Assembly: GCA_021234155.1 (NCBI GenBank) | Contig: JAJEKV010000111.1 | Coordinates: forward strand, 2,300,968-2,364,967 | Direction of reading: 5' to 3' | DNA: 64,000 nucleotides | From: Isoetes taiwanensis | Lineage: Eukaryota; Streptophyta; Lycopodiopsida; Isoetales; Isoetaceae | Part shown: positions 1 through 64,000 of the stretch, in pieces | Position numbering within the stretch: position 1 is the stretch's first letter | Layout of the letters: every line of letters starts with the position of its first letter | Made by a program: the position numbers and the translations under genes | The notes under the pieces: model-generated | Told to the model about the DNA's origin: nothing | What the model saw: the letters and a program-made list of their open reading frames with translations, nothing else | The model's database searches: none

Positions 1-828
1 AGTGTTCCACGACGCTAGGGTTATGGGGCATGGCAAAATATGGCAAAGTTGTGGAACTATGACAAGGTTGTGATATCTAGGATGGGGTCGAGAACCATTG
101 GTTGGAGAGATATCAAGGGGAATCAATGATCAAGCAAAAGAGGCGGACTATTTTGTACAAAAAGGCCATAGATAATATCCATATGATAAGTCATATAATC
201 TAATTAAAGGCAAAGAGATATTTTGAGGAAAAAGGCAACCGCACGCTAAAAAGGCTAAAGTCGCAGAGAGATCTATAAATAGAACCGAAACTTCAATTGG
301 ACATATCTCGGCAACCAGAGGTCGGATTGCAGCGACCTTTACCTCCAAGGAGATATGGAAGAGGGCCCAGTATTTGGGATATTGGTCTAGTTTTCGAATT
401 AGGCACACATATCCTAATTCATCCAGAGTATGAGGGAGTAATGGCGAAAAAAGGTGGCGGGGCTCACAAATTACTTGCCATAGCGACTTCCGCAGTCTGC
501 AATTGCTTTTATGATGTGTGGCTCACGTGGAGTAGTTAGACTAGCTGGAGGGCCAATAAGCCGAATATTGTCTTTGCCCAATGGTCTGTGCGAGTAGCCA
601 GATATTCTTTGCTCATGGTCTACGCGAGTAGCCGGATATTGTTCTTGAGCCGGTTGCCATGTTTATTGCCATAACCTTGTGGACGGTTGGGTGGTTAAGC
701 GTGCTCTTCAATGTATTTGTATGTAATATATGATAATTGGATCATGTTCTACAATTAAGAGGTTGTTGATCAGTTGAATAGTTTCTCTATAAACAATGAA
801 TCGTATCAGGATTGATAGCGGAGATGAT
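1..828. other. Intergenic DNA, no gene supported
   Basis: No reading frame here resembles a known protein. The only internal structure seen is a short imperfect direct repeat near 583-604 and 617-640, sharing a gcgagtagcc core followed by gatatt. The LINE fragment begins at the right edge. Confidence 0.5.
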
Positions 829-1232
829 AAAATGGGCAGGGGACTCAGTTGTGCAAGTAATAATGCATATGTTGAATGACGCAATTATAAATGGATTACC
901 TGATACTTGGCAAGTAAACAGGTAGTTCCAATTTATAAAATAGAGGATAGGCATGATCCCAATAACTACAGAATGGTTATGGTTAGCAGCCTATTTGCCA
1001 AATTGTTTGCCACTATAGTGGAGCAAAAAGTAAGTAGGTGGGCCTTAAAGCGAATGATATGAGAGCGAAGAGGCGGGGCATGTTTTTCATCCAAAAAGGT
1101 CTACAATAGATCATCTGGTTACAATGTGGGCTGCCACTGAAAAAAGACCAAAATACCATTATTTGCTTTATTTTTAGACCTAACTAAGGCATTTGACATG
1201 GTCAGAAGAAAAGATATATGGGGGTATATGAG
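829..1232 (+). mobile_element. Decayed LINE reverse-transcriptase fragment
   Basis: Conceptual translation gives pieces matching the LINE at 53.2-53.6 kb in this same window: a stretch ending AIINGLPDTW, then remnants of the segment that reads KNYRTILVGSMFSKL in that copy, then AFDMVRRKD, which corresponds to its AFDTVPRDG motif. The frame is broken by several stops and shifts, so this is a dead fragment of the region before the reverse-transcriptase catalytic motif. Its right end abuts an unrelated carboxylesterase-like fragment on the other strand. Confidence 0.75.
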
Positions 1233-1346
1233 CTTACTCTGTATCCATTTTATAGCATTCAATCCATCTTCGATCCGTGATGGATATTTGTGATCCGGCA
1301 TGAGTCTATAATTAGCAGAAACTATAATACAAGGACAACGATACAT
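1233..1346 (-). pseudogene. Carboxylesterase (CXE/GID1-like) exon fragment
   Basis: The minus strand reads CIIVSANYRLMPDHKYPSRI followed by EDGLNAIKWIQSK. This matches the conserved segment of plant alpha/beta-hydrolase_3 carboxylesterases (typically [20 protein letters not shown] and then a tryptophan). Only about 38 residues are visible. The frame has a stop a few codons upstream (TAG shortly before position 1346), and on the downstream side the sequence runs straight into the LINE fragment. The oxyanion-hole HGGG motif and the catalytic serine motif are not found nearby. It is either a fragment of a broken gene interrupted by the LINE or a captured exon. Confidence 0.6.
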
Positions 1347-1596
1347 TTCCAGGGCTTCCTACAACATACAAACCTCTATGGAAGACGATTAAGACTAGAT
1401 TCTTTTTACTTCATAGAGAAGATGGTTTTGGAGCTTCTTCATTGGGCTGAAAACCCAAGCCCAAACTCCGATGCTTCATCAAAACCACATCCTTGCTTAT
1501 AACTCCAACTACAGGCTTCTCTGATGCCGGGCGTGTTTAAGTGAGGAAATGCGTTATGCGGCGATTGACGTATCCTCGTCCTGGAGCCTGAAGCAA

Positions 1597-1860
1597 TCAA
1601 TGCATACAACCTGATAGTTCCCCGCATATTTGGGCGACCCCCATCTGGAAAGAAAATTCGAGAACATCCTTTATTTTTGCTATTATCTCTGGTCCTCCAA
1701 ATGGAATATTCACCTCATATTCCATCATCCACACTAATCTATGCCTTACATTCAGGATATTCCAAGCATATTCTGCAAACCCCACAACCTTGCCTAGGGT
1801 TTGCCCTTCGAGCAGCCTAACAAGTATGGTCAATTCCTTCCAAGGAATTCGAACACGTAA
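1597..1860 (-). pseudogene. Possible gag-like (DUF4283-type) retroelement fragment
   Basis: The minus-strand frame reads RIPWKEL, then LEGQTLGKVVGF and, after a gap, RHRLVWMMEYEVNIPFGG. The layout, with a W-K/E-L segment, an LGK step and then an arginine-rich strand ending in hydrophobic-E-hydrophobic, resembles the plant gag-like domain DUF4283 carried by retroelements. The resemblance is by pattern only and the fragment is short. It may belong to the same decayed insertion cluster as the LINE piece to its left. Confidence 0.25.
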
Positions 1861-2195
1861 AAAAGACCTGATTTTGTTTCTTCTTTACAAATACAAATTG
1901 GTCGCTTGTACCTCACACGTGTGAACGACGGCTAAAATCGTTCGGCCCAGGGGGGGAATCCACCTTTCGACACACGTGCGATTCGAGACGAACAGAGAGA
2001 AACGAGCCAGAAAGAAAGAAGGGCACAGAAAGGTGGGACGGCAGGCAAAGGGCAAGGGCAAGGGCGCTCTTCGTCAAATTACTGTTGGATCTTCTAATCG
2101 CCGAAGCCACCTTTTTATAAGCTGTTCTGCTATTGGATTTCTGTTTTTTCAGTTCAAACAACGGCAAATCTGACCCAGATCGGCTTAGTTTTTCC

Positions 2196-5097
2196 ATGGA
2201 ACAAAGCGCCACTGGGGAAGCCTTTTTTCATCGTTCACAGGGGAGTCCCGGCGCTGTTTCTGAACCTCCTTGGAGTAAATCTTATGCACAACAACATCAG
2301 CAAGGATTAGGGTTTGATAAGGAGCAGAACTACGAAACAGGGCAACGCTGGCAGTCTCGGGACGGTTCTGATGGATATGGAAATGGGGAGAGAGAGGCAG
2401 CTAGGCAGGATGGAGCCTACGCTTCAAGGGAGTATTCGAGAGACTATTATAGGTATGATGAATATGCTTCTCAAGATTTTCATTCTCAGGGACGACAGTC
2501 TGATCATGGTAGTTATGCATCTGAGGACTGGAAATATGATGAACATGGTGGTGCATCTCAAAACGAAGGACCACATAGTCAGCCAGATTACAAGGGGTAC
2601 TCGTATGGAAATCAAGATTACGACTTCAGAAACTATGGAGAAAAGCAACATCCTCAGCAAGAGGGAATGAACTATGGTGGATATGCTCAGACAGATGGTC
2701 AGCATCAGCAGACTTGGTCACAAGGTCAGGGGAAATGGCAGAGCACTGATAATTCTGAAAGGGCTTATGGAAATGATTCTGACAGAAGAAAGGATTTAGA
2801 AAATTCTAGCCATCATGGCCATGATGTAAATGGTCATGGCGAAGGAACGGCATATGAAGATACCAAGCCAGATAGCCGGGCACGTTCAGAAGAGAACTAT
2901 GGCAGATATCAAAAAGAGGGTTCTACTGGTGGTGATTCTCTTAATCAATTAAGTGGGGAAGGACAGCAGCAAACTGATAAGAGTGCAGTTTCTTCTACTG
3001 GGACAAGTTCAGGAAAGAAGAGGAGGAGCAGGTGGGATCCCCAACCAGAAGAAGCGGAGTCTCATGAGAATGATGGTTCTACTACAAAAAAGAGGAAGTC
3101 GAGATGGGCTGCTGATGATCCCGTAGCCAATGCTTTGGGTCAATATCAGTTACCTGAGTTTGTGAAGGAGCTTACGGGAGGTGTTGATCTGGACCCAGAA
3201 CTTCAAGCCTTAAATATTAAGCTTCTGGACATCAACAGGAAACTACAAACCGGGCAGTTCTTTGATGATAGACCTGCTGATGCTCCGAGGTCACCATCTC
3301 CAGAGCCAGTGTATGATAATATGGGAATTCGAATCAATACCAGGGAATATCGAGCAAGGGAGAGGCTAACTCGAGAGAGACTTGAAATTATTGCCGAGCT
3401 GATAAAGAAGAACCCTGCATTCAAGCCTCCTGCAGATTACAAGCCTCCCAAAGTGTATAAGAAGCTGTATATTCCTGTCAAAGAGTATCCTGGGTACAAT
3501 TTTATTGGCCTTATCATTGGACCACGTGGTAACACACAGAAGAGGATGGAAAGAGAGACAGGAGCAAAGATAGTAATAAGAGGAAAAGGATCTGTAAAAG
3601 AGGGAAGGTCACAGCAGAAGAGGGATTTGAAACCAGACCCGTCAGAGAATGAAGACTTGCATGTTCTAGTAGAAGCTGACAATGAGGAATCTTTAGAAGC
3701 TGCAGCTGCAATGGTTGAGAAACTGCTAGTTCCAGTAGAAGAGGGAAGAAACGAGCATAAAAGGGCACAACTGAGAGAACTTGCAGCTCTTAATGGGACT
3801 ATTAGAGATGATGAATTCTGTCGTCTTTGTGGTGAACCTGGTCATAGGCAGTTCAACTGCCCATCTCGCTCTTCAACATTTAAAAGTGATGTTCAGTGCA
3901 GGATCTGTGGAGATGGTGGCCACCCTACAATAGATTGCCCTCTCAAAGATTCTGCTCAGGGTCATAAAATGGATGATGAATACAAGAATTTTCTGGCAGA
4001 GTTGGGTGGAGCTGATGGTGAAGTGGGACCATCAAGACTTGGTAAGACCCCCCTAGCACTTACACAAGGAGCGACTGGTCTCCCATGGTCTGGAAGTAGT
4101 GGAGGAGCAGCAGCACTTGGTGGTTTCGTTTCTGCTGGAACATTGGGCCCTCCACCAGTGCCAGGCTCTACTGCACAAAAACCAGTACAAGCCGGCACTA
4201 AATTCAGCAAAGATGGGGATGATTCTAATTTTTATATAGGTTATTTACCAAATACAATCGATGATGAAGGTTTAATAAGGCTGTCTTCGCCCTTTGGGCA
4301 GATTGAGGATGCAAAGGTGATTAAAGACCGTGTAACAGGTTTAAGCAGAGGGTATGGTTTTGTGAAATACACAGATATTGCTAATGCAGCTCAAGCAATT
4401 GTTCACATGAATGGATACAGGCTAGATGGAAAGATTCTTGCAGTTAGGTGTTGCAGGTCGTCCTCCAACAGCTGGAGCTCCACCTGGTGTTGATCCTTCA
4501 GGTAATTTTATGCAGCCACCCAGGGGACCACCTGTTCCACCCATGATGGGAGGACGTATTCCGCCACCCTGGGGTGCTCCTCCACGACCTCCGCCTTCAT
4601 ATCCATATGGACCTCCGCCTCCTTATGGCCCTCCTGGTCAACCATTGCAGTATGCCTCTTCATCTGCAGGTTCTCCTGTGCAGCCTCCACCTCCTGGTGC
4701 CTATACAGTGTCTCCACCAGGTGTGTCTGCTTCTCCAGCACTTTATCCTGGGGGTCCTCAACCTGGTGGATATTCTGGACCTCCTCCACCAGGTACTGCC
4801 CCAGTACCTTACACAGGAATGTCACCAATGCCATATCCCGGACCTCCATCTGCCAATGGACCTCCAGGTGTGTCACCTCCTGGTATTTCTTCTGAACCTG
4901 CCACTAATGGAAACCAAGGTTATCCACCTACACAGTACTATGGTCTATCTTCTGATGGTGGGGCCACAGGAACACCCCCTGTCTCTGGTGGGGCAGCTCC
5001 TTGGTCAGCTATTGCAGTTCCAGCAGCTAATACCCAGCAGAATCAAGCAGTGGAGTCAGAATATGAACGCTTTATGTCTGAAATGGGTCATTCATAA
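2196..5097 (+). CDS. SF1: Splicing factor 1 / branch-point-binding protein, intronless, one frameshift
   Basis: SF1 binds the intron branch point and hands it to U2AF in early spliceosome assembly. The first ATG (2196) has a G at +4; the frame then runs unbroken to 4493. In order I see a Gln/Tyr/Gly-rich N-terminus, two basic-RW motifs ([10 protein letters not shown] about residues 274-283; [10 protein letters not shown] about 298-307) like the U2AF-binding ULM, the SF1 helix-hairpin (about 324-420), a KH domain with [10 protein letters not shown] (about 424-515), two CCHC knuckles ([28 protein letters not shown]) and an RRM with FYIGYLP and RGYGFVKY (about 677-752). This is the plant SF1 architecture. 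One extra T at 4449, right after the RRM, shifts the frame to a stop at 4493; the other frame carries the expected proline-rich tail to 5097. Restored length is near 966 residues, longer than the roughly 800 of Arabidopsis SF1. No intron is evident in the coding part. Confidence 0.93.
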
Positions 5098-8000
5098 CTT
5101 GGTTTAAAAATTTAGGGAATTGTATCTTTTATGTAGGAGAATGCTGATTTGAAAATGAGGACATGGCTATGTTACTAATGATTGTTATTAACTTGCATCT
5201 GCCCAATGCTACTGGACAGAGGAATAACCTGCTTTGGCTGCAGTTATGGGAATGGTTCTTACTTTGGAATCTCTGACAACTGCAGTGGATTATAAAGTTG
5301 TGTCTTTCCAGGAACAGCATTCTTGTGGAGAGATATCAATCATGATGATGGTTATCTTGCTTGTGATGGAGTTGTTCATTCTCAATTTTTTTGATGTTTT
5401 AACAGCTATGCTCGCATGGTAAAATTGTCTGGTTTAGTAGTTCCTATTTTGTAGGTGCTATTTTGATTCCAACTAATGGAAATGCTGACATCAAGTCAAG
5501 GAGATATTTCCTTCAATTGAAGTTATTTGCTAGTACTTATGATAACAATGATTGCAGACATGTATGTATGACTTTTTCTAGGAGGCTGTGAAGGCTATGC
5601 CATTTAAATCATAACGTTTGCTTAAGAATTTGTCCCATTGAGATTTTCTAATAACTAACTTGTTGGATTTTGCGCCTTACCGTTCTGATGGAGCAGCAAG
5701 GCATCTGCCAACAGAAAGTGGTGAGTTGGCTTGTCACTAGCAAAGAGTGAATATGCTTTTTTCTCCGCATAGGCTTACTAACTTCTTTTGATGCCTAAAG
5801 GCTTTAACAGTGTTCTAAGCAATTTCGTTTTCCCAAAGTGACAACCCATGCTAGTTCATCTGGACTGTTCTTGGAAATACCGAAGACTTGCAAAATTATT
5901 ACCTTATTTTGGTGTCCAGAGTTATCCAGTTTGAGGACTGAGAGAAATGCACCCCCTACTTTCATCCAGGTTCAGCCCAAGGAAAACAGTAGTAAAACGG
6001 TGCAAATAATAATATAATAGATATCTTAACATAGGAAGCTTTTAGGTAAATGCAACCTTATGGTCTAAGTGTAGCGATTTTTATTCTTTTGTTTAATGTT
6101 GGATTATAAACCATTGGATTTTTAAGCACAAACAACGGATAAGCACATGTAGAGTTCCAATCCAATGCAAGCCAGCATTCAAAGTCCTGGATGCATCAAA
6201 ATGTATAAGCATATGTAGAGTTCAATCAATGCAAACCAGCATTTAAAGTCACATAGGCGAAAACTTCGTCAAGAATCAAGAAATCAGTAAGCGTCAAGAA
6301 CCAAAGAACCTCGATTGTCAGTACCAAATGCCAGTACCAAATATGAATAGCCATTCAACATCTTTAAACAAGCATGGTCCTGTTTCAACATCTTTAAACA
6401 ACCGTGGCTATGACTAGTGATCAACTTTGCAGCGTTGCCCACCCTTAAATAGGCCTCCAACCCTTCCAAATAAAGGACCAACCCGTCTAAATAGGGGAAC
6501 TATTATTGATAAGGGTATAAAAAAATTTGCCCTTCATCATGAAAGGGCAAAAAAAGAGAGACCCTTGAAAACAAGGGCAGCAATTTGAAAAACCCTTAAT
6601 ATTTTGTTAAGGACCTCAATTCAATTCAATTCTTATGATGTTTATTATATTTATTTATTTATATCTGTAAATATTATTATAATATTTACTACGGAATTAG
6701 ATCAATAAAATTTGATTAGTATCCCTCAATTCAATGGTCGACTCAAATGAATGCAATTGTTTTTTGTTTGGCAGGGTAATGTGTTAGGATAGCGCAAGTT
6801 CAAGATCAGGTACATGAAAGCAAGCTTTGATGCCAATTCTCCACTCAGGTTTTAGCAGTTTTAACTAAGAATCCACCAATTGAGCCTTAATAGTATCATG
6901 CTACTACCTTTTTTAGTATGTTATTGTGTGCGCTTGCATCTAGATAGTATCAATGTATGAATAGCATGAAAGACGAGGATGGGATGCAGGTTGAACCTTA
7001 AGGGCTTGAACATGTTGATGTTTATGTCACCCAAAAGATAGATAGATAGATAGTTAGATGGATGGTATTTTAATGTCCAAGGAAGGGAAGAAAGGCGTAC
7101 ATTGGGTGTCAATTCATACAAGTGGATCAGAGAACTTTGATGATTTTCCTAATACTTTTAGAGCTCATACTTCAATTGAGCATGCTTGGATAAGATTATA
7201 CTTTAAAACTACATCCTCTTTCTAGAATTAGTTAGCTATATTAATTATCTACCTTAATATAATGGTTTTTTTCCTTATTATAAAAATAGGCAATGTGAAT
7301 TGTATCTTGTATAAAAGGGCATGGTAAAATTTGCCATGCACAAATAAAAAATTGAAATTACGCCTTTAAAAAATATAGACACTACCCTTATAAGTTGATC
7401 ATTGGACTATGACGATCGGACAAAAAAGAGCACCTGGTCGGAGGCAAGAATCCAAAATAAAACTTAAAGCAAGAACACAAATGATACATCTGCATCCAGC
7501 ACAAAATCCGAAATAGAAATTTGAGGCAAGCACAAAAAAATAAACCTTTCCTAGTGCTCTGCAATAGATCTACTATCCATGGAGTTGAATCTCGACGAAA
7601 ACAAACTAGGGGTCCGGAGGAATGATGAAAAGTTGTTCAACAAATCCAAAAGAGTGTTATCTGTAGGTGCAACAACCAAATTCCCCCCCATCGCTCTATG
7701 AGTAAATAAGGTATGGCCAAAAGTGGAAGCCAATGTGACACCCATCGACTGTCTAAAAATAAACCTTTCAATTAAACAAGAACCAAAATATTAAAAACCC
7801 TCCCTAATCTTTAAAAAACAGATGCAAATCGTCTATTTCAAAATTTATAGGTATATTTTAAATGGTGTGCCCCTAAAACAGAGAACAGGGAGGGGGTCAA
7901 GGATTCTATTTTAAATTCTCATCATTTAAGATTTGGCTCTGAGGCATGTCTGTCTCTGTGTAGGACGATAATTGCAGATAAGGAAAGTCAAGTGGACATC

Positions 8001-9991
8001 TTATGTGAAACCAATGTTATATGCCAAAGTCCAATGACCCTGGTTGGAATTGCAATTGAGAGGAGATTGAACTTCTGTATGTTGCAGTTGGATGGAGTAA
8101 ATCCAAAAATTAAGTGGGAGCGTGCCAGCCTCTTTCATCCCTTCTAAGTCCTTCCAGCCCAAGTTCTGGCAATTTACTAGCGTCAGCCTCTTGTCAGTTT
8201 CCTTGGCCTTGCTCATTGATGTAGAAGAATAGTTGCCACTGACAATTTCTTGGTGTAGTAAAACTTTCCCTTCACTACATCCTCCACATACTAAGTGAGA
8301 TGCTTCTTATGCAGGCAGACAACGAAAAGGACTACAGGCACCTTCTTATACTTGTCGCCGGAACTTCTTTTATCCTTGTGCCAGAAGAACAAATCTTTTT
8401 CTTTTCCACACGCAGTTACTTCCACGTACCACCAGCAATCTGCAGGGGTTTCCAGAAGCTGTGTCTCCAATTCTTCAAGGACAAAGAATGGAGTTCTATC
8501 GGTGATTCTGAGGGATTCGTAGTAAATCTTTGCAAGACAAAATATCGTCGAGAATAGATCGATGCAATAACTTCGAAATTGAAAGCTTACTTAGGAGGTC
8601 TGGGGCTTAAACTTCTTAGGTTGCTAGAACACAGGTCCGATCTAGCGCCACCTTTTTTTTGGTGGAATCGCCATGTCTTGCTGCCGACGCTGTCTCTTGC
8701 TGCTCGAATTCCCTTCTAAACTGTGTCTCTTTCGGGATTTTGTGATTTTGGGCTGCATATAAAAACAAGTTCCGGCATGTTCTTAAATTTGAAATTAAGG
8801 ACTTACACTCATTAAAAGCAAAAAAAAAGGGGTAAGGGTATAGCACAACCATCTTTAACCCACCCAACCACTAATTCGGGGATCTTCTTCATTTTGTGGA
8901 ACTTCGGTCCAAGGAGCGTAGAAGAGTGCTAGCGGCCAGCCATGAGCCAATTCCTCTCATTGCTTTCGTGATGGCGCCATGATCTTTGTAAGCTCTTAAC
9001 TTTGCATTAATCTATAGCTCTATCTAAGCGAGGATTTGGTCAAACCCGGTTGATTTGATCGATGCGAGTGGGGCCAAAGTAGTAATGGGAGATGAGCTGG
9101 AGAACCACGAGCCTCCTTCATTCTTGTGCGATGGAGAAGGGTACACAAGGATAAACTTTAGAAAATTATTAATGGAGATGCCTTGTTGATCGTGCGGCTG
9201 AAGAAGCAAAAACCCTCGGAGAGGCTGGGGGATCTGTGATGCAATGGCCCAAAGAATATTTGTGAGAAGAGGTGAGTGTTTTCCACTGTTTTACTTGGAT
9301 GCTTGTTTCCTATATCCTGTTAGACCTGTTCGAAAAGTTTAGAATGTGGAACTACTCGAAAGCTCGTTGGATTGCTTGTTTCCTTGTTGAGCATATTTTC
9401 ATCAAGGAACTCTACGCCTTGAGAGATCTTTGACAACGGAACAACATTACCTAGGAACTAAAGGAATATGCTCAACCCCACCATCAAACAAGGGTTTGCA
9501 CTTTTGGACAACCCAAAAAACCTCTTTTATGATAAACTACATTATTATATATAGAATGCAAACGTGTATACACCATTTGGTAAGTGGTAGTAGGTAGATA
9601 GTATGACATACTAAAGCGGGGAAAATATTTGGAGCTGATAACAAAGATGAAGAGCATAAGATCGCCAAAATCTCGGCAACCACACATCTTCTCGAGCAAT
9701 TCTTTGGTAAGTTTTTGATTCATATGTGGCAAATGAGAAAGGTAGCAACTAATCTATTCACAATAGTTTGATTATTAAGGAAGAGAGCAAAGATGAGCAT
9801 CTCAACCATGCAATGCACTTTAAAGTTAATTCTCCTCCTCCCCCCCACTTTGAGGATAATTATTTTATATTTTTGAGATGGCGATTCTTCACCTTGGAGA
9901 GCAAGCTTTCATATTTGAAATGTTTTAAGAAGCTAAAAACACCTCTAATGGCACGCGGTTAATTTTTGAGTTAGAAAAGAAAACAAGATAC
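5098..9991. other. SF1 3' region and AT-rich intergenic DNA
   Basis: The first few hundred bases probably hold the SF1 3' untranslated region. After that I see no supported gene. A direct repeat of about 47 bp lies at 6139-6186 and 6204-6250. A minus-strand frame at 8001-8216 contains RLTLVNCQNLGWKDLEGMKE, which has the spacing of a plant resistance-gene leucine-rich repeat, but it is a single unit and too weak to call. The frame at 8300-8557 is open but matches nothing I know. Confidence 0.4.
6139..6250. repeat. Imperfect direct repeat, two copies
   Basis: Two copies of about 47 bp sharing ataagcacatgtagagttc-like sequence and ending in cagcatt(c/t)aaagtc, separated by a short spacer. Confidence 0.7.
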
Positions 9992-10070
9992 TAATATATA
10001 TATAATGTTTATATATATGGATTAATATATATATAATGTTTATATATATGGATTAATATATAATGTTTAT
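9992..10070. repeat. AT-rich tandem repeat (31-bp unit, about 2.5 copies)
   Basis: The unit alternates TA runs with taatgttta and tggat. Copies are at 9992-10022 and 10023-10053, with a partial copy to 10070. It lies about 380 bp beyond the 3' end of the Rep-like gene. Confidence 0.85.
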
Positions 10071-10318
10071 TACAGGGTTTATGGGTTTTTATTTCGGATT
10101 TGATATGCCACGTTGATGTGGAGAATATTCTCCAGACGATGCCAAATCAAGGGTCCACGTTTTTTACACAAGAAAACAGCCTGCCACTTTCTAAGGTGAC
10201 ATGCAACCAAAGGCACACTGAATTTCACTGTCTATTACACGGGAAATCTGTTTTAATGGTCACATTTATATTACATTCACAATCCAACAAAAACCGTGCA
10301 AGTTTATAACACATTGAA

Positions 10319-10462
10319 ACACAACAGAACCACCACTCCACAATATATCTACAGCACGCTCATTTTTGCACTAACTTCCTACTGTCCACCTTCACAACAG
10401 AACCATGACTTCACAACACATGTACAGATGTCCATCTCTCCACTAACTTCCTACTGTCCACC
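10319..10462. repeat. 72-bp tandem duplication at the 3' end of the Rep-like gene
   Basis: Two copies, 10319-10390 and 10391-10462. Each starts cacaacagaacca and ends with the same 22 bases (10369-10390 and 10441-10462). The stop codon of the Rep-like gene (minus strand, 10453-10451) lies inside the second copy, so the duplication creates part of the 3' untranslated region. Confidence 0.85.
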
Positions 10463-12940
10463 GTTCCTCTTCCTTGCGCATCCAAGGGATGGATCATGTC
10501 TGCGTCTAAGCGCCTCCAACTCACGAAGCTCCTTCAGTAGGAGACCTCGACAAAGATTTAGATGCGGACGCAGTAATCCGCCCTCAAGTATTATAGAGCT
10601 GACCCCATGCCTTTCAACAAGATCCACACTAGCTTGAATGCGGTCCAACGTCTCTGCCAATGCTAAACGGAGTTTTCCTACAGCTTCACAAACCTCTCTG
10701 ATTGACTGCTCTGCCTCCTGCAAATGTGTGACAATACTATCTGGCCCTTCTGCTGTCCCACAATCTACTCCAGACTGTCCATCTGACACCGCCTCATCAG
10801 AGCTATCGCTTAAAACAATGACCTCCACATCTCGCCCATCACCTGCACCCACTCATGAACAACATAGCAATTAGCAAGATGCAGTGAACAGAACAGTAGC
10901 TCAACCAACATCAAAGGTCCAATCATGCATGTCTAACGGAATGAAATCACAATCATCAGCTGGGATATCCGGGGAGGGCGCCTGCACTCCACTATCTGCG
11001 TAAATAAATTCGTCCCCATCACTACTCCCGTGGTCCTCCTCCTCTCCATCATCAAATGTCCCTGTCTTGTCCCATATTCGCTTCCTTCTTTTCCCGATCC
11101 TCTCTACTGGGACAATGCCTGGTTGGCTCCCAAACAAACTCATTCTTACATCTTTGTAAGCACATGTCTCGGGTGCAAGCATTATCCTCCATGCTGCTTG
11201 CACCCGCTCCAAAGACACGTAGGCGGAGTTATTTGGCAAAACCCACGAACTGGCAAGCCTAAACTTGCCAGTCTGCAACATACGCTTGACCGTATGAATA
11301 AACGATGCGGTCCTAAATCTGCCACCGTGATATAACAAGTAATGATACGCTGTGCCCATGATATTCCTATTGTCAAGGAGCACTAAATTCTTCACATCTC
11401 CAGCGCCATATAGCGCATATAACTCCTTCCCAATCTTCACTTGCTCAGCGCTCACATTATGTAAATGCACCTGGAAATGCAATTTACCCAAGTCTTTTAA
11501 ACAGTAACCGACCAAGCCTTCGAAACAGTGGAGGCGACTTCCTGTCAAAGCTTTACATAGAATCATTGCCCCTGCGGGTCTACTGTGACTCCAACCAAGG
11601 AAATTTTTGATCCTAACGTTCACACTCGTAGGCGTTTTAGCATGCAAGCGAAAGACAGCTTGGACGTGCAGATGATCCAAGGAGGAGCTCCTTTCAAGCG
11701 CCACAACACCGGCCTTGCAATTCTCCTTCATGAACTGCACTACACGCTCATACAGTGCAGTCGGGACATCTGCACCCCCAAAGACAATGGTCACTGACAC
11801 ATCCAAAACAGAAGACACATCAACAACCTCCTCGCCACCTCCTCCTCCAATGTCCATACCAACATGTTCTTCAAACATGCTGGCTGCTCTCCTTCCTCTC
11901 CCTCGGCCCCTTTTGCCACCTCGACCTCTTGTGACATATGTGATTCCCTCCCCCTCAGCTTCTTCTGCATGGTCATGAATGGGCTCACAAATCCTGACTT
12001 GCCTCCCCCTTCCACGTCCACCCCTTCCTCGCCCACGGTTACCTGCACCAACAGACCCTCCCCTTCCCCTTCCAACTCCATCACGTTCTACACCGACCTT
12101 CCCTGCTGCAGTCTCTGGAAATACAAATGCTCTCCGATCTTCATACACCACTGGCAGATCGTTACTCACCAAGCTGCCTCGTTCCCCACTCATCCCCTTA
12201 CTCAGAGAAGCACCTCCCTGCCCATTGCTGGCCAATCCACCTCCAGGACCCAGGCCAAGGCTATCCCCCTTTGTCATATCTTCCACCGTCCCACCAACAA
12301 ACCGGCTTGAAGCATCCAGCCCAGATGCCCCAACTCACCTCGACCTGCGGACACGTTTCTCATATTCGCACCTCACCACATGCATTGCTCTCGGGCATCC
12401 TCCCTCTCGCATCAAGGCAATGATGCAACCGTCCCCATCAAACCTCTTTGCGCCATGAAACACTTAGATTGCTCTAGAATGACTCTTGGCAGAGTCAACC
12501 TATGCACCTTCACTCTCAATCTTGCTGCTCTGCGAATATCCATACCCAGCAACTACAACAACAAGAATATCTGTATAGCTTCCACAGCACCCTTCCTACT
12601 CCAGCGCTGCCACAGGAAAACTTCAAAGCAGAAGGCCAATCTTACCTCTGAGAACTGACGAAACCTACATACATGGACATCGCTTGCATGCAGCTCACAA
12701 TCGGCCCCAGAACTGCTACCTAAAGGCAATACCTAAACAGACACTGGCCTTGCACCAAATTCCCACGACAACAACACGAAATTCAAACATTCAAACACAG
12801 GGACTGGACATTCCTACCTCTAGGCGCCCCTCCCGCAGACATCTTCGGCAAGCACAAAACCACTCTCCCTTCCCATGCTCATCGGCCACAACCAGCTCGC
12901 TGTCACGCAGCCCAGCTCCGTCACGTGAAGACGCCCCATT
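10451..12940 (-). CDS. Rep-like HUH endonuclease, multi-exon (Replitron/CRESS-Rep type)
   Basis: Predicted role: single-strand DNA nicking and joining by a rolling-circle initiator (HUH) domain. Exons whose phases all agree: 12940-12818, 12732-12646, 12445-12339, 12227-10906, 10842-10451 (introns 85, 200, 111 and 63 nt), about 676 residues from the first exon seen. The 5' exon and start are not resolved. Exon 1 encodes CACRRC and exon 2 CELH, possibly metal-binding. The large exon begins with Arg-Gly tracts (nt 12,080-11,880), then a strand VSVTIVFGG (11,800; motif I position), DHLHVQAVFRLH (11,677-11,642; the His-x-His-x-Gln of motif II) and GYCLKDLGK (11,509-11,483; motif III Tyr and Lys). 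No Walker A, so no SF3 helicase is seen. The C-terminal exon is acidic, then helical. These motifs and their order are those of CRESS-type Reps with one tyrosine; Replitrons are the eukaryotic transposons I know with such enzymes. It could be a transposon gene or a domesticated one. GC is higher than in flanking DNA. Confidence 0.7.
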
Positions 12941-14217
12941 CTATTTGCAGACATGCCAATGCCCGTTCCCCACAAAACATCTAAATGGCAAGAAGCTCCT
13001 CAAAACCCCAAAAATATACGACTTCCGATACAATACACAGGCAAAATCTTACTCCAGACCATTGAGGGTTGTCTTGCCCTTGACAAAATATTATCTACAC
13101 ATATATAATCGAGACACACCAAGATTCGATTCCCAGATTCCTGGGTTGGGGAAAAAATAGGGAGGAATTTTTTTTGGAGAAAAATAGCAGAGGAAGCCAC
13201 GTTTTTATCCTTATCCGCTTCTCTGCTTCAACATGCGTTCAAGCGTGGTCGGATCTAGGGTTTCAAGCCCGGTGGCAAAATCGATGAACAAAGATTCACC
13301 AGACATAGCGGTCCCAATGCGCTTGCTGCCTATATAAGCCAAATGTTGCCGGAAGATGTTTTCCAAAGCCGAGTATTCGAGATAGTAGCAGGTAACATTT
13401 AGTCAGTTGATATTTTTCACCCATTTTATTCCGCCCTTGCAGAGCCCTGCTCATACCAAATCGTCCTGTTAGGCTTAGTTACGGCAGTTAAAAGAAAAGG
13501 GCAGCCATTGGTGTTAATTTCTTTGCTTTGCATAGACACAAAAGAAGTCTGAAAAGATATTTCATGCAATTGCACAAGGCAAAGATGTCTTCTTTATGGT
13601 CACCAATATTTTCTGCTTTTAATAGGTAAGATCTTGCCTTGGCCATGAACAAGCACTTGCAATCTGCCTCTGTCAAAATTCCTTGGTTGATGAAGTTCAA
13701 ATGTGTGCACTTTTGAACTTGTGGTATCTCAAAATTTAATTTCCCTTATTGTGAATTCTTGAGATGGGACATGGGAGTATTGATTCTTAGATCAAACCCG
13801 ATTACGTGGTTTTCACATTTATATAAGATTTATAATCTTTGGACTATTTTGATTCTTAGGTCAAACCCGTCCTGTCATATTTTCTAAGAGAAAAAAACTA
13901 AGTGGTCCTTGATAATAGTATGAAGTTTCTAGCTGAAGTTTCTAGCTGGTATTAACAATGGTTATAGATTTCCGCAGTTGCAGTATGAAAATACATAGTT
14001 AAGGAACATATAGTCTAATATATAAAATAACAGTTGTTTATTGGAAATGCATGTTGGTTTTAGGATTCTTTTCTTCTGAGGCAGCATTCAGGTCTGCCCA
14101 AAGACATTTCTTAATTCAAAGTGCAGAGCAGCCATGTCTTTCTGTTGTGGTTCATCCACATGCTCTTGGCTTGATCGGTTCAGATTATCCGGTTCATTAA
14201 TTTTCATTGCAATGCAG
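12941..14217. other. Probable 5' flank of the Rep-like gene, then AT-rich DNA
   Basis: The missing 5' exon of the Rep-like gene should lie here. One candidate is a minus-strand ATG at 13306-13304 followed by about 31 open codons (MSGESLFIDFATGLETLDP and on), but no convincing donor follows it. A tatataag stretch at about 13,330 could serve as a TATA box on either strand. From 13,400 the sequence is AT-rich with no supported gene. Confidence 0.3.
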
Positions 14218-14313
14218 CTAGAGAATTATGCTAAAAGTGAAGAAGCCAAAATTGAAGAATTCATTATTAAGTCTGTGGCAGACTCTGGTGCAAAGGTTGT
14301 GGTAAGTGGAGGT
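14218..14313 (+). pseudogene. CCT8: Orphan exon of chaperonin CCT8 (TCP-1 theta)
   Basis: The frame reads LENYAKSEEAKIEEF followed by KSVADSGAKVVVSGG. Plant CCT theta subunits carry a near-identical segment in the apical-domain region. A good acceptor (gcaatgcag) stands just before it at 14217, and gtaagt follows within the GAKVV codons, so this is an exon-shaped piece. One extra isoleucine is present in the helix relative to the family as I recall it. No other CCT8 exon could be found in the surrounding several kilobases, so it is most likely a relic or a captured exon rather than a working gene. Confidence 0.6.
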
Positions 14314-15515
14314 GTGTTTGGGAACTGGCTCAACACTTTTGTGATCGTTACAAGTAAGATTACATCTGCGAAGATAAAAGTCTTGTTTTTTCTTATTTTA
14401 TTGGCTCTTTCATATACTATGTCATTTTCTTTTTAGTTAAGGTGCATTTGCCTATTGAGATCATTTTACGATGGCATTTTCGAGCGGGCTTATGGTCTAG
14501 CTTCATCCCATGACTTATTTTTTTATCGATTACATTTGCACATACAAAGATTTATGTTGAGCATGTAAGGTATTAAGTATACTAGATGTTAAGTATATTA
14601 GATCATTTTTCTCCGGTCCGCAACCTTTTGCAGCAATTACGAGTTTTGTTGAAGCTTGGGTTCATGAAAATGTTACTCATGTTGTAGGCGACTAAATATC
14701 AAGTAATAAGCGCTTGATATTTCCCTTTATCTTCTTTAGAATGCTTAAATCATCACTTTTGAGCTAGAATGCTTAAGTTCTTCTAAAATGCCATAAAGTT
14801 GCTTACTATTTTATGATAGTAAAATATGGATGTTTCTCTGTTTGCTTGAAGGCGACTCTTGCCGCGGCTATTACTACATGAAATATATTGCGAATATACA
14901 TTTAAAGAACTGTTTGTACATGAAATTGATTATTGATGCATCCATTTAAGATGGAACATTGTATTTTTTACGTGATAATTTCATCCTGATCTATATTTTT
15001 TAGGGTGCAAATGACAAGCAAGAGCATCTAGCATTGTGATTAGAGTTTCAATAGATTACTCGTGTCATTATAGCGGCCCGAGGCGGTTTAGGCCAAAAAA
15101 AAAAGGGTATGTTATTTAGTTTTAGCGTGTTTTTGCAGTCTTGACAAAACAAATCTTAGTCTTGGTTTTTTTTGCATTTTGTCGTAATTACGGTTTTCTC
15201 CTTACTCGCATCCCCTTTCATTCAGCGAGTATTTCTAGTCTTCTTAGTGCATTACGATCTAGCACATTTTCAAGTTGCGCATTTGGTTGAACATGCACTC
15301 TAATTATGCTTTTCGAAGAAATCATATGTAGGGCTGGTCCTATACAATAAAATGCAACTTATTTGTGTGGTGACAATATTATATGTTGCTAGTTGCCTTA
15401 TATAATTTATTGACCTGCAATAATTAGTTAAGATTGAGGAACAAATTCTACAGCCTTATCATCTTTTGCCATACTTTGACACTTGCAATTTCACATTTTT
15501 CTTTGATTGTCTCGA

Positions 15516-15607
15516 GCATACTATCTTGTGTGTTATTGAAGAGGAGAAGAAAAGATTTGGGGCATACTGTCTTGTGTGTTATTGAAGAGGAGAAGAAAAG
15601 ATCTGGA
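15516..15607. repeat. 46-bp tandem duplication
   Basis: Copies at 15516-15561 and 15562-15607, differing at only a few positions; both contain gaagaggagaagaaaagat. Confidence 0.9.
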
Positions 15608-15751
15608 CGGACTACTGGATGTAATTATATTGAAACTTGGTTAATAATAATATTGGCTGATTTTTTTCAGCGACGTCGTGCGAATTAATCGATAATAGTT
15701 TCTTCTAGGATTTTCAAATATCGTTGCAAGGGTCCTTTACCCCATTGGTCC

Positions 15752-15940
15752 AAAAATAAGCATTTTCTTTAAACTACATGAACAAAATCATTTTATTCAT
15801 TTTTCAATTTCCAATTGATGGTTGGTTTGTAATATTTTGTATGTTGTAAAAATAAGCATTTTCCTTAAACTGCATGAGCAAAGTCATTTTATTCATTTTT
15901 GAATTTCCAATTGATGGACAGTTTGTAATATTTTGTATGG
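15752..15940. repeat. 96-bp tandem duplication
   Basis: Copies at 15752-15847 and 15848-15940, both starting aaaaataagcattttc and ending at a run of ttgtaatattttgtatg. About 90% identical by eye. Confidence 0.9.
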
Positions 15941-16103
15941 TTGGGAATATCGATACTTCAAAACGCCTTTTGAAAGTTTATTAGAGCTGTTTTTTTCTCT
16001 CCCAATTGCATTTCCAGGAGGGGGATTTGCGTGATTAAAGCTTTTTTTCCTCTCTCGCAAATATTGGACGTTAGTAGCGAATCTAAGTGCACACGTTGGA
16101 GCT

Positions 16104-16148
16104 AAAGAAATGTTCGCGGCGGCCTTGGCCGCCGCGATAAATTTCTTG
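16104..16148. repeat. GC-rich inverted repeat (hairpin) in AT-rich DNA
   Basis: The core 16115-16136 is cgcggcggcc, then tt, then ggccgccgcg, an essentially perfect palindrome. The arms extend on both sides as aagaaat and its complement (16104-16110 and 16142-16148) with small mismatches between. It is the only GC-rich patch for hundreds of bases. Confidence 0.85.
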
Positions 16149-16388
16149 TAATGTTTAAATAACACGTTAAATGTGATAGTGTTATGCTAAATTTGGCTTT
16201 CAAACAAGAAGTTATCTCTTTTAACTCATTCTGTGGACTTCAAATGAGTTGTATTCCCCTCCTACATATGAAAACACATGGATCAACCATGTCAAACCAT
16301 GCACAACCCTTCAAAAATATCTCATCCTAGAACTTGATGGCTTATGTCATATACATATTCTTAACTCCCATTATAAAAGGGTGGTTTC

Positions 16389-17110
16389 CTATGGTGGAGA
16401 ACCTCCAAGTTTTATAAAGGTCAGAACGACATGTCTGGTGTTCACATGAGCACCCTAAATTCGGTGGATTTAGGTTAAAACCTCGTTTGCAAGTGGCCAA
16501 CCAATTTCCTAAAGCCACGGTTTGGATCTGATTTTGTCGTTTTGCCCTCCATCGGCTCAACTTAATGCTGCCAAGAAAGGGGGATGCGTTTGCTGCTCAT
16601 AGGAACCCCTTAACAACCTGGCCCTCAAGTTTTAATGCTGAGATCAGATCTCAACCATTGGTTTCAGTAGTGTTACCCATCAGTGACAATTAAAAAAGTG
16701 CATAAACACCTAGTTTGTTATGCCAAATGGCCATAAACACCTAGGTTGTTATGAAAACCACCATAAAACCACTACAAAACCACCATAAAACTCTTGGACC
16801 CAGGTTCTTAAGGCGGATAACATCCTGGAACGAGGGTGTTATGCCCTATTATAACAAATGTGGGCCGGAGGCCCGAGTTTGTTATAGTAGGGCATAACAC
16901 CCGAGTTCTATGGTGGAGAACCTCCAAGTTTTATAAAGGTCAGAACGACATGTCTGGTGTTCACATGAGCACCCTAACTTGGGTGGACTTAGGGTTAAAA
17001 CCTCGTTTGCAAGTGGCCAACCAATTTCTTGAAGCCACGATTTGGACCTTCCATCGGCTCAGCTTAATGCTGCCAGGAAAGGGGGATGCGTTTGCGGCTC
17101 ATAGGTACCC
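16389..17110. repeat. Direct repeat of about 220 bp, two copies 519 bp apart
   Basis: Copy A is 16389-16616 and copy B about 16908-17110. Both start ctatggtggagaacctccaa and include the same cctcgtttgcaagtggccaa segment and the same gggggatgcgtttgc end. Copy B has a short deletion in the middle. The compound hairpin at 16834-16902 lies immediately before copy B and is missing before copy A. Confidence 0.9.
16834..16902. repeat. Compound hairpin: 25-bp inverted repeat with a nested palindrome
   Basis: The outer arms are 16834-16858 (gggtgttatgccctattata and then acaaa) and 16878-16902, complementary with a single mismatch. The loop contains a second inverted repeat, gggcc-gga-ggccc, at 16862-16874. 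The whole is 69 bp. It could be a very short foldback element or a structured RNA; nothing in the sequence decides this. Confidence 0.9.
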
Positions 17111-17484
17111 CATATCATTGCATCTTGGTTTGGCATAGGGTTGGAATAGAGGTCTGCCGATTCAGACTGGTTCATGGAAACCACTCTGAGCAAGGGTTTG
17201 CCCTTTCTTGACCTAGGTTAAGTGAAGGGTTTGTCAATTCAATTCCTTTGGGCAACCCAAAGATCTGATAGTTGTTTGAGGTCTTCGAGCAACTTCAAAG
17301 TTGCTCCGTATGAATACGTGCACGTTATAATACGTACGCCGTATTCCGACGGTGCAAAGGCAAACCAAGTTCGTCCATGGAGGAGCGGCAATCCTTTTTC
17401 TTTCCCCTCATTCCGTCGGAAGGGCTTCATATATGGCCCTGCTTGTCGCAACTAAGGTAGCTTCGAAGTAGCTGTAACTTGGCG
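17111..17484. other. Upstream region of DCAF1
   Basis: This stretch probably contains the promoter and 5' untranslated region of DCAF1. I see no clear TATA box at a useful distance and no other gene. Confidence 0.35.
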
Positions 17485-20400
17485 ATGGATTCCCCAGCTG
17501 AAGGTGCTGGTCCAGCTCCTCCTGTGGCCGCTGATAGTAACACAGGTACCGCAACTGGAATGGCGATTCCCAATCAGAACGAAGATGTTGTAGATAAAGT
17601 TAAAGGGATGATGCGCAGCATAGTGGAAGCGGATCCCAATCCAGACCCTCGAACTCTCCATGCCTTAGCGGCAATCCTGGAAAAGGAAGAAATGAGGTAA
17701 TGTCTTCGTGTGCCCGTTAAATTACCTGTTTAAACAGCCTTTGAGTTGCGGAATCAGTGAAGATTGGAAGATGATTCTTCCCCCAAGCTTGCATAGAAAA
17801 ATCGCTTTATTAGGTTTTGCTATGAACTGGAAGTTTTATGTGGTCCGGGGAATTTCGCAGCATGGCATTTGTTCCTATGCTATGCCTTCCTATGGCAATT
17901 GTGTGTAGTAGATATGTTGATCAGATGGCCTAGTATCAATATTGGGTTTTGTGTAGGGTTTTGTGCTGGGTTTTGAAGTACTTATGAGCACAGCAATAAA
18001 TTGCAGATATGTGGAGCAGACAGGGCATCCTTACAACAATAATCTTCGTTCATCACACACCATAGGGCGCCTGTTAAATCTGATTAGGGTAAATCTTCTT
18101 TTCCTTGATGCCCGTAGATTGGCTTTGGTTAGTACTGTGAGATTGCTGCAAGTTACATGCTGAGCACAAGCAAACCTAAATATGCCTGGGAAACTGTTGG
18201 AACCATATTGTATTGTCGTTTTGGTAAATGATTTTTCGCTTGGTTTTTCTTGCTGAGAGATTTTACACATTTCAGGAAGATGATGAATTTTTTGAGTTCA
18301 TATCCCTAAGACTGTTTGGGGAGACTGGGCAATCATTAGCTGTCCGTGTAGCTGGTGCAAGATTATTACATGCTTGTGTATCATGCTGGCCGGTATTCTC
18401 TCAACCTTGAAACTTATTACCTTCAAATGGGTTTACATGAAAGAGAGTAGCATGCAATATTTATGTGTTAGTGTCTTGTGACAGGTGTATAAATAAGGAA
18501 CAACCGGACATGCAATTAGCAACTAATTCATATATGCCGTAAGATAAAAAATGAATCTGTTTGTTAAACCCAGCAAGCAGAGAAAAGTAAAAGGCTATTA
18601 GAACATTTTCACCTCATGGTACATGCAAGTTACTTTGTGACCTTTCTAGAAACATAATATTGAAATGGCGCCGTAGAATTGAAGATGTGAATGACTTCAC
18701 AATGACATGATCATTTTTGTTCTTTATACCTTTTCTAACACCGTATTTGGTTCCTGCAGTATCCTTACATCTTTGAGGAACCTGTTCTCGCATACATTAA
18801 GCAACTTGTTATAGAAGATATTGCAAAAGACCCCATAGGAAGTGACATCAAGAAAGAAACGCGGGCTAGCACACCCAAAGAAAGCAGGTCAAAAGAGAGC
18901 GAGATGTTACGAACTTATGCTTTGGGTCTGTTTGCAATAGCTTTATCAGGGTATGCAATTTTTTTTGTTTTTGCGTAAATAACTATCACATATAAGCTGG
19001 TATTTTGCGTATGTGTTGCCAAGAAAGTAGTTGTATTTATTCACAGTTCTGTTCTGTGAACTTCAGCAGGTCAGACATTGTAGAAGAAGTACTTACAACT
19101 GGCTTGGCAGCAAAATTGATGCGTAACTTACGTGTTGTAGTTCTGGGGGAGTCTGATGTTTGTACTGACAACAAAGTTGGAAATGCTGGAATCACTGTAA
19201 AGGGTAAAGAGGAAGTTAGAGGGCGCATTAGACCATCATTAGAGGTAGCTCGTAATGATGAGGCACGGGCTGGAGATCGCCTGTCTGAGAAAACTGCAAT
19301 AGAATATGGAAGTAAAGATGCCTTTGATGGGAATGAAGACAGATCGGATGAAGAGGATGTCTTGGATGGTCGAACAGATATTGATGGATATGATGATGGA
19401 AGTATGGAAGAGAGAATGGGTGAAGACAAACGTCGCAAGAGGGAAAAGCATAACGAGGGGAAAGGTAAATCAAACCCTAGCAGCCTGCCTCGTGATGAAA
19501 CACATGAAGAAGGTGGAAAGGCGGAGGCATCAAGGCGGAAAAGTGATCGTGACCGTGTGACAAAGGTTCGGGGAAAGGGAAGGACATCCGATGTTCAAGA
19601 TGGTGAGAAACATTTACAGCAAATAAACCAGTCGGAAAATCTAAGAGCATCCACATCAAGTCAGGAGAATGGGAAACCTCGGAAGGATCGTAAAACCAAG
19701 GCAGAATTGTCTGTCGATGCTGGTAAATCTGTGGAGATCCGAAAAGAGACAACTCTAAATGGGGGAGAAATGTTGTCATCTGATGCAAGCACAGGTGTTT
19801 TCATGGTAGGTGGGGTCGATGTGTCCCCAATGATGAGATTAGCTTCACGTGCAGCTCAGCAAGAAGCTTTATCAGCTAATGCATCAGTAGAAGCTTTTAA
19901 GGCCGCAGGTGATGCAGCTTCTGAGCTAGTTAAAGCTGCAGCACTAGAGGTATGCACTCTTCTGATGCCGTTTTATGTTACATGAGCATTCATCTTCTTG
20001 TCCTGTTGTTTACATAGCTTCATTCTTGATCATGAATAAACATGTTTGATTTGCTTTGTGGTTGACATTGTTTTGGAAAAATAATTGCATATTTTTTTAA
20101 CGTCTGTGTGTGATAATAGGCACTTGCAAAAGAGAGTGATGCTGAAGGCATTTTAGCAGTCGCCAATGCAGCTGCAGCAACAGTTATTGATGCTGCTTTG
20201 GCTACAAGCGCATTCAGGTATTATTGGCTGTTTGCTTTGATTGACTCATAACTTGCTATGGTCTATTTGATCCCCTGCCTTTTTGTAATGCAGAGAAGAT
20301 GCTGATAAGCATCCGAATACAAATAGCAGCATAGGCCAGGAAGAGGAACATGGAGTTCAAAACGAACATGCCATTGATTTGGAGTCATTAGTGGCATTAA

Positions 20401-23400
20401 AAGAGAGGTTCTGTGTACAATGTTTGGAGAAGTTAGGAGAGTATATGGAAGTACTTGGTCCTGTACTTCAAGAGAAGGGCGTGGATGTTTGTCTTGCTCT
20501 GATGAAACGACATTCTGAGAGCAGATCATTGAAGGATATGATGATGCTAGCTGATGTCTTAAAGCTAGTGTGTGCTCTCGCTGCCCATAGAAAGTTTGCT
20601 GCAGTTCTTGTGGATCGTGGGGGCATTCAACAGTTACTTGCCACTCCGCGTGTACCACAAACACTGACAGGAATATCATACTGTCTCTTTGCATTTGCAT
20701 CCATTCAAGTGAGTGCATGGTCTTTGATATCTGTGTTGTGTTTTATGAATTGGATTTATGACATTATATCTTCCAACAGGTTGTGATGGAGCGGGTATGC
20801 ACGTTACCATCACCAGTAATACATGATGTTGTTGCCGTTGCTCTTGAACTTCTAGATTGCTCTCAAGATGCTGCACGACGAAATGCTGCACTATTCTTTG
20901 GTACATCATTCGTATTTCGTGCTGTGATCGATGCCTTTGACATGCAGGATGGTCTCAGGCGGTTATTAAACCTTTTACGTAACACAGTTGCATTAAGATC
21001 TGGTGGGACATCTACTTCTCTTGGCACAAATTTAGCTGCTCCAGGTGTAAGAGTGGATCGGGGATCTTCAGCTGAGGTTTTGACATCGTCAGAGAAACAG
21101 CTTGCATATCATGCTTGTTTTGCACTTCGTCAATATTTTCGTTCCCAGCTTCTCTTGCTCGTTGATACTTTACGTCCTTATAAAGGGCATCGTGGTACGG
21201 CACGCATCATGAACAATGTAAGAGCTGCATACAAACCCCTTGATATAATTAATGAGGCAATGGAAACGGTTATACAGCAATTACAACGTGACAGAAAACT
21301 GGGTCCAGCTTTTGTGAAAGCAAAATGGCCAGCCCTAGAGAACTTCATGAACTATAATGGACACATTATCTTGCTCGAATCTACTCAAGTATGCATCTTC
21401 TCTTTTGTTCTTTCATTTTGGAGTCCCGTTCAGTGGTCACCCAAGTGCATTTTTTTGTTCAGTTGCAGGTTGCACCTGGGGAAAAGTATCTTCATGAACT
21501 TGCACAACATGCATTGTGGGTATTGCAAGTTATAACATTAATGCCTAATACTAAGTAAGCTTGTTGTCGGATCTTCTTTGAGCAATGAAAGGCCTGGGAT
21601 GGCTGCAATTCTTGATGCAGTGAGCAGTGCAGCTTTTGTTGACCCTGAGGTGAGTGTTAGGGTGGGATCTGGTGGTAATTATTATTATTGATGGGGGATG
21701 GGAAAGAGTTGAATCAGTAGGTAGATGGCTGTAATGTCCCCCTTTCTATAACATATATATAGCTCCAGTGATTGCTGGTCAAAATTATTTGATCAATTGC
21801 TCTGATTATTTCTGCAGTCTTATATGTATTACTGAAGCGCTATTGGTTTGTAGGTTATTCAACCAGCTTTATTGGTCCTGGTGAATCTTGTTTGCCCCCC
21901 GCCTTCTTTATGCAGTCGTTCTGTAATTTCCTCAAGCATGCCTACATTACCTTCCACAACATCGAGCAACGGACAGACTGCAGTTACTAATAATGGGTCG
22001 ACAGCCATGGTTATTGACACTAGGGAAAGACCACCAAGGCTGGAAGATAAAGGAGATACCGGCATTTCCCAGGGAGCTGGTAATGCAAGCGTGTTAGCAT
22101 CCCCATCGTGTGCATTGGTTGGGGATGCAAGGATTTCTCTTGGGCCAGGATCCGGCGGTGCTGGGCTTGCAGCATTCATGGAGCAAGGTTACCGTTATGC
22201 CCGTGAGGCAGTGCGGGCTAATAATGGCATTAAGGTCTTATTACACTTGCTTTATCCAAAAACAGTTCTGCCTCCCTCAGGACTCGATTGCATTCGTGCA
22301 CTTGCTTGTCGTGTACTTCTTGGTCTAGCTAGAGATGATGCTATTGCACAGATCCTGACTAAGCTGCAGGTAGACTATTCATCTGTTCATTGGCTTCTGT
22401 TTTGGAGGGAAAACAGCTAAGTAGTGTACTGGTTAACTTTCATTTTCAAAGGTGGGCAAGCTTTTGTCTGAGTTGTTAAGGGATGGAAGCCAAGCTGGTC
22501 GTCAAGCTAGTGTAGGTGGGGAACAAGGAAAATGGCAAACTGAACTTGGTCAGGCAGCATTAGACCTCATGGCTGTAAGTTTCCTATTGTTGACTAATTC
22601 ATTTGAGCACCCTCTGTTTGGAACTATGCATAAATGTCAATATTATAAGGGTGATGGCTAGATGGTTTCCGCATAACTAGTATATACAAAATATAAGCAA
22701 CCATTTATCGCATCTCAAGGCAGTTATTTAAGCAAGTGCAATTAGATGAAGAAAAGGGACTTGTGTCTCAATCAATTACCACTCTGCTGCAGATTGTAAC
22801 AAATGCAGGGCGAGCAAGCACGGTTGCAAGTGAAGCTGCCGCACCAACACTTCGGCGCATTGAAAGGGCAGCAATTGCTGCTGCTACTCCTATCAGTTAT
22901 CATCCACGGTAAAGCTCTAAAACTAAGGTGTTTCTAATACTAATCACTTATGTGTTGGTGTTATAATGTGGTATAATGCAGGGAGTTGTTACAACTGATA
23001 CATGAACATCTATTAGCGTCTGGGCTTATAAGCTCTGCAGAAGCATTGCTGAAGGAAGCTCAGATTACGCCTTTGGATTCTTCTCTTCCAATTGCATCAT
23101 TACCTTGCTCATCAAAACCTCAAGACACAGAGGCATCAATTGGGCAATGGCCAAGTGGCCGTGTCATTGGGGGTCTACTTGCATCAGGGACACGAGCAAA
23201 CAAAGATGAGGATGAGCGTTCGATAGTTGAAGCACGCAAGAAAATTCCTAGTTTTTCTGCTGTCTTATCAGCATCCAAGTCGCCCCAGCTTGTTAACAAA
23301 AAGATTACAAATGGAGATGGATCTGATGGTTTTAAGACTCCAGCTCCAATTCGTGGCATGTCCGTGAAACGTAAGGCAGATATGCCCATAAGTTCATCAC

Positions 23401-25276
23401 CATATAAACGACTGCATGTATCTGAGCCAGCAGTATCTCCATGTCTCAGTTCTCCCCATGTGCGCTTTCGTAACAACTTTATTGGAGAAAACCCCACTGG
23501 CACACCTATGGTGCATGATGGCATTGTCCGATCATCTCTTCAATCTGATAAGTTGGAGCTTCAAACTGAAACAGTTGCAGAGAATCTAAGCTTGGGCACC
23601 CCATTTACTCCGAGCACTGTTTCACATCCTAGTATTCTTTTTGAATCTAAACCATCTCAAAATGAGCGGGCAACGCTTGATAGCTTAGTAGTTCAATACT
23701 TGAAGCACCAACATAGGCAATGTCCAGCACCAATAACCACCCTTCCTCCTTTGTCTCTGCTTCATCCTCATACATGTCCAGAGCCTAGCAGGATTTTAGA
23801 TGCTCCATATAATACAGCTGGACGATTGGGTTTTCGTGAAATAAATCCACCATATGGTGGGGCGCATGGCAGGCGGCATGACCGACATTTTATATATAGC
23901 CGCTTTAGACCAGTAAGAACATTCCGTGATGAGACAGTTGTTTTGATGTGTGCAACATTTTTGGGCCATGGTTCTTGTCTTGCTGTGGGCAGCCATGCTG
24001 GTGATATCCGTTTTTTTGATACAATTGCGGGCAACCTAGTGGAGACCCATATTGCCCACCAAACACCAATTTCAACGCTCGAGTCCTCTCCCCAATTGCT
24101 GACAGGAAATGGTGACGGTTTCCTGGTCAACACAAGTCAGCTTTTGCTTTCATCATCACATTATGATGTACGTTTGTGGAATTCTTCCGCTATGAGCAAT
24201 GTGGTGCATACATTTGAAAATTGCAAAGCAGGAAAATTTAATCATTCAGGCAACATGTTTGGTGCTGTGAACCTAGAATTATCACACAAGGAGGTTCTAC
24301 TGTATGATATAGGCACTTGTAAACTCGAACAACGTCTGTCTGACAGTTCGATTGCTTCTTCTGTGCAATCCCGTGCACATGCTCAACCATTGGTACATTT
24401 TAGCCCTTCCGATGTACTTGTCCTCTGGAGTGGCGTACTATGGGACCATCGGCTTCCACGTGCGATTCATCGGTTTGATCAATTTACTGATTATGGTGGT
24501 GGTGGCTTCCACCCTGCAGGAAATGAGGTACTTCTATTTTTCTATTGTATTTTGATAGACAATAGTAAACTCACGTCTCTCTTTTCCTTGTAGGTCATCA
24601 TCAATTCTGAGGTTTGGGACATGCGGACTTATAAGCTTTTGAGAAGTGTTCCTTCGTTAGACCAGACAGTCATCAGGTTTAATGCAAATGGTGATGTTAT
24701 CTATGCTACATTGAGACGGAATTCAGATGATTTAACAGCTGCACTACAACATCGGAGAACACGTCATAATCTGTTTGCAGCATTCAGGACAATGGATGCA
24801 GTTGATTATTCAGATATTGCAACAACGGCTGTAGACCGTTGTGTTTTGGATTTGGCAACTGATTCCACAGACTCATCAATAGCTGTTGTGGCAATGGATG
24901 GTGCTGAAGTGACAGACTCGTTTGTGAGATTGTACGAAGTTGGGAGCGTCGACCTACAGATGGCGATTCTGATCCTGATGATGCTGCAGATTCAGAAGAG
25001 GAGGAGAGTGAAGGGGAAGAAGACGAAGATAACTTGCTGGCTGATGATGATTCTGATGACATTCCTAGTAATGAGGATGATGGAGATGGCAGCGAAGATG
25101 AGGATGATGGGGATAATGAAGATGGAGACAATGATATTACTGGTGACTTCATAGAAAGCAGTGATGATGACATGGTTCCAGGGGGTTTTGTAGAAATTCT
25201 TGGTGGTGACCTCAGCACGAGTGATGAAGAATCTGATGGTGAATTTGATGATGATCTTCTTGCGGCTTTCCATTGA
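17485..25276 (+). CDS. DCAF1: DCAF1, substrate receptor of the CUL4-DDB1 E3 ubiquitin ligase
   Basis: DCAF1 (VPRBP) docks on DDB1 and presents substrates to CUL4-RING ligase in the nucleus. Exons: 17485-17696, 18007-18088, 18276-18392, 18760-18950, 19070-19949, 20120-20217, 20294-20708, 20780-21388, 21469-21649, 21854-22369, 22452-22574, 22793-22908, 22982-24527, 24594-25276. All have GT-AG ends and fitting phases, giving about 1,920 residues (Arabidopsis: 1,883). The N-terminal half is an armadillo-like helical region with a charged, disordered insert in exon 5. Exon 13 starts with a LisH motif (LLQLIHEHLLASGL, about residue 1180). WD40 repeats start near residue 1495, with the DDB1-contact motif LWDHR near 1665. 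A long Asp/Glu tail follows. The start is the first ATG, 6 nt after a TTG. Two indels break the frame: TAAG duplicated at 21552-21559, giving TAAG-TAAG and a TAA stop, and one base lost near 24943-24947 just before RRPTDGDSDPDDAD. Confidence 0.95.
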
Positions 25277-28200
25277 AGTTGCCTTCTGCATGGCAATTTA
25301 ACTCTGTAGCCTTAGGGCATCAGCATAGTTGGTCCAGCATGATTAGAAGAAAGCATGTTTCCATCCTCAACCGTACAGAGTTGTGGATGACAGCTCTAGA
25401 TTTGTACAAAGAAGAGAGTAGATAGGTCCGGCCAATGTAAAAATATAAAAAAAGCCCAATTGCTATGCTTAATTTTGGTCTCCTGTACAATGCATGCTGC
25501 ATAACTCTCTGTACATGTCTTGATTACCGGAGACCAGTTTGTCCAAAGTTCCATGAAACTCTTCTGTTTGAGCAAATGCTGTAAATAAGAACAGCATTGG
25601 CAAGAATGGCCCTGTTCATGCCTGCTCTTGGCAGCATAGCCTTGGAATTCTTATCTTTGCAGCTTTGCGAATGCAATTGATATTCAAGGCACAAGAGGCT
25701 GACATTCTTGCATGGTTCTAATGGGATGGAACCCCACCTGGACTGGAAACCACTACTGTATATTGTCATTTTCAGGAGGTCAATGGGTTTCCTAATATTC
25801 TGTGCATTTTGCAATTTTGAAGTTTTGCATGCCTACATGGAGATCTATCTGGAGGATCTCTCTGTAGTGTATTGTTAAATGCACTATTCTGAATACCAAT
25901 ATTATCAACCTAGAGGAAGTGGTATATTTTAAAATATTAGAATATCAAATAACGATCTGCGTACTTTATCTGAAGTCATAAATTGATAAATAGGACATAA
26001 CCGGGGTTGGAATTATTTTTATGAACATGTGTAGAGGGTTAACGTTTCTAATCGAATGGTTTAGGGCGAAGAAGTTGATCCTTTTTGTGTAGTTTAAAAC
26101 AAGTCGTAATATGTCATTCCGACTCTGCTCAATTAGATTCATGTTATTTTATGATCAATATTTTTTATTCATATGAAAAATATATATTTTTTTATTTCCC
26201 AAAAATATTCATATTCTTATGAAAATATTTGCTTTAATAAATGCTAGTAATTGTAGGCAATAATGAAGTTCTAGATATACATTACATATAGCAAATATCG
26301 TGATGGTAGGTGTATCAAATTGTTCTAAATAGGGCAACATAAATTGTATTGTATTCAAATTTATCGTCGATTTACTTATGCAACAACTTTGATGGTAGTT
26401 AGGTGTGGGAAGCATTGTCGGTATTGCAAAGGACATTTGATAGATTTCAAATGACAATGGCATCTACAACATGCTACAAAAGTGGCATTCAGATTTTTTC
26501 TCAAAATTTCAAAGTCCCATATTGGTATTAAGACAATATTTTTGACCATTCAATGGTCAAATAGGACTTTATATCACATGTTTTTGTAGACATTCATTTA
26601 AGATATGAATTCAATAAAAATTTTTTTCCCTTTAAGTAATGTTTTACTCAATGATTGTTGTGTAGGTTGATAAGTTGTAATGAACCACGCAATTTGTTTG
26701 GCATGTAAAGGACTTATGTCGTTGATTAGGCAGGGTGCTACGTATTGCGAGCATAAGTCACATTTATTGTAGACATCCATAATCAATATATAGCACAATA
26801 ACATGGGGTTCCAGGGGGATTTGTTATGGGTGCATAAATCACTATCCATGAGACCATAGACCATACCCCTAAAATATTTGAATAGATAATTATTGAAAAA
26901 AAAAAAACATAAATTCAATATAAAAAATAAGCATGTTAGTTTGCTGGTTGCATTGATTAAAGCATTGTTATTAGGATATTGAATTATTTTGGTAGAGGTT
27001 CGAGTCTCCGTATCTCAAAATTTGAAACCTTAAGTGAACCCGTATAGAGAGGAGTCTCGGTATTTCATATTCTAAAACCTTAGGGGAACCTGTATTCCAT
27101 GTTTCAAAACCAGTCATAAATGACCATAATCGAAACAAGAGGCACCCACAGGCTTCAACATACAATTTGGGCCATACGATGGATAGATCCGACGCTGAGA
27201 TAGTCCAGGGTGCACCTCGTTTAGAATATGTAGCACAATAATAGGTTGTATATGTGAGTTGAGTCTCATATTATAACTCTTGAAAACTATACATATGGCT
27301 TGGTTGCACATTGAATAGACTTTTGAAAGATAAAATGACCAATCATAGTATATTCTCAATTTAATGAGTTTTGAATAGCTAGTTAGTGTGTTGTTTTTTG
27401 CCATAGTGTAAGGAGCTATTGTTATTCATGTATTTCAGTTCTAAAGTGCATGCCAAAGTGCAAGTCTAAAGTGTAAGTTTAAATGTGTTCTAAGATTTGT
27501 TGACAGAATGTATTCACGCCTCCCATCCCCAAGATTTCAAAGAACATGTGAACATTAGTCTAGAGCTCAAGATAGGAACTTTGCTCTATGATTGAAATAT
27601 GCGATTGAACATCTACGACAACAGAAAGCGATTAAATAAGTGAATGCTAAAAATGCACTACAATCTGGCAGACATCCACAGCCTCTTCAATGACCTCTCC
27701 CTTTAGTTGGATAAATAGGAAAATCTTGAAAAAAAAAGAAAGCGCGGGATTTGATGGCGTTAATGGACCAACAAAAGATCGGCATCCTTTATTCTCGTAT
27801 AAGAGCAATGTACAGACCAAATATTGTAAAAAGACGTTGACATCAAATCTGAGAGAGAAACATTGATGTTGACCAGAAACAATAAATGGTCTAGAAATAA
27901 TTACATTGCATTTGCTGCATTGGGACATGTACAAACCCGGTATAAAATGAAATAAAAGGTGTACCTTCCTCCAAGAATGTATTGCTTCTATGCGTTCCAT
28001 TTACAATATTTAAACTAATTAAACCGATCATCATTTTTCCCGTACAGAATCTTTGCCTCCAACATCTTGTCCTATCATCAGGCAACATGAGATAAAATTT
28101 TCAGTGCATACAAACACTCAATATTAACTGAGAACCTAAATTTCTTTGAAAACAGTTTAAAACATGGTAGTCGACTTAATCTCAAATTGTAAAATGTGAT

Positions 28201-28340
28201 ACACGTATTTTTGCTCTTTCCATAACAGAGAGAAATCACAAAAATGTAGCAAGCAGAGTGATAAATAGTTACCTATAAATTTTAGTATAAATTGAAAAGG
28301 GAACACATGAAATTACTTGTGGTGTATCAAGCTATCAAGT
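25277..28340. other. DCAF1 3' region and AT-rich intergenic DNA
   Basis: The DCAF1 3' untranslated region probably ends within the first 200-300 bases. Beyond it I see no supported gene. Near 27,000-27,110 there are degenerate repeats around gaggttcgagtctccgtat; the ggttcgagtct resembles a Pol III B box, but no matching A box was found. A short poly(A) run lies at 26,896-26,907. Confidence 0.45.
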
Positions 28341-30357
28341 TCATGTGGTTGAACCTGGATAGAAATGTAGGCTGCAAATATACAGCTTGCTGAGCTCTAG
28401 TTGCTGGTTCACTTGCAGTAGATTTACAGGTACTGCATCAATAGAATCCGTCTGCAATCCACAAATAAAAAACCAGAGTGAATTATTAAGCAAATGCATG
28501 AGAAATTAGAATAGGCCTAAAGTATGATGAAGATGTACTTTCCATATTGGGAGAATGCAACTCTTAAAAAGGCTATGGCAGAATTCACCTTAGGTGAAAG
28601 AACTTGCGCTCTAGCAGAATGCATTTCTACCTTTCACGCTACTGCAACCCTGATCATGGCTCCGAATAGTTCCATCAGCTTCATCTCCCTTGTTAGAGAT
28701 TCTGATTCAAGACAGGATTCCTTCAACTCCCAATATCCCTGCACGTTCCATGAAATAAAAAATATTAGAGCACCAAACAAACCTTTAAATTTCAAGGTCG
28801 GCATAAATATGGATAAGAATAGACTACCTGGTTAAAGCCCTATATCTGACACAATCATAAAGTTCAAGTAATAAGACATTAAATACACAAAGAAACTAAA
28901 TGATACAATGGATATTTTGCAAAACCAGAGTGCCAGAGATACAGATCCTCCATAAATAAAATTGTTAAATCATAGAATACCAAGGCTGGAAACTCATATT
29001 TATGTATTTGGTTGTTTCATCAGATCTGCATGAATTTAGGTTTGCGATAAATAGATTGTTGCATCATATGATGTAAGTTCAAACACTGATATAACCTGCA
29101 CAGAACACATAAAACGGTTCGTTCTAAACCAACTTAAAGAACTTACCATTTAGCATTGAGAGTGCTATCTCCACTTAAACGTTGTGCCTACTTAAATGGA
29201 AAGATCCATCAGTGCTCTCTATAATTTGGAGCAAGCATGGAGATGGAATTCATCATAATAGAAGAGTTCAATGGGTCGAGGTTCCATCATATTGTATGAA
29301 GCTGGCATCCATTAATCCACTTTAACATGGGGCTTTGTTATTTCACTGGAAGCAATTTAACTGGCATCTATTGATCCACTTTAACATGGGGCTTCGTTAT
29401 TCCATTGAGGCCAAACTGTTTACTTACCTAGATAGTTTGGTAGCTATAATAGAAGCAACTTATGCTGGCCTGGAATAGATCAAATCTTTTGTCTTGATCT
29501 AAAGAGTTGCAGATAAAGCCAACCAAAGCTACATGATAATACTGCTCAGGACACAGAAAAAAATATTACCTCCATCAGATAAATGATAGGTCATGAATAA
29601 AGCTTCCTTGAGACATCATCCTGAAACAACAATCGACAAATTTATCATCATCCAACACAATAACCTTAATTGATGCGTAAGAAGAAATCATAATATAAGA
29701 ACATTCAATGCTCAATAGTCTAAAGAATTTTTATCACGTCATATCTCTCAAGATAATGTTGCACTAACCTCCACTTCTACTTGTGATGATTCTCGCAAAT
29801 TCCTTTTGGCTCGCACAATGTTTTCTAGAACATGCTTGTCTTTGCCACTACGTCATAGTTGCAAGTCTCTTTAAAGAAATGCAGAACATGCTCGTTCTTC
29901 GTCACTGCATCATAGTTGCAAGTCTGTTTAAAGAAATGCAGAGGGGCTTACAAATATGTAAATGGACCGTTGACGCCTCCATGGAACTCCTAAAAGAGTT
30001 AACCATCACTTAGCATTTTTTTTTATAAGAAAGGCAAATCGTGTTCAAATGACACTGCAACTTAGAGCATTGCAAAGAAAGAAGCCTCAAATGAGAATAT
30101 TGGGACAAAGATCTGGATCCCGGGTGCATAATCTGTGAAGCATAGAATAATAAAAATGATAATGAGATGAATAGACGGTGCAAATATACATCAATACCTT
30201 CAGTATCGAACACCAAGATGAAATGAACAGATCTTACATGATACATGGCTGGGAGATCTGTCCAGTTCTTGCCCACATATCCCTGCAATCGTGAATAGAA
30301 GGTCTGCTCAGAACAAAAAGTAGCAAGGCTCAAGCGGCCCAAACCCATAAGCTCCAT
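28341..30357 (-). CDS. Putative multi-exon gene, product not recognised
   Basis: Several minus-strand segments look like exons. Segment 30357-30238 begins with ATG (MELMGLGRLSLATFCSEQ) and ends GYVGKNWTDLPAMYH before gtaag. Segment 29824-29769 (ENIVRAKRNLRESSQVEVE frame) sits between ttctag and gttagt. Segment 28738-28649 (GYWELKESCLESESLTREM and on) follows gtgcag and ends before a weak gttgca donor. Segment 28451-28341 (TDSIDAVPVNLLQVNQQLEL and on) follows attgcag and ends in TGA. The last two are in phase with each other; the first two are not, so at least one exon is missing or misjudged. I do not recognise the family. The GC-rich LINE lies just upstream of the ATG, so the true 5' end may have been displaced or lost. 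Confidence 0.35.
29831..29942. repeat. 56-bp tandem duplication
   Basis: Copies 29831-29886 and 29887-29942, both containing tcatagttgcaagtct and ttaaagaaatgcag. The duplication sits directly upstream (on the minus strand) of the exon candidate at 29824-29769, in what would be intron. Confidence 0.9.
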
Positions 30358-30579
30358 GCACGAAGCATAAGCTCCATCTGAGGGAGGAGCCCTTTTGCTA
30401 AAATGGCGACCGGGATCCTAGATGACCATCTGGAAAACGACAACCTCCATAGCCAAGGTTCTAGACGAAGCTCCAAAAATATCAATCTTCCACAGATTAC
30501 GAAAAGTTCCTGCGATTGCCATCAAAGGGTCTGGTGCCATCCAAACCTTAGGGATGATGAATTACCACCGCAGACTCAA

Positions 30580-30603
30580 AAGGAAGGAAGGAAGGAAGGA
30601 AGG
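30580..30603. repeat. (AAGG)n microsatellite
   Basis: Six tetranucleotide units. It lies at the 3' side of the GC-rich LINE and could be its tail, read (CCTT)n on the element strand. Confidence 0.9.
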
Positions 30604-31211
30604 TTCTTTTATCGTCCGCGGAGGCCAATCGGCCTATGGGACCCAAATTACACGGGTGCGACAAGCCCGTTGCTACCGGATTAAACCCCCAGGAGGGAAA
30701 AACCGTCGCAACAACAAACCTGCTGGCAGCTGTACAAATATACATATATACACATGAATTCCCGGCACCTCAGGTAGGGCGAGGGTGAGTCCGCGATCCA
30801 AAACCTCCCGGAGGTAGGAGCCAAGGGATCGAACCCGATGACGTCTTGGTAGCTCGTGTCGTCGGCGGGCACGTGTCGCACCAAGAGAATGTAGCGAGCC
30901 CGAATCGACTATAGGTTTTGGATGCCCGCTCGAAGGCATGGCTTTCATCCTCAACAACCCCCCGGTGGCAACACCGACAAAGCTCGCTCCGCGGCTCTCC
31001 AACCCACCCCCCATCTCAAGCCGAAGATGGTGGGCCCCTTCGAATGGACGCGATAATCTTGGCGCTTCTTCATGGGCAACCGAGAACGCAGGTAGAGTGT
31101 GGGCCTCGAACCGGGGTGGGGTTTATGTCTTTGTTTGTAGTGCCATCTTTGCTGCTTCAGAGTATGGTGGTCCCGAGCTTCCCGGAAACAAGAGTCCAAG
31201 TACCCCTTAGC

Positions 31212-32252
31212 CTATCCCGTGCCGGCGTCTCGTGTGCACTGGGCGCACCTATGTGTCTCGTTCACGCTCCAGCGCCCGACCATTGGGCTCTCTTGTCCTT
31301 CCAACAAGCCCCGAGTGGATTGCGGGCTCATCGCCCAACAGCGTAAGCCAAGTCGCGGGAGCCGAGTGTAAATGTTGGCCATCTTACCGGAAATAGACAA
31401 TGTGCCTATCGAGGGCCGCGGCGATGCCGCAGGCATGAATCCCGTCTCTGCAACAAGATCGATATGGGCGAGGGGCTTGACGCCAAGTGCCCGCGTCAAA
31501 AATGCCTTCTGGACGTGCTCTAAGTCGTTCCAAGTCGCCAAAGACACCACTGGGCCCCACACCTCGACCCCATATAAAAGAACTGGCTCGACTAGTGCCC
31601 GGAACAAATGTGACTGATGGCCCCAGTGATACAGCTCTGCCCTATGACTATTATTTTGCATTGCATACAACGCCTTCCAACCTGCGGTCACCCGAAGGCG
31701 AATGGATGCATCCCAATACATTGAGGACGGGAATTCCACCCCCAGGTACTTGTAGCTGGGTGTGACCTCTACCATCTGCCCCTGGTAAGTGATTGCCGGA
31801 GGTACCGGATGACGCGAGGAGGATATGAGGACCACCTTAGTCTTGGCCAGGTTGACCCGCATGTCCGTCGCCTGGCAGAATGTGTCCAGGGCATCTAGGT
31901 GTGCCTGCATTCCCTCTGGTGTATGGGCCAAGAGGTCCACATCATCCGTATAGATGAGCTGCCGGATGACCTGGTGCAAGAGCTGTATACCGTCCCCCCC
32001 CCCATTGGCAGCTAGCCAGACTTCCAATTGGTCAATGTAAAGTCCAAAGAGTGTAGGTGAGAGAGGACAACCTTGCCTAACTCCAATGCTACTGGCAAAT
32101 GACTGTCCTTCCCGTTGCATGCGGCCTGTGTAGCTCTCATACCCGGTCAGATATCTTTGCGTTACGCAGATCCATAGGGAACCCCAAATGGTGCAATCTA
32201 AGCCCCACAACTTTTCGGGGACCGTGGCCGAAAGCCTTTGCAAAGTCCACAA
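31212..32252 (-). pseudogene. LINE ORF2 reverse-transcriptase segment
   Basis: About 346 codons open. The segment contains RT motif 4 (GVRQGCPLSPTLFG), the catalytic IYTDDVDLLA in place of YADD, then the thumb region (KTKVVLISSS, YKYLGVEF) and ALVEPVLLYGVEVWGP. The first RT motifs lie upstream in other frames. The D-D pair of the active site is kept, but the A-to-T change and the surrounding frameshifts argue against activity. Confidence 0.85.
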
Positions 32253-34200
32253 AACATCGATCGGTCCTCCTCACGGTTCCTCGCTGTCCCGACCAGGTCC
32301 CGAGTGTGAAGATGTGATCAATGGTCGAATGTCGAAATTCGGAAGCCTGCCCGGTAAGTGCCCTGACTTCCGCCGCCTACCCCATCCGTTACTTCTTTGT
32401 TCGAGAATGCCCGCACCACGGCTTGGCAAATCCGAGTGACCATGATGGTTCGGTAATTGGGCGGACCGGTGTGGGTCCCCGCCTTGTAGATCGGAATAAC
32501 CCTCGCTTGTGGTCCATGACCGGGAAAAACCCTCTTGCGGCGCTTCGTTGAACAAAGGCGGTCCAGGGCCGCACCATGGGCTGTCCCGCCCACTTGAGCA
32601 ACTCCACTTGCAGCCATCCAAATTAAAGGCCTTCCCATTATCCAGTGCCGCAGCCCCTCTTCGACATCTTCTTAAAGTGATCACCCGGTGGAGCCATGTT
32701 CGCGGGGAAACATCCGTCCGTATTCCCGCCGGGGATCATAAAGCCGTTCGGTGTACTGCTCCCAGCACTGCCATGATGTTCCCCGCAGTGGTGTCTTTGC
32801 GAGTACCCCCTACCTGGCAAAGCTCTCGGTGGGCGTCCGGTAGGCGAACATTTCTCCACAGTGCCTTGCGGTACCTTGCCTTTGTTTCCTTGAGGAAGGC
32901 GCGGTAATGGCTGGTGGCTTTGAGCTTCACGTCTGATCCATGATGAGGCCAATTAATGCGTTTTAGCGTTCCTTACACTCGACATCAAACCATTTATTCA
33001 CGCGAGAAGGTTGGGTCTCGATCTGGCGTGGGGAGGTCTCCCAAAGCATCACATGCCCCGCTACTCGGGGAGCTCAACCAGCTGATCGGGTTTGTCGCTC
33101 CAGTGTGTGGGCTGCTGAATCGTCGGGAGGGCTTCATGAGCATGTCACAGAACTCGCCGCCATAATCCAAGCACAGCCGAAGTCGACGGAGGTACCGCTC
33201 GAGGGTGCCATAGCTGGCCGGGCCAGCCTCACATAAGTGGGAGGTGATCCGAAATGGCCTCCCCGTCCCCGACCGGCCGCGCCGACGTGAAAATGGCGAC
33301 AAGGTGTGCATCTGCATCCCGCGAGCACTATGATATAATCCACGACACTAGTTCCGCCGCTGTGATTGTCCTGTCTGCAAGTGTACCCGCGGGAAGAGGG
33401 CCATTGTGGTAGGCCATTGCATATGAGCAGGTCAAAGATACCGCACATCATGAGCAATTGTCTGCCAAAGCGAAAGTTCATCGGTATCCGTGCCGCCAAC
33501 CTGCCTCTGCCATGGGGCGCAAGCTAAGACGCCATCCGCTAGCGGTCTCAACCCGCATGGCCTTCCCATCCCCGCCCGCGCATTGAAGTCTCCAAGGAGC
33601 ATAACTCTGCCCATCCGCTTGTGCTGCTGTATGTCATCGTATAGATCGACATACGGGTCCATCCTGTCCACCTCCGGGTGGCCGTGATAGAAGGGACTCT
33701 CTGCATGGGGAAAGTAGCAAGCAGCTAGGAAGAGAGGATCCCCGCCACTCGGATCCACAAGTAGCGCTTATGTCCAGCCGGTCTTCGAGGGAAACCAAAT
33801 GTGCCAAGGCTACCCCAGAGTAGCGAGTAACCCCACCCAGTGCCCACGTCTCCCCAATACAACCATTGAACACCGAAATCTTTGCCGTACCACTGGCAGA
33901 TCAGGCAGCCTGTGGCCTGGGTGTTCCCATGTCTCCATGAGGAAGATGAGGTCCATGTCCACAACTAGGCTATCACCCTTCTGCCATGGGAAACCCCGAC
34001 AGTTCCAGACCACCACCCGGAGGCACATTTCCTATTGAGCAAAGCAGCAGAGCGGGACCGAGTTGCGGGGCAGATTCGGACCCAGGCGGAGAGGCGCCGG
34101 GCGACATTTGGGCGAAGCGGGGAGCACTTGAGTCAGAGGGGCGATTGCGGAGGGTCAAGAGCAGAGGCATGAGTTTTCGACAACAAAGTTCGGGCAAAAC

Positions 34201-35423
34201 TTGCAAGAACATAAAGAACATATTCTTTGTAGCCTGCATGCCAAGATGAGGGCACATAAATCTTTCCAATGTCGGATTTCGATTTCGAAATCATAGAGGA
34301 ACCAAACTGCCCAATTTTTGGAGAACCGTAAAGTTTTACCAGCAACAACAGATGTCCTCACATCCTTAGGAAAAATTAGCCTAGAAAAAAAAAATCCAAA
34401 AGTTTTCCACTTGTCGAAAAAAACTAAATTTAAAAAATAGTAGTTACATTTGCTACCATTGAGAGTAGCTCGTCATCGCTTGGTGTAATAAGTCTTTTGC
34501 ACATTTTCTTCAAGGAATCTTATAATTATTGTCTTTTATCTGGATTTCTTGTCAATTTATTTGCAACTCAGTTACCATTTGTATCTAAAGTTACAAAAAT
34601 TGCAGTCATTCAATTATAGTATGCAATATTGCCATGAAGCACTTGTTCCAAACACTATTAAGTGATAACAACTCATCATATCATATCCTTCACATAAAGA
34701 CCACTGTGAAATTGCATCCCTCTATCATAGTGCAGTAATATCACCACGAATCACTTGTTTCAAACAACATAAGTGATAACAAGACATCAGTTCCTTCACA
34801 TAACGAGACCACTGCATGTATGTAATCATGGAAAAATATGCTCTGTTGTAGAAAGAACCCCCCCAAAGAAATAACTGCAGCAACATGCTATTTATTAGTA
34901 ACAATGTTACAGAATCTGTAGTCAGGAAAGAAAGTATGATCCATACCATCTACTGGATAGAAATAACTCCATTCATGACCTGTGGCTTCAGTTGGCTCAA
35001 ATATTTCACCTGTACATTTATAGATAAGAGAGAAATCCACAGAAACCATCTTAGATTCAATACAAGCAAAGGGAAGCACCAACCTCTGGACTCCCTAGTT
35101 TTCCTATGTGGCCTATGCAGTGCAGAGCAACGCAGTGCAAGGTTGATACTTCACATGTAAGCACTTCAAGAAACACGCCACTGCTCCGCACTATTATCTT
35201 AGGTGCCTTCCATGTGTAAGAGCATTTGATATTTAATCCCAAACATAATTCACCGTTGTACACATCCATTACACACTTATAAATATTCAAAACCTCCAGG
35301 CTAATGTACATGCCATTCAGGCTAAATATATCATTCAGCAATGTGTCAAAATTCCAGAATAGACATGTAACGAACCAACAGGTTTTTTCATAGCTGGATA
35401 CTTCTTGAAAGAACAAAGATCTT
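34201..35423. other. Downstream region of the WNK gene, no gene supported
   Basis: AT-rich DNA. A near-duplicate of about 60 bp containing tcatatc/tcacataa and acttgtt(c/t)caaac appears around 34,640-34,700 and 34,735-34,805. No coding signal is recognised. Confidence 0.4.
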
Positions 35424-37063
35424 CTAATATTTTGCCTCAAACTTAGCAATTGATTTCTTGAGATGTTCGTTTTTCATCTGATTGTTCTCAGAACTTGATC
35501 CATTAGCATTTGCTGGACTGCCATAACTGGAACTGGTGCTATTTCGAGCTGAAAATTGAGAAGGAAGAGCAAAGTCCTGTTTTGGACTCTCCAAAAGGCC
35601 TTTACCAATTGTGACTGATTGCAAAACAGGTTTCTGGCTTTTGATAATGCTAGTATTTAAAATGGCAGTGCCAACATCATGCAAACGCGTACATCTGTTC
35701 CCAAAGCTATTCTCCTTAGAATCCTGGCTAACAGGACAATCCTGTTGGACGTCCTTACCATGATCTGAGCAGCTTAAAACACTTCCAGAAGAAGTGGCAT
35801 TATGGTCATCATGCTTGATTGCTCCGTTGAGCTGTTGCTCACTGTTTTGTTCATGAAACTGAAAGGAAGCAATGGAGTTGATTTTGGCTTTTATGCTAGA
35901 CGTTTCTTCACAAATTTCAGAACTGCATGCAGCTTCTAAAGTTTCTCCTATAAATAGATCTGCAGGTAGAGGAGATACTGAAGGTAGAGAAGATGCCTGC
36001 TTTTGATATAATGTCGGACACTTACCCGAATTGTCAATACTACTTCTATGTACACATCTTTTGTCGTTCCCACTGTGTCACAACTGGAAGCTGTACAATC
36101 TGTGACACAAATGCTTCTCTTTGTCATCCCAATATCTTTAACACAACTTCCTATGCCTTCCTTGGCATAATTTTGAGATGTATCAAAGTTGGCAGCAGTT
36201 AGACATTCTATATGTTGAAAACCTGCATCACATTGCAGAAATGGATCCCTTAATAGCTCCTTTGCAGAAAGCCTTTCTGAAGCTGGAGCCAAACATTTTA
36301 AGATAAAACTCAGAGTATCTGGATCCTTCACTTTATTCAGAGCTGCAGGCTTTATTCCAGATGTGACCTTCCTAAAAATTTGAGCAGCGTTTTGGCACTC
36401 GCTGTAGGGATACTCAAAAGTAACCATCTCTAACACGCACATTCCAAATGAATATACATCAACAAGCTCATTGTATTCTTCATCATAAAGTTCGGGAGCC
36501 ATGAACGCTGGAGTGCCAATTACACTATGTGCTGAGTGGTCTACCATGGTTGCTAGTCCAAGATCACCAATTTTTACCTCCCCTTGGTTTCCATTTACGA
36601 AAATATTATCGCACTTCAGATCACGATGTATGATAGGTGGATCATGACTATGAAGACAAGAAAGGCCTTCCAAGATTTGTCTTGCCCATCTTTTTACAGC
36701 TTTCATATCCACATGTTTATGCTTCATCCTATACTCTCTTAGTGTTCCAGAAGAAAAAATTTCTGTTATGAAAATAATATCTTTGGTAGCAGGGTCGACC
36801 CAGGATGTATAAAACTTCATGATGTTTTGATGTTTTAAAGCTTTTAAGAGATTAATCTCTGAAGTTAAGCGATGAACATCTACGTCTTGGACACTTACTT
36901 GGTTCCAAGCAACTTCAATTCCTTCTTTTTCATCGAAAGCTTTATAAACTGTTTTAAACGCACCTCTGCCAAGGATTTTATTGTAGCGACCATAGCGGCC
37001 AGTTGGGTCGATTTCAGAGAAGGAATCTTCAGCTTCCTCGTCATCGGAGATGGATTCTTCCAT
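35424..37063 (-). CDS. WNK: WNK (with-no-lysine) serine/threonine protein kinase
   Basis: WNK kinases phosphorylate targets in plant ion, clock and stress signalling. From the ATG at 37063 a single exon encodes the whole kinase domain (residues about 26-276). The ATP-binding lysine sits in the glycine loop, GRGAFKTVY (K37), and strand beta-3 reads EVAWNQV without lysine, which is the WNK hallmark. The catalytic loop is [10 protein letters not shown] (about 144-153), the magnesium motif is DLG (167-169) and the activation segment ends [11 protein letters not shown]. After residue about 345 the frame shifts: the kinase frame stops at 35948, whereas an overlapping frame, open from about 36077, continues through a Ser-rich tail to [15 protein letters not shown] and a stop at 35424. 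One base appears lost (or two gained) between about 35,995 and 36,077. Alternatively a strong donor (CGG then gtaagt, near 36,023) is used, but I found no in-phase acceptor. Restored length is about 545 residues. Confidence 0.92.
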
Positions 37064-37277
37064 GAGAAAAATCAGAGAGTAGTAATATATGAGATAAAAA
37101 TTCAGCGCCAGCGCTCAAAGCCGACTGCGTTCAGCCACAGCATAGTGTGAAGAGCTTCCTTAAATATAAAGGTGAAGGGGAGGGGCCTTTTTGAGAGTCC
37201 CTTCCTCGTAGCGGAGGGTTTCTTCTTTTATTCAATCACACAAATAGCCTTTATTTGCCTTTATTTGTGTAATAAAT

Positions 37278-38325
37278 TTTATTTGTGTGTTTTATTACAC
37301 GTTATATGGACCACATGATTCCCTTTGCCCTCTAAATATTCCTTTGCGGCCATTCTTGGCCACTTTTTCCCTCTGGGTCCTGCTCCATGTCGTGGACATT
37401 AAAAATTGTATCTATCTATGCAGTTTTTAGCCTCGTAGATCCTTCTGACTTTTTCATTCCCAGTAGTTATTTAAAAATCTAGTTTTTAACACACTCACAC
37501 TTGTATTAGAAAAGTCAGCTTCTTATATGGCCAGATCGTGATTCAAGATAAGGCAATTTGTGACTCTTCTAAAAGTATGCCTTTAGCATTATGTGGACTG
37601 TCGTATCTCATAATCAAAATTTCTAAAGTATGCCACCAGAACAAAATTTTGTGTTTTGCATTTCTATACCTATTTTTTTTGTTGACTACTAAGGGTGAGA
37701 TTTTGAGCACAAGTTTTGAGTCTATCTTTCCAAATTTTCGTCGTTCTAAATTTAATTGCCCCCAACATTCCTTATAAAGCATTGTTTTCTCCACTAAAAT
37801 CTATAAACACAAAGTTAATATATTGATGATACTATCACTAGACAATTTCAATAACAAAAATAATTATAAAAACAAATAATGTCCATTCTTGCCAATATCA
37901 ATATACATTGTTGTCGAAGTTGCACATATGGAGTTAAAGGTCGCATGCCAGGACATTAGCCCGGCAACACCGGGCACACGTTTACTAGTAGCCTTTATTT
38001 TTGTGTTTTATTACATGTTATATGGACCACATATGATTCCCTTTGCCACCCTAAATATTCCTTTGCGGCCATTCTTGGCCCCTTTTTCCATCTGGGTCCT
38101 GCTGCATGTTCTCATGGACATTAAAAACTGTATCTATCTATGCGCTTTTTAGCCTTATAGACCATGTGTTTGACTTTTTCATTCCCAGTAGTTATTTAAA
38201 AGTCTAGTTTTTAACACACCCACACTTGTATTAGAAAAGTTGGCGTCCTATATGGCTAGATTGTGATTCAAGATAAGGCACCTTTAGCATTATGTAGACT
38301 GTTGTATCTCATAATCATTGACATC
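37278..38325. repeat. Direct repeat of about 330 bp, two copies
   Basis: Copies at about 37,278-37,615 and 37,990-38,325, roughly 712 bp apart. Both carry ttatatggaccacat, cctttgcggccattcttggc, tttttcattcccagtagtta and gtgattcaagataaggca. The second copy lacks about 45 bp near its 3' side. Both lie upstream of the WNK start. Confidence 0.92.
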
Positions 38326-40315
38326 GTCTCAAAAATATCAAAAATATCATTTGGATAAGAATCTTACTTGGTCACGTGTTGGTCCCATGATGTAATGCAT
38401 GTCTGGCTCAAGTTATGCCCTTTTTTCTACCATTATTACTAGGTGAAATTGGTAAGATGGTAGAGGGGCCTTTGAAACATGATAGGACTTGTGAGTTAAT
38501 TTCTGTAACAGATGTTAGTCTAAAATTAACTTTGACTACTTGAGATATAGAGTAAGATTCCTTTCTATTTGCAGTAGCATTCCTTATTTTAGGCATTTTT
38601 CATGACATACTATAGGAGTAATTGTTAAACAAGGAACAATTTGGATTACGGTTTGGAACAATGTTAGAACAATAATTTATATAAATAGATATATGAATTT
38701 ACAGGTTATAATATGGTCAACAGTCTGAGTTACCATATGGAGATAGTTTAAACTTGCTTTAGGGTGGTTATCTCCTAATATTAATTTGCTTTTGGCTTCA
38801 ATATAGGTTGCTCATGAGTAATTAAACAGAATTAGTGTTTAACTAGCATGTCCTTTCTCATTTCTTTACTAATGGGCTGCAAGGAAGGTGCAAGGAGTGA
38901 CCGGCGATAAACCGAGAGACTCTATGTACCTTCTGGCCCTAAACTTATTACCATTTTCATGCTAATATATTTTTGGTTGGCTGTAGGTACGGATGTCTCT
39001 CTTCTTCTTGCTTTTCCTTGTTATCCTATTAGTGGTAGGATGAGATGGATATGCAAATTCGCTCACACATATGATGACAATGTTTTGCTGGAGTGGTACA
39101 AGCTATCAGACATAAATGGCTCATAGTTTACATTCCTACCAATGTTGAATGCTTGTTAGTGAGAGATTTTTTCAAGGCAAAGATCTAGCTTTCTTGTTGG
39201 ATATGAAGCAGAAACACCTAAGTAAGTGTTTCTGCTTAGATTTTTATTGGGAGGGTTTTGAAAAAGTACTGGTTTACGTCCTTCAAGATGTAGCTAGTTT
39301 TACAATCAAATAGAACTGTTTCGATGAAAAATATTTAGAAATTGCTGAATTGCTTGCATTGCAGTTGTGGCTACTGATGTTTATTATTGCCTGAAGTAGT
39401 GTGTGCTTGGATTGAGCTGAAATGTTACGTATAAAATTGTACTTACTTCCCTATTGCAGCAGATGCAATACATATTTAAATGCATTTAGTTTCCACTTGA
39501 GTTAGAATTCAGATTTTATATCTGCTATTGCAAATGGTTTGGTATTGCTATCATTATTGCTAAAGCAGGCCTCTATACCATGCCATGTATTTATTGCCCC
39601 AATTGTTTTTCGTCAGTTCATGTGTCTATTTCATTTGGTCATCCCCATGTATCATCTGTTGTTGCTCCAACTGCCCTGCGTCAGTTTATGTACCTACTTC
39701 ATTTGTTCACTAGGTTCCTATGTATCATCTCTTGTTGCACCTGTTCCTAAGGTCGAACTGCCAAGAAAATAACCACATCGACCTTCCTTTATATCAGTTT
39801 AGGGTTTATGCCTCTTTAGTTTGGCCTAGGATCTGGAATCACAACCAGAGCTGGGAACGGTAGAGGAATGATAGAGATGGATTGGGCCAGAGATGTTAAA
39901 CTTGTTAAGAGGACAGCATCCTCCAATATAACTATGTTCTGATATCAGCTTTTGATCCCTTGCTACCATCTCTTCTCTGTTGCAAAGACTGCCTGTGCTT
40001 TTGTATTATGTAACATTTTCTTCCGTCTTAATTGCAAAATAAAGGGATTTGCTACTTTGCTAGGTTCTTTGGAAATTCTACCTTTATTGTATCCTAATAA
40101 ATGAATTTATTAGTTATCTGATCTTTTTGCAGCTCCCTGGCAGAGTTGGGAGTTAGGCCAAGAAGCGCATGCTTATCTATTCCACCCTCGAAAGGAATTG
40201 ACAACTGAGGCTTCAGTAAGAATTCATTTTGTTTTGGATTTATTTGCAGATATTAGCACAAGCTTTTCAAAATCAATCAGTCTGAGCATGTCTCATATAG
40301 CCTGTACGTTGCATT
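38326..40315. other. Intergenic DNA with one weak exon candidate
   Basis: No clear gene. At 40,133-40,215 (+) a segment between ttgcag and gtaaga reads APWQSWELGQEAHAYLFHPR, then KELTTEAS. It looks like a small exon but I do not recognise it, and the LINE fragment begins 100 bp later. The rest is AT-rich without signals. Confidence 0.3.
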
Positions 40316-40800
40316 CTGCAGATCCACAGGGAACCCCAGTTGTCGTAATCTTACCACAGCTTTTGCCAAGGCACAGTGTCAAACGCCCTGGCAAAGACAA
40401 CAAAGCAACAATACATGTCTTGCCAACGGTTCCTGTTGTCTTCAAGCAAAGTCCGTGGTGTGAAGATATGATTCAATGGTTAAGTGTCGAGGCCTGAAAC
40501 CCGCTTGCATGAGGGCCCACAGTTCTGCGGCCTCTGTCCAATGCTATAGTAGAGGCCCTATTGTTTGTTGCGACTATCCTCTAATAAGGTGGAGTGCATG
40601 GATTTGAACCCTCCTTGAGCCAGTGTCCTAATCCAGATGACTCTGCGCAAGTGATTAGATGTTTCTCTGAGAAGCATTAGCATTTTTACGACGTGCACTT
40701 TTTTGTAAACATAGACAAGCCTCCAGTAGTTCTTAATTTCATACTCTAATGGACACACGATCTTTGAAGATGATGTAGCCAGTGCCATAGGTTAACTTGT
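40316..40800 (-). mobile_element. Decayed LINE reverse-transcriptase fragment
   Basis: On the plus strand, gcagatccacagggaacccc, the ttttgccaaggc segment, the caaagacaacaaagca segment and gtgtgaagatatgattcaat line up in order with 32,165-32,350 of the GC-rich LINE. This is therefore a degraded minus-strand copy of the same or a related LINE family. No frame remains open for long. Confidence 0.75.
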
Positions 40801-41435
40801 AGCCATAACCAATGCCAAAGCCATCGCCATACTAAAATGGTAGTGCGAGGTCATTGGAGAAAGATCGCCGGAGCAAAATCGGCAGAAAAAACACGTCTTT
40901 ATCTCTCTGAAAAAAAAAAGAAAACAAGGTGCTACGCACGGAGGGTTGCCCTCTATGGCCCGAGGGTGAAGTGGCTTAAATTAAATCCACATGTGACCTG
41001 ACAATATACACAAGACTAGTTATGGAGAATTCTGTGGAAATTGTCATCTTTATAATATTTTTTGATCCATAATGTTACACAGTCTTTTGAGCCCGACCTG
41101 AGCTATTGCCCACATCATCATGCTTTTATGAGTCTTGGGGGATCGTAATGTGTGGTAGGAGGACGTTATCCTATTTCAGGCCCTGATCATATCCAAACTA
41201 GAAAATTGCCCACCTTCGATGGGGATTCCATGTGATTGCACATGAAGAGTATACTTAATGTGTGTAGTATTTTGGTTGTAACACACTCTATGTCCTATCA
41301 CAACACGAAGAAGGTTTTTTGGGGTGATATATAGTTTGTGCAATTTTTATGTAAATGAAATCCTTCCTTTTATCTTCCTTGACATCTTGTCAAATATTCT
41401 ATGGACATTGTCAAGCATTCTAGTTTCCACATACT

Positions 41436-41912
41436 CTTAAGAGCCATAAGGGATTACTCCAAGTTCATCCAAATGTTATGTCATTGGCAATCTTTGCAAA
41501 AAATACTCACAAAAGTTACTTTGTTTACCCATTTGCAACCTTACTACAACCCATCAAAAGTTAGCATTGAGCAAGCATAATATTGTATCCGGACAAAAGT
41601 ACTTATTAAAACTATTGCTATCCTAAGAACCATAGGGATTACTCCAAGTTCACCAAATGCTATGTCATTGGCAATCTTTTAAAAAGCTCACAAAAGTTAC
41701 GTTGTCTACCGACCTGCAAGCTTACTACAACCCATCGAAAAGTTATCATTGAGCAAGCATCATTGTGTCTTGACAAAAAGTACTTACTAAAACTATTGCT
41801 ATCCTAAGAGCCATAGGGGATTACTCCAAGTTCATCCAAATGCTATGTCATTGGCAATGCTGCAAAAACACTTACAAAAGTTACTTTGTCTATGCACCTG
41901 CAGGCTTACTGT
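41436..41912. repeat. Tandem repeat, 185-188 bp unit, about 2.5 copies
   Basis: Copies at about 41,436-41,624, 41,625-41,808 and 41,809-41,912 (partial). Each carries ggattactccaagttca, tatgtcattggcaat and cacaaaagttac; the first two also carry cattgagcaagcat. Confidence 0.92.
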
Positions 41913-42127
41913 CATACATACATATAATAAAACAAGACAACCAAATCATAGGAGCTGGCACAAATCTGGAATCCTCACAGCTCTGTTTTAAGAAGGGCAC
42001 AATCTGTTTTGGGCTCTTGAATTCCAGAGCATTATCCCGCGACCTCTGAAGCCGAAGATATTTTGTACCCCCAAAGGACAAAGGATTTTTGGCATCTGTA
42101 TATGATCCTGCTTAATTGCTACAGATA

Positions 42128-42525
42128 TAAGCGAAAAACATAACAGAGAATAAATGGGTGCCTTTCAAAGACTTTATCTCGCAAGATCTTGATGCAAGGT
42201 CGCCTTTTTGTGTGGAGCAGTATGGAGGCGGAGGCTGGGAGCAAAATAGGGGCACAACATTGGGCTTTGGAACCACTGAGTCCGCAAATGCAAAAAGGAG
42301 TTCTGAAAAAATGAAGCTAAGAACATGGCGAAAATTTTGAAGCCTGCCCAATTCCTTTCCTTTCAGATTGGGACCATGCCTTTCAGATTATCCAGATTTG
42401 CCAACTCCTGCGGGATTGAATCCACGAAGGCCCTCAAAATTAAGCTCTATAATGAAGCGTTGAAGCTTTCAAACACCGGACTTAGAGATACTGGAGCTCA
42501 GGTCAGCCGCACTAGTCCCACATGA
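42128..42525 (+). CDS. Two possible coding exons, product not recognised
   Basis: The first piece (42,128-42,320) reads WVPFKDFISQDLDARSPFCV, then EQYGGGGWEQNRGTTLGFGT, then a Lys-rich end. The second (about 42,367-42,501) follows ctttcag and reads IGTMPFRLSRFANSCGIEST, then KALKIKLYNEALKLSNTG and on to GAQ before gtcagc. Composition and codon use look protein-coding, but the family is unknown to me and the join between the pieces is not clear. No ATG starts the first piece in frame. Confidence 0.3.
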
Positions 42526-44387
42526 CGAAAAAACAAATTAAGAAACCAAAGCCATATGAATCTGCATATAAAAGTGCATATGTACCCCAAGTCATTACAC
42601 TAGATATTACGTGTTTCTAATACCACTTGTAAATATTGTTAGACCGCAATCAAAGTAAAAGTTCAATTGTTCTCAAGCCCAAAGTTACTGTGCTAGATAT
42701 TTATTTATCCCTACTATGTAAATTTTGCTAGACATTTTTACATTCGGCAATCAAAGTATAACTTCAATTGTTCTCAAACCCAATTGTGTGTGCTAGCAAA
42801 TTTTGTTGCGACTATGCAAATCTGAAAACTTAACAACCTTTAAGTGGCACTATTTTTCACTTGGGAGTTGCCAAATTGACTGTTCGTTTGGCTTTGATTG
42901 AATCATTATAGTGTGTCCTGAAGCTGCAATTGGTATTTGGTATTTTGCGTTATAAAAAGGTAGAGTGATGACAGCTGCATCTCCATTTTAGTTCTTCACG
43001 TATTTATTCATTAAATAAAGTTGCATTTTAAATAGAGCAACATTGCTCGAATTTGCATGCAAAGGAAACTAAATGCCGGTTTTGCATTACCAAGTTGATT
43101 GTAAATTCCTTGGCGACAAAGGTAAACATTGCCCGATTCCATGTTTTAAGTACCCTCAAAGCTCCAACACTTACGGCTTAGTTCTTCCGATTATTCACAC
43201 AAACGTATTTGCTTTCACAGTTTGGATGGTCTCATCTTCTAAAGTCGCACATATTTGGCAACGTCATTTAAAGCGCTTTTCTTGGAATTGTTGAATCTGT
43301 TCATGTCCTTCGGAATCGAGGTCATATCCACGGTCGCGGGTTGTCATAGATCTCCATGAACATTTTCCGGTTCTACGACCATCAAGGAAAGAAAGTATGA
43401 ATAAGAACTTTTCTTATATGTTTCATGCCGTTGATTTCTGAAAGTTCCCTAACAATTTCATCTCTGTTTTTAGCCAATAACATCAACTTCTATTACAAAA
43501 GTTGCAGCAAATACATGTTTGAGAATTACGTTACGCAGGGGCGTCTTAGTCTTTGTTTGTGCGGTACCATACATTCCCCTCGAAGACTCACGACTCACAC
43601 TGCACAAGTAGAAAAAATCCTTGCAAAGCGCCCAGTTGATTGTACCAAGAGAACCCGTTCAACGACTACAAACTCCTTTTGCCCATCAAACTTAAATATT
43701 AAAGGCCAGATGAGTATTGAGCATTGCTTAAAGCTTACATCCTAAAATAGTGCAAACAAGTTTATACCCGGTTCGGGGTATACTCTACTCCATCTTTCAC
43801 TTTCAAGCTCACAATTACGAACTTATCTTTTAACTTTTTTCTGTTGAGGACCTTGGTACATTCTACATACTTGACAAAATCAAATTACAAAAGCATTAAT
43901 TTCATGACATAACATATGATGCACAAGACTACAACAACTTAAATAGCACCTTTTGCAATTATTGCCTCGTTTGGTTGAAGAACCCCATTTGGAGGACACA
44001 TGAAGCGGCTCTTAGGTGCGGTTGTTTGAAACTGAAAATCGAACACTTTATGAGGACTTTATTGCGGTATGCACAAAACTAGAAATGTGAACTATAATTC
44101 AGCCCTTTGGCCAAGTGGTTAGGCACGAAATCACTTACTTTAAACGCCACCGGGGACCGGCTAACATTTTTATCTTCATTTGCACTTACGACACGCTTGC
44201 CGGTTCATCCGATGAATACAAAGCCTCGATTACACGACCATCCAACAGACTTAGGAAACTACTCTAACAGTTGAAAAGAAAATAAATATAATTTGCTAAG
44301 CACTGAAAAGGACGGAACTTACAAAGGAATATAAGGTTTCTTCCAGGATCGAATCTCAAACGGCTCTTGTTAACGAGAAATACCCTG
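42526..44387. other. Intergenic DNA, no gene supported
   Basis: Open frames at 43,073-43,294 and 43,425-43,745 show no family resemblance. At about 44,100 there is a tRNA-like A-box string (ggccaagtggttaggc) with ccggttcatccgat 100 bp later, which may be a SINE remnant but does not fold as a tRNA. Confidence 0.4.
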
Positions 44388-44455
44388 GAAATGGTATATG
44401 TAGATTTAGACACTGGAACATCTCCTGCACTGCCCCACTCCTCGTGCTGCCGCTG
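44388..44455 (-). CDS. Possible single exon, product not recognised
   Basis: The minus strand shows a good acceptor (ttttattgcag) followed by RQHEEWGSAGDVPVSKSTYT and ISR before gtattt. Upstream on the same strand, an ATG at about 44,587 opens MAELGKHNRICLW. These could be two exons of one gene, but the support is only exon-like borders and codon use. Confidence 0.25.
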
Positions 44456-45189
44456 CAATAAAACGCTACCAGAATGCTGATCTGAAGATGATCCTTAAAG
44501 CAGAAGCTGATGCCGAAAATTGAAGGCAAGTTCTAGTTTCTAAGCTCCATAAACAAATCCTGTTATGCTTCCCTAGCTCTGCCATAGCCAAACAACAATC
44601 GCCAGAGCTCATAAGCGGAAATGATGCAGGCACCCGAACAACCGATTAGATGTCAAAAAAGACACCGAGATGGAACGAAGGATGAAAGGGAGGGATGGAG
44701 GAGAGGTAGAATCTCCATCCTCACGTCGGCTCCCGCTTTTTCGACTCATTTCTCTCATGCCGATGGCCTCCATGCATCCAAACTTCCGGTTAGCCTATGC
44801 CTGGCGGCCTTTGGCAACAGGGATGACCTAACATTCTGACTTTTGACAAGGTTTTTTAGCGATTTTGGCATATTCTAGGTATATGCTAGAAACCCACATA
44901 AACAAGGGATTGCCCCCCTAGGGGCAACCCAAAAAGAAAAAAAGAAAAAACACACATATATTCTGGAATACAAATTGCATTCCAGAATACATTTCTCTCT
45001 TTCTTTCTTTTTGTCATTTGGAACCATGATCCTGTATCCCTGGTCCCCACAAAATGAACAAAGAAAATCTCTTTATTATTTAGAACCATGATCCTGTGTC
45101 CTCACAAAACAAATAAAGAAAATCGCAGGATCATTGAATTAAATAGAAAATGCCAAAAAAACGTAGTTAAAAAGCATGACAGATTTTTA
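44456..45189. other. Intergenic DNA; 3' truncation edge of the Copia element
   Basis: No gene supported apart from the possible first exon mentioned for 44,388-44,455. Around 45,015-45,125 a short sequence (ttggaaccatgatcctgt) occurs twice. Confidence 0.35.
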
Positions 45190-46217
45190 CCTCAGCATTT
45201 TCGTCCAACTCCTCTTCTAATTCTTCTTCAGTTTCTCTTGCAACATTAATAGCAGTAGCCTTTCCTTTGTTTTTGTAAGTTTCCCTGCCCTTCTCTTGCA
45301 TTATAGCCTTTGCCCCTGGTGAACTGGTACCCTTACCTCTAATTTTCCCTTAATCTTTAGGGGAGGAACAAATTACTAGCAATATGCCCAAAACCCTCAC
45401 AGTTATAACATCTATTTTCTTTTGTTCTCTTGCGACAGTTTGCTTTAATATGACCATATTGATTGCACAAATAACAAGGTCCAACTTTACCTTTGTCCCC
45501 TCATCCTCCTACATACAGAATTTCAGATTGCTCATCCTCTTCAATTACTCCCTTCTGCTCAAGTTCAGTTATTATCATGATCTCTGCTTGCTTCTTATCT
45601 CTAGCTACATTCCTTACAAGTGTAGACAAATGGTCAAATCTAGAAAATGCTCGTGATAATGACAGTACCTGATATTCATTTGTGATTGAAACTCATACAG
45701 CATCCAAATCTGCTATGAGATTGTCAAATCTCTGAAAAAACTCAACAAGATCATCATTTTCATTGTACTTGAGCTTCCTAAGCTCCTTTTCCAGCATATC
45801 AAGTTGAGAATCATAATTAGCTAGCATAAACTCCCACATTTGTTTGAGAGTCATTCCCCTTAACTGTAGCAGAATGCTCGAACTTACCTTGCAGCTTATC
45901 ACACTTCTAGCTTCCAGCAAGCGTGATTTTGTAGATGCTTCCATACTTGAGCTACTAGTTCGTTCAGAGATACTAGAGCCTCCTCTTCCAACTGCTTCTC
46001 CAGTTGAACTACCTCCACTAGCTGCAACATCTGCATATGTCTTCCCTTTACTTGGGCTTCCTTCTTGAGTTACAGTTTGTTCTTCTCCTGTAACTAGATC
46101 CCACAGTTCTTCAATCTCTAAGACTTCTTGAACCTTTTGTTTCCATACCTGAAATCCGGCACCACCTTTAAACACATCAATGGCACTGAGGAGAGATGCT
46201 CCAAGTCTACTGGCCAT
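45190..46217 (-). pseudogene. Ty1-copia gag polyprotein, pol missing
   Basis: The ATG at 46217 opens MASRLGASLLSAIDVFKGGA and continues through a UBN2-type gag domain (LKGMTLKQMWEFMLANYDSQ-like, LEKELRKLKYNENDDLVEFF). A TGA at 45695-45693 interrupts, where CGA would keep the frame (DLDAV-R-VSITNEYQ). Past it two zinc knuckles follow: CYLCNQYGHIKANC and CYNCEGFGHIASN, the second with its last cysteine lost. A Lys/Glu-rich tail runs to about 45,190. Protease, integrase, RT and RNase H are absent. The frame starts 12 bases inside the primer-binding site, as expected for gag next to the 5' LTR. Confidence 0.88.
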
Positions 46218-46229
46218 TTTAGATAACCT

Positions 46230-46241
46230 GCTCTGATACCA
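46230..46241 (-). other. Primer-binding site for initiator tRNA-Met
   Basis: The minus strand reads tggtatcagagc, the standard plant LTR-retrotransposon primer-binding site complementary to the 3' end of initiator tRNA-Met. It lies two bases inside the LTR end at 46244 and just upstream of gag. Confidence 0.9.
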
Positions 46242-46243
46242 AT

Positions 46244-46700
46244 TGTTGGTTTTTGCAGAAGAACACTAGACAATCTAATTTAATTGTCTTTCTATTTCAC
46301 TAGCAATATCAATATTTCAATGGTTAGCCATATGATAACAAATTACAAGCAATCACTAAAATCAATATTGATCAACTATCGAACCACCATTATACGGCTT
46401 CTTATTAGATTGATTATCTGCAGAATCAATGAATATTGAATCTCACAGTATACAATACTTATAGGGCTTAGTTCCGGCGGTTATGGAACCGATCTGTTGG
46501 ATCCAGCGGTTAAGCCATAACCGAACTTTCAAGTGATAGCTGGCTTTAAAACATTCGACCAGCTTATCCACTCTAAACTAGAAATAATCAATATTGAATA
46601 CCATTAGAAATATTTCCATGGTTAACCTGTAAAATAATTGCTATTAGGGTATTGAGCTAATACTTGAACCAGCATCCCAATGATCTGATTAATCCCAACA
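46244..46700 (-). repeat. 5' LTR of the Copia element
   Basis: The 457-bp segment starts TGTTGG and ends CCAACA, an LTR-type terminal inverted repeat of six bases. It is placed directly beside the primer-binding site. No second LTR copy was found in the window, so the element is truncated on its 3' side near 45,190. Confidence 0.8.
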
Positions 46701-48023
46701 TTTTGTGCTTGATCCTTCTCTCATTACTCCTCACACTTTTACACATAATTGAGTATTTTAAAAATATTGTAAATTTTGCATTTGAATATCAAGATTTTAT
46801 CTTCATTTTTACTATACTACCAATTTCAGTTACTATTTCACTTCTATTTTTGGTTAAAAGTTACGTTATCTTAAAACAGGAGTTCTCTCAAAAAACATAC
46901 TTGGGAAAATTTTTAATTGGTTGAAAAAGTGTCACTTTGACATAGTCGATTCTCTCTTCCCACAAGAAATGGACTACTTTGTGGTTGTTGGGGGGTGTCA
47001 AAACACAGTTTTATGTCACTCTTTGTTTACCTCAATTTAGCCCCTTTTTTTAGAAAAAAAAGAAATCTTTAAAGAATCTTCCTTATGCTCCTATTTAGAT
47101 GAGTTGCTCCCGTTTAATACATAATAGTGTTATATTAACAAAAGAAGCTTCTAAATCCGGGATTCTTGAGAAAAAATTGTGGCTTCCAGAGCCAGAGCTA
47201 GCCGCATGTTATCTTTCCTGCTCAAAATATCCACTAGAGGAGAACCAAATTTGTTGTTGCTGCTGTTTTGCAAACCCAAATTCCCTATATATGCATCTCC
47301 ACATTGCTTCTTTCCTTATTTCCAGATTACTTTGGATATCAGACAATGACTACTGCATCTCTAGTTGCAGCCGCTTTCCTATTTAGAGTAGGCTATGGCA
47401 GATATTAAATGGGGCAGATAGTAAGTTGTGGCAGATATTAAATGGGGCAATCGGGACTAATCAAGTTTTATTCGACATTGAATTGATGGGTTCAATCCAT
47501 TCTGATTTGCTCTGTTCTCAAAGGCAAGAAAAATAAAAAACTAACTTATGCAAGAAAAAACATTAGAATGGGCATTCAAATTGATTTGGGTTATGAGCAG
47601 TACAAATCAAGCTGCATTCTACTTAAATCGATCTCCATATGGCCCAAGAAAGATCTCCTGCACGTCATGGCAAAAACCTTTGCTCCAAATGCTTAGGTGG
47701 CCAAAAATAATTTTAGCAAAACAAAAAGTGTTATAAAAATAGACGTATTTTTATAAGAAAACAACGAGAAAAAAATGCCACATAAGCGGAAAAAACATCA
47801 CGTTTTTTCTAGAAGCATTTCTGGATTTGAAAATGGCAAAGGTTAAAAAAGATGAAAATGGCAAAAAAATGTTGAAAATGCCCATTTTCGGTAACTATAT
47901 TGTACATTCCGTCTGGCCAACTACTGAGCTCTCTTTTTCTTCAGCAGGCCTTGTGGCATTGTGCCTCATTGCCACTGTATAAGCCAAGTTAGTGAGACGA
48001 GCATCGTCCATATTGACCACCTT
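46701..48023. other. Intergenic DNA, no gene supported
   Basis: AT-rich. A short tandem doublet (gcagatattaaatggggca) occurs at about 47,398-47,417 and 47,432-47,449. No coding signal. Confidence 0.45.
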
Positions 48024-48650
48024 TTAAAAGTAGACGATGTGGCAGTCAAGCGCCGCCCTCTGAAAAGGCAAGAAACCTATCTCCTGCAACAGGATTTGAT
48101 ATGGGATAGTGGACTTCACCCCTAGTGCCTGTGCTAAGAAGGCTTTTTTCACTTGCTCCAAGTCATTCCAGGTAGCAAGGAATACCATCGAGCCCCAGAC
48201 TTCGATCCCGTAAAAAAGAATGGGCTCTGCCAAGATCCTAAATAGATGCAACTAATGTGCCCAATCATACATCTCCACTTAATAATTGTTGTCCTGCATT
48301 GCATATAGTGCTTTCCAACCCACTGACGCTCATAACCAGATGGAACTGTTCTAGACATTGTAGAAGGAAACTCCACTCCCAAAATACTTGTAGGAGGAAG
48401 GCATTGGCTAACATGAGGATGATATGAGGACTACCTTAGTCTTGGCTAAGTTGATGTGCATGTCATTTGCTTGGCAGAACATGTCCAGGGCATTGAGAAC
48501 TTGCATGTCCTCCAAAGTATAAGCTAGTTTGGTGCAAAAGCTGAGCTTCATTGCCCCTATTGTCTGCAACTCTCCAACTAATCAATGTGAAGCCCAAATA
48601 GTGTTGGAGAGAGAGGGCATTCTTGGCGGACCTCGATACTATTGTTGAAT
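48024..48650 (-). mobile_element. Decayed LINE reverse-transcriptase fragment
   Basis: On the minus strand I read MGVEFPSTM (48,382), then HLFRILAEPILFYGIEVWGS, then ATWNDLEQVKKAFLAQALGV. This matches the thumb and connection region of the GC-rich LINE (YKYLGVEFPSSM, HLFRALVEPVLLYGVEVWGP, ATWNDLEHVQKAFLTRALGV). The plus-strand text near 48,600 (agtgttggagagagagggca) matches the RT motif-4 region of that LINE. Frames are broken throughout. It is a closer relative of the 30.5-34.2 kb copy than of the 51-55 kb copy. Confidence 0.8.
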
Positions 48651-49051
48651 GGTTAACCTTTTATGAAATTTTACGTCTCCTTCTCTCACATATAAGTATT
48701 CATATTTTATTATGAGCGATACCTCATGATAACACGTCTACATCTCAACTACTCTTCTGTATTTTAGTGTGGTTTATAGTTCAGTTATGTTAGTAAAGTT
48801 AAATTTAGATATTCAAACACAACAGATATGCATAACTTTAGTTAGATACTCAAGTGGGGAATTAAGCAGGTAACAGCTGAAGCTTCAGCATGCACGTACT
48901 CATGTGTTTGTTCTAAAATATGATGCACTTATCCCTTGTGTGTGTTTTTATTGCTTCACAGTGCAAATATTCGCCTCTATGCTGGATTTGATGTTGGAAG
49001 GCATTAGAAAACTGTGGGAAAAAAAGAATTTCCTTGCTATTATTCCAGTAT
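48651..49051. other. Intergenic DNA next to the duplicated gene fragment
   Basis: AT-rich. From about 48,960 an exon-like segment after a cttcacag acceptor reads ANIRLYAGFDVGR in one frame and IFASMLDLMLEGIRKLWEKK in another; neither is recognised. Confidence 0.3.
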
Positions 49052-49613
49052 GTTGTGGTATATGCAAATATTGCAGGCAGCACAAACATTCTATGGAGTT
49101 CCAGATGCAGATATAGGTAAGGTTTATCTGGTTAAACATGTTTACCTTTTCTTACTTGCTTGTTTGTAGGTTGATTGTGTAACTAGGATGAGAAGGAAGT
49201 TAAGCAACTTACATATAAAATGGCCAGCAATAGCTTTGCCTATGAAGTTTATGATGCTTATTAAGAGTATCTGGCATCCAATTCAAGTTGTTTCTTCTAC
49301 CTATCTGGTGAAGTTGTGGTATATCCAATTTAAGTTGTTTCTCCTACCTATCTAGCAAAGTTGTTTCTCTTATGTATCAAGTAAAGTTGTGGTATATGCA
49401 AATACTGCAGGCAGCAAATACAAACATTCTGTGGAGTTCTATGCAGATATAGGTAAGGTCTATCTGGTTAAACATGTTTATCCTTTTCTTACTTGGTTGT
49501 TTGCAGGTTGATTGTGTAGCTAGGATGAGAAGGAAGTTAGGCAGCTTAAACATAAAATGGCCAGTAATAGCTTTGCCTATGAAGTTTATGACGCTTATTA
49601 AGAGTATCTGGCA
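49052..49613. repeat. Tandem duplication, 336-bp period
   Basis: Copies at about 49,052-49,275 and 49,388-49,613 share tgtggtatatgcaaata(t/c)tgcag, the gatataggtaagg(t)-ctggttaaacatgttta segment and the long gatgagaaggaagtta...gagtatctggca segment at about 93% identity. Between them is a partial third copy of the caattcaagttgtttct region. The unit contains exon- and splice-like sequence (aggtaagg, tttg(c/t)aggttg). Confidence 0.92.
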
Positions 49614-49787
49614 CTTATGTGCAGCACTTATGGTGCTAAGTTTGAATCACACATCATTGCTTCAGGGAGTTCGTTGGTTGGGAAGAGCTCAAGAACTTTG
49701 TGGCTTTTGTACAGTCAAAATTCCAAAAACAAAAGGGACTGATCCAAAGCAGAGCATATACAATAGATCTTTTGAATAGCACATGTT
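49527..49787 (+). pseudogene. Unrecognised gene fragment with internal duplication
   Basis: Read in the best frame, 49,527-49,661 gives DEKEVRQLKHKMASNSFAYE, then VYDAY, an in-frame TAA, then EYLALMCSTYGAKFESHIIA. One frame away, 49,665-49,787 gives EFVGWEELKNFVAFVQSKFQ and on to AYTIDLLNS. The composition is that of a real protein, but the family is not recognised. The stop, the frame shift and the duplicated upstream part suggest a broken gene. Confidence 0.35.
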
Positions 49788-50800
49788 TAGCACATGCTTT
49801 TGAATAAGACGTACCCATGTTTAGCAACATTGTCATCTGCAAAGATAATGTTCAAATAACTAGATATATTTCCTTTGGTTGAGCCTAAATTTAAGAGGCA
49901 TCCCAATTGGCAACATATAAGCCTTCACGATATGTTACAGAAAATACAAAATTAATAGCTAGACCATTAACAAGATAATAATGAGTACAACCATTATTAA
50001 GATAATAATGAGTATAACCTTGCTCTCAGTACTACTGCTTGTTGCTATGAGTGCAGTAGCCTTTGTAATGAGTGCAATAATTATCTTTGCTATTATTCTA
50101 AGTCATTATTATTGCATATCCGTGCCTCTAATTTCATACTTAAGCAAGATTTGACATGTCGGTGATAAATTAAACACAAGGTGTGGTTTTGGTGATCCGA
50201 AATGTGACTCCTTATTTGTATTCTGGAATAGGTAAGAGTGCATGTTTGTATTCCGGAATACAATAAGAGTGCACATTTATATTTTGGAACACAATAAGAG
50301 TGCAAGATTCTATTCCGGAATAGCATAAGAGTGCGCAAGGTTCTATTCTGAAATAACATAAGAGTGCGCGGGCAACCTCTCTAAACAGATTTGGCATGTT
50401 CTGGTAATTTACTTCTTCATCACACCACAAAACTTTAGGTTTACTTCTTTTTCACACCTTGCACTTTCTGTTTCATGTTCGTAATTTAACCAATGATTAC
50501 ACCTTGCACTTTCTATTTAATGTTTGTAATTTAACCTATGGCTATTTACAAATCAAATCTCTTTTGCCACGAGTTCAAAGTAACCCGGTGGAAAAAAATA
50601 AAAATGTAGTTGCAATAGCACATATTAAATCATAATCAATGGTTTGAACTTAACCCCTAAAATTGCTATTTCAAGTGTTTGATATGTTGACGCAGTGGTA
50701 AAAAAAAAATTGGGGCTAAAGTAGCAAATACTAAATTATAATCACCATGAGTTTGTGGATCGAGAGCATTGTTCAAGTGGATTTGTTCTGAGTTTTGGTT
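49788..50800. other. Intergenic DNA with a palindromic tandem array
   Basis: No gene supported. A short doublet (aagataataatgagta(c/t)aacc) occurs near 49,973-50,018. The array at 50,215-50,372 is listed separately. Confidence 0.45.
50215..50372. repeat. Five-copy tandem array, 28-34 bp unit with a palindromic core
   Basis: Units start at about 50,215, 50,243, 50,273, 50,306 and 50,340. Each has a tattccggaata-type core (a perfect 12-bp palindrome in units 2 and 4, degraded in the others) followed by ataagagtgc. The array is bounded by unrelated sequence on both sides. Confidence 0.92.
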
Positions 50801-51145
50801 AGGTGCCTGGCATGGTGGATCAAAGATGCCCTCCTGGTAATCTATCTGATGGTCGAATCATTTCAGCCAGTGATATTTTGAATTGGCTGCAAGAGGCGAT
50901 TTCTAAGACCCGATTTCTGTTAGTTGTCAGATTTGGAGAAAGAAAAAAGCTATTCGAACACTTTCGGATCACTTCGATTCTTTCTGCATCGGATTTGCAA
51001 TTTTTGCTTTTGCTTATCTTGATCCTGATACTTGATTTAGGGTTTCTGGGTAGTAGCTATTCCTGGCTCCGTTCCTTCTGCTTCCTTTTATCGGAGTATT
51101 CCCAGTTATCTCCTGCCATTTTTGTGGGGGATTTTTGCTATTTAT

Positions 51146-51838
51146 ATGACCAGGCCAAAGAAAGCCGGGTCTCCCCGCAAAGGGGATCTGGTAGAGTATG
51201 AAGGGGACTCGGCCCAGATGCTTGCCATGCTACTTGAAATGAAATCAGAGATTGCAGGGCTTAGAAGTTTGCTTGAAGAAGTGGTTAAGCAAAACAAATC
51301 ACTAACGACCCAAAATCTGGAATTGAAAGAAGCATTAAGCAGACCCGTGGAAACCCAAACGGTTGATGTGCAAAGCATGACATCTTTGGTTGCAGAATCA
51401 ACGAAGGAGCAGATGACCATACATCATGAGAGAATTTTAGCAGAGCAAACAGACCAACAATCTCGTGCCCGGAATTTGAAAATTTCAGGCATAGCAGAGC
51501 AGGAAGCTGAAGATCTCACTGAAGTGCTTGATACATTCTTTCGGGATGTTATGCATCTGCATGAACCGCAATTTGTGCAAGGCAGAAGACTAAGCAAACA
51601 GGAGGGTATAATAGACCGATCTTGGTTAAATTCCGCAGTGTGGAAGCACGAGACCGGATATTACAGAACAGGGCTGTTTTGAAGGGGCAGAAGTTCTATC
51701 TAGATCCAGACTTAACCCCAGCTCAACTGGAAGCTAGGAAAATAGAATGAAAAAAAGTGAAAGCAACAAGGGCTGAGGGTTTTGTAGCATATCTGGATAA
51801 GAATGGGAAGGCAGTTCTGACAAAAAGAAAGAAGGATT
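51146..51838 (+). pseudogene. LINE ORF1 protein (coiled coil plus RRM-like)
   Basis: From MTRPKKAGSPRKGD the protein has a heptad-rich region (MLEMKSEIAGLRSLLEEVVK and following) and then ARNLKISGI, typical of the strand that opens the L1 ORF1p RRM, followed by FVQGRRLSK. The open frame stops at 51,682. The expected continuation (AVLKGQKFYLDPDLTPAQLE) is one frame away and meets a TGA at about 51,748 where TGG is expected (KIE-stop-KKVKATRAEG), then runs to a TAG near 51,838. ORF1p normally coats the LINE RNA in a ribonucleoprotein. Confidence 0.75.
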
Positions 51839-51858
51839 AGGAATTTAGGACCTTGAAG

Positions 51859-54800
51859 ATCATGTTCTGGAATATACATGGGCTTACACAAGCAAAAGCA
51901 AAAGCAGTTGCGGAACAAATTAAGCATTTTGATATGGTACTGTTTTGTGAAAGTTGGGAACACCAAGCCAGAGCTCTATTAGATATTGCAAACTTCATTT
52001 TGCTAGGCTCTGCATGGAATTTAAAAACACCTGGTGTAGATAGAGGTAACGGAGGGTTGGCATTTTATATTGCAGACTTCTATCTCAATTGTGAGAGTAC
52101 AAGACCATAATCAGCATATGTGGATAAGGATGAATATGCGGGATAAGGTGGTTCACATGGCTTTATGCTATTATGCACCATTAAATATGAGTCTATACCA
52201 GCAGCAAGATCTAGATAGGAGGAATCCATTACATGCACTCTGCAAAGATATCATGGAATTCATTGAATTGGGAGAAGTACTAATCATTGGAGACTTTAAC
52301 GCACGGACCAAAGCGGCCCAATCCGTCATATTTGAGCAGCCAGAAGATGTCCTCTTGCCCGAATATGTGGATCCAGGCTTTCTCAGAACTTCAAATGATG
52401 CAGTTAAGAATCTAATGGGGGATTATCTGCTTGAATTGGATACAATATGCGGTATCTCCATCATGAATGGAATCAGCAGGTTTCCAAACTCGAGAGGCTC
52501 TACTTGTTTTATCCCGTTGGGGGAAAGTACAGTAGACTATGCAATGTCCCTCAGAGACTCGCACCTAGTCACAGACTTTGAAATAGGTACCAAGTTACCA
52601 GAATTTGATCATGCCTATTTGAAAGTAGTCTTAGAAGGGACTACCATTAAATAGCAAACTCACATTTCCAACCCAAGCTAAAGCTGGACCACACAAAAGG
52701 AGCAGCTTTCAAACAAGCCGTGTCAAATGGGCTCGCTCAGATCAAATGGTCGGGGCTCCTAAGCAAGGATGCTGCCATGTTAACAGAAGTTATGATCCAT
52801 GCTGCAGGCAAAATTTTTGGATATACAAAGCAGAGAAAACCAGGGCATCATTGCAATAGCTGGTGGGATCATGATTGTCGTAGAGCCCGAGCAGCGCTGC
52901 CAAAAGGTATCAGAATTAAACCAGAGTGGTATAAAGATCTGATCAGATGTAAGAAGCGCACCTTTTTTAAGCAAAGACATGAGTCATTAGGGCATTGGTT
53001 TACGAAATATCCAAAAAGATTCTGGTCCAAATTGCTCTCCACAAATGTGCAGGATATGGTGAAAATCAGCGGCATGTTGGAGATGGTGCAAACGCTCTAC
53101 CATCAAGAAGGTGCAGGATCAATGAGGAAACTCCGCACTAACGAACTCATGTTCAATGAAGCTGATGTTAAGGAAGCTCTTTCACACATGAAAAACGGCA
53201 AGGCCTCGGATCTGCAAGGTATGTGTATTGAACTGTTTAAATGGGGAGGAGATGATCTGATCACAGTGATCACACACCAACTAAATGAAGCTGTCATTAA
53301 TGGCCTGCCACAAGCCTGGCGAGAGAATAGGATCATTCCGATCCACAAATCTGGCAGTAAGCTAGAAGCCAAGAATTACCGTACAATTTTAGTGGGCAGC
53401 ATGTTTTCTAAATTGTTAGGCAGTTTGCTAGAATACAAATTGAGTCGTTGGGCTGATGAAAACAGTAAAAGAGCTCTATCTCAAGCAGGTTTCCGGAGGA
53501 ATCACAGTACTCTGGATCATGCACTAACTCTCCAGGTTAAGTCAGAGAAAGCTAAAGCACCCAGGAAGTCTTTATATATGGCTTTTATTGACTTCTCTAA
53601 AGCTTTTGACACTGTGCCCAGGGATGGCCTCGATAAGCGAATGGAAAGGCTAGGTGTGCCGGACTTCTTGCGGAGCTCAGTGGCTTGCTTGTATGAGGAA
53701 GTGATTATCAAGTTGGGAACTGGAGCATCAGGCCCGATATATAGCACCATAGGTGTATGGCAAGGCTGCCCTTTGTCACCTACCCTATTTGGTCTGTATG
53801 TTGATGAACTCGAAGAATGGCTTCATAGTAGAGGCGTAGATGGCACCTGATTAGGGAATTTTGTGGTCCAGCTTTTACTGTACGCAGATGATGTGGTTCT
53901 TCTAGCGGACAGACCTAAAGCATTACAACGCCATCTTGATGTGCTGGTACATTTCTGTAAGGAGAAGAAAATGCAGGTCAATATGGAGAAATCCAAGGCA
54001 ATGATATGTGGGACTGTAAGTAGACCCGATTTGTTCTACAATGGAGAAAAGTTAGAAGTAATAGACTATTATAAATACTTGGGTCTAGAGTTCTGCTCTA
54101 ATTACAGATGGAAGGAGTGCATAAAGCAAAGAGTTGCAGGAGGAAAAGTGGCTCTATATGCCATGCTGAGGAAATGCCACAGATTATACCTCACGGATTG
54201 GGGTTTGAAAAAAATGTTATTTAAAACTTTGGTACAGACTGTAATATTGTATGGAGCGCCAATCTGGGGACCAGCTATCTCAAGAGAAAATTGGGACCAA
54301 ATAGAAGTGGTTCTAAAGACTTTTCTGATGGAGGAATTGGGCATCAAATGACAAACTCCATATGCCGTAATGCTGGCCGAGACAGGGCTGATCCCACTGG
54401 AAGCTGAAGATTTGAATCTTTACAATAAACTTTGTGAATAGGCTGCATAAACAAGCTGATAGTCGCCTATCCAAGGAAGCAATGAACCAATCACTTGGAT
54501 CGGGCTAGTATAATGATGTCATGAAATGGGCAGAGAAATGGGGGATCACGGCAAATAATTGGCCAGATACAGATGTGGGAATGAGAGATTTAGTGCAGAC
54601 GCTAGCAGTAAACAAAATATGGGCCAAATCAGGATCTCGGATGGAGTATTACAGGGAAAATGTCAATACAATGGTTGTGCACACAATCCAAGCATATTTG
54701 GGATCAAAGGTACCAAGATCTACAAAACAGATTATTGCTAGATATAGAACCAGTTCTCACCGTTTGGGAGTCGAAACAGGGTGCAGAGCAAAGATACTAA

Positions 54801-55036
54801 GGGAGGACCGAAAATGCTTGTTCTGTGACTCCGGTGCAGTGGAAGACGAATCACATGTCTTCCTTCATTGCTCAGCATACCAGCACTTAAGAGATGTTTT
54901 TAACATTAGTTTCAGCAGTTTTCATTCATTGCTAGAAATGCCACCAAATATTTTAGGCGCATACATGAAAAAGATAGAAACTCATACTTTTTTTGTTAAA
55001 AGCAAGACAAATGTCCTGAACTGTTTTGCTCCATGA
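51859..55036 (+). pseudogene. LINE ORF2 protein: endonuclease, reverse transcriptase, zinc motif
   Basis: The start MKIMFWNIHGL opens an APE-type endonuclease with LFCESWEH, LIIGDFNARTK (about 52,280) and STVDYAM (about 52,527). The frame shifts once near 52,080 and again after 52,654. The RT shows MAFIDFSKAFDTVPRDG (53,575-53,625), GVWQGCPLSPTLFGLYVDEL (53,752-53,811) and LLYADDVVLLAD (53,872-53,907) with intact catalytic aspartates. In-frame TGA codons stand at 53,848-53,850 and 54,349-54,351; the second reads GIK-stop-QTPYAVMLAETG, where a tryptophan is expected. The final part (54,521-55,036) is in another frame and ends with the CxxC-H-C zinc motif common at the C-terminus of plant LINEs. 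Confidence 0.85.
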
Positions 55037-55076
55037 TCTTTCAAGTCCATGATCTTTCAAGGGCATGATTTAAATA

Positions 55077-55098
55077 TATTATTATTATTATTATTAAT
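55077..55098. repeat. (TTA)n run, probable LINE 3' tail
   Basis: About six TTA/ATT units directly after the last LINE coding and 3' untranslated sequence. Confidence 0.85.
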
Positions 55099-56359
55099 AT
55101 GACCATTTCAAAGAATTAATATATTTTTTAGAAGGGAATTTTTAAATGGGAGTGCTGCAACACTCCCGTTTAATATGTAACCTTGTTATATGGTAAGCTA
55201 GATGCTTTGCTTCCTTTGTCATGTATAAATTTGTGTTTTGTTTTAGCCATGGCACATCGTATGTGTTTCCCCTAACATACAGGCGCTAGGTTTTCTTTTT
55301 GCTTTATTAGAAGTCTGACAATCATAGTGCTCTTGTGTTATAACTCTAGTGCTGCCTATTTGGTAGGGGGTTCAAATCCCCCTGGATGAATCTTACATGC
55401 AACAGTGTTTTCTGCATTTGGATATCTTGCATAAGCAAAGCTCACGAATCTTTAAGTTTTGTAAATTTAGAGGGCTATTGCATTAGCTTGGTTTACTCAA
55501 TCCATTTTATTTATTTCTTACAATACAGAGATGCATATATGTTTGCTGTTGCTTTGCATTATGGGTGCAATATGTGGATGCATTTATGTTTGTACTGCTA
55601 AACTGCATCTTTAAATTTTAGCGCTGGCATTAGAGTATAAAATTTGTATTACATACTAATTTTGGTTGAAAGTAGAGATAAGTTAGAGCACTAAGAAAAG
55701 TCAAGGAGCTAAAACTAACTAAAAGCTTTTGTGCCCTTCAGAAACTAATATCTGATGTAAGTTTTGTTTTCCTAGGCTGCAATGTGCTAATTCTCTTGTG
55801 GATTATTAAGGATAAAATTTTAGTGAAAGGTTCCATGCTCTCACCAAGCTTTCCCGAAACCAATAATCCTTGTTCCTCATAATTTCACCATGTTCTTTCA
55901 TCATTTCATCTAAAGCTTCAGCTCCATCACATATATTCTTTGTCTGTAGAATTTATAATATGAGTTGCGTAACTTACAAATATGCTTTTTTGGACAAGCA
56001 TACTTCAGATTATACTGTTTTAAGTATGATAGATTTACATTATGAGTCATTTACATGTGCATGATTGGATTTTTTTGAGAACTTGATTTTTTTTTTGCTG
56101 TTTTTTATTACATTTCCTTTTCCATTTTCGTTTTTGTTTTCACGTACATGAACGTAGGTGTATACAGATGCAAACAGAAGCATACCACCATAGCTTGAGC
56201 AGCATCTTGATGCTTATTTCCTCAGCAAGCTTTGAGATGCCAACGCCCTTGAACAGGCCAAGGCAACATGTTATAGCACCACATAAATGCCACACTGGAA
56301 TGGGGCCCACAATGCTATCTGTATACCCATTTGCCTATGAAAAAGCATAAACTCGTTGC
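55099..56359. other. Intergenic DNA, no gene supported
   Basis: AT-rich. At about 55,362-55,386 the text tagggggttcaaatcccc resembles a tRNA T-arm with a B box, but no acceptor or anticodon arms match it. Confidence 0.45.
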
Positions 56360-56545
56360 CTTGATTTTTATAAGTGTACACTATCTGCGAATTAAGACAG
56401 GCAGATGGATTGGGGAGCCACTCCATGACATGCTTTGTCAGTGCTGCCAAGTAGGAGCAGTTGAAGATGAATATCATACTCTTTAGAGCTATCCAATGTG
56501 TGATCAAATCCAGGTACGCTACGCTGAGTTGATCAAGCCTGACTA
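56360..56545 (+). mobile_element. LINE C-terminal fragment
   Basis: One frame reads CQCCQVGAVEDEYHTL, a stop, then SYPMCDQIQVRYAELIK. This aligns with the zinc motif of the LINE at 51-55 kb (CLFCDSGAVEDESHVFLHC), so it is a separate degraded 3' fragment. Confidence 0.65.
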
Positions 56546-57152
56546 GCAGCTATATGTGGTATTGAGTACGGCTTCAATATGGACGCTGGGATCATACCTT
56601 TAGGAGGACATAGATATGCAGGCTCAGCTATACCCTCAGACACTCATCTGACATGTATATATTTCATGATATTTATTTGTACAGTTTGTCAACATATGCA
56701 TTGGACAAGCCAGCACATTCAGATTTCTATTCTCTTCAAGTTGCTCTCGTGGCTTGGAACACCTCGGACCTTGCTCTCCATATTGTTCCCAGTAGATGGT
56801 CTGTGTGCGAAGATGATATAATATTTGTGCCAGCCCGACCATCATGGCCTTTTTAGCCACTGTAAAATACAATGTAATGAAATTATTTATGAATAAAAAA
56901 TTCAGGGCAGATTAGCACTTTGTTTATAGAAAGATAGCATTTTCATTGGTTTTAGCTGTGCTCTTTATCTTTTCGACTCGCTAACCGAGAAAAGTAGACC
57001 ACGTAATTTTCCTTAACATTTTTTTTCACACAGGAGAAAAGGCATAATCTAAAGCAATAATGTGGGTTTAAAGGTTTCTCGCATCCATTTTGTGTAAAAT
57101 AACAAGGTTCCAAAAAAATGGGATAAAATGCGATTTGTGATGAAAGACATAT
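56546..57152. other. Intergenic DNA, no gene supported
   Basis: No coding signal. At 56,969-56,994 a sequence reading cttttcgactcgc, then taac, then cgagaaaag looks like a degraded copy of the palindrome family described at 61.5-63.6 kb. Confidence 0.4.
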
Positions 57153-57894
57153 GTGAGAGAAACCATGCAGGCACAAAAATTTCAAAGAAATACTAATGTA
57201 TTGCAAGCAAGGAAAACAATGCTCCAAATGACAGCTTCAACAGTCAAAGGGATTAATCAAAGATCATTTTCAAGGCTTCTTTCAATTTCCAAAAAAAATG
57301 TAGCCCAGGCATTTAGAAGACAAATATGTGCAGAGTTTGATGTTGGTCCATGGTCAATGTATGCAAGAAACAAGAGATTTGATGCACTTTTTCCTGAAGA
57401 GATGAGTCTCGTCAGAAGGTTTTGGGATGAAAATACCCGAGTTTCACCTTATAAAAGAACATGTTAGAAAGCATGCAATTGAAAGTGATGAGAAAATTGA
57501 TTATCCAATACATTTGCTAGAAGTGATATAGGTATTCTTTGAACCATCTACTTGCTATTAATTTGCTTATTTAGATGGTTATGAAATCTAAATCCCAATT
57601 CTTTGTGTTCAGTTGCAACTATACCTTGCTTTTCAAAAGGAACATCCTGATATGAAGATATCCCAAGGGACTTTTAAAAGACTGAAACCAAGCTATATTA
57701 GGAGACTTCAAGAAAGAGAAACATGTTGTTGCCAATACCATCTGCATCTTGAATTTGCCATGCAAGCCATAAATAACATGAGGACTGATCCTAATAGTGT
57801 ACACAAAGGATGCAAGTGTGAGTGCAAAACTTGTGGTTCAGGTACAACAATGAAGCTAAAGAATACACTATCAAATCAACTAGTGAATATGTAG
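57153..57894 (+). CDS. Unclassified transposon-like protein fragment, two exons
   Basis: The first part (57,153-57,467, then one frame over to about 57,525) reads RSFSRLLSISKKNVAQAFRR, then EEMSLVRRFWDENTRVSPYK, then HVRKHAIESDEKIDYPIHLL. The second part (57,613-57,894), after a tgtgttcag acceptor, reads LYLAFQKEHPDMKISQGTFK, then RLKPSYIRRL, CCCQYHLHLEFAMQAI and CKCECKTCGSG. The pairing of VSP(N/Y)K with an 'F-K-x-x-P-D-x-K-I-S' helix, a 'K-P' step and a C-x-C-x-Y-H motif is one I associate with uncharacterised transposon-borne proteins in plants and invertebrates; I cannot name the family. One frameshift (the A-run before acatgtt at 57,455) and the lack of a C-terminal catalytic part suggest a remnant. 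Confidence 0.45.
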
Positions 57895-60800
57895 CATAAT
57901 AACAGGGGGTTTCTTTTGTATTTTTGTACTTTTTTTCCTAAGGTTTTTATATGATTTCATGGATGTATTTGATGAGGCATACTAATTAGTATATATAGAG
58001 TGCGCATACGCTTGAACTAATTTTGATGCCTATATGCAATGGTTTAGACCCACATATCATATATTTTTCTTTTTTAAATTGCATTTTCTTATCACATTCT
58101 GCTTGCTCGACATGCAAGGCTCGAGATAACCCATTTTAGGGTTTATGTGTTTAGGGTTATGTTCATGTTTGGTCCGAGACATGGGGGCTCTGTACTCTGC
58201 AGCAAGAGATCCAATTTTCGTTGGTCATCACGGCAACATTGACAGGCTTTGGGTGATATGAAAAAGTCTAGGCAGGTCGGATCCTCAAGATACAGATTGT
58301 CTCGATGCGTTTTTTGTATTTTTTTGATGAATTTGGTGATCTGGTGCGTTTTATATCGTGGATGCGTTGATAACGTGAGGCTTTAGGGTATAAATATCAA
58401 GAGATGCCTACGTAATGGCCGATCGCGAGGGCCATCAATCTGGTGCAATCGCCAAAGACTAAATCGAAAGATTTGACAGGTCATGCGGTCTGCAGATTGA
58501 CAACGAATTTGACAAAACAGAGTAATTCTGATCCGACAGTTTATAAGGAAGGTAGATTACACCTTGTTTTCCACAGACGGATGCTGCTGTAGCACAGGTT
58601 GGCCATGCTTCTCCTGATCGAATGCACAAAGCCATGCTCTTCAAGTGGCAAATCCTCTTCTGCAAAGGGATTTCGTTGAGAGTATCTATGGTACTTTTGA
58701 TATGTTTAGGTTGTAGGAGTCGTTGTCTTGGTTTTGTCTTAAATAAGATGATGTCAAGCTTTCTATTGCCGTAAGGTGGTATCTTGCTCACATTCTCAAC
58801 CATATGTTTCATTCACAAGTTGGAAGTTGAGAATGGCATCATGGACACCAGCTCATGTATCTGATTGTGCCAAAGCATTTGAGCTCAATATCCAGATTTA
58901 CAATCCGCCTTTTGGCCGGGCCAGTGGCTCGAATCGCGGTTTCTCTCAAGAACGACGCCGCCGCCATCATGGCTCTCCAATGCAAAAAGCCTTCACTGGT
59001 CCAATTTTGTAGCCCCCTGCAGAAGCCTCAAGAGCTCCTGCACCCACAAGTTCATATCAAGGCAAGTGCTTATAAAACATGAACATTAGCTTGATAGAAA
59101 TTGGCACACACATTGATGACACATTGATTTCTAGGCTATTTGAAATTAGTGTGAGGAAGCTTTGAGCAACCAGATATGACTACCTGGAATATGGTTTTTG
59201 AAGCTGCAGAATTATGATTTATAGCTATATCTCAACATTGGCATTGTGGTGTGCGAGTGTAACAGATGCAGATACCGGACTGGATGTAATGCATCGGCTT
59301 CGACATCATTATGTGCTAGTTTAGGTTGTGATATAGCCTGTATATTTGTACAATTATTCCAGGTGAGCAGAGCTGGTATTTTTTAGAGGCAGGCTCCAGA
59401 ATCAAGGCAAGTGGAAATGTCCAGCGAAAGGGGGCCTACACCAATTTTGGAGTGTTGTGGCAATGCAATTTCTGCTTAATGCTAATTTTTTCCCACGATG
59501 TAAGGTTGGGTTAGCCATTTGGCATATTCTTTTATGAAGAGACCGAGTTTTTCTGAGTATGATAGTTTTATTTGGATGCTATGCTATATTCCACCATTTG
59601 CTTTGCATTCGCTAAATTAGAAGAATATGTTAAAAGATGTATAGCCGTTGGCCTGGGATAGAATCTTTCATTGAGCAACCAAGAGATGGAATCTTTCATT
59701 GAGCGACCAAGAGACACGAGAACATATGCCAACTTTTGAGTTATGGTGGAATCACAATAGGGTGGGATGACTACGAATAACGGGATTTAGTCTGCAAAAA
59801 TTTTTAGCATCACACTATAGGTTGTCATTTTTAGCATCACACTATAGGTTGTCAGATAACTCAATTTCAACATGCAATTGTTATAAATTGCTTGTTTATT
59901 TGTTTGTTTGGTTTTGTTCGCTTTTGTTAGGGCCCGGAGGGCCAAAAAAAAATTTTAGTATAACTACCAACACATAACTACCATTAACATTAATTAACGC
60001 AAACCATTGCATTCCACACTTAAAAATAAAATTCCCCCTTAAACCCCCTGTGGTTTGAGTGCATATTCACACGGGGGGTCACTCCGGGCATCGAGAGCTG
60101 TAGGATGAGCATATATGCCCTTTATTCCTCAATCTAGACCGTACATAGAGATCCTCGTTTGTGGGGTATGCCTGTACAAGTTTTGGTATATTGTATAACA
60201 CAGTTTGTAAAATACTATAAGATTTGAGACAATGTACTATATGGTGTTGATTTTGTGTTGGAGACAAATTATGTGCGCAAAGGATGAGGAGGATGAATGG
60301 CACAAGCATGCATGTCTAGACGTGTAATAAGTGTGGTTTGAAGAGGTTAGCGTGATTCCCTTGTAATTCCCAAACTTGTTGGCCTTGAATTTCACGTATT
60401 TGAATTCATGCATATTAATATTTGGCGTAACGTAAATTTTGTATGGTATATTGGCCATAGAAATTTTATGGTTGCATGAGTTTCTAGCCCAGTCCAAGTT
60501 GTACTGGTGCACTATGGCCTGATAAACTAGGGGACCATATTGCCTTGTTCTTATGGTTGGGGATAATTACATTGACCATTAAGATTTAATTCTTTGGAAT
60601 AGATGGTAACAAAGCAATGCTTTGGTTAATCAATTTAATGGTTAATAAACCATTGAATACAAAAGGGTGAGCACCCAAATAGTGGGTGCCACCTACAGCT
60701 GTCTGATACAGCCTTAGCTTCTGGTTTGGGTAGTCGAGGGCTTCTGAATCTGTTCTGGGCATTGACCTACTTCTGGACCAATGCCACATGGCGCTGCCAT

Positions 60801-61769
60801 GTTGGCAAGTGGATTCAACAACCAGGAGGCGGCGGCAGTACAGAGGGACTAAGGAGGTTGCAGAACAGGCAGAGGAAGCTTGAGCAGGATAGAAAGAAAT
60901 TTCTAGTAGAGGGATTCATCTAGTGAAGCTGTGGCCAGTTCCGAGAGATAATTGGTAAGCCTCACTATGTAAACATATGGTTGCCATGGTGAATCGTATC
61001 CTTAATGAATTATCTCAGAATTAGTGAAGCTTCACCGTAAGGCATCTCTAGTTTGCCAAATAATTCCTCATAAATAATACTCTGTACTATCTTTGTGACT
61101 TTCTGTGTAAAACTAGTTCTGCAAGAGGAGCATGAATATGTAGTGTCGACTGGATGAACTTCTGCTGGGCAATGGATTTCGCTATTGCAGGATAAGGAAA
61201 ATATGGTTTTGCTTGGCAGAGATGCTATGGTGCATGTGGGAAAGTCCATATGTGTGTTCTTGCAGTCCATCAGTCATTGCTTCATGTTGACTCTACTGGA
61301 TAACTCTTATGCATGTTACGAACACGTGGAAGCTTGTGCAGACTATTTGATAGCTGGCGAAGCTATGTATGCGTATAGTTATCTTGTGTAGTCATCTTGT
61401 TATCTATAAGTTGCATTTAATTAAAGTGGGTCACATGCCATTCCCACTTTTTTTTGGAACCCTGTTACTTTACACAAAAAGGACGAGGGAATTTTATTCG
61501 GCCTCTATAACTATCCAGAATTTGAGTATTTCTGTGTTAGGTTGGCTCCAAGCATAGGTATATCTTTCCCCCCGTTTTTCTCGGATCGCGAGTCGAGAAC
61601 AGAATACAACTCAAACAAAGGAATTTCATTACACATTGAACCCAAGGTTGTAGTCGAGAAAGAAATTTTATTAATAAATTAAATAGTTACAATGTATTTT
61701 ACAATGGACGCAGAGGCCATGGCGGTCTTGCCATCACTACAGTTACATCATCATAGTAGGTGGTCCACC
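57895..61769. other. Intergenic DNA with weak coding patches
   Basis: No recognised gene. At 58,880-59,060 (+) a frame reads IQIYNPPFGRASGSNRGFSQ, then ERRRRHHGSPMQ, which has the look of a basic RNA-binding tail, but it is interrupted by TAG. At 60,750-60,920 (+) an open frame reads WIQQPGGGGSTEGLRRLQNR, then QRKLEQDRKKFLVEGF; it is also not recognised. A doublet (aatctttcattgagc(a/g)accaagaga) lies near 59,660-59,710, and another (tttttagcatcacactatag) near 59,800-59,840. A degraded palindrome copy lies at 61,577-61,599. Confidence 0.35.
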
Positions 61770-62120
61770 TTACAGGAAGAATGTGTGGGGCTTCTTTTTG
61801 CCATCTATAAGCTTTGGGGGCAACCTGAAGAACATGAAATGCCTCATGAGGAGGTGCCTCGTGAGCCACCCGCTGACCTCCTCTCGCATCTTTTCATCAA
61901 TCGTCGGGTCGAATATGCTCGTTCCCCAACCTCCGTGGATGTCATGCAATGCTTGCAAGATACTTTGAGCTTTCTGGACTTGCGAAATGTTCTTTTTCTC
62001 TTCCTCATCCCTTGAGTTCCCATAGCGTCTGCAATCGCGAGCAAGCTTATCGCAAAGCCCTGGTAAGAGTGTAGCCTGAGCGGGATCTGCGCCAGAGCCA
62101 CCTAGAACAAAGAGAGTCAA
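61770..62120 (-). CDS. Unrecognised reading frame downstream of the HAD-like gene
   Basis: The minus strand shows a ttgttctag acceptor (about 62,105) followed by GSGADPAQATLLPGLCDKLA, then RDCRRYGNSRDEEEKKNISQ, then VQKAQSILQALHDIHGGWGT and DEKMREEVSGWLTRHLLMRH before a stop at 61,770. It is clearly protein-like (amphipathic helices, normal composition) but I do not recognise it. It could be a 3' exon of the HAD-like gene to its right, the two being separated by a repeat-filled stretch that would then be an intron, or a separate gene with its 5' end lost. Confidence 0.4.
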   Translation of the reverse strand: MTLFVLGGSGADPAQATLLPGLCDKLARDCRRYGNSRDEEEKKNISQVQKAQSILQALHDIHGGWGTSIFDPTIDEKMREEVSGWLTRHLLMRHFMFFRLPPKLIDGKKKPHTFFL

Positions 62121-62267
62121 TGATTAACAATTAAGGTGCCATTAGTCATGAGTAATGAAGGAAAGGATGCAAAATTCAAAATAGCCTGGAGAGCATTCAT
62201 TCCATGTAGCTGCATCCAATCACACAAAGCAGCATACAAATGGTCTCATCATTGGGATAAGCAGTGT

Positions 62268-62293
62268 CTTTCTCGACTCGCGAGTCGAGAAAG
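62268..62293. repeat. Palindrome copy 1 (26 bp, perfect)
   Basis: CTTTCTCGACTCG followed directly by its own reverse complement. It lies inside tandem unit 1. Confidence 0.95.
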
Positions 62294-62517
62294 TCAAGAA
62301 AGGCCCTGGAAAGTCAATGTACAACTACTTTCATTATGGAATATGGCTGCATCCAATCACACAAAGAAGCATACAAATAGTGTCATCATTGGAACAAACA
62401 GTGCCTTTCAGAAAAGCCCTGGAAACTCAATGTACAACTATTTTCATTACAGAATATAGCTGCATGTAATCGCACAAAGAAACATACAAATGGTCTCATC
62501 ATTGGGACAAGCAATGT

Positions 62518-62543
62518 CTTTCTCGACTCGCGAGTCGAGAAAG
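62518..62543. repeat. Palindrome copy 2 (26 bp, perfect)
   Basis: Same sequence as the copy at 62,268, inside tandem unit 3. The tandem unit between them has no palindrome at the matching place (62,401-62,415). Confidence 0.95.
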
Positions 62544-63509
62544 GCCATAAAAACTCAATGTACAAGTATTTTCATTACAGAATATAGTACAATTGTTCAC
62601 GTTTCTTTCAAAGATTCACAGAATTTTGCTATCTGAAATTAGAGGTCACTCTTCTTGATCACCATAATATTTCCCGTCCATAGCCCTCATAATTGTGCTG
62701 CTCTCTGGATTAACCTGCTTGAGGTTCGGATAGTTTCTAATCACATCGACCACAAGAATGGAAAACAGGAATTCCGCCAACACCGGAACGAGATTGAAAG
62801 ACAACCACCTATTCAATTCATGCTTTTCTGGTCGATAACTCTTTGCAATGATTGTATTGTCCGAGTTATGATAGCACTTATAGGCGGAGTCGTCTATGAT
62901 CAGCGTGTTGTGTTTGTTAAAATCCTGGTATGCTTCATAAACCTTTTCCAGCCTTTTCACCATAATAGGCTTCCCCTTTGTGATGGCCGGATCGAGGTCT
63001 GACACATGCTCGACCCGTTCGTTTCCCCAAACAAACTTGAACTTCAAATGACAACATTTTTCTTTGCCATACAAGATCATATGGCCACTTCGAATCCCCG
63101 TTCCATGCACCGTTCAATAATCTCTTTTGCTCTAGGCCGAGAATACACGATCTTAGACCTTGCTTTTGTCGGCTTCTGTGAGGTGTTAAGCTCACATGTC
63201 ACCATCGTGGTATACTGCAGCCAAGACTCCATTGACGTCAAAAATTACAAGTCTGGTGGGCCCCTCTAGATCCCAGTTCGAGTTTGGCTCTGACCAAATT
63301 TCTTCTTGATCGGGATCCAAAGGCGGGATCATTATTCTTTCAGGTCCTTTCTTGATGGTCCCACTGTCTTCTACTGGACTACCTTTTTTGGATGCAGTAT
63401 CCTCTTGTGAAATTGAATCGCCAGCAGATCCCTGTGATAGTGACAATGATCCAGATTGATTGTGCTCGATGTCCCTGGAATGACGAAAGCCGTCAGTTAC
63501 GAAAGGAGG

Positions 63510-63531
63510 TTCTCGACTCACGAGTCGAGAA
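63510..63531. repeat. Palindrome copy 3 (one mismatch)
   Basis: TTCTCGACTCA followed by CGAGTCGAGAA; a single A breaks the central CGCG. It lies in the predicted first intron of the HAD-like gene. Confidence 0.9.
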
Positions 63532-63553
63532 AGGAAAAAAATAAAGACTTGGA

Positions 63554-63583
63554 GGGTTTCTCGACTCGCGAGTCGAGAAACCC
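63554..63583. repeat. Palindrome copy 4 (30 bp, perfect)
   Basis: Arms extend to gggtttctcgactcg and its exact complement. The same core as copies 1 and 2, but the outer bases (ggg/ccc) differ from theirs while staying complementary to each other. Confidence 0.95.
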
Positions 63584-63656
63584 TTGGAAAGGAAAGTAAA
63601 CTCACCTCAATCTCAGATTCTTCATTATTTGTTCCGCTGCTAGTTCGTCTAAACAT

Positions 63657-64000
63657 TAGACATCTCCGTGATCTTTGTTAGATTAATTAACACTTAGAGA
63701 ATTCCAATAGCAAGGATGACTCAAATACTTGTAAAGTTCAATACAACCTTCTACAGAGTTGTATTTCCAGTTGACAAACGATAATTCAACAATTGAGTAA
63801 GTCTTATGCTTCAAGAGCAACAAGTTCTAGCACCAAGGAAGCCAAGTTGTGGTCATTAATTCCTTGATGCAAGTCAAACATGAACTTCACAAGAATCTCA
63901 ATGCAATGGTCAACCAATATTAGCTATTGAGCTCAATAACTATCAACTAGATATTGTCAATGTTTATTTCAACCATTGAAATAACACTGTTCAATCTGTA
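63657..64000. other. Upstream of the HAD-like gene, no gene supported
   Basis: AT-rich sequence that probably includes its promoter. A small inverted motif, tatttcaaccattgaaata, sits at 63,965-63,983. Nothing else is recognised before the window ends. Confidence 0.4.

Follow-up and report, generated by a model that had tools for sequence, protein, structure and literature searches.

The window, a stretch of 64,000 bp of Isoetes taiwanensis DNA, carries on its minus strand a dispersed repeat of approximately 3 kb. The repeat encloses a gene for a putative HUH endonuclease with one predicted intron, and a different repeat lies close to its 5' edge. The features of the element and its gene are listed here in the order of their 5' ends, with the evidence on which each is based.

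10063..13064, minus strand: element assigned to the Replitrons, given as its homology extent of 3,002 bp (edges common with other copies)
12277..12543, minus strand: N-terminal part, out of frame in the window copy (frame comparison with the relatives L010 and L011)
10906..12277, minus strand: main coding exon, starting at the first Met in the open frame (third-position substitution bias)
12002..12073, minus strand: Arg-Gly tract 1 (translation)
11888..11929, minus strand: Arg-Gly tract 2 (translation)
11417..11797, minus strand: HUH endonuclease domain (PF21859.2, residues 180-306)
11651..11677, minus strand: DHLHVQAVF, HUH metal-binding motif (residues 220-228; H-x-H kept by all eight distant copies, L001-L008)
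11492..11509, minus strand: GYCLKD with the presumed catalytic tyrosine (residues 276-281; Tyr in the same 8 of 8 distant copies)
10843..10905, minus strand: predicted GT-AG intron of 63 nt (frame kept; coding substitution pattern on both sides)
10451..10842, minus strand: second coding exon with a coiled-coil-like tail, stop at 10453-10451 (substitution pattern)
10320..10462, minus strand: pair of direct repeats of approximately 73 bp overlapping the last part of the coding sequence (found in L050 and L043 as well)
10063..10085, minus strand: 3' tip, CCCATAAAC ... ATAAACAT (counts of CCATAA and AAACAT in other 3' ends)

The window translation contains an open frame of 477 codons on the minus strand (12334-10904), compared to a longest stop-free frame of at most 296 codons in 300 dinucleotide shuffles of the region 10100-13260. 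A sequence-only reading of this DNA had described one gene with the motifs FGG, DHLHVQAVF and GYCLKD in this order and approximately 50 residues between the last two. All three are present as claimed in this frame, with FGG at residues 185-187 and the HUH and tyrosine motifs at residues 220-228 and 276-281, respectively. The Arg-Gly tracts that it had mentioned were found on translation as two separate tracts (12073-12002 and 11929-11888), both located N-terminal to the HUH domain. Its description of the gene as intron-bearing agrees with the predicted 63-nt GT-AG intron, across which the frame is kept and on both sides of which a coding substitution bias is seen. The predicted splicing would result in a protein of 587 residues (Met at 12277 to stop at 10453-10451), to which the second exon would contribute approximately 130 residues as a leucine-rich tail that, by eye, is coiled-coil-like.

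Substitutions between the window copy and L010 at codon positions 1, 2 and 3 numbered 14, 6 and 20 in 12276-11843, 12, 5 and 35 in 11842-11135, and 4, 5 and 14 in 11134-10906, while in the second exon 21 fell on third positions and 6 and 3 on the remaining positions. Third positions were the top substitution class also in the comparisons with L011, L013 and L014, in all four stretches. Judged by this third-position bias, both exons are coding. The extent proposed for the gene (10451 to 12940) was borne out through the main frame down to 10451, but not at its 5' side, where the segment 12940-12335 ends here in a stop just before the main frame.

Using hmmscan against Pfam, the domain matched Replitron_HUH (PF21859) with E = 9.9e-19 and 68.4 bits (curated cut-off: 28.5 bits), profile positions 1-127 of 128 aligning to residues 180-306. 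PF21859 was the sole Pfam family above its cut-off in both exons; apart from it, a single match was listed, between exon 2 and PEP_mutase, which stayed below the threshold (E = 0.036, 14.1 bits; cut-off: 31.5 bits). This profile match at 68.4 bits is in line with the earlier proposal that Replitrons are the nearest named group. At the level of motifs, DHLHVQ and the single Tyr in GYCLKD, together with the PF21859 match, likewise support the proposed one-tyrosine HUH nuclease. No helicase domain was found among the Pfam matches of the two exons at E up to 10, consistent with the claim that an SF3 helicase is missing, and no viral Rep model was found among the Pfam matches in the same range. Profile searches of PHROGs and NCBIfam gave no match at E up to 10, and sequence searches of the PDB gave a single chance match apiece (E = 1 and 1.6). 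No relatives were detected in two scans of IMG/VR or in a scan of GTDB contigs, all sensitive to close relatives only, nor by tblastn in plasmids and phages.

Structure models computed without an alignment were poor (mean pLDDT of 40.5 and 46.9). In the shorter of them (139 residues) a predicted strand and helix precede two further strands, the last of which begins with the histidines; helices follow, and one of these would carry the tyrosine. A Foldseek search with this model gave a list with IS200/IS605-type HUH transposases at the top and in 21 of the 50 rows shown (E = 0.03-0.22); the entries 2ec2 and 2fyx, titled only 'transposase', are ones that we take to belong to this family. The same rows also hold the unrelated EF-G/eEF2 and ribosomal protein S6, and none of the 50 rows shown reaches E = 0.001. 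The low-confidence model would agree with an HUH fold, short of proof.

Relatives of the gene were searched for in the assembly (1.66 Gb in 1110 contigs). The family search revealed 2165 first-look candidates, and all 150 that were scored passed the cut-off (range 70.5-84 bits; these rows do not include the domain of the window itself); in 14 control genomes the Replitron_HUH family was found in none. Multi-copy paralogues, which the earlier reading had suggested looking for, are present as many dispersed relatives. A search with the DNA of the element, in which 40 candidates out of 587 were scored, yielded at least 56 matching pieces, a figure that includes the window itself and four matches to the flank alone. 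Among the pieces scored, the closest long copy was L010 with 87% DNA identity, followed by the near full-length relatives L011, L013 and L014 with 82, 79 and 78%, respectively. The closest piece of any length was L033 (463 bp, 91% identical), and a near-identical copy was absent among the pieces scored (40 of the 587 candidates). The distant copies L001-L008 share 42.6-51.8% protein identity with the window gene and display D-H-L-H and G-Y-C-M-K-D in all eight. Among the tblastn pieces, in which overlapping loci repeat some places, the two histidines and the glutamine were found in 29 of 35 and the tyrosine in 35 of 41; some of the pieces that lack them are decayed, e.g. those of L021, L023 and L030. 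Within the 64-kb window, an in-window blast search found no second copy of the element (best E = 0.16).

The edges of the element were determined from 29 fetched loci besides the window's own. Homology starts at window position 13063-13065 in 16 of these 29 loci and ends at 10057-10063 in 10 of them; some of the loci overlap, and the remainder are partial or diverging. Edges at 13064 and 10063, approximately 3.0 kb apart, are common to four near full-length relatives. Relatives carry an additional 5' tip of approximately 36 bp, which is missing from the window copy, where the divergence sets in at 13064. By eye, the tip begins with ATAAACTT in 11 of 19 copies and with a close form in 3, and it is absent in 5, including L010. 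At the 3' end, 19 of 20 further copies show CCATAA, directly followed by AAACAT in 12 of the 20; these counts were made by eye on 20 3' ends fetched of 40 listed, with rows aligned by eye on a chosen motif. Words of the ATAAAC type, a motif likewise chosen and followed by eye, occur at both tips of relatives, while the window copy has only the 3' word.

According to PMC10741241, Replitrons have direct terminal repeats of 5-11 bp, no TIRs, a length of 0.9-4 kb and target site duplications (TSDs) of 2-8 bp. The lengths of the window element (3,002 bp) and of L049 (3,046 bp) lie inside the 0.9-4 kb range given there. L049 is flanked by TATTTT (6 bp) on both sides; in L047, L048 and L050, the other three of the four copies inspected, no clear target duplication was seen. 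An exact direct repeat of 10 bp, CCACGTTTTT at 10155 and 13197, was rejected as the terminal repeat, given that 11.9% of 2000 dinucleotide shuffles reach this length and that the copies place the edges elsewhere. It lies near the edge of a strand-skew segment (10155-13141). Bordering the 3' end of the element on the outside, positions 9992-10062 form a perfect tandem repeat of 31 bp in 2.3 copies, the units of which carry ATAAACATTATATAT, a word also found in the 3' tip of the element.

At its 5' edge the Replitron is separated by 27 bp from another repeat of 3.07 kb (13092-16158), which is approximately 94-97% identical in L039, L040 and L042 and partly present in L041. This repeat begins with TATCTACACATATATAATCGAGACACACC and has a hairpin, GCGGCGGCCTTGGCCGCCGC, approximately 15 bp from its other end; classed by eye, it looks like a non-autonomous Helitron-like element. 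Four flank matches of 96-97% (query 1-209 to 1-221) that had been considered as empty sites belong to this repeat, the homology of which stops at 13091-13092 in three loci (L040-L042) and at 13080 in L039, and none of the four places inspected is an empty site. Given the proximity of this repeat, the missing 5' tip of the window copy may have been lost in a rearrangement there.

Selection on the HUH domain was evaluated by the method of Nei and Gojobori over 236 codons, using only copies in which the compared stretch had neither gaps nor stops, so that decayed copies are left out. The dN/dS values of the window against five intact copies were 0.06-0.13 (L010: 0.08; L011: 0.06; L012: 0.09; two further copies, on contig C27: 0.12 and 0.13). 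Compared among themselves, three C27 copies gave values of 1.1 to 4.0 at a dS of 0.006-0.026; they differ by few changes, and constraint is not visible since their split. Such a pattern is what a transposase lineage gives, in which the moving lineages are under selection and the copies that they leave behind drift. The private changes of the window copy numbered 4, 1 and 9 at codon positions 1, 2 and 3 of the HUH part (9 of 14 at the third position), and in the second exon 11 of 17 fell on the third position. This lean towards third positions indicates that the window copy was constrained for most of its separate history, or that this history was short relative to sampling. A dS of 0.30 between the window copy and the nearest relative that is intact marks the copy as old.

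Upstream of the main exon, L010 and L011 have a frame that opens at the Met corresponding to 12543 and includes the HUH motif (555 and 550 residues, respectively); in the window copy this frame ends after 43 residues. An early stop likewise closes it in L013, L014, L020, L026, L034 and L017 (the last being the same copy as in L043), so that the frame is open through the HUH motif in two of the nine copies with that Met. The comparison suggests that the N-terminus of the window copy is damaged, while a donor-like site at 12338 leaves room for splicing as another reading of this stretch. In L010 and L011 the N-terminal stretch contains three cysteines, and in the window copy it is out of frame; a metal-binding role for it would be a guess. 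Further upstream, the segment 12940-12815 shows the better substitution pattern in one frame and a Cys-rich look in another, and neither stays in one frame across all five copies compared. With its 5' tip missing and its N-terminal part out of frame, the window copy has probably lost the ability to move autonomously.

The domain family, the two coding exons, the common edges, the many diverged relatives and the purifying selection on the HUH domain are established, and we regard the feature as almost certainly a Replitron copy, i.e. a eukaryotic one-tyrosine HUH transposon and a member of an already known kind. The sequence-only reading had left room for two other origins. One of them is a host gene domesticated from a Replitron and held under selection for a cellular task. 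A long open frame with an intron would suit such a gene, as would window-private changes that still favour third positions. However, most of the element persists around the gene, and a 3-kb repeat with common edges and many dispersed relatives argues for a transposon. Moreover, the N-terminal part is out of frame compared to L010 and L011, and low dN/dS among copies is equally expected of a transposase lineage; domestication is therefore very unlikely. The other origin, capture of an old Rep gene from a CRESS-DNA virus, was suggested by the resemblance of the HUH and Y-C-x-K signatures to motifs II and III of such Reps. Against it stand the strong Replitron_HUH match, the location of the gene inside a repeat with edges of its own, and the lack of relatives in two IMG/VR scans sensitive to close relatives only. 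Neither a Rep model nor a helicase appeared among the Pfam matches at E up to 10, and PHROGs and NCBIfam returned nothing, so that a viral origin appears unlikely in the extreme.

Within the Replitron reading, the window copy might still be mobile, its protein starting at the Met at 12277 or being completed by splicing and its 5' end having merely diverged. The HUH frame and the second exon are open and constrained, and the donor-like site at 12338 would allow such splicing. Yet the 5' tip of the relatives is missing, with a different repeat 27 bp away, the N-terminal frame differs from that of L010 and L011, and the closest among the pieces scored are a long copy at 87% and a 463-bp piece at 91%, all of which makes present mobility improbable.

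A Replitron spotted by reading alone has in this way been confirmed by test, in a large genome rich in the family, and the anatomy of its subfamily can be given, comprising two coding exons, an Arg-Gly linker, edges, tips and the divergence of the copies. By analogy with the family, the Replitron protein would most likely bind one end of the element and nick one strand by means of its His-x-His metal site and the GYCLKD tyrosine. During host replication, which would displace a single-stranded copy, the protein would remain joined to the 5' phosphate, and the joining of this copy to a new target would amount to copy-and-paste transposition.

Tail-to-tail inverted pairs of copies were found at three places (L044 on C1037, L045 on C1034 and L043 on C27). 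In L044 the arms are approximately 93% alike and turn at the 3' tip, with a spacer formed by a series of inverted 3'-tip copies; in L045 they are approximately 87% alike and turn just before the tip; and in L043 they are approximately 94% alike and turn inside the element. Tentatively, Replitrons of this group may sometimes form inverted dimers, when replication that has arrived at the 3' part turns back on itself and changes template, although we consider this unlikely. If true, the dimers would record an intermediate in which a single strand has folded back; should they prove frequent, the replication step of Replitron movement could be tested through them. By eye, the 150 places listed (of the 2165 candidates of the family search) show same-strand neighbours, e.g. 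on C1053 and C1031, and no opposite-strand pair within 10 kb.

The founding description of Replitrons is reportedly that of Craig (2023, in PNAS). The window element shares with them the one-tyrosine HUH domain, the lack of a detected helicase, a length of approximately 3 kb, short direct words seen by eye at the tips of its relatives, and a high copy number. Its two Arg-Gly tracts and its predicted spliced, coiled-coil-like tail are possible differences from other Replitrons, and the window copy differs in lacking the 5' tip. IS200/IS605 TnpA proteins are Y1 HUH transposases, and the likeness to them consists in the Foldseek rows for the low-confidence 139-residue model (E = 0.03-0.22), whereas no significant sequence match was obtained among PDB chains. 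Reps of CRESS-DNA viruses have HUH and Y-x-x-K motifs, while the window gene has neither an SF3 helicase nor a viral Rep model among its Pfam matches. Helitrons combine two tyrosines with a fused helicase, in contrast to the single tyrosine in GYCLKD and the missing helicase match of the window element. As stated in PMC10741241, they too are eukaryotic transposons with an HUH endonuclease.

Elsewhere in the window, reverse transcriptase frames (PF00078) of LINE-like appearance lie at 31215-32270 and 52651-53847. The window further contains two genes that mark the host as a eukaryote and no more narrowly, an SF1/branchpoint-binding-like gene at 2121-5094 and a WNK-like kinase gene at 35951-37114.
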